A stretch of DNA of 53,912 bases from Gammaproteobacteria bacterium (GTDB lineage: Bacteria; Pseudomonadota; Gammaproteobacteria; Steroidobacterales; JABDKV01), in contig JABDJB010000088.1 of the NCBI GenBank assembly GCA_013003425.1, positions 1 through 53,912 on the forward strand, read 5' to 3'. The notes under the pieces were generated by a model that saw only the letters and a list, made by a program, of their open reading frames with translations, made no database searches and was not told where the DNA came from. This document shows positions 1-53,912 of this stretch, one piece after another (positions within the stretch are counted from its first letter, which is position 1; each line of letters opens with the position of its first letter). The position numbers and the translations under genes are program-made.

Positions 1-25
1 CCGGTCCGGCGCCAGATCTGCACGC

Positions 26-718
26 ATGATTCCCCTGCACGACGACAACCCATCCGCCATCCGGCCGCTGTTCACCTACCTGTTCATCGGTGGCTGCGCG
101 CTGACCTTCCTGTGGCAGCTGAGCCTCGGCGCCGGCGGCCAGCAGGCAGTGTTTGCCTTCGGCGTGATCCCGGCCACGCTGCTTGGCGATGCGGTGCTGA
201 GCCCGGACATAGCGGTAATACCGGCTGAGCTGACGGTCATCACGTCGATGTTCCTGCATGGCGGCTGGGCCCACTTCCTGGGCAACATGCTCTACCTGTG
301 GGTGTTTGGCGACAATGTAGAAGACAGCATGGGCCACGTTCGCTTCGTTTTGTTCTACCTGCTGTGCGGCACGGCGGCAGCTCTGGCCCAGGCGATACCG
401 GAACCGGACTCCACCATTCCCATGATCGGCGCCAGCGGCGCGATTTCGGGCGTGCTCGGTGCCTACCTGCTGCTCTATCCCCACGCACGTGTTCTGGTTG
501 GCGTGCCGCTGGGTTTCTACCTGCACACGATGCGCCTGCCCGCCGGCTGGATACTGGGCCTGTGGTTCGGCATGCAGCTGCTCAGCGAACTGATGAGTCC
601 GCCTGGATCGGCCGGCGTCGCCTTCCGCGCGCACCTCGGTGGCTTTGTTGCCGGCGCCGCATTGATCCCGTTGTTCCGGCAACGCGGCTTTCCGTTATTA
701 CAACCCCGGGTGCGCTGA
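26..718 (+). CDS. Rhomboid-family intramembrane serine protease
   Basis: A 230-residue polytopic membrane protein that should cleave transmembrane segments of other proteins inside the inner membrane. The rhomboid signature is clear: the HGGWAHFLGNMLYLW segment near residue 78 (L1 loop and TM2 His/Asn region), the catalytic GASG motif with Ser137, and a C-terminal AHLGGFVAG with His203 as the second dyad residue. The N-terminus (MIPLHDDNP) is typical of proteobacterial rhomboids, so I accept this ATG, although the frame stays open to the left edge. The stop overlaps the start of the next gene (TGATG), so it is probably translationally coupled to the DUF3450/ExbB/TonB cluster. The substrate is unknown. 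It is not obviously a rhombosortase, because no GlyGly-CTERM tail is seen on the secreted proteins in this window. Confidence 0.93.
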   Translation: MIPLHDDNPSAIRPLFTYLFIGGCALTFLWQLSLGAGGQQAVFAFGVIPATLLGDAVLSPDIAVIPAELTVITSMFLHGGWAHFLGNMLYLWVFGDNVEDSMGHVRFVLFYLLCGTAAALAQAIPEPDSTIPMIGASGAISGVLGAYLLLYPHARVLVGVPLGFYLHTMRLPAGWILGLWFGMQLLSELMSPPGSAGVAFRAHLGGFVAGAALIPLFRQRGFPLLQPRVR

Positions 719-1461
719 TGCGCCTGGCGACCCTGGCGCTGCTGCTGCTGCTCACAGTCACCAGCCAGGCGCAGACTCCTTCGCAGGCAATCGAACAAAC
801 GCTGCAACTCAATCGCCAGGCGCTGTCAGCGCAACAGCAGATTGACCGGCTGTATGAACAACGCCGGCAGGCTACCGAAGAACTCAACCTGGTAAAGCAG
901 ACCGGGTCGGCCGGCGCGTTGCAGCAACAGCAGCTGCAGCAACAACTGTCCTTGCTGCGTGACGGACTCACGGCTGTCGAGGATCAGATAGCGGCGGTTA
1001 ATGAAACACAAACAGGTTTGCTGCGCTTGTTGACGGCAATGGTGGGGGCGCTGGAACAATTTGTCGCTCTGGATCTTCCATTCGATCAGGACCAGCGCCG
1101 TGCGCGTCTCGTTGACCTGCGCGTGGCACTGCGCAGCGCCAGCCTGAGTGTTACTGAAAAATACCAGGCCGTTGTCGCTGCGTACCTCGATGAAATCAGG
1201 CTGGGCTCGACGAATGCGGTTTCACAACAGCTGATTTCCGGACCACGCGGAAGCCGGCAGGTCGAGGTACTGCGGCTGGGCCGCGCCGGACTCTGGTATG
1301 TCACGCCCGATGACAGGGATGCCGGCTACTGGGACCCGCGACAGGGACGCTGGATCGAGGGCAGTGCAGACCCGGGCCAGGTGCGTGCCGGCATTCGGGT
1401 TATTCGACAAACTGCCTCGCCGCGACCTGTCACCCTGCCGCTGCGGCTGGAAGACTCATGA
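718..1461 (+). CDS. DUF3450-family periplasmic coiled-coil protein
   Basis: A 247-residue exported protein: signal peptide at about 1-19, a Gln-rich coiled coil at about 20-105, then a globular part containing LWYVTPDDRDAGYWDP. This matches DUF3450, a family normally found first in ExbB/ExbD/TonB/TPR clusters of gammaproteobacteria. Its molecular role is unknown; it may scaffold the periplasmic part of the TonB-energising complex. The ATG overlaps the rhomboid stop by one base and its own stop overlaps the next start as ATGA, so the cluster is one transcription unit. A much longer reading in the same frame, starting near 298, would lie inside the rhomboid gene and is rejected because the signal peptide begins at 718. 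Confidence 0.88.
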   Translation: MRLATLALLLLLTVTSQAQTPSQAIEQTLQLNRQALSAQQQIDRLYEQRRQATEELNLVKQTGSAGALQQQQLQQQLSLLRDGLTAVEDQIAAVNETQTGLLRLLTAMVGALEQFVALDLPFDQDQRRARLVDLRVALRSASLSVTEKYQAVVAAYLDEIRLGSTNAVSQQLISGPRGSRQVEVLRLGRAGLWYVTPDDRDAGYWDPRQGRWIEGSADPGQVRAGIRVIRQTASPRPVTLPLRLEDS

Positions 1462-2714
1462 AGCCGGCGCTCCTTGTATTGCTGATCCTTGCGTCATCGG
1501 TATCCGTTGCCTGGCAGGCTCCCGATGTGTCCGCGCTTTCAGGTAACCAGCAGGCACGCGATGCCGACCGGCTGGAGCAGCAACGCGCGCGACTGGCCGC
1601 TACTCGGGCACAGCTGCGCGCGGCAAAGCAGCAGGCCAGCCGCGACGAGCGGCAAACGCGCGAACTGGAGTCGCAGCTGGCAGAGCTGACTGCAACGCTG
1701 GAACAAAGACGCGCCGCGCTGGTGCAACAAACCGTCGCGGTCCGCGATGTTTACACGACGGCGCGGCAGACAGCCGGCGACCTGATTGGCATCCTGCGTG
1801 CCATTCCGACCCGGCCGCCCCCGCTTGAAACTGACCTGACGCAGCTGGCCACGAGCACCACGGCGCTAGATCTGGACGCGCTGGCCGGCCTGTGGGAAGC
1901 ACTGCACGTCGCGCTCACCAGCTCGGCAACGCAATCACAGGCTGAGCTACCGGTGCAGACTGCGCCCGGTGAGTTGCAGACACTCGCGATTACACGAGTC
2001 GGCCATGTTCTGGGAATCGCGCCGGATGACATGGTCGAATACGACCGCCTGGCCGGTGTTTACCGGACGATATCGGACAGGCCCGATCGTCGCAGTACCG
2101 CGAGCACAGCGCGTGACGCAACGGTGCCGGTAACCTTCCTGCTGGCAACGCAATCCACCCTGCCCGATCATTCAGTACTCACCGCGGTGCGCTCATCGGG
2201 ACCGATCGGCCTGGTCATCGTGCTGCTGGGCCTGCTGGGCCTTGTTGTACTGGCGCTGCGTCTTTTACGCCTGCAGTTCATTCTGCGGTCAGAACGTGTC
2301 GGTGGTGCCGGCAGCGCCAGCCAGCGCCTGCGCGCGGCGCTGCGAGCGCACCAGGATGAAGACCCCGAAAGCGTTGCCGGCTGGCTCAATGCCCGGGTAC
2401 GGCGCGAGGCGCGTCACACCCAATGGGGCCACGGCATGCTGACCGTCATCATCGGCGTCGCACCGCTGCTGGGCCTGCTGGGAACCGTTACCGGCATGAT
2501 CGTGACGTTTCATTCGTTGCGCATTTACGGCAGCGGTGACCCGGTGCTGATGGCTGACGGCGTCTCGCAGGCGCTCAGTACAACACTGCTCGGGCTGGCG
2601 GTGGCGATTCCGCTGTTACTCGGGCAGCGCTGGCTGCTGGCGCTGGCCAACAGCCACATTCACAAGCTCGACAGTACGGTCCCGGCTTTGATAGCCGAGC
2701 GTCACGGCGTCTGA
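1458..2714 (+). CDS. MotA/TolQ/ExbB proton-channel protein with N-terminal periplasmic extension
   Basis: A 418-residue protein with two parts. Residues 1-18 are a signal peptide, followed by a long periplasmic region with a coiled coil (about 35-105). The C-terminal half is an ExbB/TolQ domain with three predicted membrane segments at about 248-270, 326-351 and 368-390, including the family motif GLLGTVTGMIVTF and the LSTTLLGLAVAIP segment. ExbB proteins form the pentameric stator that uses the proton motive force to move TonB. The extended form is typical of DUF3450-linked clusters, where it is usually followed by a second short ExbB and by ExbD. Here neither is present: the next gene, three bases downstream, is TonB. 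Confidence 0.9.
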   Translation: MKPALLVLLILASSVSVAWQAPDVSALSGNQQARDADRLEQQRARLAATRAQLRAAKQQASRDERQTRELESQLAELTATLEQRRAALVQQTVAVRDVYTTARQTAGDLIGILRAIPTRPPPLETDLTQLATSTTALDLDALAGLWEALHVALTSSATQSQAELPVQTAPGELQTLAITRVGHVLGIAPDDMVEYDRLAGVYRTISDRPDRRSTASTARDATVPVTFLLATQSTLPDHSVLTAVRSSGPIGLVIVLLGLLGLVVLALRLLRLQFILRSERVGGAGSASQRLRAALRAHQDEDPESVAGWLNARVRREARHTQWGHGMLTVIIGVAPLLGLLGTVTGMIVTFHSLRIYGSGDPVLMADGVSQALSTTLLGLAVAIPLLLGQRWLLALANSHIHKLDSTVPALIAERHGV

Positions 2715-2716
2715 TC

Positions 2717-3409
2717 ATGCAACGGCGGATCACATCAATATTGCTGGCCGCGCTGATCACGGTGATCCTTTTTCACCTGATGCAGCTGTTGATCGATGCC
2801 GGCACAACCCGCCCGCCAGCGGCGCAACCGGTAACCATGCTCGAGCGCGTCGTTGCGGTGGAGGAACCGCCACCTCCACCACCACCGCCGGTCACAAAGC
2901 AGACGGCGCCACGCCAGCTGACGCCACGGCAGGCCAGCACGCCGGCAATCTCAATCGCGCCACTGGAGTTTCCGACACCGGCAGCACAGGTGCCTCAGCT
3001 TGACCTGGCAATTGCAGTGTCCGGCCGGCTGCAGTCACCCGGCCTGGTCGCCGGCGTTGCCGGTGGCAACGCACTGGGCGCGTTCGCCGCCGGAGCCGAG
3101 GGGTTCGATGGCAAGGACCTGGTGCCGATCAGCAGCGCGCGACCACGCTACCCGCGTTCTGCTGCCGCGCGCGAAATCGAAGGTTGGGTCGAACTGATAT
3201 TTGTTATAACCGGCGAGGGTCGCGTCGAGAACATCCGCATACTCGATGCCCGCCCGCGCGGCATATTCGAGGATGCCGCCGTCGCCGCCATGTCACGCTG
3301 GCTTTATCCACCCTACCGCGTCGACGGCAAACCTGTGGCACGCGAAGCGACCCAGCTGTTTCGTTTTCGACTTGAAGATATTCAGGACATTTATCTCTGG
3401 GATGATTAG
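2717..3409 (+). CDS. TonB-like energy transducer
   Basis: A 230-residue TonB-type protein that should carry proton-motive force from the ExbB complex to outer-membrane receptors. It has an N-terminal anchor at about residues 7-27 with a His at position 20, a short poly-proline stretch at about 52-59, a variable linker, and a C-terminal TonB domain (about 135-225) with ARPRYPRSAAAREIEGWVEL and the YPPYRVDGKPV end typical of the fold. It starts two bases after the ExbB stop, and its stop lies inside the start region of the TPR gene. The TonB-dependent receptor at about 7.5-9.5 kb is a plausible local client, which is inference from proximity. Confidence 0.9.
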   Translation: MQRRITSILLAALITVILFHLMQLLIDAGTTRPPAAQPVTMLERVVAVEEPPPPPPPPVTKQTAPRQLTPRQASTPAISIAPLEFPTPAAQVPQLDLAIAVSGRLQSPGLVAGVAGGNALGAFAAGAEGFDGKDLVPISSARPRYPRSAAAREIEGWVELIFVITGEGRVENIRILDARPRGIFEDAAVAAMSRWLYPPYRVDGKPVAREATQLFRFRLEDIQDIYLWDD

Positions 3410-5111
3410 CCGACTGTTAATTATCATCGTGTTGCTGAGCTGCCAGGCAGCGGCAGCACAGACCAGGTCCAGCGGCCGGGTGTCGACCGAGGGCCCGTAC
3501 CAGTCGAAGGTACGGCTGTTGCAGGAAAAACCGGCCGAACAGGCTGATGCGCAACAGCTGCTGCAGGCAGGCGGCCTGGACAACTATGGCCGCGCCTTGT
3601 TGTTACGCCAACTGGCACAACGCGGTATCGCCGCGGGTGATACAGCCGCAGCGATAACCCGTTTCGAACAGGCACTGGCGCTGGATGGCCTGTCTCCCCT
3701 GGCAACAACCCAGATGCAGCTCAACCTGGGTCAGCTTTATGCGCTGACCGGCCGGCACGACGATGCCATCCCGCTGCTGCAGGCCGCCACCCGTGGTGAC
3801 GACGCAGATGCCGAAGTGATCATGACACTCGCCGCGAGCCTGCTTGCCACCGATAACCCGCGTGCCGCCGCGCAGGCCGCGGCCCGTGCTGTTGCAACGG
3901 GCGATGCGCCCGAGCAATGGCTGCGCTTTGCAGTTCACGCGTTTTACAAAGCCGGGCAGCCCGGTGCCGCGGCACCGTTGCAACTGCGCCTGCTCGACCG
4001 GCAACCCGATGAAGTTGCCGAATGGGTGCAGCTTGCCGCCCTTTATCGCGCCGCCGGAGACAACGCTCGCGCGCTGGCGACCCTGCAGACCGCGGCACTG
4101 ACGGGGCTGATAACGGAACAGGATGACTGGCTGCGCCTGATTCAGCTGCACCTCGACTATGGAACACCGGACCTGGCAGCCCAGTGGCTCATCCCGCTGG
4201 TGCAGCAGCAACCCGATTCACAGCATTGGCACTGGCTGGCACAGGTATTGCTGCGCGCCGGCGACGATCGGGGCGCACTCGATGCGCTGCGTGCCCGCGC
4301 ACAGGTTGCCGACGATCCCGCAGCATGGCTGGAGTTTGCTGAACTGGCCGCTGTACTCGGTATCGACGACATGGCGCTCGACGCGCTGCGTCGGGCGTCA
4401 TCACCGGGTGCCGAAGGCGCGGTGCGTGGTCGCGCGCTGTTATTGCTGGGCCAGTTACTGATTGCGCAAGGCAAAACCGCTGCAGCAAAACGAGCGTTCA
4501 CTTCGGCGAGTGAATTTGGTGGCGTGTATCGCAGTGCCACCGAGTGGCTCGACTACCTTGCCGCCCGTCAGCCCACACTTGATACCCGACAAGGCGAGAC
4601 AGCAACGGAAGTTGCCGAGACGATTGCGGACACCACCGATCCTGTAACTGTAACCACACCAGTCGACGTAAAAACGGTGCCAAGGCTGCGTGTGTATACG
4701 ACCGTACGCACCACTACCGCCAACAGGCTCACCGAGACTGCGCTCGAAATGGTTGACAGGCTGGCGCGAATTACGCGGCGCGAACGGATTGAGTGGACCG
4801 GGCCGCTGCATGTCACCGTAACCGGCGACATAAGTGCGCCGGCCAACGCAATCGACGTTGGTGTCGCGGCGCCCATTCGGCGCACAACGCCAGCCAGGGC
4901 CGAGTTTGGTACCGGCACCCTGGATCAGTTCAGGTGCGTATGGCGGCGCTACAAAGGCCCCTGGAACGGTTTGCCCGATGCCTGGCAGCAGCTGCACCGC
5001 GACGCACTTGCGGCTGGTTACGGCCCCAGTGGTGAGGCGCGGCAAATCGTACTGCACCGTGGCAGCGACCGCAGTGATGCAATCATCGAGCTGCAAATAG
5101 GCATTCTGTAA
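3402..5111 (+). CDS. Exported TPR-repeat protein of the TonB cluster
   Basis: A 569-residue protein with an N-terminal signal peptide (about 1-20) and a long helical region of tetratricopeptide-like repeats over roughly residues 40-360, rich in Ala/Leu with the spacing typical of TPR helices. The last ~150 residues are a separate, unrecognised domain. A TPR protein commonly ends DUF3450/ExbB/TonB clusters and may organise the periplasmic complex. The chosen ATG overlaps the TonB stop region by eight bases and directly precedes the signal peptide. An in-frame ATG about 150 bases upstream lies inside tonB and gives no signal sequence, so it is rejected. Confidence 0.82.
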   Translation: MISRLLIIIVLLSCQAAAAQTRSSGRVSTEGPYQSKVRLLQEKPAEQADAQQLLQAGGLDNYGRALLLRQLAQRGIAAGDTAAAITRFEQALALDGLSPLATTQMQLNLGQLYALTGRHDDAIPLLQAATRGDDADAEVIMTLAASLLATDNPRAAAQAAARAVATGDAPEQWLRFAVHAFYKAGQPGAAAPLQLRLLDRQPDEVAEWVQLAALYRAAGDNARALATLQTAALTGLITEQDDWLRLIQLHLDYGTPDLAAQWLIPLVQQQPDSQHWHWLAQVLLRAGDDRGALDALRARAQVADDPAAWLEFAELAAVLGIDDMALDALRRASSPGAEGAVRGRALLLLGQLLIAQGKTAAAKRAFTSASEFGGVYRSATEWLDYLAARQPTLDTRQGETATEVAETIADTTDPVTVTTPVDVKTVPRLRVYTTVRTTTANRLTETALEMVDRLARITRRERIEWTGPLHVTVTGDISAPANAIDVGVAAPIRRTTPARAEFGTGTLDQFRCVWRRYKGPWNGLPDAWQQLHRDALAAGYGPSGEARQIVLHRGSDRSDAIIELQIGIL

Positions 5112-5177
5112 ACAAACGCATTGACGCCGGCAGGCACTACAAGCAACATCTGCGGCTGGCTTGCCGTGATTAGACAG

Positions 5178-5816
5178 ATGTTCAAAAAGACAAACCTGAT
5201 ACTGATAGCAGTGGTGCTGGCTGGCGGATGCGCCACCGGCGGCAGCGGTACTTCATCAGCAGCAGCGGATGATGCCAACCCGGCAGCGACCGGTGCGGCG
5301 GAACTGCCACCGGAAAAACGGCCCTATGCCGGGCCGACCAAGATCGTGCCATCGAAGCCTGACATGGCTGCACTCAGTTTTGGCCGCGGCCTTGCCGCCA
5401 ACGACGAGATAACAGTGACGTTTCGGTTCAGCGTTACGGAATACGCCAGCGGAACGATTGAAGGCTGGTTTGAGCACAGCGCCGATCTCGCTGCGGGTAC
5501 CATCGATATCCGCGCCGAGGTCACCTGCGCCGTACTCGACAGCAGCGCGCAGCGTGCGTGGGTTGGCGGTAAAGTCGTTCGTAACGGATCGACAAACCCG
5601 CTTTATGCCGGCGCACCGGGCGCGGATATCTGGTTTAGCGCCGCCGCCCCGGTAGCCGAAATCGGTAATGGTGCGATCACGATGCCGGTGTTGCGCGACA
5701 AGGAGCTGGGCTCTGCCAGCGAGTTCTGCAGCCGCAAGCCATGGGACTCTGATGGCATGCTGACGGTTCGCCAGGGCGCGCTCGGCGTGTTTACCGAGGA
5801 TCAGGCCACCCGATAG
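5178..5816 (+). CDS. Putative lipoprotein, unknown function
   Basis: A 212-residue protein with a lipoprotein signal (hydrophobic segment followed by LAGGC), then a Gly/Ser/Ala-rich linker and a beta-rich domain with two conserved-looking Cys residues (EVTCAVL and SEFCSRKPWD). I do not recognise the family. The ATG used is the one just before the signal peptide; an upstream in-frame ATG at 5121 would add 19 residues that spoil the signal. It lies 66 bp after the TPR gene on the same strand and may be the last gene of the TonB cluster. Its 3' end overlaps the convergent aminotransferase gene by 16 bp. Confidence 0.7.
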   Translation: MFKKTNLILIAVVLAGGCATGGSGTSSAAADDANPAATGAAELPPEKRPYAGPTKIVPSKPDMAALSFGRGLAANDEITVTFRFSVTEYASGTIEGWFEHSADLAAGTIDIRAEVTCAVLDSSAQRAWVGGKVVRNGSTNPLYAGAPGADIWFSAAAPVAEIGNGAITMPVLRDKELGSASEFCSRKPWDSDGMLTVRQGALGVFTEDQATR

Positions 5817-6700
5817 CCCTCGGACGCGGTCAACTGCGAGTACAAAGCCGCAATACGGGCGGTGACCGGACCGACTAAACCATCTCCGTAGTGCGTGTCA
5901 TCGATACGCACCACCCCGACAACCTCGCCCATCGTGCCGGTGCAGAAAACCTCATCAGCGCCAGCAATCTCAGCCGCACTCACATCGCGCACCTCGTGCG
6001 GGATATCATGAAGAGCACACAACTCGAGCACTGCCGAACGGGTCACGCCCTCCGGACAGGAGTCAGTAGTCGACGTCAGCACCACCCCGTTGCTGACTAC
6101 AAATACATTGGTGGCGTTGGTCTCGGCAAGGTACCCGCGCACGTCCAGCATCAACGCATCGTCCGCGCCGGCGTGATTGGCCTCGATCTTGGCCAGGATT
6201 GAATTGAGCTGATTGCATGAGTGAATTTTCTGGTCAAGACACTGCGGTGGAATGCGCCGTGTCCTCGCGGTAACAAAGAACAAGCCATCCTGGTCATAAA
6301 CCGGAGACTTGTGCTCGGCCAGGATGATCAGCGTTGTGCCCGCATTGTTGACACGCGGATCCAGCCCGCTGGTGTACTTGATACCACGGCTGACGGTCAG
6401 CCTGATGTGCACGCCATCGCTCATGTTGTTGGCCGCCAGCGTGCGGCAAATCTGCTCGATTAACCACTCGCGCGAAGGATAGCCCTCATATTCCAGCGCC
6501 GCTGCTGATGCAGCCAGGCGGTCCAGGTGCTGTTCGAGGCGAAAGATACGACCACCGTAAAGGCGCAGCCCCTCCCACACGGCATCACCATTTTGTACCG
6601 CAGAGTCGAACGGGCTGATCGCGGCAGCCGCCCGCGTCACCAGTTCGCCATTGACGTTGACAATGATGTCCTCGTTACGGGAGTCGTTTTGTTGCAGCAT
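5801..6700 (-). CDS. Class IV PLP aminotransferase (branched-chain/D-amino-acid type)
   Basis: A 299-residue fold-type IV aminotransferase, of the family that includes IlvE, D-alanine aminotransferase and 4-amino-4-deoxychorismate lyase. The PLP-binding lysine is Lys158 in CLDQKIHSCNQLNS; the glutamate in YLAETNATNVF (about 193) and the CTGTMGEV phosphate-binding segment are also present. Length is normal for the family. Substrate choice cannot be fixed from sequence alone. The ATG overlaps the stop of the upstream sulfotransferase-like gene (ATGA), so the two are translationally coupled. The same two domains occur as a single fused polypeptide in plant aminotransferase-like proteins (from memory), which supports a joint function. 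Confidence 0.9.
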   Translation of the reverse strand: MLQQNDSRNEDIIVNVNGELVTRAAAAISPFDSAVQNGDAVWEGLRLYGGRIFRLEQHLDRLAASAAALEYEGYPSREWLIEQICRTLAANNMSDGVHIRLTVSRGIKYTSGLDPRVNNAGTTLIILAEHKSPVYDQDGLFFVTARTRRIPPQCLDQKIHSCNQLNSILAKIEANHAGADDALMLDVRGYLAETNATNVFVVSNGVVLTSTTDSCPEGVTRSAVLELCALHDIPHEVRDVSAAEIAGADEVFCTGTMGEVVGVVRIDDTHYGDGLVGPVTARIAALYSQLTASEGYRVA

Positions 6701-7446
6701 CAGGTAGCCTCCAGCCTGTATTGCGCCATCACTTCATAGTGCTCCTCGCACTGCGCCAGCACATCGTTCTTTACCGGCGGAATTTCCGGTTCGGCTTGCC
6801 GGTACGGCGCAAAACCGGTTGAGCGTTCAACCGATGCATACCAGAAACGTGCCCAGACGCCGTCGCTGTCACGCGGTCCGGCGGGCCAGTGCAGCATTTT
6901 CTCGCTGAAGTCGACCGCCAGTGCCCGGCAAAGAGTGGCCAGCGTCCCCGCCGGGTCACGCAGCACATCGGCCGAGTCAATCACCGGCGGCACAACCCCG
7001 GTGGCGGCACGGACATGCTCGAACAGGCGGCGCTGCTGCGGCAGACCGGTCTCGTCGATACCGGCATCGGGTAGCACGCGCAGCAATGACGCCAGCATGT
7101 TGCGCGGACGGCGGATAAGGAAACAGTTTTGCACGCTATCGAGCCAGTCGAGCGAGACACTGTCGTCCAGGTGATGTGTCATCTGCTTCTGGTACTGGAT
7201 TGTGATGCCATCCGGCAACGGAGATGCCAGCTGGCTGATCACCGTGCGCCAGTCGCATGACAGCGCTGCCATCACCTCATCGCGGCCGGGATGGTCGTGT
7301 CCGGATTGCGCCAGGTAGCAGGCATAAAACGGCTCGTCGACCACAATGGTGTCACTGCGGTTTTCCCAGGCCCGCATCATGGCGGTCGAGATATTGCGTG
7401 GCCCCGACCACATGGCGATCCGCTTTGGCGCGGCTGCGTGCTTCAT
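6700..7446 (-). CDS. Sulfotransferase-like P-loop protein
   Basis: A 248-residue protein of the sulfotransferase-like P-loop superfamily. The N-terminal KRIAMWSGPRNISTAMMRAW contains the SGPRNIST loop that corresponds to the PAPS 5'-phosphosulfate-binding loop; a later LIRRPRNMLASLLR segment fits the 3'-phosphate-binding region. Whether it transfers sulfate or has been recruited for another nucleotide is unknown. I chose the ATG at 7446 because GGGAGG sits six bases upstream; a longer frame with starts further upstream exists but has no ribosome-binding site and would run into the divergent receptor gene. It is coupled to the aminotransferase by an ATGA overlap. Confidence 0.8.
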   Translation of the reverse strand: MKHAAAPKRIAMWSGPRNISTAMMRAWENRSDTIVVDEPFYACYLAQSGHDHPGRDEVMAALSCDWRTVISQLASPLPDGITIQYQKQMTHHLDDSVSLDWLDSVQNCFLIRRPRNMLASLLRVLPDAGIDETGLPQQRRLFEHVRAATGVVPPVIDSADVLRDPAGTLATLCRALAVDFSEKMLHWPAGPRDSDGVWARFWYASVERSTGFAPYRQAEPEIPPVKNDVLAQCEEHYEVMAQYRLEAT

Positions 7447-7465
7447 GTTCTGCCTCCCGGCAGGC

Positions 7466-9496
7466 ATGATGGCGCGAATCATGCGCCATGCAAACCTGTT
7501 GTCAGCCATCCTGCTGCTGCACGCCACGACGGCCGCGGCAGACCAGCTCGAAACCCTGGTGGTGACGGCCACCCGGGCGCCGGTGCCGCTGGCTGAAGCC
7601 GGTCTCGCACTGGCACACATCGACGCCAACACAATCGCCGCGGGCATGCACCAGCATCTGGGCGAACTGGCCTTCCATGCGCCCGGCACATGGATCAGCC
7701 GCGGCAGCGGTCAGGAACAGCTGACCGCTATTCGCTCGCCGGTACTGACCGGCGCCGGCTCATGCGGTGCATTCCTGTTCATGGAAGACGGGATACCGAT
7801 TCGTCCGGCCGGTTTTTGCAACGTCAACCAGGCGTTCGAGCTCAACACCGGCCAGGCGCAGGCTATTGAGGTCGCGCGCGGGCCGGCCAGCGCCGTCTGG
7901 GGCGCCAATGCACTGCACGGCGCAATCAACGTGCGGATGGATACGGCGCGGCCTGACTCTTTGACGCTCGGCGCGGGGCCTGACGATTATTTCCGCACAC
8001 GGCTGGAACACGCTTTGCACGGCAACGCCATGCTGTTGCTGAATGCCGAGCACGATGGCGGCTTTCGCGATGACTCAGGCTACGACCAGGCGAAGCTCAA
8101 CTTCTTTGCCGGCGGCGGTGAGCTGCCGCGTCTGCGCCTGGCTGCCACCCGCCTGCAGCAGGAAACTGCCGGCTTTATAACTGGCGCAGAAGCCTGGCGA
8201 AATGAAACGCTGCGCACTACGAACCCCAACCCGGAGGCATTTCGCGACGCCGATGCGCAGCGCCTCAGCATGAGCTGGGACGGGAGCTGGCCGGTCAGCA
8301 TTTATGCCCGCAATTCACGGATGCAGTTTCTGCAGCACTTCCTGCCGGGTCAGCCGCTGGAACAGAACGGACAGCGCAGCGCGGGCGTGACGGTTCAGCG
8401 TGTCTATTCCGCCGGCCAGTGGCAGGTCCGGGCCGGCGGTGATGCCGAGTACGCCCGCGGCTGGCTGCGGCAATCGCAGGGGGCAGCGACAGACGGGTCG
8501 GACTTTCTGCGTGAGACACGCCCGAGCGGAACCCACTACGATTACGACGCCGACTCATTCCTGGCGGCGCTATGGCTGGACGCAACCCGTGCACTGACCG
8601 CCAGCATGAATCTGCGCCTGGCGTTGCGCGCCGAGACGCTTGGCTACCGCTACGACAATCACGCCGCCGACGGCAACCTGCGCGACGATGGCAGCGCGTG
8701 CGGGTTCGGCGGCTGCCTCTACAACCGCCCGGCCGACCGAAACGACCGTTTTTTCAATGCGGCGCCGCGGCTGGCGCTCAGCGTTCGCCCCGCCGACCAC
8801 CTGGTGTGGTGGCTGCAGGCCGGGCGCGGGTTTCGTCCACCCCAGGCCACGGAACTGTACCGCTTGCAGCGCGGCCAGGACACTGCAGAAATTGACAGCG
8901 AAGTAATCGATAACTTCGAAGCAGGACTGCGGGTCTCGGGCCGGCGGACGTCACTGGAGCTGACCGGTTACGCCAGCCGCAAGAAGAACTACATCCTGCG
9001 CGATGCAGACGGCTTCAACATCAGTGACGGGCGCAGCCGGCATCACGGCATCGAAGCGGCATTTGGCGCAGTGCTGCACCCGCGTCTCCGGCTCGATGCC
9101 GACCTGAGCAACAATCTTCACCGCTATGATTTCGACAGCGCCGCCGCACGCGGTGAAGTCATTCGCAGCGGCGCGCAAATCGATACGGCGCCACAACACA
9201 TTGCGACGACGCGGCTGCGCTGGCAGTACCAGCCCGGTGGCGCATTGACGCTGGAGTGGCTGCATCTGGGCAGCTACAGCATGGATGCGGCCGGGTCACG
9301 TCGCTACCCCGGTCATGATCTGCTAAACGTCTATGCGCAGCAGGAGCTGGGAAACAACTGGATGCTGCGCGCCCGCCTGGTCAACGCCGGCGACACGCTA
9401 TACGCCGAGCGCGCTGATTTTGCCTTTGGCACCGAGCGCTATTTCCCCGGTCGCCGGCGCAGCCTGTACCTCGACCTGCACTGGCGGAGCGAATAA
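7466..9496 (+). CDS. TonB-dependent outer-membrane receptor
   Basis: A 676-residue receptor with a signal peptide, a TonB box-like ETLVVTATR just after it, a plug domain with a Cys pair (GSCGAF and GFCNVN, about residues 98 and 119) and the VARGPASAVWGANALHGAINV plug motif, followed by an alternating beta-strand barrel. It should import a scarce ligand across the outer membrane using TonB; the ligand cannot be read from sequence. The start is uncertain between 7466, 7469 and 7481; the last gives the cleanest signal peptide (MRHANLLSAILLLHATTAAA). It is divergent from the sulfotransferase-like gene with only about 20 bp between starts, so each promoter must lie within the other gene. Confidence 0.92.
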   Translation: MMARIMRHANLLSAILLLHATTAAADQLETLVVTATRAPVPLAEAGLALAHIDANTIAAGMHQHLGELAFHAPGTWISRGSGQEQLTAIRSPVLTGAGSCGAFLFMEDGIPIRPAGFCNVNQAFELNTGQAQAIEVARGPASAVWGANALHGAINVRMDTARPDSLTLGAGPDDYFRTRLEHALHGNAMLLLNAEHDGGFRDDSGYDQAKLNFFAGGGELPRLRLAATRLQQETAGFITGAEAWRNETLRTTNPNPEAFRDADAQRLSMSWDGSWPVSIYARNSRMQFLQHFLPGQPLEQNGQRSAGVTVQRVYSAGQWQVRAGGDAEYARGWLRQSQGAATDGSDFLRETRPSGTHYDYDADSFLAALWLDATRALTASMNLRLALRAETLGYRYDNHAADGNLRDDGSACGFGGCLYNRPADRNDRFFNAAPRLALSVRPADHLVWWLQAGRGFRPPQATELYRLQRGQDTAEIDSEVIDNFEAGLRVSGRRTSLELTGYASRKKNYILRDADGFNISDGRSRHHGIEAAFGAVLHPRLRLDADLSNNLHRYDFDSAAARGEVIRSGAQIDTAPQHIATTRLRWQYQPGGALTLEWLHLGSYSMDAAGSRRYPGHDLLNVYAQQELGNNWMLRARLVNAGDTLYAERADFAFGTERYFPGRRRSLYLDLHWRSE

Positions 9497-9500
9497 GAAA

Positions 9501-9525
9501 GGGGCGGACCGCGCGGGCCCGCCCC
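9501..9525. terminator. GC-rich hairpin between convergent genes
   Basis: A seven-base-pair perfect stem, GGGGCGG at 9501-9507 pairing with CCGCCCC at 9519-9525, sits five bases after the receptor stop and before the end of the convergent OmpA-like gene. There is no T-run on either side, so it may act only as an RNA-stabilising or weak bidirectional terminator. Confidence 0.4.
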
Positions 9526-9555
9526 AGGGGCAGCGGGGAACACTGCCAGAGAGAA

Positions 9556-10284
9556 TCAGTCCTGTTGCGCGACCTGGGTGGCATCGTTGCCGGCATCGAA
9601 CAGCCGTACCCGCACCATCCGTTCAAAAGCATAAGCATCAAGGTCGCCCGCACCGGAAACCGACGTTCCTTCACCATGAGCATGAAGCGCAATTCGCTCG
9701 GCGGCGATGCCGGCAGCAATCAGCGCATCACGCACTGCCTCTGCCCGGTGACGGGACAGGTCTTCGTTGTAACTGGCATCACCGCGCGGGTCTGCGTAGC
9801 CGTCCAGCCGGACAGTCATATCGGGCAACTTTTCCAGCAGTTCGGCCAGCCTCTGCAGCCGCGCTTTCGCGCTGTCTGACAGTTTGCTCTTGCCGGTCGG
9901 ATAGAGCACTTCCATCTGCAGCCCTTCCACCGCGGCACGCTCGAGCAACAAACCGGACATTTCCTCACCCAGCTGCGCCAGTTCGGCACGGGTGTCGAAC
10001 AGGCTGCGATTCAGGCGTGCAACGCGGGTGCGGGCCTGTTCGAGTTCGCCACTGGTTGCCGCGAGGTTGCTTTTCAGCCCGGGCACCTGGCCGGCGCGCT
10101 TTACGTTGTCGGCATAATGGGCACCAACGGCCGCACCGATAATCGCACCCACCGGACCGGCGGCTACGGCACCGACGACCATGCCGCTGCTGATGCCGAT
10201 ATTTTGCGCTGTCGTCTGTGAGACCTCTGCCTGTGCAGCAGGCAGGGCCATGCCCAGCAGGGCTATTGCTAAAAGTTTCTTCAT
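9556..10284 (-). CDS. OmpA-domain protein with glycine-zipper segment (PdsO-like)
   Basis: A 242-residue envelope protein: signal peptide (1-19), a Gly/Ala-rich zipper-like membrane segment at about 28-58, a coiled-coil spacer (about 70-120) and a C-terminal OmpA peptidoglycan-binding domain (about 125-230) with VRLDGYADPRGDASYNEDLSRHRAEAV. It probably tethers the outer membrane to peptidoglycan. The layout resembles the sortase-associated PdsO family, but no sortase or LPXTG-type substrate is seen nearby, so that name is only a similarity. AGAGGTG lies just upstream of the ATG. The 124 bp towards the TesB gene hold nothing else I can identify. Confidence 0.85.
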   Translation of the reverse strand: MKKLLAIALLGMALPAAQAEVSQTTAQNIGISSGMVVGAVAAGPVGAIIGAAVGAHYADNVKRAGQVPGLKSNLAATSGELEQARTRVARLNRSLFDTRAELAQLGEEMSGLLLERAAVEGLQMEVLYPTGKSKLSDSAKARLQRLAELLEKLPDMTVRLDGYADPRGDASYNEDLSRHRAEAVRDALIAAGIAAERIALHAHGEGTSVSGAGDLDAYAFERMVRVRLFDAGNDATQVAQQD

Positions 10285-10408
10285 TTGACACCTCTGTCGG
10301 GTTAGCGAAATTGCTTACGGCATCAATTTCAGCGTGACAAAGAGGCAGAACGGCACCCCAATCGTGGCCGGCCGGCGACAGATTGTGTGCAAATCTGGCG
10401 GAAGGCGA

Positions 10409-11293
10409 TCAGCTCTCGTTGCGCTGCCGGCGCATCTCCTGCAGCGACCAGACGCGGATCAGGCCCTCCTGGGCCGTCGATGCGACCAGCCGGCCGTCGC
10501 GTGCGTAGACCTGCCCACGTGCCAGGCCACGGGCACCCGAAGCGCTGGGGCTGTCACAGTCGTACAGCAACCAGTCGTCGATGCGTGCATGGCGATGAAA
10601 CCACATGGCGTGATCGAGGCTGGCCAGCTGTACATTGCCTTTGGGAAAAGAAATGCCATGCGGCATGGTCGCGGTTCCGATGAGACCGTAGTCAGACACG
10701 TACGACAGCAGCGTCGTATGCAGTCCGTGCTCATCAGCAACCGCCGCGGTGGTGCGAAACCAGAATTGCTGGCGCGGCGGCGCCTTTTCCTCGGTCAGAA
10801 AAGCCGGTGTCTGCACCGGGCGGAATTCGAACGGTCGCTGTCGCGACATGAAACGACTCAGCTTGTCCGGCACTTCGCCTTCCGGATGGTAGGAGCTGGC
10901 ATCGGCAAGTTCCTCCGGGCCCGGCACATCGGGCATCTCGTCCTGGTGTTCGAATCCCTCTTCGGGCAGCTGGAATGATGCCGCCAGATGAAAAATCTGC
11001 TGGCCATGCTGAATCGCGACCACGCGGCGGCTGGTAAAGGTGCGTCCGTCACGACTGCGATCGACGTCGTACACAATCGGTGCATTGACGTCGCCGGCAC
11101 GCAGGAAATAGGCATGCAGCGAATGTACCCGGCGTCCCTCCACTGTTTGCTGCGCGGCCGACAGCGCCTGACCCAGCACCTGGCCACCAAAAACGCGCGG
11201 GCTGCCAATATCGCGGCTTTGACCGCGGAACAGGTTTTTTTCCAGCCGCTCCAGTCGCAGCAGCTTTATCAGGTCTTCGAGTGCACCGGTCAT
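10409..11293 (-). CDS. tesB: Acyl-CoA thioesterase II
   Basis: A 294-residue double-hotdog thioesterase that hydrolyses medium and long acyl-CoAs to free fatty acid and CoA in the cytoplasm. Both hotdog halves are present, with FGGQVLGQAL in the first and SLDHAMWFHRHAR in the second. Aligning by eye with E. coli TesB, the catalytic Asp is Asp201 (SYVSDYGL) and the Gln is Gln275 (STAQEGLIR), while the position of Thr228 is Ser225 (LASLDH). Serine can supply the same hydroxyl. Length and end-to-end similarity make the assignment secure. It lies 33 bp downstream of the GlpK-like gene on the same strand and could be cotranscribed. Confidence 0.95.
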   Translation of the reverse strand: MTGALEDLIKLLRLERLEKNLFRGQSRDIGSPRVFGGQVLGQALSAAQQTVEGRRVHSLHAYFLRAGDVNAPIVYDVDRSRDGRTFTSRRVVAIQHGQQIFHLAASFQLPEEGFEHQDEMPDVPGPEELADASSYHPEGEVPDKLSRFMSRQRPFEFRPVQTPAFLTEEKAPPRQQFWFRTTAAVADEHGLHTTLLSYVSDYGLIGTATMPHGISFPKGNVQLASLDHAMWFHRHARIDDWLLYDCDSPSASGARGLARGQVYARDGRLVASTAQEGLIRVWSLQEMRRQRNES

Positions 11294-11326
11294 TGCAGGC
11301 CTCGTACAGTTACTCGCCCAGGAACC

Positions 11327-12754
11327 CTACTGATTGTCGACCTGCGCGGCGGTGCCGTCCAGCGCCATGGTCATTTCGCGCGACCATTCGTCGTAGCGAC
11401 GGCGCAGTGTGTGATTGTTTCGAGGACAGAATTGCTGCCGTTTTCCTGCCGGCCACCCGCCTGGTTGCCCGGCGGAAAGAAACGCCAGCCCGCGTGCCGT
11501 TGCCTCTGCCTCGTCCGGCCGCATGACCGCGAGCCCGGAAAGGTCCGCGAGCGCCTGGCACAGGTCATCGTGACCGGCCAGCCCGCCGCTGACCAGGGCG
11601 ACATCCAGCGTCGTGCGCTGCTGCAATATCTCGATGTTTTTCTGCAGCAGAAACAGGATGCTCTCGACTACTGCCGCCAGCTTCTGCCGTTGACTCCCGC
11701 TGCCGATAAAACGACTGGTGAAGTGCTCGCGCCAGAAAGGTGAGCCGAGCCCGGACACGCCATTGAGAAAAAGCGGCAACTCGTCTGCACCGATTTGCCG
11801 GGCTGCCGTCGCTATCTCCGGCTGTGTTGCGCCCAATGACGCCAGCGCTGCCCCGGCACCGTTGACAGTTCCCTCCTGCACATAAAGCACGGAGCTGCCG
11901 TCACTCCAGGCAACGCTGTGCAGCAGCGGTGCTGCGCTCATGCCGGCAACCTGAGCCAGCACAAATGCACCGGTTCCGATATTGACGTAGGCGGTGCCCT
12001 GGGCTATCGCTCCGCCGGCGAAAATGGCTGCGTTCTGGTCGCCGGTGCAGACCCGCAGCGGTACCGCAGTGCTGCGCAGCACCCCGAATTCGTGCTGGCT
12101 GGGTACACAGCGTGGCAGCAGGCCACGCGAAATTCCGAACGCCGCCAGCAACTCATCTGACCAGTCGAGACTACGCCGGTCCCACAGCAAGGTGCGCGAA
12201 GCATTGGCAGGATCAGCGCAGGCGGGATGCTGCTGCAGCAAGTGAAACAGCAGAAAGCTCGACAGCGGCCCGATCATCAGCGTGCCGCTGCGCTGTGCCT
12301 GTCTGACGGCGGGGATATTGTCTATACACCAGCGCATCTTGCTGGCACCGTAATGCGGTGAACGCACCAGACCGGTTATCTCGCTGACGGTGTCATCCGG
12401 TGGCGCATATTCTGCCAGCAGCTTTGCAGCACGCCGGTCCTGCCACGAAATAACCGGAGTCAGCGCGACACCGCTGTTGCGATCCCAGCAGACAATCGAT
12501 GAGCGCTGGGTTGCCAGGCCGGCGCCGGTTATTACAGCGCCACGACTTTCGGCATCGCGCAATGCATCGACGATGACCCGATGCATTGAATTGAGCACCT
12601 CGGATGCATCGTGTTCGACCCGCCCATCCGGACCACGCTGCGTTGCGACCGCGACGCGCGCCAGGAATACCTGTGTTCCTTCCGTAGTGAAGGTTACTGC
12701 CCGGGTCGACCCGCCGCCCTGGTCGATGGCGAGAATCAATTCGTCAGCCGGCAT
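11327..12754 (-). CDS. FGGY-family kinase, glycerol kinase-like
   Basis: A 475-residue member of the FGGY carbohydrate kinase family. The N-terminal phosphate loop is LAIDQGGGSTRAV, there is a TQRSSIVCWD substrate segment, CTGDQNAAIFAGGA carries the catalytic Asp, and ALVSGGLAGHDDLCQALADL is the adenosine motif. The gene lies between GlpD and TesB in a glycerophosphodiester/glycerol-3-phosphate cluster, so glycerol is the likely substrate, giving sn-glycerol-3-phosphate for GlpD. It is somewhat shorter and more divergent than E. coli GlpK (about 500 residues); for example the loop is DQGGGSTR rather than DQGTTSSR, so another polyol is possible. The start overlaps the end of GlpD by 11 bp. Confidence 0.82.
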   Translation of the reverse strand: MPADELILAIDQGGGSTRAVTFTTEGTQVFLARVAVATQRGPDGRVEHDASEVLNSMHRVIVDALRDAESRGAVITGAGLATQRSSIVCWDRNSGVALTPVISWQDRRAAKLLAEYAPPDDTVSEITGLVRSPHYGASKMRWCIDNIPAVRQAQRSGTLMIGPLSSFLLFHLLQQHPACADPANASRTLLWDRRSLDWSDELLAAFGISRGLLPRCVPSQHEFGVLRSTAVPLRVCTGDQNAAIFAGGAIAQGTAYVNIGTGAFVLAQVAGMSAAPLLHSVAWSDGSSVLYVQEGTVNGAGAALASLGATQPEIATAARQIGADELPLFLNGVSGLGSPFWREHFTSRFIGSGSQRQKLAAVVESILFLLQKNIEILQQRTTLDVALVSGGLAGHDDLCQALADLSGLAVMRPDEAEATARGLAFLSAGQPGGWPAGKRQQFCPRNNHTLRRRYDEWSREMTMALDGTAAQVDNQ

Positions 12755-13940
12755 GATCTGCTGGCGGTGCCAGGGTCAATTCACGTGTCGACGCACGCCG
12801 CCGTCGCTCCGGCAATACCGGCCGCAATTTTTCAATGACTTTCTCGGCAGTCGCACGATATGCGGTCAGCTTGCCACCATAGATGCTCAGCACGCGCGGG
12901 TGTCGCGCGTTGTCGGCGTGCAAAATGGTCTCGCGCGGACGATGGAACGCATGACCTTTGCCCGCGGGTAACACCCGCAACCCGGCGGTGGCGCCGGTAA
13001 TTTTCGTTGCTACCTTGCCACGCAACGCCGGGAAATAGTGCTCGACCACCGACGCCAGGTAACTGCGTTCCCGCGGATAGGTGACAACATCATCGGGATG
13101 ACCGCGAAACGGAATTTCCGTGGTGCCGACCAGCGTATCGTCGTCACGCGGCATTACGAATACCGCACGTCCGTCACGCGGGCTTTCCAGGTAGTAAATG
13201 CCACGCTCGAAGCGATGGCTGATTACGATATGACTGCCCTGCACCAGCGCCACGGGAAAAAGCGACTGCACCGGCTCGACCATTTCCAGCACTTCGTTTG
13301 CCCACGGGCCGGCGGCGTTGATCAACACTGCAGCGTGTGCTTCAACCTCGGAATCGTCCAGCCGGTAGCGCAGGGTCACACCCGCATCGCCAATGGTCGC
13401 ACCGTTGAAATGCGCCGGCATCGCAAGCTCCGCACCAAGATCCTGCGCCGAAGCCATCACCGCCCGGGTCAGCAGGCGGTCGTCAGTCTGCGCATCGGAA
13501 TACTTCAACACTGCCTTGAGGTCATCGGTACGCAGGCCATCGAGCCGGTCCCAGCGATTTCGGCCCACTGACGTAAACCGGGTACCGGGCCCGAACCGGC
13601 CCAGCACCGCGTAGAGACCGAGCCCGATACGTACCAGCCACGGCGGCCGCCGGGTCTGCGTGAATACCGGAATATAAAAGTCGCGCAACCGCACCAGGTC
13701 GGGCGCCAGCCGCAGCAACAGGGCGCGTTCTCGCAGGCATTCGGCGACCAGGCCGAACTGCCAGGTCTCGAGGTAACGCAAACCGCCATGTATCAGCTTG
13801 CTTGAGCTGCTCGAAGTGCCGGCTGCAAGATCGGTCTTTTCCAGCAGCAACGTCGAATAGCCAGCGGCCGCTGCAGCCTGCGCAATGCCGGTGCCATGGA
13901 TGCCGCCGCCGACTACAGCTACGTCGAAACTACGGCTCAT
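12744..13940 (-). CDS. FAD-dependent glycerol-3-phosphate dehydrogenase, short form
   Basis: A 398-residue flavoprotein of the GlpD/DAO family that should oxidise glycerol-3-phosphate to dihydroxyacetone phosphate and feed electrons to quinone at the membrane. The dinucleotide motif DVAVVGGGIHGTGIAQAAA is at the N-terminus, followed by GTSSSSSKLIHGGLRYLE, which is diagnostic of GlpD, and near the end LSIYGGKLTAYRATAEKV. The usual C-terminal helical domain of about 100 residues found in E. coli GlpD (501 residues) is missing: the frame ends about 35 residues after the GGKLT motif. It overlaps GDPD upstream by 4 bp (ATGA) and GlpK downstream by 11 bp. Confidence 0.88.
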   Translation of the reverse strand: MSRSFDVAVVGGGIHGTGIAQAAAAAGYSTLLLEKTDLAAGTSSSSSKLIHGGLRYLETWQFGLVAECLRERALLLRLAPDLVRLRDFYIPVFTQTRRPPWLVRIGLGLYAVLGRFGPGTRFTSVGRNRWDRLDGLRTDDLKAVLKYSDAQTDDRLLTRAVMASAQDLGAELAMPAHFNGATIGDAGVTLRYRLDDSEVEAHAAVLINAAGPWANEVLEMVEPVQSLFPVALVQGSHIVISHRFERGIYYLESPRDGRAVFVMPRDDDTLVGTTEIPFRGHPDDVVTYPRERSYLASVVEHYFPALRGKVATKITGATAGLRVLPAGKGHAFHRPRETILHADNARHPRVLSIYGGKLTAYRATAEKVIEKLRPVLPERRRRASTRELTLAPPADHAG

Positions 13941-14689
13941 CCGTGCAGCTCATGCTGCAAGCGACAGGCGTGCATGCTTTCAATCAGTGTTGCCCCGCGC
14001 ACGCCGAGCTGGCGCGCGTGCCCCGCCTCGGTAACTTCGTAGATCACCCATTGCCATGCGCCGGGCCACAGCGCGCCCGGTTCAGCTGCAAGCCTGAGGT
14101 GATTGCAAAAGACAAATTCGGGCCGCAGTGATGCAACCTGCTCGCGCGTTTGCCGACTGACCTCTTGCAACACCCAGCCTATTGGCAGGTCGGACATTTG
14201 GCGCGCCTGTTCCAGCACCATGCGGTCGAACGAGATGAGTACGCATTCCTGCCGCGCACCGGCCAGCAGCGGCAAGACTGCCGCGAGCATGCGCCGGCGG
14301 CCGAAGGCGCGCAGGCTGTGCCGCTTCAACTCGATAAACAATCTCAGCCCTGGCGTGTCGAGCTGCTCCAGTGCATCACGCAGCAGCGGCACAGTCTCGC
14401 CGGTAAATCGGTCACCAAACTGCTGCATCTGCCCGACCGGCACCTTGCATACCTCCGACGCGACGGCGGCCGTGACCAGTCGATCGATCCCGGCGGTACG
14501 CAACAGGGACTCGTCGTGCAGCAGTACCGGCACCCGGTCAGCCGTCAGCTGTACGTCCATTTCAATGCTGCGCACACCACAGTCGGCTGCAGCACGCAGC
14601 GCAGCGAGAGTATTTTCAGGAAAGGCGGCCGCGGCGCCGCGGTGGGCCACCAGCGCGGGTACGACTCCAGATTCAGCAGATCCGACCAT
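13937..14689 (-). CDS. Glycerophosphodiester phosphodiesterase
   Basis: A 250-residue GDPD with a TIM-barrel fold that hydrolyses glycerophosphodiesters such as glycerophosphocholine to glycerol-3-phosphate and an alcohol. The active-site residues are visible: His16-Arg17 (AHRG), PENT, Glu43 and Asp45 (SIEMDVQLT) and His58 (LLHDE). No signal peptide, so it resembles cytoplasmic UgpQ rather than periplasmic GlpQ. It is the first gene of a three-gene minus-strand operon with GlpD and the kinase, which together would turn deacylated phospholipid headgroups into DHAP. No transporter (GlpF, GlpT or Ugp) is in the window. Confidence 0.92.
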   Translation of the reverse strand: MVGSAESGVVPALVAHRGAAAAFPENTLAALRAAADCGVRSIEMDVQLTADRVPVLLHDESLLRTAGIDRLVTAAVASEVCKVPVGQMQQFGDRFTGETVPLLRDALEQLDTPGLRLFIELKRHSLRAFGRRRMLAAVLPLLAGARQECVLISFDRMVLEQARQMSDLPIGWVLQEVSRQTREQVASLRPEFVFCNHLRLAAEPGALWPGAWQWVIYEVTEAGHARQLGVRGATLIESMHACRLQHELHG

Positions 14690-14753
14690 GCCGCCCGCAA
14701 ACTAACATATCGACAGGCGCCAGACTGCGATCATCGCCGCAATCGCGGTATAT

Positions 14754-14800
14754 TTGCTATTTATTATCATATGGTTAAGTGACTATTATAAACGTGATTC
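14754..14800 (+). promoter_or_regulatory. AT-rich divergent promoter region
   Basis: The 155 bp between the GDPD and sulfurtransferase genes contain a strongly AT-rich patch unlike the surrounding DNA. A weak sigma-70-like arrangement, TTATTA at 14761-14766 and TATTAT at 14784-14789 with 17 bp between, points towards the sulfurtransferase. The same patch could serve the minus-strand glycerophosphodiester operon. Confidence 0.35.
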
Positions 14801-14844
14801 TACGACCCGTCGCTCGCCTCACAGTCAACTAGACTTGAAGCAAC

Positions 14845-15717
14845 ATGGCCACCAGCGGCAACCACGTGCAACACCGCAATCTCGTATCTCACGGCCTCCT
14901 GGCAGCACATTGCGAAGAACCCGACTGGGTGCTTCTCGACTGCCGCTACTCGCTGGCCGATCCGGCCGCCGGCCGCGCTCGATGGGAGCAGGGTCATATT
15001 CCCGGCGCCGTGCATGCCGACCTGGAAAACGAACTGTCTGCACCGGCGTCACCTCGTGGCCGGCATCCGCTGCCCGACCCGGTGGAACTGGCGGGGCATT
15101 TTTCCGACTGGGGTATCAGCATGGAAACCCAGGTCGTGGCCTATGACGACAGCCATGGCGCGTTTGCAGCGCGCGCCTGGTGGCTGCTGCGCTGGCTCGG
15201 CCATGATGCGGTTGCCGTGCTCGATGGCGGACTGCAGGCCTGGCGGCGGGCCGGCCTGCCGTTGACCAATGCCGTTCCCGATCGCAAGCCGGCTCACTTC
15301 GAGATCCGGCTGCGTGACCAGCTACGGGTCGATGCCGACGAAGTTGCACAAGCACTGAAAAGCGATGGATGTGTACTGGACGCGCGAGCTGCGGAAAGAT
15401 TCCTTGGCGAGCAGGAGCCGCTCGATCGCCGCGCCGGGCACATCCCCGGCGCGCACAACTACCCTTTCACGGCCAACCTCGACCGTGACGGCCGCTTCCT
15501 GTCGCCCTCTGAACTGCGCGTTTGTTTTGACGCCGCGCGCCAGTCCACATCACCGAAAAAGATCATCTGCATGTGTGGTTCGGGCGTGACTGCCTGCCAC
15601 AACCTTCTGGCGCTGGAGATAGCTCAGCTGCCCGGGGCACGACTGTTCCCGGGCTCGTGGAGTGAATGGTGCGCCGACCCGCAGCGACCGATCGCCAGCG
15701 GCCCGGACACGAATTGA
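14845..15717 (+). CDS. Thiosulfate/3-mercaptopyruvate sulfurtransferase (tandem rhodanese)
   Basis: A 290-residue protein with two rhodanese domains. The N-terminal one (about 10-135) is inactive, with DDSHGAFAARAWWLLRWLGH, and the C-terminal one (about 155-285) carries the catalytic Cys244 in the loop MCGSGVTACHN. The CGSGVT loop is typical of 3-mercaptopyruvate sulfurtransferases (SseA-like); the enzyme moves sulfane sulfur to cyanide or thiols in the cytoplasm. Start chosen at the ATG preceded by GAAG. The gene ends one base before the end of the convergent parvulin gene. Confidence 0.93.
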   Translation: MATSGNHVQHRNLVSHGLLAAHCEEPDWVLLDCRYSLADPAAGRARWEQGHIPGAVHADLENELSAPASPRGRHPLPDPVELAGHFSDWGISMETQVVAYDDSHGAFAARAWWLLRWLGHDAVAVLDGGLQAWRRAGLPLTNAVPDRKPAHFEIRLRDQLRVDADEVAQALKSDGCVLDARAAERFLGEQEPLDRRAGHIPGAHNYPFTANLDRDGRFLSPSELRVCFDAARQSTSPKKIICMCGSGVTACHNLLALEIAQLPGARLFPGSWSEWCADPQRPIASGPDTN

Positions 15718-15718
15718 A

Positions 15719-16000
15719 TCAGTCGCTGCGCTGCGTGATTTCTATCAGGTGATAGCCAAACTGGGTCTTGACCGGTCCGTGCACCGCACCCACTTCACCG
15801 CTGAATACAATCTGGTCAAACTCCGGCACCATCTGGCCACGGCCGAACTGCCCGAGGTCACCACCACGCTGGCCGGATGGACACTGCGAATGCTGGCGGG
15901 CCATCTCGGCGAAGTCCGCGCCGCTTTCGATCTGTGTTTTCAGGTCGGAACAGGTAGATTCGTCTGCCACCAGGATGTGACGGGCGCTGGCTGTGCTCAT
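15719..16000 (-). CDS. ppiC: Parvulin-type peptidyl-prolyl isomerase
   Basis: A 93-residue stand-alone parvulin (PpiC/PpiD rotamase domain) that speeds cis-trans isomerisation of prolyl bonds in the cytoplasm. It begins with SARHILVADE and contains SQCPSGQRGGDLGQFGRGQMVPEFD and the C-terminal TQFGYHLIEITQR, all standard for E. coli PpiC (also 93 residues). No signal peptide. Its stop is adjacent to the convergent sulfurtransferase stop. It lies 60 bp upstream of nothing on its own strand except the end of recD, from which it may be separately transcribed or read through. Confidence 0.94.
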   Translation of the reverse strand: MSTASARHILVADESTCSDLKTQIESGADFAEMARQHSQCPSGQRGGDLGQFGRGQMVPEFDQIVFSGEVGAVHGPVKTQFGYHLIEITQRSD

Positions 16001-16062
16001 TTGGCTTTCCTGCGTTGAAACCGAACCGATATGCTAAGCGTTTTCGGCCGGCTGCGCACTTG

Positions 16063-17838
16063 TTAAAACAGGCTGCGCTGCTCCGGTTGCCCTGCCTCCC
16101 GCAACAGCAGATTTGCGGCGAGACCGGATGTCCGCTGCGAAACCCGCTGGATTGCCTGGACCAGCGCCGTGCTGCTACCAAATACATTGACGCTGTTGCG
16201 CGCCCTGGTCACGGCGGTGTACGCCAGCTCACGCCCCAGCAGCTCGTTGTCCTGGCCGGGAACGACCAGCGCCACATCGTCGAACTCCGACCCCTGCGAC
16301 TTGTGCACGGTCATAGCGTAGACGGTGACGTGCTCCGGCAGCCGCGGTGGCGACAGCAGCCGGACACCATCGGCCGAAGCGAAAACCACCCTGCTCTCCT
16401 CGCCAAGCCTGAGTGTCACACCGACGTCGCCATTGAACAGCTGTTGCTGGTAGTCGTTGCGGGTAATCATGACAGGCCGTCCGGCGTACCAGGTATCGCG
16501 CGTATCGGCCAATCCGGATTCGGCCAGTGACTGCTCGGCCAGTGCATTCATGCCGGCCACACCGGTAGACCCATGGCGCACGGCGCACAGCAGACGGAAT
16601 TTTTCGAAACAGGCCAACGCCTCGGCGGGATCGGTGCTGGCGTCGATGGCTGACATGTAGCTACGCAGGTGGCTCAGCAGCCATGGCAGAACAGCATCCC
16701 GGACTGCCCGGGCGGTATCGGCTTCATGTAGCTGGACCGACGCCTGAGCCGGGTCGCGCAGCAGCTCAAGCGCCCTGGCCGAATCGCCGGCACGAACAGA
16801 ATCGGCCAGCTGGCCAATGCCGCTGTCGGCTGAAAACCTGAAGCTGTGATCAAGAACGACCACGTTATCCTGCAGCGCGTGGCGCTGCTGCTCCTGAGCT
16901 GCAATCCCGATACCGACGCCAGCCAGCTGCTGCTGCAGGCGGGTGGAGTAAATATCGTTGCCGGAACAGATGTCGCCCAGCACTGAACCGGGTTCCACCG
17001 AGGCCAGCTGGTCTTTATCACCAAGCAATATCAGCCGGCTGTCATCAGCCAGCGCCTCAAGCAATTGCGCCATCAGCGCCACACCGACCATCGACGCCTC
17101 ATCGACCACCACCACGTCGTACGGCAGCCGATTGTCCGCACCATAGCGGCTGTGCCCCGGATAAAGCTGCAGCAGACGATGCAGGGTCGCCGCCTCGTGT
17201 GGCAACTGTTCGCGCAATCCCTCGGTCGGCAGACCTGATTTCGCCTCACGCACCGCATCGCCGACGCGCATCGCCGCTTTGCCGGTTGGCGCAGCCAATG
17301 CAATGCGCAATCCCGGCTGCAGCCGGAGCAACAGCGCCAGTATTTTTACTACCGCCGTGGTTTTGCCGGTACCCGGTCCGCCGGTAACCACCGTCAGGCC
17401 GCGCATGGCGGCAATGGCTGCAGCAAGTTTCTGCCGCTTCGCACGCGGATCAGCAAAGAGTCTGTCGAGCTCACTGCTGAACAACTCTGTGTCGTGAGCT
17501 TTGATGTTTATGGCTGCGCGTTGTAACAGCGCATCAGCCACGCGGCGTTCGTAATCCCAATAGCGGTAAAGATACAAACGATCATCGTTGTCGAAAACCA
17601 GCGGCCGGTATTCGCCCGGGCGGCCAACTATCGCGCTGGCGTGCAACATTGTGCGTATCGCTGCGGTGTCACCGGAAAGACCAGCAATATCCAGCGCGAT
17701 GTGTCCGGCGGCCGTACTTCTGACCAGCTCTTTTACGGTCTCCGACAATTCATCGCTGCCTGCAGCCCGGCACAGCAACTGCGACAAATGGCGGACGAGA
17801 AACTCTGCGCGATCAGCGTTATTCACCCGGGTCACCAC
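16063..17838 (-). CDS. recD: Exodeoxyribonuclease V alpha subunit (RecD helicase)
   Basis: A 591-residue superfamily 1B 5'-to-3' helicase, the fast motor subunit of RecBCD that repairs double-strand breaks. Walker A is TGGPGTGKTTAVVK at about 152-165, Walker B is VVVVDEASMVG (about 244-254), and the C-terminal motif VTVYAMTVHKSQGSEFD plus AYTAVTRAR complete the helicase. An N-terminal RecD domain precedes the motor, as in E. coli. The start codon is GTG and lies 20 bp inside the end of recB, so translation is coupled. Length is close to the E. coli protein (608). Confidence 0.96.
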   Translation of the reverse strand: MVTRVNNADRAEFLVRHLSQLLCRAAGSDELSETVKELVRSTAAGHIALDIAGLSGDTAAIRTMLHASAIVGRPGEYRPLVFDNDDRLYLYRYWDYERRVADALLQRAAINIKAHDTELFSSELDRLFADPRAKRQKLAAAIAAMRGLTVVTGGPGTGKTTAVVKILALLLRLQPGLRIALAAPTGKAAMRVGDAVREAKSGLPTEGLREQLPHEAATLHRLLQLYPGHSRYGADNRLPYDVVVVDEASMVGVALMAQLLEALADDSRLILLGDKDQLASVEPGSVLGDICSGNDIYSTRLQQQLAGVGIGIAAQEQQRHALQDNVVVLDHSFRFSADSGIGQLADSVRAGDSARALELLRDPAQASVQLHEADTARAVRDAVLPWLLSHLRSYMSAIDASTDPAEALACFEKFRLLCAVRHGSTGVAGMNALAEQSLAESGLADTRDTWYAGRPVMITRNDYQQQLFNGDVGVTLRLGEESRVVFASADGVRLLSPPRLPEHVTVYAMTVHKSQGSEFDDVALVVPGQDNELLGRELAYTAVTRARNSVNVFGSSTALVQAIQRVSQRTSGLAANLLLREAGQPEQRSLF

Positions 17839-20800
17839 AGAAAAGTTTTTCCAGGGTTTTCATCAAGTCTGCACCGGGGCGGTCGTGATAAACACCAGAT
17901 TCCGGTCCGCTGTCCGGGCGCATCCCGCGCAGGAACAGGTAATAGACACCGCCAAAGTGTTGCCGGTAGTCGTAGTTCGCCACACAACGACGCAGATGAC
18001 GGTTCAGCGCTACGCTGTAAATGAGGTACTGCAGGTAGTAGTCGTGCCTGGCGATCTCGCCGGCCAGCGCCGGCTGGCTGTAGTCCCGCTGCGCATTACC
18101 GAGCCAGTTCGATTTGTGGTCGGCCAGGTAATAGCGGCCATCCGCCTCGAAAACCAGGTCGATATAGCCGTGCATGAAACCACCGGCGACGCGGAAATTG
18201 AGCTGCTCCAGTCGTCGTTCGATTGGCCCGCCGGTGGCAAAATCACCAAGCGCGTCGGCGAGACCTGCTGCCCGCAGCGGCTTAAGCGGAAAATAGAATT
18301 CCATCTCGGTAACCCGCCGGGCATCCTCGACATCGCGCAGGCGCAGCGACCCGCCGCCATCGAGCGGCGTTGCGAGCACATCGAGCGCCATCTGCTGCAA
18401 CACCGGCGCCAACTGCTCATCGAAACCATGTTCTGCCAGCGATTGCTGTGCCATCGCCAGAACCTGCGGTGGCGCGTCGCGGAACGATATGTTCTCCAGC
18501 AGGTGATGCATGCAGCGGCCGGCCCGGGCGCCGCGCGGAAAAGCGTAAATACCCTCCGGCTCCCGCGCATCAACCTGACCGGGGGAATGCACGGCATCGT
18601 AGTCATGCGGCTGCTCAACGGCATCGCGGGTCAGTGCGCTGAAGCTTGCTACGCGCCAGCCGCCAGGAACATCGTGGCTCAGGCTGCGAGCTTGCAGCAC
18701 GCTGCCGGAAGCGACTCCCTGGTCCAGTCGGCGGCTGCTGATTTCAGGCAGCGCTTCGACGATAACGCCCGGCGCGGCCAGCAGCTGCAGGCGCGCCAGC
18801 AGCTCCTCGTCAGTCGCTGGCAGGCTGGTGCCCGCCGGGTCGCCGCGACCGTGCAACAGCCAGGTCAGCCCGGCCTCATTGGCAGTGTTGATACGACCCC
18901 AGACTACCGTGCAGGAAACCTCTGCCCGGGTCATTGCTACATAGGCCAGTCGCACGCGTTCGGCAAGATCCTCGACTGTCGCCCGGGCAAAACTCGAATC
19001 CTGCTCATCGCTGCCAAGGTCCAGAACCGGACGGTTATCGTTATCGTGAAATTCGATAACCGGGTTGCCACGCTTGCGGGTACGGGCGTTCCACAGGTAC
19101 GGGCAGTAAACGACAGGAAACTGCAGCCCCTTGCTCAGGTGGATGGTAATAATGTTTACCAGGTTTTCATCGCTTTCCAGGCGCAGCAGCATCGACTCAT
19201 CGTCAATACCCAACGTGCGCTGCTGTACCCGCATCCATTCCAGGACCTTGTCCAGCCTGCCGTGACGCAATGCAGATTCGCGCTGCAGCAGCTCAGCAAG
19301 ATGCATCAGGTTGGCATAAGTCCGCTGGCCGTTTGGCCACTGCAACACGCGCTGCTCGACTGAAAAGTCGCGGCACAGGCGACGAAACATGCGGGCAAAA
19401 CCATGCTGTCGCCACAGCTGCGGATAAAGCGAAAACCGGTCGAGCAATTCCTGCCATTGCTGCTCGTTACCGTCGAGCGCAACAATTTTCCCGGCGGTAT
19501 ATCCCAGCATCCGGGTAGCCAGCGCAGCCCGTACCAGCGCGTGATGCGCCGGCTCGACGACTGCCCGCAGGATCACGAACAGCTCATCCGCTTCCAGCGT
19601 ACCGAAGACGTTTTCGGTGCTGCGTTGCATGCTGTCGACACCGCGCGTGGCCAGCGCGTCACGCACAAAGGCACCCTGCTCATTGGTATTGACCAGCACC
19701 GCGATATCCCGCGGACGCAGCTGATGGCCGTCACCAAAACCGGCCTTAGCAGCGAGTGTCTGCTCCAGCACGCGCACTATGTCGCTGGCAACGGCGGCCG
19801 CAATTTCAAGCTCGGCCGCCGGCTTGCCGAGGCGCTTTCCGTCGCCGGCCGGCACGTGCCACCAGCGCAAGGCCGGCTGGGCCACGCCATCGAAAGATAA
19901 CCCGGGCTTTTTCTTTGCTGCAGCCGAAGGGCTGAAACCGATGCTATCGATCACAAAGGGATTAGCTGCAGCGGAAAATACGGCGTTGATGCCGGCGACC
20001 AGCTCGGGCGTCGAACGATAGTTGCGGTCCAGACGGTAGCGGCGGTCAGCGTGCTCACGCGCGTCGAGATAGGCATGCACATCGGCCCCACGGAACGCGT
20101 AGATCGCCTGCTTCGGATCGCCAACAAAGAACACGGGCAATTCATCCCTGGCGAACAGGGTCGCAAAAATTGCGAACTGCAGCGGGTCGGTATCCTGGAA
20201 CTCGTCAATCAGAGCGGCTGCATATTGCCGGTGTGCCGCCTGCACCAGGCTGTCACGCCGTGGCGAATGCAGCGCCACATAAACGTCGCGCAACAAATCA
20301 TCAAAATGACGCACGCGTCGGTCACGCTTGCGCCGTGGCAACTCTGTCTCGGCATAAGCGAGCAACCGGGCGCGAAAATCTGCCAGCCGCCGGCGCTGCT
20401 GCGCTGCCAGGCGCGCCGCAAGCTGCAGCACCTCGTCGAGCCGCTCGAAGCAGTTGTGCTGCGGCACATCGAAGCCTTTTTTTGTTTTGCCGGCAAGGGC
20501 CGATGCTGCCAGCGGCGCCAGCTTTTCCAGTCCGGCGGTTGGCCGGTCACCCCCGGACCACGTATTGGCTGCAGCCAGCAGCTCTGCGAGCTTTTTCTGC
20601 AGTGTCTTGTACAGGCCGGGGTGCCCGTTGAGCACCGCACAGATTTCGTCGTGGCCCTGACGCCAGTGTTGCTGCAGCTCGCCGGCTGCAACGAGCAATC
20701 TCTGCTCGATATCGTCGTCTTCAAAGTCGGCAGCCAGCACCCGGTGCAGCGGCGGACGCCCGAGATACTTGCCGAGCTGGCGCATCAGCCTGGCCGGACT

Positions 20801-21331
20801 GGCCCGATCCACGAGCACCTGCACCCATTCCGGGGTGCTGTCGCGCGCCTCGGCATGCCAGAAATCCTCGACTACCTGTCGCCGTAGCCCATCGTCGTCA
20901 GTGACCAGGGTGGCATCCAGTGGCAGACCGGCTTCAAAAGCGGCATCAGTCAGCAGGCGCTGGCAAAAAGCATGAATGGTGTAGATCGCCGCCTGGTCGA
21001 ATGACTGCAGCGCCCTGGTGATGCAGCGAATGGCTGCATCACGATCGGTAATCGACTCCATGAATACCTGGTCGTCGTCATCAGCGTCACCGGTTTCGAG
21101 CGAGGTCCGTAAATGCTGCAGGCGGGACCGTATACGCTCGCGTAACTCGGCCGTGGCCGCCTCGGTAAAACTGACGACCAGTATCTGGTCGACGGTCAAC
21201 TCGGCTTCCAGCAGCAACCGCAGATAGACCGCGACGATGTTATAAGTCTTGCCGGTGCCCGCATTGGCCTCCACCAGGCTGATGCCCTGCAGCGGCACGG
21301 TCATCACATCCAGGGCCTGGTAGCGGCTCAC
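17819..21331 (-). CDS. recB: Exodeoxyribonuclease V beta subunit (RecB helicase-nuclease)
   Basis: A 1170-residue UvrD-like 3'-to-5' helicase with a C-terminal nuclease domain. Walker A is VEANAGTGKTYNI at about 20-32, UvrD motifs follow (ALIDEFQDTDPLQF, FVGDPKQAIYAFRGAD, TIHLSKGLQFPVVYCPYLW, LAYVAMTRAE), and the nuclease core is GRCMHHLLENISF with GYIDLVFEADGRYYLADHKSN near residues 1070-1095, including the catalytic Asp-x-Lys. It should cut the 3' strand until Chi is met and then load RecA. The start codon is GTG overlapping the recC stop (GTGA). Confidence 0.96.
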   Translation of the reverse strand: MSRYQALDVMTVPLQGISLVEANAGTGKTYNIVAVYLRLLLEAELTVDQILVVSFTEAATAELRERIRSRLQHLRTSLETGDADDDDQVFMESITDRDAAIRCITRALQSFDQAAIYTIHAFCQRLLTDAAFEAGLPLDATLVTDDDGLRRQVVEDFWHAEARDSTPEWVQVLVDRASPARLMRQLGKYLGRPPLHRVLAADFEDDDIEQRLLVAAGELQQHWRQGHDEICAVLNGHPGLYKTLQKKLAELLAAANTWSGGDRPTAGLEKLAPLAASALAGKTKKGFDVPQHNCFERLDEVLQLAARLAAQQRRRLADFRARLLAYAETELPRRKRDRRVRHFDDLLRDVYVALHSPRRDSLVQAAHRQYAAALIDEFQDTDPLQFAIFATLFARDELPVFFVGDPKQAIYAFRGADVHAYLDAREHADRRYRLDRNYRSTPELVAGINAVFSAAANPFVIDSIGFSPSAAAKKKPGLSFDGVAQPALRWWHVPAGDGKRLGKPAAELEIAAAVASDIVRVLEQTLAAKAGFGDGHQLRPRDIAVLVNTNEQGAFVRDALATRGVDSMQRSTENVFGTLEADELFVILRAVVEPAHHALVRAALATRMLGYTAGKIVALDGNEQQWQELLDRFSLYPQLWRQHGFARMFRRLCRDFSVEQRVLQWPNGQRTYANLMHLAELLQRESALRHGRLDKVLEWMRVQQRTLGIDDESMLLRLESDENLVNIITIHLSKGLQFPVVYCPYLWNARTRKRGNPVIEFHDNDNRPVLDLGSDEQDSSFARATVEDLAERVRLAYVAMTRAEVSCTVVWGRINTANEAGLTWLLHGRGDPAGTSLPATDEELLARLQLLAAPGVIVEALPEISSRRLDQGVASGSVLQARSLSHDVPGGWRVASFSALTRDAVEQPHDYDAVHSPGQVDAREPEGIYAFPRGARAGRCMHHLLENISFRDAPPQVLAMAQQSLAEHGFDEQLAPVLQQMALDVLATPLDGGGSLRLRDVEDARRVTEMEFYFPLKPLRAAGLADALGDFATGGPIERRLEQLNFRVAGGFMHGYIDLVFEADGRYYLADHKSNWLGNAQRDYSQPALAGEIARHDYYLQYLIYSVALNRHLRRCVANYDYRQHFGGVYYLFLRGMRPDSGPESGVYHDRPGADLMKTLEKLFCGDPGE

Positions 21332-24300
21332 TGCTGTTCCTCCAGGTGGTCACGCAACGGCCGGTAAACAAGTTCTGCCAGTTCGGCGAACAGCGCCCAG
21401 TCGACGCCCCCGGCGAAAACCCGGTGGCGGTAGGGATCGGTGTTCTCGGTTCTTTTGTGATAATCACCTTCGAATTTTTTGCGTGCCTCGGCAAGGGCGC
21501 TTTCGGCGTCTTTTGTTTCGCGTGCGACCGCGTATTCCCAGCCTGATTCCGGAAAGAACGGCACTGCCTCTGACATGCCACGCTGATACAGCTGCAGTAG
21601 CGTATGCAGCAGCTCCCGGGGTTCTGCAACCGGTGCAAACCGTAAAGACATGTCATTGGCGCGCCAGTGCGACACGCTGGCAACGCCGCCCGGACGCTCG
21701 ACGTTCAATATCAGGTGACGCAGCCACAACGCCAGGCAGTCACGACCCCGGGTTCGCCCGTAGCGCCAGGCAAAAAGGCCGTCCGGGTACAGGCCCTCCA
21801 GCCTGCCGCCAAGCCGGATGCCGGCGAAATCCCGGGTGAAATCGTGTACTGCGGGGGCTCCCGGTGGCAGGAATTCGACCAACGCCTGTTCCAGCCGCTC
21901 CCCCTGCTCCAGCAGCTTTTGCATGACCAGCCTGCCGGCCGGGCCCGACGGAGCCGGCGCCAGTTCCTGCAAAATTTCGCCGATGCGTTGTGGCTCAACC
22001 CCCGCGCGGGCCAGCCTGAGGTAACGATCGCCCAGGCTCCATGCAGCGAGCGGATCGAGGCTGATTGCGTCATCCGTGGCAATCGGATCGGCTTCCCCGT
22101 CATAACTGATACGCATCCGCTGCTTCAGCAGCGCCTTTGTCGGGTTGTGAAAAAAACCGAGCAGCGCAGGCAGCGTAATGCTGACAGCTTCCTCCGGCGA
22201 CGCTAACGGCCGCTGCATGAACGGCTCTACCTCCACACGGCCGGATGCCGGCAGGATATCTGCGTAACTGAAAAACTCGGCCGCGGATTCATCAAAATAA
22301 CGCGGACTGAACGGCTGTACCCGGTGCGTCGTGGTAATCGCGCGGGCAGCGTCCACACCATCGGGGTGCGCAAAGCTGCGGTCGCAATAATCGAGCAATT
22401 CGCTGACCAGCACTGAGGGCGGCAGCGGGGTGTCGTCGCGAACACTGCGACCAACGTAGCTGATGTAAAAAACCTCGCGCGCATTTAACAGGCATTCGAG
22501 AAACGCCTGGCGGTCGTCGTCGCGCCGCGACCGGTCGCCGCGACGCGGACTGCGCGCGATGAGATCAAAACCCGGCGGCCGCTCAATACGGGGGAAGGCG
22601 TTATCGTTCATACCGAGCAGGCAAATTACCCGGAAAGGAACGGTACGCATGGGCACCAGGCCGGCAAAGGTAACGCCATGCCCGAGATAGCCGCGACCGG
22701 ACGTTGCGCTGTCTAGCTCACGCAGTACCCAGTCGAGCGCAACCTCGAAGTCGATTAACCCGCTATGACCGGCAACCTGTGCGTGCTGCGACAGCACAGC
22801 GATCGCATTACGCAGCAGCTGTGCTTCCTGCTCCTGCTCTTCACCAACATCGATGAACTGCTCAAACTGCTGCTGCAACCATTGCGACCAATCCGCCACG
22901 CTACGTTGCGTCGCCATCTGGACGTGCATGCGCCGCAGCCGTTCGAGGTATTCCGCCACGCTGCCCAGGGCACCGGCATCCGAACCGGCAGCAGCATCGC
23001 TGGGCAAGATGCCGGCGAACGTACCGGTGGATTCGCCGGGCAGGGCCACACCCAGCAACAGCCGGTCGAGCCCGTGCCGCCAGCTGTGACGCCCGTCGCT
23101 ACGACCGAATCCGCTGCGTTGTGCTGCGTCCAGGCCCCAGCGCACACCAACGTCTCGAACCCAGTCATGCACCTGACCCAGATCGGTCTCGGACAGACCG
23201 AAGCGTCGCCGCACCGGCGGCGTCTCGAGCACCGCCAGCACCGCATTGGCGTCGAAGCGTTCCTGCGGCAGGTCGAACAACCCAAGAAAAGTATCGATGA
23301 GCACAGCCTTGCGACGGCGCTGGTCAGTTACGCTGAACGGAATACGCCCGGCCGTGGCAAAAACCGCATCAATCAACGGCGCGTAGGCATCAATGTCAGG
23401 CGTCATTACCAGAATGTCGGAAGCAGAAAGGCCGGTATCGGCATCGAACAATGCCAGCAGCTGGTCGTGCAGCACCTCGAGTTCACGTGTAATGCTGTGA
23501 CAAACATGCACCTGGATCGAGCGATCACCAGGTGTCATTGCTACCGTCGCCGTCTCGTTTGCGCCCGGATCGACGAGGTTGAGAATCTGCGACTGCACTG
23601 CCCGCAACACGGTTGCATCACCCGGGTCGGAAAAATCTTCCAGGATTACCGCGCTACCCAGCTCCTCGATCTGGTCGGGCAAGTCGCGTCCCTGACCACC
23701 CCACGAGGCGAGCAATGCATTACCACTTTCAAGGTATTGCAGCTTCTCATCAGCCACGCCTGCCAGGCGGCCGAAGTCGCGTGCGGGAACGATATGCGCC
23801 CAGTGCTCGCGGCAGGGATTGGGTAACAGCACATTTACCTCGATGTGTTTTGCCAGCAGCTGCAGCACATCCAGGTAGGCTGGTGATAACAAAGAAATAC
23901 CGAACATTGTTACCCGCTTCGGCATCTCGCCGCGTATCTGTCCGGGCGGCAGTGCTTCAAGGCGACGGCGCAGCTCCATCCAGTCCGGCTGCTCGGTCTC
24001 GGCGGCAAGCCGGCGCCATAATTCGGGTTGCCAGCCACTGCCTTCGCCGCAGCGCCACTGCTCGATCCAGTCCGGGCGAAAAACCAGGTACTGGTCAAAC
24101 TGCCGGGCCAGCCGTTCTGCCAGTTCGAATCGCTGCCGGTCATCAGCGCGACACCAGTGGCGGATCTCCTGCAGGGCGTTGTCGTCGGCCGCTTCATGTA
24201 ACAGCCGATGCAGACGCCACGCCATGACGCCTGGATCATACGGTGAGCTTTCCGGCACCGCGGGCAGCAGCCGGTGATAAACGCGCCAGACGAAGCTGCC

Positions 24301-24486
24301 CGGCAACGTAAAATCGAGATTAGCGCTCACCCCGTGCTGTGCCGCAAGCTGCAGCCACAGCCACCGCGCCAGGCCCTGGTTCGGGACAATCACTGTTTCC
24401 GGCTGCAACGGATCGCTTTGCTGCAGTATCCCGCTCAGCCGGTCGGCGAGCAGCTCCAGCCGGTTGCTGTAGACAACGTTCAGCAC
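21328..24486 (-). CDS. recC: Exodeoxyribonuclease V gamma subunit (RecC)
   Basis: A 1052-residue RecC, the Chi-recognising scaffold of RecBCD, built like an inactivated helicase-nuclease. Family features are ETVIVPNQGLARWLWLQLA near the N-terminus (about 33-51), LARQFDQYLVFRPDWI, VTMFGISLLSPAYLDVL and FRVICLLGMNDNAFPR, the last matching the degenerate helicase motif of RecC. It is the first gene of recC-recB-recD and its start is GTG, with no strong ribosome-binding site. RecC is slightly shorter than in E. coli (1122). No RecQ, PtrA or other extra gene interrupts the operon, unlike E. coli where ptrA lies between recC and recB. Confidence 0.96.
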   Translation of the reverse strand: MLNVVYSNRLELLADRLSGILQQSDPLQPETVIVPNQGLARWLWLQLAAQHGVSANLDFTLPGSFVWRVYHRLLPAVPESSPYDPGVMAWRLHRLLHEAADDNALQEIRHWCRADDRQRFELAERLARQFDQYLVFRPDWIEQWRCGEGSGWQPELWRRLAAETEQPDWMELRRRLEALPPGQIRGEMPKRVTMFGISLLSPAYLDVLQLLAKHIEVNVLLPNPCREHWAHIVPARDFGRLAGVADEKLQYLESGNALLASWGGQGRDLPDQIEELGSAVILEDFSDPGDATVLRAVQSQILNLVDPGANETATVAMTPGDRSIQVHVCHSITRELEVLHDQLLALFDADTGLSASDILVMTPDIDAYAPLIDAVFATAGRIPFSVTDQRRRKAVLIDTFLGLFDLPQERFDANAVLAVLETPPVRRRFGLSETDLGQVHDWVRDVGVRWGLDAAQRSGFGRSDGRHSWRHGLDRLLLGVALPGESTGTFAGILPSDAAAGSDAGALGSVAEYLERLRRMHVQMATQRSVADWSQWLQQQFEQFIDVGEEQEQEAQLLRNAIAVLSQHAQVAGHSGLIDFEVALDWVLRELDSATSGRGYLGHGVTFAGLVPMRTVPFRVICLLGMNDNAFPRIERPPGFDLIARSPRRGDRSRRDDDRQAFLECLLNAREVFYISYVGRSVRDDTPLPPSVLVSELLDYCDRSFAHPDGVDAARAITTTHRVQPFSPRYFDESAAEFFSYADILPASGRVEVEPFMQRPLASPEEAVSITLPALLGFFHNPTKALLKQRMRISYDGEADPIATDDAISLDPLAAWSLGDRYLRLARAGVEPQRIGEILQELAPAPSGPAGRLVMQKLLEQGERLEQALVEFLPPGAPAVHDFTRDFAGIRLGGRLEGLYPDGLFAWRYGRTRGRDCLALWLRHLILNVERPGGVASVSHWRANDMSLRFAPVAEPRELLHTLLQLYQRGMSEAVPFFPESGWEYAVARETKDAESALAEARKKFEGDYHKRTENTDPYRHRVFAGGVDWALFAELAELVYRPLRDHLEEQQ

Positions 24487-24525
24487 AGGTTGAGTCTACC
24501 TGATCACTGCCCTGCGACCCGGCCA

Positions 24526-24553
24526 GAAAAAAGGCCGGCGCAGAGGCCGGCCT
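24526..24553 (-). terminator. Rho-independent terminator of the TSP3 protein gene
   Basis: Read on the minus strand, AGGCCGGC (24553-24546) pairs perfectly with GCCGGCCT (24539-24532) across a six-base loop and is followed at once by a run of six T. It lies about 20 bp after the stop of the gene at 24575-25723 and protects recC from read-through. Confidence 0.85.
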
Positions 24554-24574
24554 CGAGCGATGTTTTGTGCCTGA

Positions 24575-25723
24575 CTAGCGAATTGCTGTGCGCAGCAGGT
24601 CGAATACAGGATCCGGCCGCGCCGCGGGCTGGGTCGGCGGCGTGCTCAGGAAGTAGGCAAGAGATTCGACAAAATCGACGGCACAATCGAGCGCGCCGGG
24701 GCCTGCCTCGCATTGCGACGTAAACAGCTCCTGCCAGTTACTGCATGCTGTAACGATGCCCTGCATGATGCCTGCTGCCGATCCGGGCGCCTGGAGCTCA
24801 GCCGATAGCGCCTGCACCGTCAGCTGGCCCGCGGTGATGCGGCAGTCGTTTCCGGCCAGGTCAACAGTTATCGGGTCATTGTCCTCCGGATAAGCCTCGT
24901 AGTGACAGAAGTACTCGTAGAAAGGCTCACCCGCAGCCATCCCCAGCGCATCTGCCGTATAGCGGCCCAGCATGATTGGCACGTCCTGCCCGTTGAACTG
25001 TATTGCGCTGGCCTGGGCTGCCAGCTCGGGGTCAACCGGGCCGCCGCCGGAAACCGACGGGTTGAGCATGGCATCACCCCAGATCTCGATTGCCTGCGCG
25101 ACAAGCGCAGTGTTTTCCAGCCCGAACGAGGACCCGGCGCTGGCCGGAGCACACACGCCGTCACAGATATCCGGTGTCCAGGCACCGGTAGTAAGATCTG
25201 ACTCGATCGAGCAACCGGCACCAAATACGCCGTCGGGCTTGATATCACGCCATGCACAAATGTCTTCGGTAGCGAAATTGCCGGGACCGTAGTTACAGAA
25301 CAGGCTGCCTCCGCCGCCGTTGCAGTCAAAAGAAAAATAGCAGTCGCAGGGCGGCTGGCCGGGGTCCGCACCGGTCGGGCCCGGCGCGGCAAGATACAGC
25401 TGGCGCATGATGCCGACATCCTGCAGGTCGACAAACGCGTCGCCGTTGAGATCTGCATCGGGATCTGGCGTTAGAAAACGAACCCGCATGATGCCCAAAT
25501 CGAGTGCGTTAACCGTAAAGTCGTTATTAAAATCGGCATCGCACATATTGCCGTTATAATCGCCGTCCGTATCGCGCTGCAGCGGGTTGGCAACCAGCGT
25601 GCAGTTGTCCTTGTTATCGTCAAAGCCATCGCCGTCACTGTCCCAGACGTCCTGCGCCAGCGCGGCTGTCGAAAAAAGAAACAGGCAGGCAACGGCAAGC
25701 GTTTTCTTCGTCATGATGCTCAT
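24575..25723 (-). CDS. Secreted protein with N-terminal TSP3/dockerin-like module
   Basis: A 382-residue exported protein: signal peptide (about 1-24), then a thrombospondin type 3-like calcium-binding segment (DSDGDGFDDNKDNC, DTDGDYNGNMCDAD) and a dockerin-like pair of EF-hand-type loops (VNALDLGIMRVRFL, DADLNGDAFVDLQDVGIMRQLYL) ending AAPGPTG at about 117. The rest (about 120-382) is Cys-rich and unrecognised. The module probably binds calcium and may dock the protein to a surface partner. Two other proteins here (27321-30338 and 41715-44105) carry the same module but at their C-terminus. A -10-like TATAAC lies about 18 bp upstream of the start on the minus strand. Confidence 0.82.
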   Translation of the reverse strand: MSIMTKKTLAVACLFLFSTAALAQDVWDSDGDGFDDNKDNCTLVANPLQRDTDGDYNGNMCDADFNNDFTVNALDLGIMRVRFLTPDPDADLNGDAFVDLQDVGIMRQLYLAAPGPTGADPGQPPCDCYFSFDCNGGGGSLFCNYGPGNFATEDICAWRDIKPDGVFGAGCSIESDLTTGAWTPDICDGVCAPASAGSSFGLENTALVAQAIEIWGDAMLNPSVSGGGPVDPELAAQASAIQFNGQDVPIMLGRYTADALGMAAGEPFYEYFCHYEAYPEDNDPITVDLAGNDCRITAGQLTVQALSAELQAPGSAAGIMQGIVTACSNWQELFTSQCEAGPGALDCAVDFVESLAYFLSTPPTQPAARPDPVFDLLRTAIR

Positions 25724-25882
25724 GACTGACCCCCGGTGTAGTTATATTAATTGGCAGGCTATTCAGTGTATCCAGCTGGCGGCGCACACGCAATCGAGGG
25801 TTTAACGATAACTGGCTGTTACGTGGCGTTTCTGCCGCTCTTTAACGAAACCGGCGCCTTATGTCCTGACCCGGGCCGTGTG

Positions 25883-26779
25883 TCATTTATCTCGCGGCCG
25901 GATTTTCTCCAGCTCATCAACGGTCCGCGGCCAGTCATCTTTAAGCAGTCGCGACAAGGAGCGATCGGCGAGAATTCGTCCACCAGTCTGGCAGCCTGGA
26001 CAGTAATTGGTTTCGCTGCCGGCATAACGTATGCGCTGCACCGTCGCGTCGCAGTCGGGACACGGTTTACCGTATCGTCCATGAACTGCCATGCCGTCGC
26101 GAAATGCCGTAATCCGGCGCGGAAATCGTTCGCCGCTGTCGAGGCGCAGGCGGCTGATCCACGCCTGCAACACATGCACGACAGATTGGTGCAGCTGGCG
26201 CACCTGCTGATCGCTGAGCTTCTTCGACTGCGCAAACGGTGACAATCGTGCGTGGTGCAGTATTTCATCCGAGTACGCATTGCCGATACCGGAAAATATT
26301 CGCGGGTCGGTGAGTGACCGCTTCAGCGTGTGATTACGCTGCCGCAGCCGGTCAGCAAACTGCTCGAAGCTGGTGTCGAGTACCTCCAGGCCGCCGGGAT
26401 CATGCTGCGGCAGCTCACGACTGCTGACAACATACAGCGATGCACGCCTTTTGCTGCCCGCCTCGGTAACCCGCAGATTGCCGTTGCTAAAAACAAGGTC
26501 GGCCAGCACATTGCGCCCGGCACCTGCCGGTCGCTTTGCTGACCACTGCAGGCGACCGGCGATCATCAGGTGAATCACCAGCCAGCAATCCGGCTGCAAC
26601 CCGATGGCAATGCGCTTACCCAAACGTTGCAAATCGCAAACAACACGGCCGGTTAGATCGTCCGTTATTACACTGCGAAGAAAGAACGGGTTATGCACAA
26701 ACACTTCAAGCAATTCCGCACCACAGATGCGCTTCTGCAACGATTCGAGATAAAGGGTTATGTCAGGTAGTTCCGGCAC
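25883..26779 (-). CDS. Fpg/Nei-family DNA glycosylase (MutM-like)
   Basis: A 298-residue base-excision repair glycosylase/AP lyase. It starts with PELPD, giving the catalytic N-terminal Pro after Met removal and the catalytic Glu3; Lys55 (LGKRIAIGL) matches the conserved phosphate-contacting Lys. The helix-two-turn-helix appears as DPRIFSGIGNAYSDEILHHARLSP, and a C-terminal zinc finger has CPDCD and YCPGC. The sixth-seventh residues (DI instead of EV) and 298 length (MutM is 269) show it is not the canonical MutM, so an Nei-like or lineage-specific paralogue is possible. The start codon is GTG. About 160 bp separate it from the upstream end of the secreted protein gene. Confidence 0.88.
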   Translation of the reverse strand: MPELPDITLYLESLQKRICGAELLEVFVHNPFFLRSVITDDLTGRVVCDLQRLGKRIAIGLQPDCWLVIHLMIAGRLQWSAKRPAGAGRNVLADLVFSNGNLRVTEAGSKRRASLYVVSSRELPQHDPGGLEVLDTSFEQFADRLRQRNHTLKRSLTDPRIFSGIGNAYSDEILHHARLSPFAQSKKLSDQQVRQLHQSVVHVLQAWISRLRLDSGERFPRRITAFRDGMAVHGRYGKPCPDCDATVQRIRYAGSETNYCPGCQTGGRILADRSLSRLLKDDWPRTVDELEKIRPRDK

Positions 26780-26792
26780 TGTTAAGTTGGCG

Positions 26793-26820
26793 TTGCGCTT
26801 TCGCCTGAATGCACTACACT
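26793..26820 (+). promoter_or_regulatory. Candidate sigma-70 promoter for the small Cys protein
   Basis: TTGCGC at 26793-26798 and TACACT at 26815-26820 are separated by 16 bp, within the 116-bp gap between the divergent glycosylase gene and the small Cys-containing gene at 26896. Match quality is moderate. Confidence 0.35.
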
Positions 26821-26895
26821 ATCGTGGATCGAGTTGTGCGTCCGGGGGATAAGAGACGTCACTCGCATAAAATAATAATTAATCGGAGCGGTTGG

Positions 26896-27156
26896 ATGAG
26901 AGACAAGAAAAGCGCACCGCCTGCGGCGCAAATTTGCGATGAGTGTTTCAAAAAGCAGTGCAAGCCGTCGTTTGCCAGCGATGAATTTTATTGCGAGCAC
27001 CAGCTGGTGTGGGCAATCCGGCGGCCCGACGGTGGCTGGCTGCTAAGCACCGAGGTTTCGCCGGCCGATCACCAGGCCCTGGTCGAAGATGCGCGCCGCC
27101 TGCAAACCATTGACGAGGCACCTGCTGCCGATATCGCTGCTCCCAGCGTGCATTAG
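26896..27156 (+). CDS. Small Cys-motif protein, unknown function
   Basis: An 86-residue protein with four cysteines near the N-terminus (Cys14, Cys17, Cys22, Cys33 in ICDECFKKQC and FYCEH), spaced like a small zinc-binding or redox site. The remainder includes a WAIRRPDGGWLLSTEV beta-hairpin-like segment and an acidic Ala-rich tail. No signal peptide or membrane segment. I do not recognise the family. The ATG is preceded by GGAG at 10 bp; an upstream in-frame ATG at 26809 lies in the promoter-like region and is less likely. It is transcribed away from the glycosylase. Confidence 0.6.
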   Translation: MRDKKSAPPAAQICDECFKKQCKPSFASDEFYCEHQLVWAIRRPDGGWLLSTEVSPADHQALVEDARRLQTIDEAPAADIAAPSVH

Positions 27157-27196
27157 GCTGTATTTTAGCGCTTTTACCATATTTATCAGTGTGTTT

Positions 27197-27226
27197 TTGA
27201 CGCTTGGTAACAAGCTGTAGTCTAAT
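27197..27226 (+). promoter_or_regulatory. Candidate promoter for the M4 metallopeptidase
   Basis: TTGACG at 27197-27202 and TCTAAT at 27221-27226 with an 18-bp spacer, in an AT-rich stretch about 95 bp upstream of the peptidase ATG. The 5' leader that follows shows no structure I can identify. Confidence 0.45.
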
Positions 27227-27320
27227 TGTGCCCACAATAACCGGCGGCCTGTGTAAGTCGCTGACCAGCGTATATCCATCTATCGGGCGCATAACGCCCT
27301 CCCATACACTGAGGTTAATC

Positions 27321-30300
27321 ATGCGGGTATCCCACAGACTCTTTCTGTACGTGGCGCTTTTGGCTATGGGCGGCACGGCCATGGCCGGGCCGGATCATGT
27401 CGACGCCATGCGTGCGACGACTTCGGGCCAGCTGACAGTCGCCATGCGGTCGGATGGTGACACTGCTCGTTTCGTTCGCAGCACCGGTGACCTCGCGCCA
27501 CACCTGCGCCGGGCCAGTGCCGATACCAAGGTCCGCGGATTTCTCGACCAGCACGGCAGTCTGCTCGGGATAGACAACCCGCGGCAGCTGCGGCTGTTGC
27601 GCTCACGCGCCGATAACTTCGGCACAACAACCTTCAGTTATGAGCAAACCGTAAACGGTGTTCCCGTTTTTGGTGCGCGTATCAACGCAAACCTTGATGC
27701 AGCAAACGCGCTGCGCAGTGTAAACGGCGATTTTGAACCGGGCCTCATGCTTAACACCCGGCCGCAGCTGCGTGCAGCGCAGGCGCGCCGCATCGCATTA
27801 AAGCGTGTTGCCGCATCACGCCCTGCCCCCGGTCTGAGCGCGCAGCAACCGCAGCTTTATATTTATCGCCAGCCGCTGCGTGCCAGCGCGGATGGCCCGG
27901 CGGTCCTGGCCTGGCAGGTCGAGGTCGGCAACGATAACGATGTGCGTGAATTCGTAATGGTCAATGCTGTCAATGGAAAAATTGTTGACCAGTACACCGG
28001 CATTCATGAGGCACTCAACCGGCGCGTTTACAATGGTGGCTTTTCCGCGCAGCTGCTGGTGTGGTCCGAAGGCGATCCCACACCTTACGGTGACCCCGCC
28101 ATCGACGACCTGATCGGGTACACCGAAGACACCTATTATCTTTTTGCCAACCTTACCGGGAACAACTTCCTCAGCTGGGACGGCGCCGGCAGCATCATGA
28201 ATGCGGTGAACAACGACCCCGGTATCACCTGCCCCAATGCAACCTGGAATGGCGTCTCGATCAATTTCTGCAGCGGCACAACCAGCGATGACGTGGTCGG
28301 TCACGAGTGGGCCCATGGTTACACCCAAAGCACCCACGGACTGATCTACCGCTGGCAGTCAGGCGCTCTGAACGAATCGTATTCGGATATCTTCGGCGAG
28401 GCCGTTGACCAGCTAAATGCTGCCGGTGCCGACACACCTGCAGCACTGCGCAGCGTCGGTTCGTGCTCGACTTTCGGCGGTACAGCACCGCCCGGGTTCG
28501 AAGTGCTTACACCGGCATCGATCGCCGGCGGCTACAGCGTAGCCGGCGCAGCGTTTAACCCGGCCACGGCAGATGTAACCGCAGATGTGGTCGCCGCCGA
28601 AGACGGCGTCGGCGCCAGCACTGATGGCTGTGAAAGCCTGACCAATTCGCTATCGGGTGCGATCGCACTGATCGATCGCGGCTCCTGTGACTTCACTGCC
28701 AAAGTGCTCAATGCTCAGGCAGCAGGTGCTATCGGCGTAGTCATTGCCAATAACGCCGGCAATGATCTTGTTTTCATGGGTGGCAGCGCACCAGGCATCA
28801 CCATTCCGTCGGTATTCGTAAGCCAGACCGATGGCGAATCATTGCGTGGCGCTGCGGGCCTGACTGCCCGTCTCAACCTGGGTGGTGCCGGCGAGAATTC
28901 ATTACGCTGGCTGATGGGTGAGGATGCCAGTGGCTTTGGCGGTGCCATACGTGACCTGTGGAATCCGCAGTGTTACGGCGACCCGGGTAGAGTCAGCGAC
29001 GGCGAGTATTTCTGTAACGGTGAAGTCGACGGTGGCGGCGTCCACACAAACTCGGGCGTGCCGAACCATGCGTTTGCCCTGCTGGTCGACGGTGGCACCT
29101 ATAACGGCTACACGATAAACAGCATCGGCATGAATAAAGCGCTCAATATCTATTGGCGCGCCGCGAGTGTCTACCAGACACCAACCACTGACTTTGCCGA
29201 TCACGCCGATTCCCTGGAGGCATCGTGTGCTGACCTCATCGGCAGTTCACTCACCAACCTCGGCACCCAGGCTCAGGGTGGCGGCGAATCGGGTCTTGCC
29301 ATTACCGCAGCCGACTGCACGGCAGTGGCGGCTGCGATTGCCGCGACCGAACTGCGGCTTGAACCGGTACAGTGCAATTTCAACAAGCTGCTGGATACCG
29401 ATGCCCCGGACCTGTGCACCCAGGGCAGCAGCGCCCAGACCATCTTCGCCGAGGATTTTGAAGCCGGACTCAACAACTGGACGGCCGGCACCCGTGAAAT
29501 ACTGAATCCTGCAACCTTCAGCGGCCCGGACTGGACTACCAGCAGCGACCTGCCGACAGGCCGCAGCGGCACCGCCGCCTACGGCCCCAACCTGGTGCTC
29601 GGTAACTGCAGTAATGACATCGAGTCGGGCATCATTTACCTGGAAAGCCCCGCAATAAACCTGCCGGCTGGAATCGATGCGGCACGGATGGCCTTTGACC
29701 ATTCGGTTGCGACCGAGGCCGACTATGACGGCGCCAACATCAAGGTCAGCGTCAACGGCGGGCCGTGGCAGTTGCTGCCGGCCAGCGCGTTCACCTTCAA
29801 TGCCTACAACGGCAGCCTGGTCAGCAGTGACAATCCGATGGCCGGCGAACCGGCCTTCAATGGCACCGATGAGGGCTCGTTGTCCAGTGGCTGGGGCCAG
29901 TCACAGGTTAACTTTTCAGGTGTAGCCGCGGCAGGCGATTCAGTTCGACTGCGTTTCGAAGTGGGCATGGACGGCTGTAACGGCCTGCTGGGCTGGTTTA
30001 TTGACGACGTGCAGCTGTACTCGTGTGCGGCGGCAGCCGACGATGACAATGACGGGTTGCCTAATTCGGCCGACAACTGCACTGCTGTCAGCAATCCAAA
30101 CCAGGTCGATTCCGACGGCGATGGCTACGGAAACTTCTGCGATGCCGACCTCGACAACACCGGTCTGGTCGACCTGGCGGACCTGGCACTGTTCCGCACC
30201 TACTTCCTCACCACGCCGTCGAGCGGCAACTGGACCCCTGCTGCCGACCTCAACAGCGACGGCACTGTCGACTTGCTCGATCTCGGTCTTGTAAGACAGC

Positions 30301-30338
30301 AGTTCCTCAGCGCCCCCGGACCCAGCGGCGTACTGTAA
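27321..30338 (+). CDS. Secreted M4 (thermolysin-type) metallopeptidase with PA insert and TSP3/dockerin-like tail
   Basis: A 1005-residue exoenzyme. Order of parts: signal peptide (about 1-22); FTP/PepSY-type propeptide (about 25-215); M4 catalytic domain with zinc motif HEWAH at 328-332 and third ligand Glu352 in NESYSDIFGE, exactly 20 residues after the second His as in thermolysin; a protease-associated (PA) domain inserted at about 375-530 (ALIDRGSCDFTAKVLNAQAAGA); the M4 C-terminal part with catalytic His575 in GGVHTNSGVPNHAF; a jelly-roll-like beta domain at about 700-900; and a calcium-binding TSP3 plus dockerin-like module from about 907 to the end. The start has GAGG seven bases upstream and begins the signal peptide; an upstream in-frame start is rejected. 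Confidence 0.93.
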   Translation: MRVSHRLFLYVALLAMGGTAMAGPDHVDAMRATTSGQLTVAMRSDGDTARFVRSTGDLAPHLRRASADTKVRGFLDQHGSLLGIDNPRQLRLLRSRADNFGTTTFSYEQTVNGVPVFGARINANLDAANALRSVNGDFEPGLMLNTRPQLRAAQARRIALKRVAASRPAPGLSAQQPQLYIYRQPLRASADGPAVLAWQVEVGNDNDVREFVMVNAVNGKIVDQYTGIHEALNRRVYNGGFSAQLLVWSEGDPTPYGDPAIDDLIGYTEDTYYLFANLTGNNFLSWDGAGSIMNAVNNDPGITCPNATWNGVSINFCSGTTSDDVVGHEWAHGYTQSTHGLIYRWQSGALNESYSDIFGEAVDQLNAAGADTPAALRSVGSCSTFGGTAPPGFEVLTPASIAGGYSVAGAAFNPATADVTADVVAAEDGVGASTDGCESLTNSLSGAIALIDRGSCDFTAKVLNAQAAGAIGVVIANNAGNDLVFMGGSAPGITIPSVFVSQTDGESLRGAAGLTARLNLGGAGENSLRWLMGEDASGFGGAIRDLWNPQCYGDPGRVSDGEYFCNGEVDGGGVHTNSGVPNHAFALLVDGGTYNGYTINSIGMNKALNIYWRAASVYQTPTTDFADHADSLEASCADLIGSSLTNLGTQAQGGGESGLAITAADCTAVAAAIAATELRLEPVQCNFNKLLDTDAPDLCTQGSSAQTIFAEDFEAGLNNWTAGTREILNPATFSGPDWTTSSDLPTGRSGTAAYGPNLVLGNCSNDIESGIIYLESPAINLPAGIDAARMAFDHSVATEADYDGANIKVSVNGGPWQLLPASAFTFNAYNGSLVSSDNPMAGEPAFNGTDEGSLSSGWGQSQVNFSGVAAAGDSVRLRFEVGMDGCNGLLGWFIDDVQLYSCAAAADDDNDGLPNSADNCTAVSNPNQVDSDGDGYGNFCDADLDNTGLVDLADLALFRTYFLTTPSSGNWTPAADLNSDGTVDLLDLGLVRQQFLSAPGPSGVL

Positions 30339-30347
30339 TCACCTGAG

Positions 30348-30374
30348 CTCCCTCCCGCACCACGCGGGAGGGAG
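30348..30374. terminator. Strong hairpin between convergent genes
   Basis: An 11-bp perfect stem, CTCCCTCCCGC at 30348-30358 and GCGGGAGGGAG at 30364-30374, with a five-base loop, between the metallopeptidase stop and the end of the convergent eight-gene operon. There is no T-run, so it may act as a bidirectional terminator with low U requirement or as a 3'-end stabiliser. Confidence 0.6.
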
Positions 30375-30377
30375 TAA

Positions 30378-30773
30378 TCATCGCGCCTCGAGATCGATCC
30401 GCACGCGGATGCGATCACCGGGCTTTTCCCTGACGCGACGTGTATAGGTCTTGCCGGCATAGACGTAGCGCACCTGCCAGGCCTCAATCTGTTGCTGCTG
30501 CTTGTAACGGGTCTCGGTACGACACACCGGCCGGCGACGCCGATCATCCGCACGAATCAGTTCGCCGATCGTAGCTGCAGGCTGCTGACGACGAACGTCG
30601 CCGGGCGGCACGCTGTCCTGCGGTCTATCGCACACCTCTTTATTTACCGGCAGCCGTTTCTCACCAAGCACGGGCCGGGCCTCTATGACGCGGGCGTAAT
30701 CGACGTAGCTTTCACTCGCCCCCGCCGGCACTGCCAGCAGCAATGCGACAAGCATAAGTAAATAGTTGCGCAT
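30378..30773 (-). CDS. Small exported protein, last gene of the envelope operon
   Basis: A 131-residue protein with a signal peptide (about 1-19). The start of the mature part (SYVDYARVIEARPV) and the end (WQVRYVYAGKTYTRRVREKPGDRIRVR) resemble the flanks of glycine-zipper 2TM-domain proteins, where YDYARV...P is followed by a Gly-rich zipper and then a WxVxYxYxGxxY end. Here the central zipper is missing and replaced by a charged, Gln-rich segment. The function is unknown. The ATG overlaps the stop of the upstream lytic transglycosylase (ATGA). This is the last gene of the coupled chain. Confidence 0.72.
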   Translation of the reverse strand: MRNYLLMLVALLLAVPAGASESYVDYARVIEARPVLGEKRLPVNKEVCDRPQDSVPPGDVRRQQPAATIGELIRADDRRRRPVCRTETRYKQQQQIEAWQVRYVYAGKTYTRRVREKPGDRIRVRIDLEAR

Positions 30774-31543
30774 CAGCCACGCCGCCTGATTCTAAAGCCG
30801 GCGTTGCGCAAGCGTGACTGGGCGCGCCGCAGATCGGCCTTGCCGTTGTATAGCAGCATAACGCGAAACCTGCCCGCCTCTTCACGAAACCACTCCAGCC
30901 GCAGCGCCGGTTCTGCCGACTGCAGCTGATCGACAAAAGCCTGGGCACGGTACGGCGCACCAAAAGTAATCAGCGCCATTTTGGCCTCCACGTCGTAATC
31001 GGCACCGGCTGCGGGCGGCAGCGCGGACGGCCCCCTGCCCAGCACGTAATCAAGGTGACGGTGTATATAAGCGCTGTACCAGGCAGCGCCATCCGGGATG
31101 CGTTGCCCGGCGTTTATGCGGTGCGGTCCATAGTTGTACGCCGCCAGTGCAAGATGAATGTTGCCGTCATAGCGATTAAGCATCTCGCGCAGGTAACGTG
31201 CACCGGCATCAATGTTGGTGCACGGTTCATACAGCTTTGAAAGCTGGTGAATACCAAGGTGACGAGCGGTTGTTGGCCAGAGTATCTGCATCAGCCCGTG
31301 CGCGTTGGCATGAGAACGGGCGCGCACGTTGAAATCGCTCTCGCCACGCGCCACTGCAAGCAACAGATTGAATGGCACATCGTGCGCGATGGCCGCGCTG
31401 CGAAAACAGGTCTCGTGCGGAAACTTCAGCGCTGGCGCTGCCTGCGTATCGTTACTGGCATAGTCGTGCCACGCCTGCTGGCTCGCCACCGCTATCTTGA
31501 ACGGCAACAGCAGCAGCACAGCCAGTACCGGCCAACGCGTCAC
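30773..31543 (-). CDS. Lytic transglycosylase (SLT family) with SPOR-like C-terminus
   Basis: A 256-residue exported enzyme that should cleave peptidoglycan glycan strands non-hydrolytically, leaving 1,6-anhydro ends. The signal peptide is about 1-20; the SLT domain (about 45-170) has the catalytic Glu68 in VARGESDFN, the AHGLMQILWPTTAR motif, and LALAAYNYGPHRI. The last ~60 residues (about 195-255), FRVMLLYNGKADLRRAQSRLRNAGF, look like a short SPOR-type domain that would bind denuded glycan. The start codon is GTG and overlaps the stop of the SPOR-like gene upstream (GTGA). It is an obvious enzyme partner for the channel proteins of the operon. Confidence 0.9.
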   Translation of the reverse strand: MTRWPVLAVLLLLPFKIAVASQQAWHDYASNDTQAAPALKFPHETCFRSAAIAHDVPFNLLLAVARGESDFNVRARSHANAHGLMQILWPTTARHLGIHQLSKLYEPCTNIDAGARYLREMLNRYDGNIHLALAAYNYGPHRINAGQRIPDGAAWYSAYIHRHLDYVLGRGPSALPPAAGADYDVEAKMALITFGAPYRAQAFVDQLQSAEPALRLEWFREEAGRFRVMLLYNGKADLRRAQSRLRNAGFRIRRRG

Positions 31544-32193
31544 CGGCTGCCCCCGGTAATAGTCAGACCGGTGGCCTCTTCGATTGCGGCAACGTGTGCC
31601 AGCCGTTGCTCTTCCGATGCATAGCCAACGGCAACCCGGTACCGCGCCCGATCAGTGCGAATGACGCGATAATCCAGGCCGGTTATGCGTTCCAGCCGGC
31701 GCGCAAAAGCATTGGCCGACAGTTCGCTGTGAAACGGATCCCAAACGGGAAACCATTCGATGTCGCTGGCGATCGCCGGATTTCCCGGCGCGGTCGTTAC
31801 CGGAACATCCGTCTGTCCCGCCGATGCTGCAGGTTCTGCTTCCGCCAGTTCCGATGGCGCGGCTGGCGCAGGATCAACTGCAGACGGCGCCGGCGGTCCG
31901 GCCTGTTCGGTGCTGTCACGCGCAACCTGCAACCACTCCTCTACCAGCGCGACTTCATCCGCGACTTCTTCAGATGGCATCTCCTCAGGACCCGGCGCGT
32001 CTGCCAGCGCTTTGGCGGCTGCCAGAGGTGCCGGGCCAGGCTGACCGTCAGGCGGTGTGGGCACGACGGCACCGGCCAAAGCCGCGCCGTCACGGTCGTG
32101 CGGCGACGCAAGCGGCACCGGCTGACCAAGCATATATACGAGCATGGCGAATACCGCCGCGCTACCCAGAAAAAATCCCAGAGTTCTGTTCAT
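31540..32193 (-). CDS. Inner-membrane-anchored Pro/Ala-rich protein with SPOR-like domain
   Basis: A 217-residue single-pass protein: short N-terminal cytoplasmic start, a TM anchor at about 5-24, a long acidic Pro/Ala-rich periplasmic linker (about 30-140), and a C-terminal ~70-residue domain (FARRLERITGLDYRVIRTDRARYRVAVGYASEEQRLAHVAAIEEATGL) with the beta-alpha-beta pattern of SPOR domains, which bind peptidoglycan lacking stem peptides. It overlaps its neighbours by 4 bp on each side. A septal or cell-wall localisation role is inferred from the domain. Confidence 0.7.
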   Translation of the reverse strand: MNRTLGFFLGSAAVFAMLVYMLGQPVPLASPHDRDGAALAGAVVPTPPDGQPGPAPLAAAKALADAPGPEEMPSEEVADEVALVEEWLQVARDSTEQAGPPAPSAVDPAPAAPSELAEAEPAASAGQTDVPVTTAPGNPAIASDIEWFPVWDPFHSELSANAFARRLERITGLDYRVIRTDRARYRVAVGYASEEQRLAHVAAIEEATGLTITGGSR

Positions 32194-33587
32194 GGTTTTG
32201 CTCCATTACTCAGCTGTCCGGCAAAAGCGGCAGGCTGGTGATAAACCCGGACGCTGCGCCAGGCGACGTCATCGCCAGAATCGCCGACTGCCTCGTCGAG
32301 ACTGGCGAGCCAGCCTGGCTGTGCCCGGTATCCGGACGCGTCATCACAAGCGTCAGGAAGATGCGACAGGACACGCTGCAGCCGTGCAGCCGCACGTGCC
32401 GTTGCGGCGGCGAGCACATAAAAGCTCTCACTGCCGCCGGGGCCGTCGTGTCGCAACATGGTCGCGCCGTCAGTGCAGGACGACGGCTGCATACGCACGA
32501 GACGTGAATCGTACTGGTGGCGGACAACAAATACGGTTGCCCCCGGGCGGGCGGAAAATTGCAGCCCGTAACAGTCGCCCGGGTCGGTTTCCGGTTGATC
32601 ACCCAGGTCCTCAGCTTCCTGCGGCGTCAGCGTGGCGCAGCTGTCGGCGGCTGCAGCATGCACTCGCAAGTCCGATAACAACGTTACGGCGCGTGGCGCG
32701 ATCGGTGCCGGCGCGTCTGCACGCACAGTCGGCTTGCGCGCATGGCCGGCGGTCGAACGCAACAACGGCCGCGTTGCATAGGCGCTCGATGTTACCGAGC
32801 CAGGATCAGCGTTATCCGCAGTGTTTAGAATCGCCCACACCTGGTACAGGTTGTTATCTACCTTGTGCACCCGGGTGGTCAGCTGCAGCTGTCCGGCCGC
32901 GGCGACCGGAATCTGGTGACTACCGGCAAGGTTGCCGGCGATCAACGCCGCCGCGGTTCCGCCAACGGGTTGCACGGCAAGTTCGTCGTCGCCGCTGCGC
33001 TTCAACTGGCAGGCAAGCTCGCCGGCCAGGTGTGCCGCCAGCAGGTCCGACTGGTCAGCTGTATAAGGTGCGATACGCAGGCCACGGGCAGTGGCAGCAG
33101 TCTCCGTTCGGCGCACTGCTGCGCGTTGCGCGGCGCTAAGCTCGCCCCGCCACTGGTAACTGAAGCCGCTGACCCAGCGTTGCTCGACAATGTCGTAAAT
33201 TCGTATCTGCACATTGCCGTTGCGCCCGCTGACGGCGGCGGCCTCTATCGCAACAAAGTAACCGTCACGCGACCGGCTTGCGCAATCCTCGGGGCCCTCG
33301 GCCATCGCGATGCGCAGACCCTGGTTTTGCATCAGTGCGGCATGAAGTGCATTACGAGTAGCAACGCTGAGGCCATCCGGCTGCGCCGCGACATCGGATC
33401 CGTCCAGAACTGCAATGCGGACGGTTTCACCTTTAAAACGCGGGTGTTCGCTCAGCGTTTGCGACAGCTGTGGAACAGCCTCATCGGCCAGCCAGCCGTC
33501 GAGACTGCGGTCAGGAAATCGGGCCCAGCTGTTTGCCATGGCTGTGGCCGCCAGCAGGCTGGAAAAAAGCAGTACCAGCCCACGCAT
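32190..33587 (-). CDS. Large periplasmic protein, unknown function
   Basis: A 465-residue exported protein with a signal peptide at about 1-18. The N-terminal part (about 30-190) has VRIAVLDGSDV and TRNALHAALMQNQGLRIAMAEG, followed later by VEQRWVSGFSYQWRGEL, which is reminiscent of the nucleotide-binding-like fold of FlgO/CsgG/LpoB-type proteins. The C-terminal part (about 320-440) has a CYGLQFSARPGATVFVVRHQ segment reminiscent of DUF4384-type domains, and four or more cysteines. Both resemblances are by eye only. Overlaps neighbours by 4 bp and 1 bp. Function unknown. Confidence 0.7.
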   Translation of the reverse strand: MRGLVLLFSSLLAATAMANSWARFPDRSLDGWLADEAVPQLSQTLSEHPRFKGETVRIAVLDGSDVAAQPDGLSVATRNALHAALMQNQGLRIAMAEGPEDCASRSRDGYFVAIEAAAVSGRNGNVQIRIYDIVEQRWVSGFSYQWRGELSAAQRAAVRRTETAATARGLRIAPYTADQSDLLAAHLAGELACQLKRSGDDELAVQPVGGTAAALIAGNLAGSHQIPVAAAGQLQLTTRVHKVDNNLYQVWAILNTADNADPGSVTSSAYATRPLLRSTAGHARKPTVRADAPAPIAPRAVTLLSDLRVHAAAADSCATLTPQEAEDLGDQPETDPGDCYGLQFSARPGATVFVVRHQYDSRLVRMQPSSCTDGATMLRHDGPGGSESFYVLAAATARAAARLQRVLSHLPDACDDASGYRAQPGWLASLDEAVGDSGDDVAWRSVRVYHQPAAFAGQLSNGAKP

Positions 33588-34384
33588 CAGCTGCTTCCCG
33601 CCAGTGCCAGCGCACCTTCAGCCGTGATTACCAGGCTGCCCTGGAAATTCGTCTGCACGAAGCGACGCAGCTGCAGGGTCGTTGCTGCCGGCAGGGTAAC
33701 GCCCCAGGTCATGTCCCGTGCGGCGTGACCGTGCTGTGCCTGGAAGCTGCCCCTGACCTCTGACGGCACGGTGTCGTAGACCATCTGGTGATACTGCGCC
33801 GGGGCCGCCGCGGATTCGAAACGCACGACACCACCGGTCACCGCCATCTGGTAAAACGCCGCATCTTCAATAGCAAACAGACTGACAAGGCCACGCTCCA
33901 CCAGGCTGCGCAGCACGGTGTCCGACTCGAATTGCAATGACAGGCCCTGGCGCGCTGGTGCCGCTGTTGCCGCAGGAACCGCCGGTGGCGCTTCGCTTCG
34001 CGACGCTGCCGGCTGACTGACTGGCTGCGGTACCGGCAATGGCCTGGCCGCGACCAATCTCGCCGTCTCACGCTGCACTGGTGGGGCCGGCTCAACGACA
34101 CGTGTTACAGGCGCAGGGGCTGCAGTTTTAGTCTCTCGTACGGGTTCGGGTGCTTTGACAACGCGTGGCAACGGTTGCTTCACGCGGACTACAGGTTCGG
34201 GCAGACGTTGCTCGGGGGCCTGGCTGGCCGGAACTGGTTCCGGGCTGAGCGGCATGCTTTGCACGATGGCAAAAATTGCGACCAGGCAAAACGCCAGTAT
34301 GGCCATGAATCGCATGACATCGGTCTGCAGCTCGGAATTTTCCAGATCCGCCGTAGCCGCGTATGACATCTGCCAGGGCATCAT
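33587..34384 (-). CDS. ExbD/MotB-like single-TM protein with Pro-rich linker
   Basis: A 265-residue protein with one membrane segment at about 23-44. Just before it is the run SELQTDVMRFMAILAFCLVA, in which Asp22 sits where ExbD, TolR and MotB have their proton-binding Asp. A long Pro/Ala/Val-rich linker (about 47-145) reaches into the periplasm and a ~120-residue C-terminal domain follows; it is not an OmpA-like peptidoglycan-binding domain. It is probably the stator partner of the MotA/TolQ-like protein encoded just upstream; the ATGA overlap with that gene supports coupled synthesis. I chose the first ATG because of the overlap; Met6 is an alternative. Confidence 0.75.
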   Translation of the reverse strand: MMPWQMSYAATADLENSELQTDVMRFMAILAFCLVAIFAIVQSMPLSPEPVPASQAPEQRLPEPVVRVKQPLPRVVKAPEPVRETKTAAPAPVTRVVEPAPPVQRETARLVAARPLPVPQPVSQPAASRSEAPPAVPAATAAPARQGLSLQFESDTVLRSLVERGLVSLFAIEDAAFYQMAVTGGVVRFESAAAPAQYHQMVYDTVPSEVRGSFQAQHGHAARDMTWGVTLPAATTLQLRRFVQTNFQGSLVITAEGALALAGSS

Positions 34385-35022
34385 GCTTCCGGTTTCTCTG
34401 TCAGGTCTTCGAGGTGACGGTTCATGGCATCGAGACTGTCGCGTATTGCCTGCGCATCCTCACGACCGTGGCGGGTATAGCTACGCTTGAGTTCTGCGCC
34501 AATGGTGATCGTCTTGATCACCCGCATCAGGTACCCGCCCATGCCGCCGACTATCGTCGTCGACAGCGCCACCAGGATGCCGCCATCGACCATGCGTTCC
34601 AGCAGCGCAAAGGCGCCCGCCTGCAGCGTCGCCTGCGGGTCACCGAGCGCATGCAGCAATGCATTGCGCATGCCGATCGCAGTCCAGATAACGCCAACGC
34701 CAAAGAACAGGCTGGTCCAGATATCGGCCATGTGGTCCATCTGCGCGATACGGTCGGGTGAGTCGTGACGCAAGACGCGGCGACGCAGCTCAGCGAGAGT
34801 CTGCATGAACAACACCAGGATAATGACGAACAACGGCAGCGCCAGGCCGAGGTTTTCGTCCAGCCAGCTGAACCACGCCGGCGGGTGCATGCCGGACAGT
34901 CCCCGCAGCTCGACCAGGTCGCTGCGTGCCGTGACATACAGCAGCATCAACCCGCCGAGCGCGGCACTGGCGGCGCCGCTGGCAACGCCGCTCAGGAACC
35001 GGTTGTCACGTCCCGCCGGCAT
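34381..35022 (-). CDS. MotA/TolQ/ExbB-like proton channel
   Basis: A 213-residue inner-membrane protein with four predicted TM segments at about 11-31, 57-77, 101-123 and 146-168. The last two carry the channel-family features: MADIWTSLFFGVGVIWTAIGMRNAL, and DGGILVALSTTIVGGMGGYLM, which resembles the conserved GI..AL.TT..G segment of MotA/TolQ/ExbB. A charged cytoplasmic C-terminus follows. In the family five such subunits surround two ExbD/MotB subunits and turn proton flow into rotation. Distinct from the ExbB at 1458-2714. The gene is third in the operon, three bases from the upstream lipoprotein gene. Confidence 0.78.
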   Translation of the reverse strand: MPAGRDNRFLSGVASGAASAALGGLMLLYVTARSDLVELRGLSGMHPPAWFSWLDENLGLALPLFVIILVLFMQTLAELRRRVLRHDSPDRIAQMDHMADIWTSLFFGVGVIWTAIGMRNALLHALGDPQATLQAGAFALLERMVDGGILVALSTTIVGGMGGYLMRVIKTITIGAELKRSYTRHGREDAQAIRDSLDAMNRHLEDLTEKPEA

Positions 35023-35025
35023 CGC

Positions 35026-35559
35026 TCAGTTGGCGGCGCAGGCGGTGCAGGTTGCGGCCAGCACCAGCTCGGTTTCTTTCAGCAGCTGGTCAGCACGGTA
35101 GTAGCTGTCGCGGTCGAGCGCGACGCGCAACAGGCCCTGCTCCTTGTCGCTGAGCTCCTCTTCCATTCGCGTCAGCACTTCAGCCTGCCGCGGACAGGTA
35201 TAGGAGCAGTTGTTGTAGTCGCCGGCCAGCGACATGAACTTCACGTTGAAATAGCGGTTGTAATAAGCCTGCGCCTGGCGCTGGCTGAGCAACCCGGAAT
35301 CGGTGGACCATTCCAGAAATTCGCTGAAGGTCTGCTTGTGACGAGGTTTCGGGTCACCCTCCGCCACCGTAAGCAGCCGGTCGAAATACGCGTCGTAAAG
35401 CGCTTCACAGCCGTTGGTGAGCTGCGCCTTGCTGACTTCGATTGCTACACGCAGGTTCTTCCCATCCGGCAGCGAACAATCCGGCTGCGGTGTCGTTGCA
35501 CAGCCGGTTGCCAGTAGCAGCAACGCGGCGGGCAGGATTGCGATTTTTAATAACTTCAT
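35026..35559 (-). CDS. Cys-rich lipoprotein of the envelope operon
   Basis: A 177-residue lipoprotein with the signal KIAILPAALLLLATGC (lipobox ATGC), followed by a helical domain with several further cysteines (QPDCSLP, NGCEALY, NNCSYTC, ATCTAC). I do not recognise the family. The ATG at 35559 is preceded by GGAG at the right distance and directly begins the signal; an upstream ATG at 35571 overlaps the stop of the previous gene (TAATG) and would add MEMT. Either start keeps the translational coupling. It may link the inner-membrane channel to the outer membrane, which is inference. Confidence 0.7.
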   Translation of the reverse strand: MKLLKIAILPAALLLLATGCATTPQPDCSLPDGKNLRVAIEVSKAQLTNGCEALYDAYFDRLLTVAEGDPKPRHKQTFSEFLEWSTDSGLLSQRQAQAYYNRYFNVKFMSLAGDYNNCSYTCPRQAEVLTRMEEELSDKEQGLLRVALDRDSYYRADQLLKETELVLAATCTACAAN

Positions 35560-35570
35560 GGTCATCTCCA

Positions 35571-36410
35571 TTACATCTCGAGCGGACTGCTGTAGGCCTG
35601 CTGCACATCGCCCGGGGGTGGTCCTGCAATTGGCGCTGCTGCCTCAAAATCGCCGAACAGGATGGATTTGACGCCCGCGACAACTTCCTGCATCTCGGGC
35701 GTGATAACGCCAAAGGACTGGTTGAGTTGTTCGAGCAGTGTTGCCCGGCTGATTTCTTCCTGTGTGCGGGCGATCAACACCGCGGCTTCATCCATGTCGA
35801 GGTAGATGTCGGCCGCCACCACGGTCAGCGACTGCTCGGCTCCGGCGCCGCCACCGCTGGCGACCAGGCTGTAGTACTGACGAAAACGTTCACTCAGACG
35901 CAGCCCGGAACGACCGCGCATCGCCGGCTGCGCTTTCGCCGCTGCGGCTGGCGTTTTGCCCAGCAGGTTTTCCTGCAGGTCCCAGGGCGTCATCTTCTTG
36001 CCCACTTCGGTGCGCAGCCGCTTTTCCAGGCTGTTGCGGGTGCTCATCACCGCGCGCTCCATGTCCGGCAGCCCTTCGCTCATGACATTGAGCATCTCCA
36101 GGTAGGTTGCACCCAGCTGTCTGGCAATCTGGTCACAGCCCGGGTCGCCTTCGGCACCGTCGCACTTTGCTTCTACAAACAGCTGCTGTTGCTGATCGAG
36201 CTTGGCGATGATGCTGTTCAGCCCGCTCTCCATTTCTTCGGCAACCTGCCCGGTATGGCGGATGTCTTCGAGCACGGTGGTCGGGAACAGTCGAATGGTG
36301 GGGCCTGTAGCAGCCGTCGTCGCCGCAGATACCATTACCGGAGCCAGTAAAAACAGGCTCGCAAACAGCAGACTGACGGGGCGGCGGCGAAAGGACGATT
36401 GCTTCGTCAT
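35571..36410 (-). CDS. Exported coiled-coil protein, first gene of the envelope operon
   Basis: A 279-residue exported protein with an Arg-rich signal peptide (about 1-29) and a mostly helical mature part, including a long helix over about 45-80 (EEMESGLNSIIAKLDQQQQL) and a Cys pair in KCDGAEGDPGCDQI. The C-terminus is Pro-rich. No family is recognised. The ATG is chosen because AAGGAG lies seven bases upstream and it precedes the signal; a longer frame starting at 36500 lacks both. It is followed by the lipoprotein with a TAATG overlap, so the operon begins here. Confidence 0.72.
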   Translation of the reverse strand: MTKQSSFRRRPVSLLFASLFLLAPVMVSAATTAATGPTIRLFPTTVLEDIRHTGQVAEEMESGLNSIIAKLDQQQQLFVEAKCDGAEGDPGCDQIARQLGATYLEMLNVMSEGLPDMERAVMSTRNSLEKRLRTEVGKKMTPWDLQENLLGKTPAAAAKAQPAMRGRSGLRLSERFRQYYSLVASGGGAGAEQSLTVVAADIYLDMDEAAVLIARTQEEISRATLLEQLNQSFGVITPEMQEVVAGVKSILFGDFEAAAPIAGPPPGDVQQAYSSPLEM

Positions 36411-36513
36411 GGAATTTCTCCTTCCGGCGGATTTTGTCGGGGCGTGCAAAAGCAGTGCACCGACGATGCCTTCGAAGGTATGTCGCAATCGCTGAACCAA
36501 ACCTGAATGTTGG

Positions 36514-36601
36514 TTAAGTTAACGCCGTGGCCAGGCTGAACACACCTCTGAATGACATCAATAAAGGCACTTAAGGTGCTGTTTAAGTAAGGTATTAAGT
36601 G
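36514..36601. promoter_or_regulatory. Cluster of TTAAGT motifs upstream of the envelope operon
   Basis: Four copies of TTAAGT or its complement lie in the 276-bp gap upstream of the operon: 36514-36519, ACTTAA at 36569-36574, 36583-36588 and 36595-36600. The last three are spaced about 14 and 12 bp centre to centre, and the outer two form an inverted repeat CACTTAA/TTAAGTG (36568-36574 and 36595-36601). This could be an operator for a transcription factor; no regulator gene is adjacent. The rest of the gap holds no gene. Confidence 0.4.
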
Positions 36602-36686
36602 GCGGCTGCCCGGCTGCAGGACGGACCGCCAGGGGCCCGTCGCGCCGTTCGCAGGCGCACGGCAGATTTATCCCGGTGTGGTGTCG

Positions 36687-38105
36687 CTACGCGTTGGCGA
36701 GTTCGCGTACGACGTCGACAAAAAAGTCGATGTCGGCCGGGCGCGTGCGCCAGTTGACGATAGCCGGACGTAAGGCGACGCGCCCTTCAAACAGTGTGGT
36801 GCCGGCAAGCGCCCTGCCGTCGGCAATGATTGCCTCACCAAGCTTCCGATTCAGCTCGTCGAGCTCGTCAGCGGTTTTTCCACCCGGATTGAATCGGAAG
36901 CACACTATGTTCAGCGGCACTTCCGCAAGCCGCTCCAGCTCCGGGGCAGCATCGACGCGATCGGCCAGCTGCTGTGCCAGGTCAAGATGAGTCTCGACCA
37001 TTTCACGAACACCACGGCGGCCGTACGCGCGCAACGTTGCCCAGACCGACAGGGCCCGTGCCCGGCGCGAACTCTCCGGGCCGATCGCACCGATAGTCGG
37101 GCGTGGATCGTCAGACTTTGGCAGGTAGTCGGCACGATAGGTGAAAGCGCGTGCCAGCAGCTGCGCATCCCGCACAAAGGAGAACCCGCAGTCGTACGGC
37201 ACGTTGAGCCATTTGTGCCCGTCGACCGTAACCGAGTCGGCCCGTTCGGCACCAGCGCACAGCTGTGCGGCACGGGGTGTCACCCGGGCAAACAGCCCGA
37301 ACGCACCATCGACATGCAGCCAGGCATTGTGCTTTTCAGCCAGGTCGGCCATGGCTTCGATCGGGTCGAAATCGCCCATGTTCACTTCGCCGGCATTGGC
37401 GATGATGATCGCGGGCTTTCCGCGTAATCCCAGAAGCGCGCTTTCCAGCGCCGCCGCATCGAGACGACCGGCCGGGTCGCGCGCAAAAGTGCGTATGGCA
37501 CTGCGGCCAATGCCAAGCATGGAAGCTACCTTCAGCGAACTGGCGTGAACGTAGCCACTGCTGAATACCGGCACCCGGGGCATACCATGCATCCCCTCCT
37601 CTGATACGTCGACGTCGTGCTGCTCACCCCACCACTGCCGTGCGGCAGCCATGCCGACATAGTTCGCCATGGTGGCCCCGGTGGTCATGATGCCGGTATG
37701 TGCGCGTGGCAGGTCGAACAAGTCCTTCAACCAGTCCAATGCGAGCAGTTCCAACTGCACGCCAAGCGGCGATGACACCCAGGTGTAGGCAATCTGGTCC
37801 AACGCGCTTGCAAGCCAGTCGGCACCGAGCGCCGCCGGTGTTGCTCCACCGGTGACAAAATGGAAATAACGCGGCCCCGAGGTTGCGGCCGCTGCATCGG
37901 GAGCTTCGGCGATCAGCTCTGACAGCGCCGCAATGGCCCCGTCACCGGTTTCGGGCAGTGCGCGCAGGAAGGTGGCTGTCGCCGCATCGGCACGCTGGCT
38001 GATAACCGGCCGCTCGTCGACGCCGGCTATGTATTCCTTTGCGGCGTCACTGACTCTCTTTATTACTTCAGCGAGTTCGCTTCGCAGCGGGTTGCTGTTG
38101 CTCAT
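36687..38105 (-). CDS. PLP-dependent decarboxylase of the aromatic-L-amino-acid/group II family
   Basis: A 472-residue fold-type I PLP enzyme of the DDC/GadB group II decarboxylase family. The PLP lysine is Lys298 in SVTVDGHKWLNVPYDCG, and the earlier HVDGAFG carries the Asp266 that contacts the pyridine nitrogen. TGIMTTGATMANYVG is the phosphate-binding region. Substrate (tyrosine, tryptophan, dopa, glutamate or other) cannot be read from sequence; no transporter or amine pathway gene is adjacent. The ATG overlaps the stop of the YbaK-like gene by four bases, so the two are coupled. Confidence 0.9.
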   Translation of the reverse strand: MSNSNPLRSELAEVIKRVSDAAKEYIAGVDERPVISQRADAATATFLRALPETGDGAIAALSELIAEAPDAAAATSGPRYFHFVTGGATPAALGADWLASALDQIAYTWVSSPLGVQLELLALDWLKDLFDLPRAHTGIMTTGATMANYVGMAAARQWWGEQHDVDVSEEGMHGMPRVPVFSSGYVHASSLKVASMLGIGRSAIRTFARDPAGRLDAAALESALLGLRGKPAIIIANAGEVNMGDFDPIEAMADLAEKHNAWLHVDGAFGLFARVTPRAAQLCAGAERADSVTVDGHKWLNVPYDCGFSFVRDAQLLARAFTYRADYLPKSDDPRPTIGAIGPESSRRARALSVWATLRAYGRRGVREMVETHLDLAQQLADRVDAAPELERLAEVPLNIVCFRFNPGGKTADELDELNRKLGEAIIADGRALAGTTLFEGRVALRPAIVNWRTRPADIDFFVDVVRELANA

Positions 38106-38587
38106 TGTTCCCTGATCTCCGCCCGCGAACCACCACTGTGCTGCAGCAACTCTGCAGCAGTTGTGGCGAATACATCAAATGCGCCGCCAGCTGCCGCCCA
38201 TATCCTGTCGAACCCGAACAGGTCCTCATCCACAAATGTCCTGATCGGCCGGGCGTGGGCAAACGGCGGGATGCCACCGATCGCATAGCCCGTTTGGCGG
38301 CGAACAAAATCGGCATCTGCTTTTTCAATGCCCTCGCCGGCCAAGGCTGCGAGTCTGGCCACGTCGACGCGATTGCTGCCGCTGGCAATCACCAGCACCG
38401 GCAGATCGCTGTCCGCCAGCCTGAACACGATCGACTTGGCGATTTCGGCAATCGAGCAACCCACTGCAGCCGCGGCCTCACCAGCCGTTCGTGTCGACGC
38501 CGGCAGTCGCTGTGTGGGTGTTGCAATGCCGCGCTGCGCCAGGGCTGCGGCAAACCGCGCCGTGCCGGTGTCTGCTGTTGCTGCCAT
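38102..38587 (-). CDS. YbaK/EbsC-family aminoacyl-tRNA deacylase
   Basis: A 161-residue protein of the YbaK/ProX editing-domain superfamily, which removes wrongly attached amino acids from tRNA (for example Cys or Ala from tRNA-Pro). Family features are EIAKSIVFRL, where the conserved Lys lies, VIASGSNRVDVARLAAL, and the QTGYAIGGIPPFAHARPIRTFVDEDL segment typical of the clan. The start at 38587 gives the usual length; an in-frame ATG at 38632 would add a hydrophobic Cys-rich stretch with no support. It is the first gene of a two-gene unit with the PLP decarboxylase. Confidence 0.88.
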   Translation of the reverse strand: MAATADTGTARFAAALAQRGIATPTQRLPASTRTAGEAAAAVGCSIAEIAKSIVFRLADSDLPVLVIASGSNRVDVARLAALAGEGIEKADADFVRRQTGYAIGGIPPFAHARPIRTFVDEDLFGFDRIWAAAGGAFDVFATTAAELLQHSGGSRAEIREQ

Positions 38588-38718
38588 AGCCGGCAGTATA
38601 GCCGCCAACGCCTGCCGGCAAAGGCAGAACAACGCTTTGCAAATGCTGACACCGCGATGGTTGCCGCCGCCAAGTCATTTCCGGTACGGTTGCGGCTTCC
38701 TCCAGACCGGGACCGCCC

Positions 38719-39408
38719 ATGATCCGCTTTGCACTGATCGTCTTTGTCGCTTTGTCGGCAGCTGCCTGCGCCAGGCCACCTGCAACCGCCCCGGCTGAAA
38801 CCAGTGTCGAACCGGTTTCAGACCAGGACAAAACCCTGTATGCGCTTGGCATTGCCATTGCCGACAGCCTGGAGCAATACAACCTCAGCGAAACCGAACT
38901 GGAAATGGTTCAGGCCGGCCTGGCTGACCGGCTTGGCGGTGGGGAGACTGCTGTCGACCTGGGTGATTACCATGCAAAGATCAGCGCCCTGGCTCGCGAC
39001 CGTGCCGCGACGGTTGCACAAAAAGAGAAGGACGCCTCGGCAGCGTTTGTCGAGCAGATGGCCGCACAGCCGGGTGCACAAAAATTTGATTCCGGGCTTG
39101 TTGTAATTGAAATGCAGCCGGGTGATGGACCAAGCCCGAAGGCCGAGGACACGGTGCAGGTTCATTACCATGGCATGCTTCGCGACGGTACCGTATTCGA
39201 CAGTTCGGTCGAGCGCGGCTCGCCGGCAACGTTTCCGCTGACACGCGTTATCTCCTGCTGGACCGAGGGTGTGCAGAAGATCAAGGTCGGCGGCAAGGCA
39301 AAACTCGTATGCCCGTCTGACATCGCCTATGGCGATCGCGGCTCGCCCCCACGCATCCCGCCCGGCGCGGCGCTGGTGTTTGAGGTCGAGCTGCTCGAAA
39401 TTCAGTAA
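38719..39408 (+). CDS. FKBP-type peptidyl-prolyl isomerase, lipoprotein form
   Basis: A 229-residue FkpA/Mip-like protein. A lipoprotein signal ends in AAAC (Cys17), so it is anchored in the envelope. An N-terminal helical dimerisation domain (about 35-115) with DKTLYALGIAIADSL precedes the C-terminal FKBP domain (about 125-229), with VQVHYHGMLRDGTVFDSSVERG, VISCWTEGVQKIKVGGKAKLVCP and AYGDRGSPPRIPPGAALVFEVEL. It assists folding of periplasmic proteins. It is divergent from the YbaK-like gene; the downstream GlsB-like gene starts 21 bp after its stop and may be cotranscribed. Confidence 0.94.
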   Translation: MIRFALIVFVALSAAACARPPATAPAETSVEPVSDQDKTLYALGIAIADSLEQYNLSETELEMVQAGLADRLGGGETAVDLGDYHAKISALARDRAATVAQKEKDASAAFVEQMAAQPGAQKFDSGLVVIEMQPGDGPSPKAEDTVQVHYHGMLRDGTVFDSSVERGSPATFPLTRVISCWTEGVQKIKVGGKAKLVCPSDIAYGDRGSPPRIPPGAALVFEVELLEIQ

Positions 39409-39429
39409 GTCAAACAAGAGGACTGAAAA

Positions 39430-39687
39430 ATGGGGATTATTTCCTGGATACTCATGGGTCTCATCGCTGGCGCGCTGGGCAAGTTCATCATGCCGGGCGA
39501 CGATCCGGGCGGCATTTTCGTCACCATACTGATTGGTATTGCCGGCGCATTCGTTGGTGGCTTTATTGCATCCGCACTCGGCTTTGGTTCGGTCACAGGC
39601 TTTGATATCCGCAGCCTGCTGATTGCCATCGGTGGCGCAGTGCTGTTGCTGTTCGGCTACCGTCAGCTGAAAAAAGGCAAGTCGTAA
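39430..39687 (+). CDS. GlsB/YeaQ/YmgE-family membrane protein
   Basis: An 85-residue, three-TM, glycine-rich inner-membrane protein of the GlsB/YeaQ/YmgE (transglycosylase-associated) family, often induced by stress. Features are IISWILMGLIAGALGKFIMPG at the N-terminus, GIAGAFVGGFIASALGFG in the middle, and a C-terminal LLIAIGGAVLLLFGYRQ helix. Its function is not known in detail. AGAGGA precedes the ATG at a good distance. Confidence 0.92.
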   Translation: MGIISWILMGLIAGALGKFIMPGDDPGGIFVTILIGIAGAFVGGFIASALGFGSVTGFDIRSLLIAIGGAVLLLFGYRQLKKGKS

Positions 39688-39747
39688 TACTCGCGCGGTT
39701 CGGGTGGAATATATTCCGCCGGACCTCGCCGATTCAGGCATCGCGCG

Positions 39748-39769
39748 CTCACCGGCGTCCGCCGGTGAG
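39748..39769. terminator. Hairpin upstream of transaldolase
   Basis: A nine-base-pair perfect stem, CTCACCGGC at 39748-39756 and GCCGGTGAG at 39761-39769, with a GTCC loop, lies between the GlsB-like gene and transaldolase. No T-run follows, so it is at most a weak terminator or an mRNA structure in the leader of tal. Confidence 0.35.
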
Positions 39770-39810
39770 CGGCGTAGCAGTATCGCGTGGCGTTACACGG
39801 GACAGGGCCG

Positions 39811-40908
39811 ATGAGCGAAAACCCGCTATTAGAACTGAAGGCGCTTGGCCAGAGCATCTGGCTGGACTATATCGAACGGGATCTGCTGGGCGGTGGCGGA
39901 CTGGCGCGGCTGATCGAAGATGACGGCATCGCCGGTGTCACCTCCAACCCAAGTATCTTCCATCAGGCGATCACCAGCACCGGGCAATACGACAAGGAAA
40001 TCTCGACGCTGGCAGACAGCGGCGCCGTTGCGACGACGATCTACAACGAACTGGTTATCAGCGACATCCGCCAGGCGGCCGATATCCTGCATCCGGTCTA
40101 CACCACCACGGCTGGACAGGACGGATATGTCAGCCTGGAAGTCTCGCCACACCTGGCCAATGAAACCGATGCCAGCCTCGAACAGGCAAGGAGCCTGTGG
40201 CAACAGGTTGACCGGCAGAACCTGATGATCAAGATCCCCGGCACGCCCGAGGGCTTGCCGGCTATCGAGCAGCTGGTTTACGAAGGCATAAACGTCAACG
40301 TGACCTTGTTGTTCAGCGTAACGCGCTACGCTGAAGTCGCGCGCGCCTACCTCCGCGGACTGCAGCGCAGACTCGACGCCGGGCTGCCGCTGGACAGCGT
40401 TGCGTCGGTCGCCAGCTTTTTCCTGAGTCGCATCGATTCGGCAATCGACAAACAACTGCCGCAGGACCATGAGTTACGCGGTTCGATTGCCATCGCCAGC
40501 GCCCGCAGTGCTTACATTACCTATCAGAAAATCTGTGCCAGCGATGAATGGCACACGCTTGCGGCCGCAGGCGCCCGCCCTCAGCGCCTGCTGTGGGCAA
40601 GCACCAGCACAAAGAATCCGGCTTACAGCGATACTTTGTATGTCGATGAACTGATCGGTCCGGAAACCGTCAACACGGTGCCACCAAAAACACTCGACGC
40701 CTATCGTGATCACGGCAAGCCTGCGGTGCGCGTAACCGACGGCGCCACGCAGGCGCTACAGGCAATTGCAGCTTTACCGGATCATGGCATCGACCTGGAG
40801 ACCGTAACGACGATGCTCGAGAGTGATGGCGTCAACAAGTTCATCGCTTCATTCGACTCACTCATGCAGGCGCTTGAAAGCGAGCGCGTGCGGCTCAAGT
40901 CAGCATGA
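39811..40908 (+). CDS. tal: Transaldolase
   Basis: A 365-residue transaldolase of the non-oxidative pentose phosphate pathway, exchanging the dihydroxyacetone unit between sedoheptulose-7-phosphate and glyceraldehyde-3-phosphate. Family motifs include GIAGVTSNPSIFHQAI near the N-terminus, DGYVSLEVSPHLA, NLMIKIPGTPEGLPAI with the Schiff-base Lys, and GINVNVTLLFS. Length and sequence fit the longer Tal subfamily common in actinobacteria, cyanobacteria and some proteobacteria rather than E. coli TalB. The ATG is preceded by GACAGGG and the small Trm112-like gene overlaps its stop. Confidence 0.95.
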   Translation: MSENPLLELKALGQSIWLDYIERDLLGGGGLARLIEDDGIAGVTSNPSIFHQAITSTGQYDKEISTLADSGAVATTIYNELVISDIRQAADILHPVYTTTAGQDGYVSLEVSPHLANETDASLEQARSLWQQVDRQNLMIKIPGTPEGLPAIEQLVYEGINVNVTLLFSVTRYAEVARAYLRGLQRRLDAGLPLDSVASVASFFLSRIDSAIDKQLPQDHELRGSIAIASARSAYITYQKICASDEWHTLAAAGARPQRLLWASTSTKNPAYSDTLYVDELIGPETVNTVPPKTLDAYRDHGKPAVRVTDGATQALQAIAALPDHGIDLETVTTMLESDGVNKFIASFDSLMQALESERVRLKSA

Positions 40909-41168
40909 TTGACCGCCAGGTTATCGATATTCTCGCCTGCCCGGCCAGTCACCGACCGCTGCGGCCGCTTCCGGCTGCGCGCCTGCACCGCCTCAACGAG
41001 CTGATAAAGTCCGGCCAGGCAACCTATCTTGGTGGTGAGAAAATCACCGAACCACTGGATGCCGCCCTGGTGACTGACAATGATGCGGTGATTTACCGGA
41101 TCGATGACGACATCCCGGTGCTGCTGGTAGAATGCGGGATCTCCGGCCGCCTGGCCATCGACCCATAG
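40905..41168 (+). CDS. Trm112-like small protein (UPF0434/YcaR type)
   Basis: An 87-residue Trm112-like protein. The opening VIDILACPASHRPLR aligns with the LLACPxCKGPL start of UPF0434 proteins and the end has DDAVIYRIDDDIPVLLVE, matching the family's YPIRDGIPVML. The second Cys of the first CxxC is replaced (ACPASH), and only one later Cys is present, so the metal site found in some family members is probably not formed. The ATG overlaps the transaldolase stop (ATGA), so the two are coupled. Function unknown. Confidence 0.82.
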   Translation: MIDRQVIDILACPASHRPLRPLPAARLHRLNELIKSGQATYLGGEKITEPLDAALVTDNDAVIYRIDDDIPVLLVECGISGRLAIDP

Positions 41169-41245
41169 CTGCCGCACTGCAATAAGCCGATGGCCCGGCC
41201 TCCGGTAGAATGGGCACGCAAATCCGACAAATCCTGGGGGAAAAG

Positions 41246-41692
41246 ATGGAAATCCGCAGATGGCCGATCGAGGCGCTCCGCATCTATACGGGAATTTTTT
41301 TCGCGTATCACGGATTCGGTAAGCTGACCCGCGAAACCGGGTTCAATATCACCGGCTTCCTCGAAGCGATGAAAGACAAGAGCTTCGGTTTTTATCAACC
41401 CCTGATCGAATCGGTTTTTCTGCCGAACGCGGGATTGTTCTCCGGCCTGGTCGCCTGGGGCGAGCTGCTCGTGGGCGTCGCTCTGGTGCTGGGCGTCGCG
41501 GTGCGTTACGCATCGATTGCCGGTGCATTCATGCTCGCCAATTTCTGGTTTGCCAAGGGCCAGAGTATTTTTGACGGCCAGAACCACGATGCTATCTGGG
41601 TAGCTATATTCCTGGTGCTGGCGCTTGTTCCCGCCGGAAAGTTCCTGGGACTGGACCAGAAGCTGGCCGACAGGTTCTCTTTCCTGCGCTGA
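41246..41692 (+). CDS. DoxX-family membrane protein
   Basis: A 148-residue, four-TM inner-membrane protein of the DoxX/terminal quinol oxidase-like family. It begins with a Trp/Arg-rich segment, then ALRIYTGIFFAYHGFGKLT, GLVAWGELLVGVALVLGVAVR and ANFWFAKGQ, typical of DoxX. Some members take part in thiosulfate or sulfide oxidation or in redox stress response; no such context is here. The start is the ATG preceded by GGGGGAAAAG; an in-frame ATG 36 bp upstream is less likely. It converges on the secreted protease gene. Confidence 0.88.
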   Translation: MEIRRWPIEALRIYTGIFFAYHGFGKLTRETGFNITGFLEAMKDKSFGFYQPLIESVFLPNAGLFSGLVAWGELLVGVALVLGVAVRYASIAGAFMLANFWFAKGQSIFDGQNHDAIWVAIFLVLALVPAGKFLGLDQKLADRFSFLR

Positions 41693-41715
41693 ACGCGACG
41701 CCGGCGCGGCGCGTT
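41692..41715. terminator. Hairpin between convergent DoxX and protease genes
   Basis: AACGCG at 41692-41697 and CGCGTT at 41710-41715 can pair, with a GC-rich inner segment that can also pair partly; a short TTT follows on the plus strand. It lies exactly between the two convergent stop codons. Confidence 0.35.
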
Positions 41716-44105
41716 TACTGGCAATCGTTTGGCGTACCGCCGGGCCCCGGGACACTGAGGAACTGGCTGCGCAACAGGGCGAGGTCCGGCAATTCGACAA
41801 CCCCGTTGTCGTCGAAATCGGCATCCGGGTTCCACGCGGGCGATGCAGGTGTCGTAAGGAACACCGTGCGCATGACAGCAAGATCCTGGAGGTCAACCAG
41901 GCAGTTGCCCGACCCGTCGATGTCGGCATCGCAGGCATTGCCGATCCCATCAGTGTCGGTGTCGGCCTGGCTTGGGTTGGCCCTCTCCGGGCAGTTGTCT
42001 GCCCCATCCAGCACGCCGTCCGAATCGGTATCGCCGGGCGTTGGGCAATCAAACCCGGTGCTGCCCAGCAGATAGATGTCATCGATCGCCCACCACCAGT
42101 CAAACGGCCCGCCGACGTAACGAAACCTGAGTTCCAGGTCCGCGCCCGCCCACTGTGTAATGTCGATTACAACCGTGCCGCTCTCGTCAGCACCAGCATA
42201 GCCGGCAACATTAAGCCAGCCGCCCAGGGTGGCGGTGGAACGCACATCCACCGACGCCGATTCAATACCGCCCTGTGAATACCAGTTGAAATCATGAGTG
42301 AACTGCAGCACGACGCGCTGATAGCCGCTTGCATCGATGACCGGCGTCCGTAACTCTTCATCCATCAGGCCGTCGTGCAGGTCTGAATCGACGATCGCGA
42401 ATGGCGGCACGAACGGTAAAGACCGGCTGCCGGGATTATCCACAGACCAGGTTTGCGCCGGCCCGGATCCCGTACCCTGGTCTACCACGCTCCAGTCAGC
42501 CGGGATGCCGCTGTCGAAATCCTCGAACAACAGGGTGTCGAAGTTTTCTGTGCCTACATTCACAGCGACCTGCAGTTCACCGGGAAACTGCCCCTGATCG
42601 CTCGCCAGCGGATTCATCTCGATCGAGATCAGATCACCACACTGTGCCGCGTTATCAATACTGAAATTTACCGTGGGGCCGTCGGCCGTGGCACCGGCCG
42701 CAACGTTGCCGAAGACGGCAGTATTAGTGGAAAGGGTTACAGGCGCTTCATTGTCGGCTGCCAGCTCGATAGTCCCCTGAGCATTGGTAATCGCACCACT
42801 GCAATTTGCATTCAGCAACCGCGGTATGAATGACCAGGTCTCGCCGGCTTCAGGTACACCGTTGCCGTTACCGATCGTCTCGGTCAGCGGACCGGGCGCC
42901 GCCGGCAGCAGCTCGTCCTGCTCACTGCACAGGTATGGCGCGAGCAGCGGCTGCAGGTCGGTCATCAACATGCCACGGTTACGTTGCTCGGGTACCGCGC
43001 AGCCGCCGCAATGATGCAGGCCGACCAGGCGGTCGTCGGATTCACGAAAAATGGGCGAGCCGGAACTGCCACTTTCGGTATCTAGTGTATTCCAGTAACG
43101 CAGCACGGTGCCGTCGACATCAGTATCACTACCGTGAGTGATCTCATGCGGGCGACCATCCGGATGCTGCACGATGTACAAGGCTTCACCGTCAACCAGC
43201 GGCGTTGTGTCGGGCTGGATATAGCCAAATTCGGCCGTTGGCTCACCGATAACCGAAGCCAGGCTGAAATCCAGCTCGCCGGGAACGGCATCACAATCCA
43301 CCAGCGGCTGGGATACCAGCAGCTCGTCACAGCGGAAACTGACCCAATCCTGGGTCAGCGGGGACCCGTCATTACAGCCGGTCCGATAGTGGCGGAAGAT
43401 AAACTCAGTATTGGTGCATTGCGCCTGACTGGTCAGGCAGTGGTTGTTGGTGAGTATGTGGTTGGCTGGCGAAATATTTGAGCCCGAGCAGTAAATCGCC
43501 GTCTCGACGTTACCACCCACACTCATGACACCGACCGATGCCTGCACGTTCGCCCACTTCTCCGCATCGCCCTGGTAGCAAATAACGTCCTCGAAATCCG
43601 GCGCCCCGCACAGGCTGCGAGTGGTGCCGCTGTCAGCGGCGCGCATTACAGGATTACCGGCGATTACTTTATCGACGCTAAACGGGTCCTGCTTGTAGGC
43701 GCCGCGAAAAACCAGCTCAAGCACAGCGCTGTCTCCCGGAACCGACAATGTCCAGAACGACCCGCGCTCTTTTGGCCCGCGACTGGTAAAGGACTCGATG
43801 ACCCGGCCCTTGTGCGTGCGTAGCACGAGGCGGTCAGCCATTTTCAGATTGACGTTAACCAGGTGAATCTTGATGAAAGAAGCGCCCGGCAACAGCACGG
43901 TTTGCGACCAGACGCGATCTTCACCCTGGCGGCGGGATGTTTTGAGGTCCGGCTGAATCGAATAGGGCTGCGCCGTGCCGACCACCTGGCTGTTGCCGCC
44001 GGCCAGCTGCTTGCCGCCAGCGGCCAGCCCGGTGTTGACCACCAGCAGCGCAGCCAGCAGGGTCAGGACCCGCCCGTATTTCAAACTGTAAGAGATATGA
44101 GACAT
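41715..44105 (-). CDS. Secreted trypsin-like serine endopeptidase with TSP3/dockerin-like tail
   Basis: A 796-residue exoprotease. A signal peptide (about 1-29) and N-terminal domain (about 45-160) precede a chymotrypsin-fold protease (about 165-395) with the triad His222 (ILTNNHCLT), Asp279 (GELDFSLASV) and Ser348 (ESGSSGSPIF), resembling lysyl endopeptidases. A beta domain follows (about 410-520), then a jelly-roll-like carbohydrate-binding-type domain (about 540-685, VLQFTHDFNWYSQGG and FDWWWAIDDIYLLGS), then TSP3 repeats (DTDSDGVLDGADNC, DTDTDGIGNACDAD) and dockerin-like loops ending FLSVPGPGG. It shares its tail with the M4 peptidase and the protein at 24575-25723. Confidence 0.93.
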   Translation of the reverse strand: MSHISYSLKYGRVLTLLAALLVVNTGLAAGGKQLAGGNSQVVGTAQPYSIQPDLKTSRRQGEDRVWSQTVLLPGASFIKIHLVNVNLKMADRLVLRTHKGRVIESFTSRGPKERGSFWTLSVPGDSAVLELVFRGAYKQDPFSVDKVIAGNPVMRAADSGTTRSLCGAPDFEDVICYQGDAEKWANVQASVGVMSVGGNVETAIYCSGSNISPANHILTNNHCLTSQAQCTNTEFIFRHYRTGCNDGSPLTQDWVSFRCDELLVSQPLVDCDAVPGELDFSLASVIGEPTAEFGYIQPDTTPLVDGEALYIVQHPDGRPHEITHGSDTDVDGTVLRYWNTLDTESGSSGSPIFRESDDRLVGLHHCGGCAVPEQRNRGMLMTDLQPLLAPYLCSEQDELLPAAPGPLTETIGNGNGVPEAGETWSFIPRLLNANCSGAITNAQGTIELAADNEAPVTLSTNTAVFGNVAAGATADGPTVNFSIDNAAQCGDLISIEMNPLASDQGQFPGELQVAVNVGTENFDTLLFEDFDSGIPADWSVVDQGTGSGPAQTWSVDNPGSRSLPFVPPFAIVDSDLHDGLMDEELRTPVIDASGYQRVVLQFTHDFNWYSQGGIESASVDVRSTATLGGWLNVAGYAGADESGTVVIDITQWAGADLELRFRYVGGPFDWWWAIDDIYLLGSTGFDCPTPGDTDSDGVLDGADNCPERANPSQADTDTDGIGNACDADIDGSGNCLVDLQDLAVMRTVFLTTPASPAWNPDADFDDNGVVELPDLALLRSQFLSVPGPGGTPNDCQ

Positions 44106-44218
44106 AAGCTTATGTCTTGTATGGTTTTTTATTATAGATGTAAGGCATCAGGATAGGCGGCTCCGCGACCGGGGTCAATCGCCCTGCGCCAAGCGCCTGA
44201 TTCGACGCCGTTATTCAA

Positions 44219-44246
44219 TTCAATTCGGCCGGGCTGTGTCTATACT
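44219..44246 (+). promoter_or_regulatory. Candidate sigma-70 promoter for the DUF885 gene
   Basis: TTCAAT at 44219-44224 and TATACT at 44241-44246 with a 16-bp spacer, 33 bp upstream of the ATG at 44279. The gap to the divergent protease gene (44106-44278) also has an AT-rich patch near 44110-44150 that may promote the protease gene on the minus strand. Confidence 0.5.
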
Positions 44247-44278
44247 ACCGCCCTTTATTCAAGCGGACCGAAACCCCG

Positions 44279-46042
44279 ATGAAGAATTCTCTCATATTGA
44301 TGCTATGCGTCGCGCTGGCCGGGCCGGCAGCGGCCGCCAGCGACGACTGGGTAGAACGCAGCAACGCCAATGCAGAGCTGCTGCTCGATGTCCTGGCCAG
44401 CTTTGCCCCCGAAGGCGCCGCGGCGCTGGGGGTGGACGGGCTCGACGAGCAGATCAGCGACCTGCGACCCGGTCTCTACGAGCGCACCCGGAAAGCCAAC
44501 GCGGAAGTCCGGCGTAAACTGGAAGAACGTCTGAAAAAAGAACAGGACCCGCTGGTACGGCAGGACCTGGAAATCCTCATCAAGGCCGTTGACGACAACC
44601 AGCGCACCACCCGGCTGCAGCACGAAAACCTGCTGCCCTACTACAACGTCACACAGAACATTTTCCAGGGCCTGCGCGCCCTGATTGATCCGCAGGTACC
44701 GGCCGAACGCTATCCCGCGGCTGTCGCGCGACTGCGCAAGTACGCCGGTCTCGAACGCGGCTATGAACCGGTTACCGAACTGGCCAAAGACCGCACCGCT
44801 GAGCGCTTTGATATCGACGGACTGGTCGGACCATTCCGCGGCGAGGTGGAACAGGATCTTGAGCGTGCTGAAACTTTTATCACCGGCATGCGTGAGCTGC
44901 TCGCCAACAGCGGCATTGATGGCTGGAAGAAACCGTATGCCAGGCTTGAAAGCCAGCTGAACAAATACAACAAATGGGTGCGAACCGAAATCCTGCCGCG
45001 TGCCCGCGAAGACTTCCGCCTGCCGCCGGCACTCTATGAAGACGCGCTACGCAACTGGGGCGTGTACGACTCGCCACAGGACCTGATTCGCGCCGCAACA
45101 CAGGGCTACATGGATATCCGCAACGAGATGGAGGCGCTGGCGCCTATCGTGGCCGAGAAAAAAGACTTCGAGCACAGCGACTACCGCGACGTAATCCGGC
45201 GACTCAAGCAGGAGCGCATTCCGGGCAACGAGTTGCTCGAGTTTTACTATGCCAGACTGCAGGATATCGAAGACTTTATCCGCGCCAATGACCTGATAAC
45301 GTTGCCACAGCGCGATGCCGGCATACGCATTGCTTCGGCCGCCGAGACTGCAGCACAGCCATCGGCGCATCTTGATATCCCGCGTCTGATCGGCAACACC
45401 GGCGAGTATCCCGAGTTTGTATTGCCGCAGCTGCAGAAGGATGACGACGGTAACTGGATTGGCAGTGACGACAATTTCGCCGCTGGCACATGGACGCTTA
45501 CCGCACACGAGGCACGCCCCGGCCACGAACTTCAGTTTTCAGCCATGATTGAAAACGGAGTTTCCATCGCGCGCGCCCTGTTTGCCTTCAATAGTGCCAA
45601 CGTTGAGGGTTGGGCGCTGTATGCCGAAGCGATTGCCAAGCCCTACATGCCGGTCGAGGGTCAGCTGATCTCGCTGCAGTATCGACTGGCACGTGCGGCA
45701 CGGATGTTTCTGGATCCGATGCTGAATCTTGGCCTGATATCACCGCAGGAAGCAAAACGGCTGTTGCTGGAAGACGTGGTGCTGGGTGAAAGCTGGGCGC
45801 AAAATGAAATAGAGCGCTACACCTACAGGATACCCGGCCAGGCAACCGCTTATTATTATGGCTATATGAACATGCAGTCGCTGCGCACCCGCACCGAGCT
45901 GGCTCTGCGCGACAAGTTCAGTGCCCGGGCGTTTCACGATTTCGTGCTGGCGCAAGGGCTGCTGCCGCCGGATCTGCTCGAGAAAGCAGTGATGGAAACG
46001 TTTGTTCCGCAGCAGCAGGAGCTGGCAGCGTCCCTGCGCTGA
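44279..46042 (+). CDS. DUF885-family exported putative metallopeptidase
   Basis: A 587-residue protein with a signal peptide (about 1-20) and a mostly helical DUF885 domain. The metal-binding-like motif HEARPGHELQ starts at His410 and is followed by SANVEGWALYAEA, which is where the third ligand Glu is expected; this His-Glu-(x)4-His plus downstream Glu arrangement is typical of DUF885, and most members have HExxPGHxxQ. It is therefore a likely periplasmic peptidase; the substrate is unknown. The ORF has its own promoter-like sequence and precedes the acs gene by 45 bp. Confidence 0.88.
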   Translation: MKNSLILMLCVALAGPAAAASDDWVERSNANAELLLDVLASFAPEGAAALGVDGLDEQISDLRPGLYERTRKANAEVRRKLEERLKKEQDPLVRQDLEILIKAVDDNQRTTRLQHENLLPYYNVTQNIFQGLRALIDPQVPAERYPAAVARLRKYAGLERGYEPVTELAKDRTAERFDIDGLVGPFRGEVEQDLERAETFITGMRELLANSGIDGWKKPYARLESQLNKYNKWVRTEILPRAREDFRLPPALYEDALRNWGVYDSPQDLIRAATQGYMDIRNEMEALAPIVAEKKDFEHSDYRDVIRRLKQERIPGNELLEFYYARLQDIEDFIRANDLITLPQRDAGIRIASAAETAAQPSAHLDIPRLIGNTGEYPEFVLPQLQKDDDGNWIGSDDNFAAGTWTLTAHEARPGHELQFSAMIENGVSIARALFAFNSANVEGWALYAEAIAKPYMPVEGQLISLQYRLARAARMFLDPMLNLGLISPQEAKRLLLEDVVLGESWAQNEIERYTYRIPGQATAYYYGYMNMQSLRTRTELALRDKFSARAFHDFVLAQGLLPPDLLEKAVMETFVPQQQELAASLR

Positions 46043-46087
46043 CGGGCTTGCCTGTACCAAACACGACAAAATCAACAGGACGCAACA

Positions 46088-48031
46088 ATGACGGACAAGA
46101 AGACATACCCGGTAGACACAGCATTTGCCGCTGCAGCGCATATTGATGCCGAGCGCTACGAAACCATGTATCGCCAGTCGGTGGACGATCCGGAAGAATT
46201 CTGGGCAGAACACGGCAAACGCATTGACTGGATAAAGCCATACAACAAAATCAGATCCGTCTCGTACGACCCGGCGAACGTGTCGATAAAGTGGTACTAC
46301 GACGGCACCCTGAATGCCTGCGTCAACTGCGTTGACCGCCACCTGGAAAAACGGGGTGACCAGCCCGCCATTATCTGGGAGGGCGACGACCCGGCAGATG
46401 ACGAGACAATCACCTATCGGCAGCTGCACGAAAAAGTATGCCGATTGGCAAACGCCATGAAAGATCTCGGTATCGGCAAAGGCGACAACGTAACGATCTA
46501 TATGCCGATGATTCCCGAAGCCGCTGTCGCGATGCTGGCCTGTGCCCGTATCGGTGCGCCCCACTCCGTCGTGTTTGGCGGTTTTTCGCCTGACGCTCTC
46601 GCCGGGCGCATCGAAGACTGTGATTCGAAACTGGTGATTACTGCTGATGAAGGAATTCGCGGCGGCAAGAAGATCCCGCTGAAGAAAAACGTCGACCAGG
46701 CATTGGCCAACCCTGCGGTAACCACAGTGCAAAACGCCCTCGTCGTACGTCGAACGGGCGCTGACATCCACTGGGAGAGTGGCCGTGACGTCTGGTACCA
46801 CGATGCTGTGGAATCGGCGGCGGCAGATTGCCCGGCCGAAGAGATGGGCGCGGAGGATCCGCTGTTCATCCTCTATACGTCAGGTTCGACCGGCAAGCCG
46901 AAGGGCGTCCTGCATACCACCGGTGGCTACATGGTGTATGCATCCATGACACACGAGTATGTATTTGACTACCAGGACGGCGACGTCTACTGGTGTACCG
47001 CCGACGTAGGCTGGGTCACCGGGCACAGCTATATCGTTTACGGTCCGCTGGCGAATGGTGCAATCACGCTGATGTTCGAGGGCGTGCCGAATTACCCTGA
47101 TGCCTCGCGCTTCGGCCAGGTAGTGGACAAGCACAATGTAAAGCAGCTCTACACGGCGCCTACCGCGATTCGCGCCCTGATGCAGCTCGGTGAAGGCGTC
47201 ATGGGCAACACCCGTCGCGACAGCCTCAAACTGCTTGGCAGCGTTGGCGAACCGATCAACCCCGAGGCGTGGGAGTGGTACTACCGCGTTATCGGTAACA
47301 GCAAGTGTCCGATTGTCGACACCTGGTGGCAGACCGAAACCGGCGGGATACTTATTACACCGCTGCCCGGCGCCATGCCGCTGAAGCCAGGCTCCGCTTC
47401 GAAACCGTTTTTCGGCATAAAGCCGGCCATCGTTGACGCAAAAGGCAACGAGCTGGAGGGTGCCGCCGAGGGCGTCCTGGCAATCACGGACAGCTGGCCA
47501 GGCCAGATGCGCACACTTTACGGCGATCACGAACGCTTCGTTGCAACCTATTTCAGTGACCTGCCGGGCAAGTATTTTGCCGGTGACGGCGCCAGCCGTG
47601 ATGAAGACGGCTACTACTGGATTACCGGCCGGGTGGATGACGTGCTGAATGTCTCGGGACATCGCATGGGTACGGCCGAGCTGGAATCGGCACTCGTGGC
47701 GCACCCGGTCGTGGCAGAGGCTGCTGTGGTTGGATTTCCACACAAGATCAAAGGCCAGGGTATCTATGCCTACGTCACCGTGCAGCAAGGGGTTACCAGC
47801 AACGACGAGCTGGCCAATGAGCTGCGTCAGTGGGTACGCAAGGAAATCGGCCCGATCGCCAAGCCGGATGTGATCCAGTTTGCTCCGGGTCTGCCAAAGA
47901 CACGCTCCGGAAAAATTATGCGGCGCATCCTGCGCAAGATCGCGGAGAACGACTATGGCGAGCTGGGTGACACTTCGACACTGGCTGATCCTTCAGTGGT
48001 CGAGGATCTCATCGCCAATCGCGTTTCCTGA
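46088..48031 (+). CDS. acs: Acetyl-CoA synthetase
   Basis: A 647-residue AMP-forming acetyl-CoA ligase that converts acetate, ATP and CoA to acetyl-CoA, AMP and PPi in the cytoplasm. The P-loop-like [12 protein letters not shown] motif, [25 protein letters not shown] and the C-terminal hinge and [10 protein letters not shown]-type motif ([13 protein letters not shown]) are present. Lys609 is the conserved acetylation-controlled lysine, at the same number as in Salmonella Acs, so regulation by reversible acetylation is likely. AGGA precedes the ATG. Full-length and highly conserved. Confidence 0.97.
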
Positions 48032-48050
48032 ACGACGAATCACCCTGGCA

Positions 48051-48485
48051 ATGACGGCAGTGCTGTGGTCGTCCTGCACCGGGCCGGCCCCGTCCTGTGA
48101 CGGCCTCGACCTGTTTGGCCAGGTTGGCTGCTACGCCGATCTTGCCGTTTCGCGTCATGATGTCGAAGCCTGTTCCGGCGCTGTCCACGACGGCGTGCGT
48201 AACCAGTGTTATGCGGTTGCCGCCGGGCGTCTCGACCAGCTCGATGCGTGTGATCGCATCGAACCACTCAGCCCGGAGCATATCGAGCTGCGCGATGTCT
48301 GTATCAGCGATATCGCGCTGCTCAGGAGAAATGCTGCGCTGTGCGGGCGACTGGACACGCGGACACTGCAGGACACCTGCTTGTTCAGGATTTATCAGAT
48401 AACCGGCGAGACAGCGCTATGTGCTGACATTGCCGACAATGGGCTGCGCAACCTCTGTGACGATACACAAGTCATCATTAAGTAG
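48051..48485 (+). CDS. Cys-repeat protein downstream of acs
   Basis: A 144-residue protein with eleven cysteines at 9, 16, 27, 41, 53, 67, 84, 98, 110, 124 and 136. From Cys27 the gaps alternate 14, 12, 14, 17, 14, 12, 14, 12, so the protein is built from a repeat of about 26 residues with two Cys each, with shared residues such as LRDxC and ALC. Such an arrangement suggests stacked helical hairpins held by disulfides, hence an exported protein. The first residues (MTAVLWSSC) could be the tail of a short lipoprotein signal, and the true start may be slightly upstream. It begins 19 bp after acs. Function unknown. Confidence 0.6.
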   Translation: MTAVLWSSCTGPAPSCDGLDLFGQVGCYADLAVSRHDVEACSGAVHDGVRNQCYAVAAGRLDQLDACDRIEPLSPEHIELRDVCISDIALLRRNAALCGRLDTRTLQDTCLFRIYQITGETALCADIADNGLRNLCDDTQVIIK

Positions 48486-48507
48486 TTTCGACTGAGTCGC
48501 CAGGCCG

Positions 48508-48537
48508 CCGGGCGGCGAATACACACCCGGTTTTTTT
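48508..48537 (+). terminator. Possible terminator after the Cys-repeat gene
   Basis: CCGGG at 48508-48512 pairs with CCCGG at 48526-48530 and is followed by seven T. The stem is short and the loop is 13 bases, but the position, 23 bp after the stop and before the GT4 gene, fits a terminator. Confidence 0.45.
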
Positions 48538-48565
48538 CCCAACGCGTGCGTGCCACAATCTGCCG

Positions 48566-49648
48566 ATGCCTCGCGTACTGTGTGTTACTGATTTCAGCGA
48601 CCGGGCCGAGGCCGCCTGCCTCGCCGGCCTGCCCGGTCAGGGCTTCGAAATCTCCGTTATGTGCCCGCGTCAGGCACCGTCCTGGCAGACCTTTGCCGCA
48701 GCCGGCCTGCATACGATTGACCTGCGTATAAAAGGCAATATCGATCGCCACGCCATCCAGGCAATACGCGAAGAACTGCAGCGTGTTAATTACGACATCG
48801 TCCACACGTTCAACAACCGTGCCATTACCAACGCATTGCTGGCCACTCGTAACATTGACATACGCATCGTTGCGTATCGGGGCATCGTGGGGAATGTCAG
48901 TTTTCTCGACCCCATGTCGTGGCTGCGTTACCTGCATCCGCGGGTTGACCGGATCGTGTGCGTTGCCAATGCAGTGCGCGACTATTTCCTGGACATGGGC
49001 TTACCCGGCCTGCGCGTAGACCGGCAAAAACCGGTGACAATATACAAGGGCCACGACCTGGACTGGTACCGGGATGAGCCCGCTGACCTCGCCCTCCTCG
49101 GCATTCCCGCCAGCGCTTTCGTCATTTGCTGCGTGGCAAATGACCGACCGCGCAAGGGGCTGCCGGTACTGATTGATGCGTTGGACCAGCTGCCGGCTGC
49201 AGTTGACACCTGGTTGCTGCTGGTCGGGAAAATGGACAGCCCTCGCCTGCAGAAAAAAATTGCCGCCAGCCCGCGGCGTAACCGCATTGTCATGGCCGGC
49301 TATCGCGAAGATGCACCAACGCTGGCGGCTGCCAGCGACTGCCTGGTTTTGCCGGCGCTGCGTCGTGAGGGTCTACCAAAGGTAGTTATCGAAGCCATGG
49401 CCTACGCCACCGTTCCAATCGTTACTGATTCCGGCGGCAGCCCCGAGCTGGTGGTTGATGGCGAAAGCGGCCTTGTCGTGCCACCCGGGGAAGCGGCCGC
49501 TATTGCTGCAGCGATAGAAAAGCTGCACGACGATACTGATCTTTGCCGCACTATGGGCAAGGCGGCACAGGCACGCATCCGCAAAAGCTTTCGCGTCGAA
49601 GACACCATTATGCAAACAGCTGCGCTGTACCGCGAACTGCTTGCCTGA
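48566..49648 (+). CDS. GT4-family glycosyltransferase
   Basis: A 360-residue GT-B glycosyltransferase of family GT4. The N-terminal acceptor domain covers about 1-165, with DIVHTFNNR and YRGIVGN; the C-terminal nucleotide-sugar domain has CVANDRPRKGLPVLIDAL (about 191-208) and the E-x7-E motif in REGLPKVVIEAMAYATVPIV. Donor and acceptor are unknown; such enzymes build lipopolysaccharide, capsule or exopolysaccharide. No other polysaccharide gene is adjacent, so it is an orphan. It has little upstream space and may have its own promoter after the terminator-like element. Confidence 0.92.
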   Translation: MPRVLCVTDFSDRAEAACLAGLPGQGFEISVMCPRQAPSWQTFAAAGLHTIDLRIKGNIDRHAIQAIREELQRVNYDIVHTFNNRAITNALLATRNIDIRIVAYRGIVGNVSFLDPMSWLRYLHPRVDRIVCVANAVRDYFLDMGLPGLRVDRQKPVTIYKGHDLDWYRDEPADLALLGIPASAFVICCVANDRPRKGLPVLIDALDQLPAAVDTWLLLVGKMDSPRLQKKIAASPRRNRIVMAGYREDAPTLAAASDCLVLPALRREGLPKVVIEAMAYATVPIVTDSGGSPELVVDGESGLVVPPGEAAAIAAAIEKLHDDTDLCRTMGKAAQARIRKSFRVEDTIMQTAALYRELLA

Positions 49649-49805
49649 CGCAGCTCCGTATCCGGTAAGTCCATGCGTGCCGACATGACGCTTTTCATAA
49701 TGGTTCATATGCGCAAATCGTGATGCAATTAACTGCAATACATCGCGCATTCGTGTTGAATACGCATCAAGGTGTTCCCGTCCAACAGCGGACTCCTTAA
49801 TCTCG
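49649..49805. other. Non-coding leader upstream of the riboswitch
   Basis: About 157 bp with no gene I can support, between the glycosyltransferase stop and the riboswitch aptamer. It is AT-richer than its surroundings in 49690-49750 and should carry the promoter of the riboswitch-controlled gene, but I cannot point to a clear -35/-10 pair. Confidence 0.5.
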
Positions 49806-49890
49806 GTACCTGAAACAGGGCAAACTCATCGCAAGGTGAGGACGCAAAGCCACCGGTCCGTAACAACGGACAGCGGAGCTGCCAGGTTAC
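49806..49890 (+). ncRNA. Cyclic di-GMP-I (GEMM) riboswitch aptamer
   Basis: The aptamer matches the GEMM-I consensus. ACAGGGCAAAC (49815-49825) opens it, a P2 hairpin with a GCAA-type tetraloop follows (CTCATCGCAAGGTGAG, 49825-49840), then GGACGCAAAGCC (49840-49851), the P3 hairpin GGTCCG/CGGAC (about 49855-49871) and AGCGGAGCTGCCAGG (49872-49886), including the tetraloop receptor and the conserved GCC. P1 forms between GTACCTG (49806-49812) and CAGGTTAC (49883-49890) with one bulge. It should bind c-di-GMP and control the downstream lipoprotein gene at 50050. The stretch 49891-50049 is the expression platform: a TCAGCGC/GCGCTGA hairpin at 49948-49967 and a TGCTC/GAGCA hairpin with GCGA loop at 50007-50020 lie there, but neither is followed by a T-run. 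Confidence 0.93.
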
Positions 49891-50049
49891 AGTGTCGAAG
49901 ACCTCATTCCGGTCGACGGCCGACTCCGGTGCAGAGATTGACCTGGATCAGCGCTTGTTTGCGCTGACCCACAGGTTGCCCTGCGCCGGACGGAAGCGTC
50001 GAAACATGCTCGCGAGAGCACGATATGGAAGTCAAGACAGGAATTCGAC

Positions 50050-52071
50050 ATGTACAAAGGAACTATTTCAGCGCTCGTTCTGGGCGCTCTACTTGGCCTG
50101 AGCGGCTGCGGCAGCTCAGGTTCCGGAGACGCAACGCAGCAGCAGGTCTCGCAGGATCCGCTGCCGCCACAGAGCAGCGGTGAATCGCTGGTTTTGTCCG
50201 GGCAGGTTACTGACATGCCCATCCCCAACGCGACTGTCATCGTCACGGTCGATGGACAGGCTTTCCAGGCCGCGCTGCCAACTGATGCCAATGGCAACTA
50301 CGAGGTGGAGATCTTTTCCGATAACCCGGATGCGCTGGTGCTGATGGAGGCCTTCGATCCGAATGGCACCGTGCGATTCACGGCACTGCTGGACGATTTT
50401 TCCGGCTTCCAGGCCGAAGCCGATGAGACTGGCCGTGTCGCTGACAAGGACATCACCAATGTCACTACCGCGCACTACATCCTGGCAACACGTGCCACGT
50501 CAGACCAGTCAATCGACGACGCCGATGAGCTGACCGACAGCTCGGCGCTGGTAAGTGCCGGCGCGGCGCTGGAGTTATCGGCAGCTATCAAGCTGGTGGT
50601 CGAAAGTATTGCCGGCGTTACGTTGCCGCCTGAGTTCGACGATACGCAGGACCTGGCCGAGGCCATTGTCGATGGCAACAGCACATTCCTGGAGGACGTG
50701 GCAGCCGTAAATTCCACGGCTCTCGATACCGCCGTTGACCTGGTGCTCAACGATGGCAATGCCACGATCGCCTGGCAGGCGGAGCGTGTACCCGGCGTCT
50801 ACCTGGCACGTGAAGGGCTGTCGATATACGCGTTTTTCGCCGACGGCACCGGACTGACCACCTCTTACGACCGCGATGGCGTAACTGGCCTGCAGTGGGC
50901 AGTCAACGACGCCGGCAAGCTGTTGGTCAGCTATATGAACAACAGCGCGGAAAATGACATCGTCACGCTGCTCAACCATACCGGCAACGTCCTCAGCATC
51001 ATGGTCGAGGAGCGTGACGCTGACACGACCGTCAATGACGACCCGACCACGGTATTGTTCTTCCCGTTTGCCGATGGCTTCACCATCGAAAACGCACCGG
51101 GCAGCTACACCACAATGGGCGAGCCGGGTCACCTGAAGGTGCTCCTGCCCGACCACACCGGATACGACCTCGACCTGGTGACCGGCGCACAGAATGAACC
51201 GTTCTTCTGGGAAGTCAGCAGTGAAGGCGTCATGTGGATCACCGATGCCAGCGGTGAGCGCAACACCACTCAGGCGCGTGTACTTGGCGGTGCTGCTGAC
51301 GGCGGCCTGCACCTGCTGGTCACAGAGCTGGGTCCGGACGGCCTGGTGTCCTATATGAATGTCATCACGGTACGTAAGGTCGACACGATTGCCAGTGCGC
51401 CATCTGACGTCGACGCGCCTGACCTGACCCTGGCCGGCAACTCGTATGCCTTCATCGACGGCACCGAGATCGACGTATTCCAGTTCCGTGCCGACGGCGA
51501 AGTGCGCCAGGTTGGCCAGCATGTCCGCGACGATGGTACCAGCGAGCTGGTTGACCGCCGCGGCGACTGGAACATGGTCGATGACCAGACCATTCGTATC
51601 TGGATGGATGACCAGGACGAAGCGGAAGACGCACGCGTTCTGGACGGACTGGGCCAGGATGAAATGCTGGTGCAGACGCCGGAAGACATCGCCGAAGGCA
51701 CCGAGCGCCTGGTCACCCGGATCATACCGCTCGAGCTCGACAGCCTTGCCGGCGGGTACTACCTGCTGGATGAAAACGGCGCCATGCAGAACGAGTTCGT
51801 GGAAATCCGCACTGATTTCACCGGCTACCGCATGGTCGACGGTGTAATCCAGGACGAATTCGACTGGTCCGTGGATGAGCGCGGCAACATGGTCGTGACA
51901 CCGCGTTCGGACAGCGCCCTCAATGCCCGCACCCTGACGCTGCGACTGCTTGCCGGTGGCGCACCTGGCACTACCATACGCGTGGTAATGGAGAACCGGG
52001 TCAACGGCATACTCACCGCCGATGACAGTGGGCGCGCCATGACCGTAGTGCAGCTGCTGCGCGAAGGTTGA
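50050..52071 (+). CDS. c-di-GMP-controlled lipoprotein with four repeated modules
   Basis: A 673-residue lipoprotein: signal with lipobox LSGC (Cys20), a linker, a carboxypeptidase-regulatory-like beta-sandwich (about 45-115, VLSGQVTDMPIPNATVIVTVDGQ), a helical stretch (about 135-240), and four tandem beta-rich modules starting near residues 247, 349, 460 and 565. Each starts with (P/A)G-x-Y and has a DGTG- or DxTGY-like turn followed by F-x-W-x-V. The function is unknown. Expression should depend on the upstream c-di-GMP riboswitch, so a role in attachment, biofilm or surface life is inferred. GGAA lies about eight bases upstream of the ATG, and a strong terminator follows. Confidence 0.85.
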   Translation: MYKGTISALVLGALLGLSGCGSSGSGDATQQQVSQDPLPPQSSGESLVLSGQVTDMPIPNATVIVTVDGQAFQAALPTDANGNYEVEIFSDNPDALVLMEAFDPNGTVRFTALLDDFSGFQAEADETGRVADKDITNVTTAHYILATRATSDQSIDDADELTDSSALVSAGAALELSAAIKLVVESIAGVTLPPEFDDTQDLAEAIVDGNSTFLEDVAAVNSTALDTAVDLVLNDGNATIAWQAERVPGVYLAREGLSIYAFFADGTGLTTSYDRDGVTGLQWAVNDAGKLLVSYMNNSAENDIVTLLNHTGNVLSIMVEERDADTTVNDDPTTVLFFPFADGFTIENAPGSYTTMGEPGHLKVLLPDHTGYDLDLVTGAQNEPFFWEVSSEGVMWITDASGERNTTQARVLGGAADGGLHLLVTELGPDGLVSYMNVITVRKVDTIASAPSDVDAPDLTLAGNSYAFIDGTEIDVFQFRADGEVRQVGQHVRDDGTSELVDRRGDWNMVDDQTIRIWMDDQDEAEDARVLDGLGQDEMLVQTPEDIAEGTERLVTRIIPLELDSLAGGYYLLDENGAMQNEFVEIRTDFTGYRMVDGVIQDEFDWSVDERGNMVVTPRSDSALNARTLTLRLLAGGAPGTTIRVVMENRVNGILTADDSGRAMTVVQLLREG

Positions 52072-52092
52072 TCCTCCCCGTTTAGCCTGTTT

Positions 52093-52120
52093 TGGCCGCC
52101 TTCGGGCGGCCATTTTTTTT
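52093..52120 (+). terminator. Rho-independent terminator of the riboswitch-controlled gene
   Basis: TGGCCGCC (52093-52100) and GGCGGCCA (52105-52112) form a perfect eight-base-pair stem with a TTCG loop, followed by eight T. It lies 21 bp after the lipoprotein stop. Confidence 0.95.
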
Positions 52121-52169
52121 CCGCCAGTTGCCGTACAATCAGGAGCACACTCAGCGGAGACAACTGCCA

Positions 52170-52616
52170 ATGGAAATTCGCGCGCTCGATGAAACCGATC
52201 TGCCACAGCTGGCGACACTTTTCGACCAATATCGCGTTTTCTATTGCCAGACCACAGACGTGGATGCTGCCCGCACCTTTCTGCAACAGCGCCTGAGCCG
52301 TGGCGATTCAGCCATCCTCGGTGCCATCGTGCATGACGTGCTGGTTGGTTTTGTCCAGCTTTATCCGTCATACACCTCGGTAGGCCTCGGCCGCATCTGG
52401 ATTCTGAACGATCTTTATGTTTCGGCTGATGCACGCCAACGCGGTGTCGGCGCGGCGCTGATGGGTGCTGCACGGGAATACGCCGAAATCACCGGCGCGC
52501 GCGCGCTTGAACTGGCCACCGCCACTGACAACAGTGCGGCGCAGGCGCTGTACGAGAAGCTCGGATGGCAACGCGACGACCAGTTCTACCATTACTCGCT
52601 GGATCTCGGCCGCTGA
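52170..52616 (+). CDS. GNAT-family N-acetyltransferase
   Basis: A 148-residue GNAT acetyltransferase that should move an acetyl group from acetyl-CoA to an amine. The acetyl-CoA motif is LNDLYVSADARQRGVGAALMGAA (about 74-96, with ARQRGVG as the pyrophosphate-binding turn), and the C-terminal motif is NSAAQALYEKLGWQRD. The substrate is unknown. The ATG is preceded by GGAGA at nine bases; the frame is open upstream across the terminator, which is not coding. It lies just 7 bp before the sulfatase-type gene and may be cotranscribed with it. Confidence 0.9.
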   Translation: MEIRALDETDLPQLATLFDQYRVFYCQTTDVDAARTFLQQRLSRGDSAILGAIVHDVLVGFVQLYPSYTSVGLGRIWILNDLYVSADARQRGVGAALMGAAREYAEITGARALELATATDNSAAQALYEKLGWQRDDQFYHYSLDLGR

Positions 52617-52623
52617 GCTGCCA

Positions 52624-53912
52624 GTGGCCGGGGCTGTTGCATCTGTCCCGCTGTCTGCTGTAACTGCCTGTCGGCCCTCCGGCATCACCTGGTGCCTGCG
52701 ATGGCTTTTGCTGGCGGCGGTCTCGGTAGCATCGGCATGCAACGACCGCCCGGCCGGCACCGTAACGGCACCAACGCCCGCCGCTCTGGCCGCTCACAGC
52801 GATGAGTTTCGCCGCTCGATAATTACCGTACGTGACGGTGTCTGGGTGGCAGTGGGCTATGGCCTGGCCAACTCAATACTTGTTGAGGGCGATGACGGGC
52901 TCATTGTTATCGACACCATGGCCAGCCTCGACAGCGCCCGCGCTGTCGCGCGCGAGTTTCGGTTACTTTCACCAAAACCGTTAAAGGCAATAATCTATAC
53001 ACATAACCATGCCGACCACGTGTTTGGCGCACAGGCATTTATCGACGAGCTTGCCAGCCCCGGGACAGCGGTGCGGGTTCTCGCGCATGAGACCACCGAG
53101 GCCCTGGTTTATCGCGTTGTAAACGTGTTCCGACCGATTCTCACGGCGCGCTCGTTTCGCATGTTTGGCACGCATCTGAACGAAGCGGAACTGGTCAACG
53201 CCGGGATTGGCAAAGAGCTGGAAGTTACCGCCGACAGTGCCTTCGGATTTGTACCGCCGACAGAGACTTTTCGCGATTCACTGGAAACCGGGATTGCCGG
53301 AATTCGTTTCGAGCTGATTCACGCTCCGGGAGAAACTGACGACCAGCTGTTTGTCTGGCTGCCTGACCTGAAACTGCTGGCGCCCGGCGACAATATCTAC
53401 AAGACGTTCCCGAACCTCTATACCATTCGTGGCACGCCGTACCGTTCGCTGCGCGACTGGTCTGCCAGCCTGGATCGCATGCGCGAACTCCCGGTCGAAT
53501 ACCTGGTGCCAAGCCATACCCGGCCGCTGCAGGGACAGGAAGAAATCAACGGCACGCTGACTGATTACCGCGACGCAATCAGTTTTGTCCGCGACCAGAC
53601 GATACGCCGGATCAACCAGGGCATGACCCCGGAACAGATCGTCGCCACCGTACAGTTGCCACCACACCTGGCAACATCACCATGGCTGCAGGAGTTTTAC
53701 GGCAAAGTGTCCTGGTCAGCTCGCTCTGTGATGGCGGGCAACCTGGGCTGGTTCGATGGCAATCCCGCTACGTTGCAGCCGCTCGCGCCGGCGCAGCGTG
53801 CGCAGAAAATCGCCATGCTGGCAGGCGGTGATGAGGCGCTGGAACAGGCGGCACACCAGGCGCTGGCCGATGGCGAAACACAGTGGGCACTGGAACTCAG
53901 CGACCTGCTGCT
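52624..53912 (+). CDS. Alkyl-sulfatase-type metallo-beta-lactamase hydrolase (3' end missing)
   Basis: The frame is open to the right edge, so only the first ~429 residues are seen. A lipoprotein-like signal ends in VASAC; then a metallo-beta-lactamase domain begins at about GVWVAVGYGLANSILVEGDDG, with the zinc motif THNHADH (His127, His129, Asp131, His132), GETDDQLFVWLPDLKLLAPGDN and SHTRPLQG. LGWFDGNPATLQPLAPAQRA opens the alkyl-sulfatase dimerisation region, so it belongs to the BDS1/SdsA1-type alkyl sulfatases that hydrolyse sulfate esters of alcohols. No ATG is available; GTG at 52624 is the likely start, 8 bp after the GNAT stop, but a start further in is possible. Confidence 0.85.
   Translation, partial: MAGAVASVPLSAVTACRPSGITWCLRWLLLAAVSVASACNDRPAGTVTAPTPAALAAHSDEFRRSIITVRDGVWVAVGYGLANSILVEGDDGLIVIDTMASLDSARAVAREFRLLSPKPLKAIIYTHNHADHVFGAQAFIDELASPGTAVRVLAHETTEALVYRVVNVFRPILTARSFRMFGTHLNEAELVNAGIGKELEVTADSAFGFVPPTETFRDSLETGIAGIRFELIHAPGETDDQLFVWLPDLKLLAPGDNIYKTFPNLYTIRGTPYRSLRDWSASLDRMRELPVEYLVPSHTRPLQGQEEINGTLTDYRDAISFVRDQTIRRINQGMTPEQIVATVQLPPHLATSPWLQEFYGKVSWSARSVMAGNLGWFDGNPATLQPLAPAQRAQKIAMLAGGDEALEQAAHQALADGETQWALELSDLL

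Follow-up and report, generated by a model that had tools for sequence, protein, structure and literature searches.

Seven genes (g1 to g7) in a 53,912-nucleotide stretch of gammaproteobacterial DNA (contig JABDJB010000088.1, the whole of which is called the window below) appear to form an apparently undescribed proton-motor operon for the cell envelope, the motor of which is missed by the standard family libraries. Proton-driven envelope motors are few (flagellar stators, Tol, Ton, gliding and Zorya), and an operon that hard-wires one of them to a lytic transglycosylase would allow a direct test of how the force of a motor is passed on to a wall that is being cut. The ORF coordinates and junctions bore out the earlier note in placing eight packed reading frames, with touching or overlapping ends, on the minus strand at 30378-36410. 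A GGAG ribosome-binding site precedes the g1 start at 36410. One base is shared at the g1/g2 (TAATG), g4/g5 and g7/g8 (both TGATG) junctions, four bases overlap at g3/g4 and g5/g6 (both ATGA) and at g6/g7 (GTGA), and a 3 bp gap separates g2 from g3. Promoter and terminator scans gave nothing informative. The proteins of the set other than the lipoprotein g2 carry signal peptides or TM anchors, and the sequence also showed the g4 residue Asp22, an SLT domain in g7 and a lipobox in g2.

Among 59 related genomes, the genes g1, g3 and g7 shared one identical set of 12 carriers and occurred in none of the others, a distribution shared by one in 1.1e12 arrangements when genomes are counted as independent; counted by genus, the carriers are only 6 of 27. 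In 60 of 81 copies all seven genes, g1 to g7, stood in order on one strand, with a largest gap between neighbours of 234 bp. Most of the remaining copies were truncated by contig ends or gaps, and one divergent copy had a rearranged gene order, yet kept all seven genes. The seven-gene block recurs in Gammaproteobacteria and Desulfobacterales, so the arrangement is not due to chance. The earlier note had proposed an eight-gene unit that should recur in other genomes; the genes do recur together, and the idea was not refuted. The conserved unit is g1 to g7, however, and g8 is accessory: it was dropped as a member because it occurred in 14 loci, and in several of these as a stray paralogue encoded on the other strand. 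An apparent loss of g5 to g7 in loci L067 and L070 was rejected as real biology, as 100-N scaffold gaps interrupt both stretches. An apparent natural g3-g4 fusion (L084) was not used, since it rests on a single 3.5-kb contig in which a stop codon may have been lost. The carriers are certain sediment and symbiont bacteria.

The candidate channel subunit g3 (213 aa, 34381..35022, minus strand) has four predicted TM helices and a very short cytoplasmic loop. ZorA was the sole motor profile that recognised g3 (E 0.0014; best homologue 2e-4). In the profile alignment GVIWTAIGM of g3 was placed on GILGTFLGI of ZorA. The ZorA motifs GT and TS were matched there by Thr114 (codon 34681-34683, TM3) and Thr155/Thr156 (34555-34560, TM4), residues that do not vary across 79 sequences. 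The AlphaFold model of g3 (pLDDT 79) was compared with known structures by VIA-align, which matched it to type II ZorA (8vvi; Z 9.5, 2.4 A, 97/99 residues), TolQ (9ddn; Z 9.5) and ExbB (5zfp; Z 9.0); of the 50 best entries, about 22 were chains of 5:2 motors. With Foldseek the model had no match under E 0.001, and the unrelated helical bundle 2cmr (Z 9.9) ranked above the motors, so the fold on its own does not decide the matter. When g3 was compared with ExbB, TolQ and ZorA, its profile-profile scores lay no further out than the uppermost few percent of the shuffled controls, and TolQ alone did not exceed these. PF01618, the MotA/TolQ/ExbB channel family, matched none of the 79 g3 homologues, and Pfam and NCBIfam recognised neither g3 nor g4 as a channel protein. 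Searches of the eight proteins with Pfam, NCBIfam and PADLOC, and of whole alignments with Pfam, assigned no family to g1, g3 or g4. PDB sequence-profile searches with g1, g3, g4 and g5 returned nothing meaningful. Profile-based surveys can thus miss motors: PF01618 has ten matches in the source genome, none of them g3, which would be the eleventh channel. The reading that suits g3 best is a distant kinship with the MotA/TolQ/ExbB/ZorA channels, and the MotA/TolQ-like channel proposed earlier is supported as a remote relationship by the ZorA profile, the AlphaFold model and the invariant threonines.

The candidate axle and lever subunit g4 (265 aa, 33587..34384, minus strand) consists of a cytoplasmic N-terminus, one TM helix, a Pro-rich linker of about 100 residues and a predicted C-terminal alpha/beta domain (147-261); its assignment draws on an invariant Asp, the linker statistics and an AlphaFold model. 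The hallmark of the superfamily, a one-TM partner with an Asp near the helix start, was seen in the g4 sequence: Asp22 (codon 34319-34321) lies in LQTDVM at the start of the single helix, is invariant in 74 sequences and is a candidate for the essential residue of such partners. The C-terminal domain was modelled with a pLDDT of about 97 and was confined to this operon in 20 relatives. Foldseek and VIA searches with the model of the whole g4 gave no clear PDB match for this domain, as TM-helix rows or weak GyrB-like matches predominated, and g4 had no ExbD or OmpA Pfam match. The earlier description of g4 as ExbD-like therefore fits the TM segment with Asp22 at its start, but not the periplasmic domain. 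Among the g4 linkers, 47 were Pro-rich (median 92 residues) and 16 were low in Pro and apparently helical (median 159 residues), with a maximum reach of about 28 nm for the former and 24 nm for the latter, which is periplasm-length in both cases. The same two-type linker pattern has been described for TonB and for TolA domain II (PMC12204202).

The exported protein g7 (256 aa, 30773..31543, minus strand) is, judged by its sequence, an SLT lytic transglycosylase. Its SLT domain (46-145) matched PF01464 with an E value of 2e-25, the family was found in 59/59 homologues (best 2.5e-30), and the catalytic-type Glu68 (codon 31340-31342) was invariant in all of them, which confirmed the transglycosylase with a catalytic Glu reported before. 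A SPOR-like C-terminal domain (194-250) follows; it stayed below the cut-off of SPOR (PF05036), and its score of 22.4 beat 60/60 shuffles (maximum 17.1). The g6 protein (217 aa, 31540..32193, minus strand) has an inner-membrane anchor, a Pro/Ala-rich linker and a SPOR-like C-terminal domain homologous to the g7 C-terminus (hhalign P 3.5e-8). Its SPOR score of 13.5 was below both the PF05036 cut-off and the shuffle maximum of 16.2. Thus, of the anchored SPOR-like protein described earlier, the anchor and the homology to g7 stood, but the SPOR assignment is weak at the sequence level.

Conservation within the set was highest for g1 (279 aa, 35571..36410, minus strand), with 67% mean column identity in a 72-sequence alignment. 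It encodes an exported helical protein with a signal peptide (about 1-31), invariant Cys83 and Cys92 and a conserved C-terminal SPLE, and no Pfam family was found in the 72 members. The Cys-rich lipoprotein g2 (181 aa, 35026..35571, minus strand) had no Pfam match in the window protein. A lipobox-like motif was present in 74/80 g2 homologues, and g2 is probably located in the outer membrane, since the residue after the lipidated Cys is mostly Ala (+2 Ala in 49). The large periplasmic protein g5 (465 aa, 32190..33587, minus strand) did not itself match DUF4384 (PF14326), but that family was detected in the C-terminal part of 5/68 homologues (best E 6.9e-11). The accessory g8 (131 aa, 30378..30773, minus strand) is a small exported protein with a weak likeness to PRK11280.

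We consider it probable that g1 to g7 make up a PMF-driven trans-envelope machine, a force transducer coupled to peptidoglycan cleavage. This reading builds on gene content, co-inheritance, the invariant Asp and Thr, the transglycosylase domain, linker behaviour and predicted folds, all computed or observed here. AgmT and AglRQS of M. xanthus set a precedent for cooperation between a lytic transglycosylase and a PMF motor (PMC11444678), and in Chlamydia a transglycosylase gene adjoins tol-pal (PMC7391070). In the proposed mechanism, g3, probably in five copies as in its relatives, would enclose two copies of g4 in a channel. Proton transfer between the g4 residue Asp22 and the TM3/TM4 threonines of g3 would turn or rock g4. 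As axle and lever in a single chain, g4 would send the force along its periplasm-length linker to its C-terminal domain, which would lie close to the peptidoglycan or outer membrane and may there meet g2, g1 and g5. Cutting of glycan strands would be done by g7, while g6 and g7, through their SPOR-like domains, would keep the machine on the wall being cut. Proton force would then act on peptidoglycan, as had been suggested before, and the most likely outcome would be a force-coupled opening or remodelling of the wall at a specific site, carried out by a second Tol-like system beside the ordinary TolQ/ExbB/MotA-type motors of the genome. We give slightly better than an even chance to the view that the operon represents a further branch of proton-driven envelope motors which the channel profiles of Pfam and NCBIfam do not cover. 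In this branch a single polypeptide would be both axle and lever, and the motor would work as a fixed unit with its own SPOR-like-tethered transglycosylase.

In flagella and in type III and type IV secretion, a transglycosylase opens the wall for assembly, and GldM-type proteins drive secretion. An assembly or secretion machine, in which the motor together with g1, g2 and g5 builds a trans-envelope conduit or moves a surface substrate and g7 does no more than make a gap in the wall for assembly, is an unlikely but credible explanation: BB0259 (flagellar assembly) was the closest named model for g7, IagB (type III secretion) also matched, and the periplasm-spanning g4 recalls the GldM-type drive. 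However, the cassette was not seen to be accompanied by an outer-membrane barrel, a secretin, an ATPase or a conserved cargo gene, and the SPOR-like domain of g7 is unusual for the named assembly transglycosylases, which usually lack it. The lack of a significant Pfam match for g3 or g4, and fold matches that lie within helical-bundle noise, would also suit an ordinary membrane scaffold in a plain wall-hydrolase module with no motor. We hold this to be decidedly unlikely in view of the invariant polar residues in predicted TM helices (Thr114 and Thr155/156 of g3, Asp22 of g4), the enrichment of 5:2 motors among the g3 fold matches, the ZorA profile match and the lever-like variation of the g4 linker.

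As a motor for gliding or surface motility, comparable to AglRQS-Glt, in which the transglycosylase would ready the wall for force transmission, the operon would follow the AgmT precedent (PMC11444678), and Glt/Agl cores have spread: non-gliding Gammaproteobacteria hold a seven-gene core of unknown function (PMC3169522). But AglR/Q/S belong to the ordinary large channel families and the gliding partners carry TPR and FHA domains (PMC3169522), whereas g1 to g8 had no TPR, FHA, MotA_ExbB or ExbD Pfam match, and no adhesin or polarity gene was seen recurring beside the cassette, which makes this explanation quite improbable. The recognition of g3 by ZorA alone among motor profiles raises the thought of a Zorya-like defence against phages that includes wall-acting parts. 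We give this very little credence: a PADLOC scan of the eight proteins gave a weak ZorA match only, with no ZorC, ZorD or ZorE; a search of 72,556 plasmids and 50,697 phage records found nothing similar to g1; and the cassette neighbourhood in Woeseiaceae is conserved and housekeeping-type, not a defence island.

The force transducer proposed here was compared with known systems. No published system with this gene content was found in the open-access literature, a search that left subscription journals and preprints mostly outside, and to that extent the earlier failure to match the set to a known machine still holds. ZorAB came closest to g3 by profile and was among the closest by fold, but g3 is without the long cytoplasmic tail, g4 has no OmpA match, and the other Zor proteins (C, D and E) are absent. 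In Salmonella SPI-4, SiiAB is a small divergent MotAB-like pair that serves an envelope machine and accompanies type I secretion of an adhesin. The likeness, compared by description only, is that of a small divergent motor pair in an envelope machine; the type I secretion and adhesin genes are absent from the g1 to g8 operon. SiiAB has been listed among such motors (PMC12204202). The resemblance to AglRQS-Glt with AgmT is that the proton motor there depends on a lytic transglycosylase for its grip on the wall (PMC11444678). However, AgmT is MltG-like and is not assembled into motor complexes, and the Glt partners with TPR and FHA domains are absent from g1 to g8. Tol-Pal would share with the present operon an inner-membrane proton motor pair, a lever to the outer envelope, a lipoprotein, helical and multi-domain periplasmic partners and a link to septal wall hydrolysis. 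In contrast to Tol-Pal, ordinary TolQ/ExbB/MotA-family channels are encoded elsewhere in the source genome, the window proteins g1 to g8 had no Pfam match to TolA, the TolB propeller or Pal (OmpA), and these families were also absent among the matches listed for the g1, g4, g5 and g6 alignments. Tol and Ton split the work between TolR or ExbD and TolA or TonB, whereas g4 would fuse axle and lever, and the operon, unlike Tol-Pal, has its own lytic transglycosylase with a SPOR-like domain.

All eight minus-strand open reading frames (g1 to g8) claimed by the earlier note were found at their positions in the window. The first in transcription order, g1 (36410-35571), encodes an exported helical protein and has a GGAG motif ahead of its start at 36410, and the last, g8 (30773-30378), encodes a small exported protein. 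The junctions were TAATG for g1/g2, a 3-bp gap for g2/g3, ATGA for g3/g4 and g5/g6, TGATG for g4/g5 and g7/g8, and GTGA for g6/g7. Genes g1 to g7 form a unit, and g8 is accessory. Scanning genome contigs for g3, the putative channel subunit, yielded 80 loci, mostly from Woeseiaceae; the other carriers were Chromatiales-type MAGs, tubeworm endosymbionts (Lamellibrachia, Escarpia), Thiogranum, Motiliproteus and Desulfobacterales. The tblastn and iterated HMM searches showed that g1-g7 surround g3 at nearly every locus. The complete set was present in 60 of the 81 copies (window included), always on a single strand and in identical order (60/60), with median gaps between aligned starts and stops of 2 to 23 bp. 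The majority of the remaining 21 copies were cut at contig ends, two (L067 and L070) were incomplete through 100-N scaffold gaps, and in three Desulfobacterales copies g6, a membrane-anchored protein, was unrecognisable and was the sole missing member. When g1, g3 and g7 were sought independently in 59 related genomes, the same 12 were positive and the same 47 negative, an agreement with a chance of one in 1.1e12, although the genomes are not independent (6/27 genera). A divergent copy (L144), from the phylum sampled around a Desulfobacterales genome, had all seven genes in the order g6-g1-g2-g3-g4-g7-g5; gene order was lost there but gene company was kept. One genome (G398) carried two diverged copies, L145 and L146, each with g1-g7.

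The window's genome (3.26 Mb, completeness 95.5%) has as public close relatives Gammaproteobacteria metagenome assemblies, many labelled Woeseiaceae. The g1 gene was found in 6/369 sampled Gammaproteobacteria, in 64/396 genomes of its own order (a few being fragmentary matches) and in 2/297 genomes of the phylum around G423, g3 was found in 1/398 genomes sampled across the window's phylum, and g1 gave zero matches on plasmids or in the phage records searched. Overall the system is therefore rare, although some families commonly have it; inside an order its distribution is patchy, and it was absent from the known mobile elements searched. The genes flanking it vary: in the window they encode a pyridoxal-dependent decarboxylase and an M4 metallopeptidase, and in Woeseiaceae they are FeoA/FeoB-like and deoxynucleoside-kinase-like genes on the opposite strand (named by eye from the sequences). 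The window metallopeptidase (27204-30338, plus strand) is large and exported, carries PA, thrombospondin type 3 and dockerin-like repeats, and is convergent with the operon.

The g1 protein was the best conserved of the set (mean column identity 67%) and matched no family. The +2 residue of the lipoprotein g2 was mostly Ala, which fits outer-membrane sorting, and DUF4384 was present in several homologues of g5, the large periplasmic protein. In three Desulfobacterales (L087, L091, L092) a caspase-DUF4384 protein and a TPR-OmpA protein lay downstream (Pfam checks: the former in L092, the latter in L091 and L092), and a putative sigma factor, named by appearance and without a Pfam match, lay upstream with a membrane protein weakly matching zf-HC2. 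These flanks suggest that the cassette has its own regulation there and a different wall anchor. Because the wall-binding OmpA protein is present where g6 is missing, the machine may require a wall anchor.

Hydropathy and the model suggest that g3 has four TM helices and ends in a cytoplasmic helix, its cytoplasmic loop being very short. The Pfam MotA_ExbB profile matched 0/79 g3 homologues but detected ten ordinary channels in the window's genome; among these is a separate gene elsewhere in the window (1458-2714, plus strand; canonical PF01618 match at 2328-2669). ZorA was the sole motor profile that responded to g3 (E 0.0014 for the window protein), matching nine homologues (best 2e-4). The AlphaFold model (pLDDT 79) aligned with type II ZorA 8vvi (Z 9.5, 2.4 A, 97/99 residues), TolQ 9ddn (Z 9.5) and ExbB 5zfp (Z 9.0), and motor channels accounted for about 22 of the 50 highest-ranked entries. 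A gp41 five-helix bundle outscored them (9.9), however, and Foldseek alone gave nothing significant. In profile-profile alignment GVIWTAIGM and ALSTTIVGG of g3 paired with the ZorA helices that carry GT and TS. Scores against ExbB, TolQ+ExbB and ZorA fell in the top 0 to 7 percent when set against locally shuffled controls, whereas the score against TolQ alone was inside their noise. Thr114, Thr155 and Thr156 were invariant. Several moderate lines of evidence agree, and g3 is likely, though not proven, to be a remote member of the 5:2 motor superfamily.

The candidate axle, g4, has a single TM helix beginning at Asp22, which was invariant in 74 sequences; its motif, LQTDVM, recalls the D-V-M/L of ExbD and TolR. 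In L084 (1113-2753) g3 and g4 formed one in-frame ORF, which may reflect a natural fusion or the loss of a stop in this short MAG contig. The C-terminal domain of g4 (147-261) was predicted at pLDDT about 97, had no clear match in the PDB and was confined to the operon in 20 relatives. The linker before it was of two kinds: Pro-rich, with a median of 92 residues over 47 copies (after removal of two parses that were implausibly short), and poor in Pro, with many E/K/R/Q/A/L residues and an apparently helical character, with a median of 159 residues over 16 copies (Mann-Whitney P 5e-8, ignoring relatedness). With maximum reaches of about 28 nm (0.31 nm/residue) and 24 nm (0.15 nm/residue), these appear to be two designs of similar reach. 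In domain II of TonB and TolA, equal reach likewise takes more residues in helical versions (PMC12204202), and because the g4 linker behaves in this way, we infer that a single g4 chain serves as both axle and lever.

The g7 protein was an SLT lytic transglycosylase in all copies scanned, with catalytic Glu68 invariant. Its C-terminal domain was weakly SPOR-like and homologous to that of g6 (hhalign P 3.5e-8); g6 alone did not exceed shuffled controls against SPOR. In characterised division proteins, SPOR domains attach to peptide-free glycan at septa, so a SPOR-like domain shared by the enzyme and a membrane protein suggests that they are recruited to wall that is being processed.

On balance we favour a machine that would transduce proton-driven force across the wall, starting at the inner membrane, and couple it to local glycan cleavage. 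Its most likely use, proposed tentatively, is Tol-like remodelling of wall or envelope, perhaps at division. There are precedents: AglR-containing gliding complexes need AgmT activity for wall binding (PMC11444678), and in Chlamydia a transglycosylase gene lies alongside tol-pal (PMC7391070). The other explanations overlap with this reading in part. Conduit assembly or secretion is doubtful, and a plain hydrolase module working without a motor is unlikely. Gliding is improbable, and defence very improbable.

The earlier note proposed the eight genes as possibly an undescribed envelope machine; the g1-g7 system is real and conserved, and is undescribed as far as the open-access literature searched shows. 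One phylogenetic study of MotAB and its relatives handles ZorAB and GldLM as remoter homologues kept outside its trees (PMC12505986), and g3-g4 would fall in their remote zone. Gammaproteobacteria also carry a Glt/Agl core of unknown function, which demonstrates the spread of motor cores between these same classes (PMC3169522), but the component parts of that core differ from those of the g1-g7 cassette.
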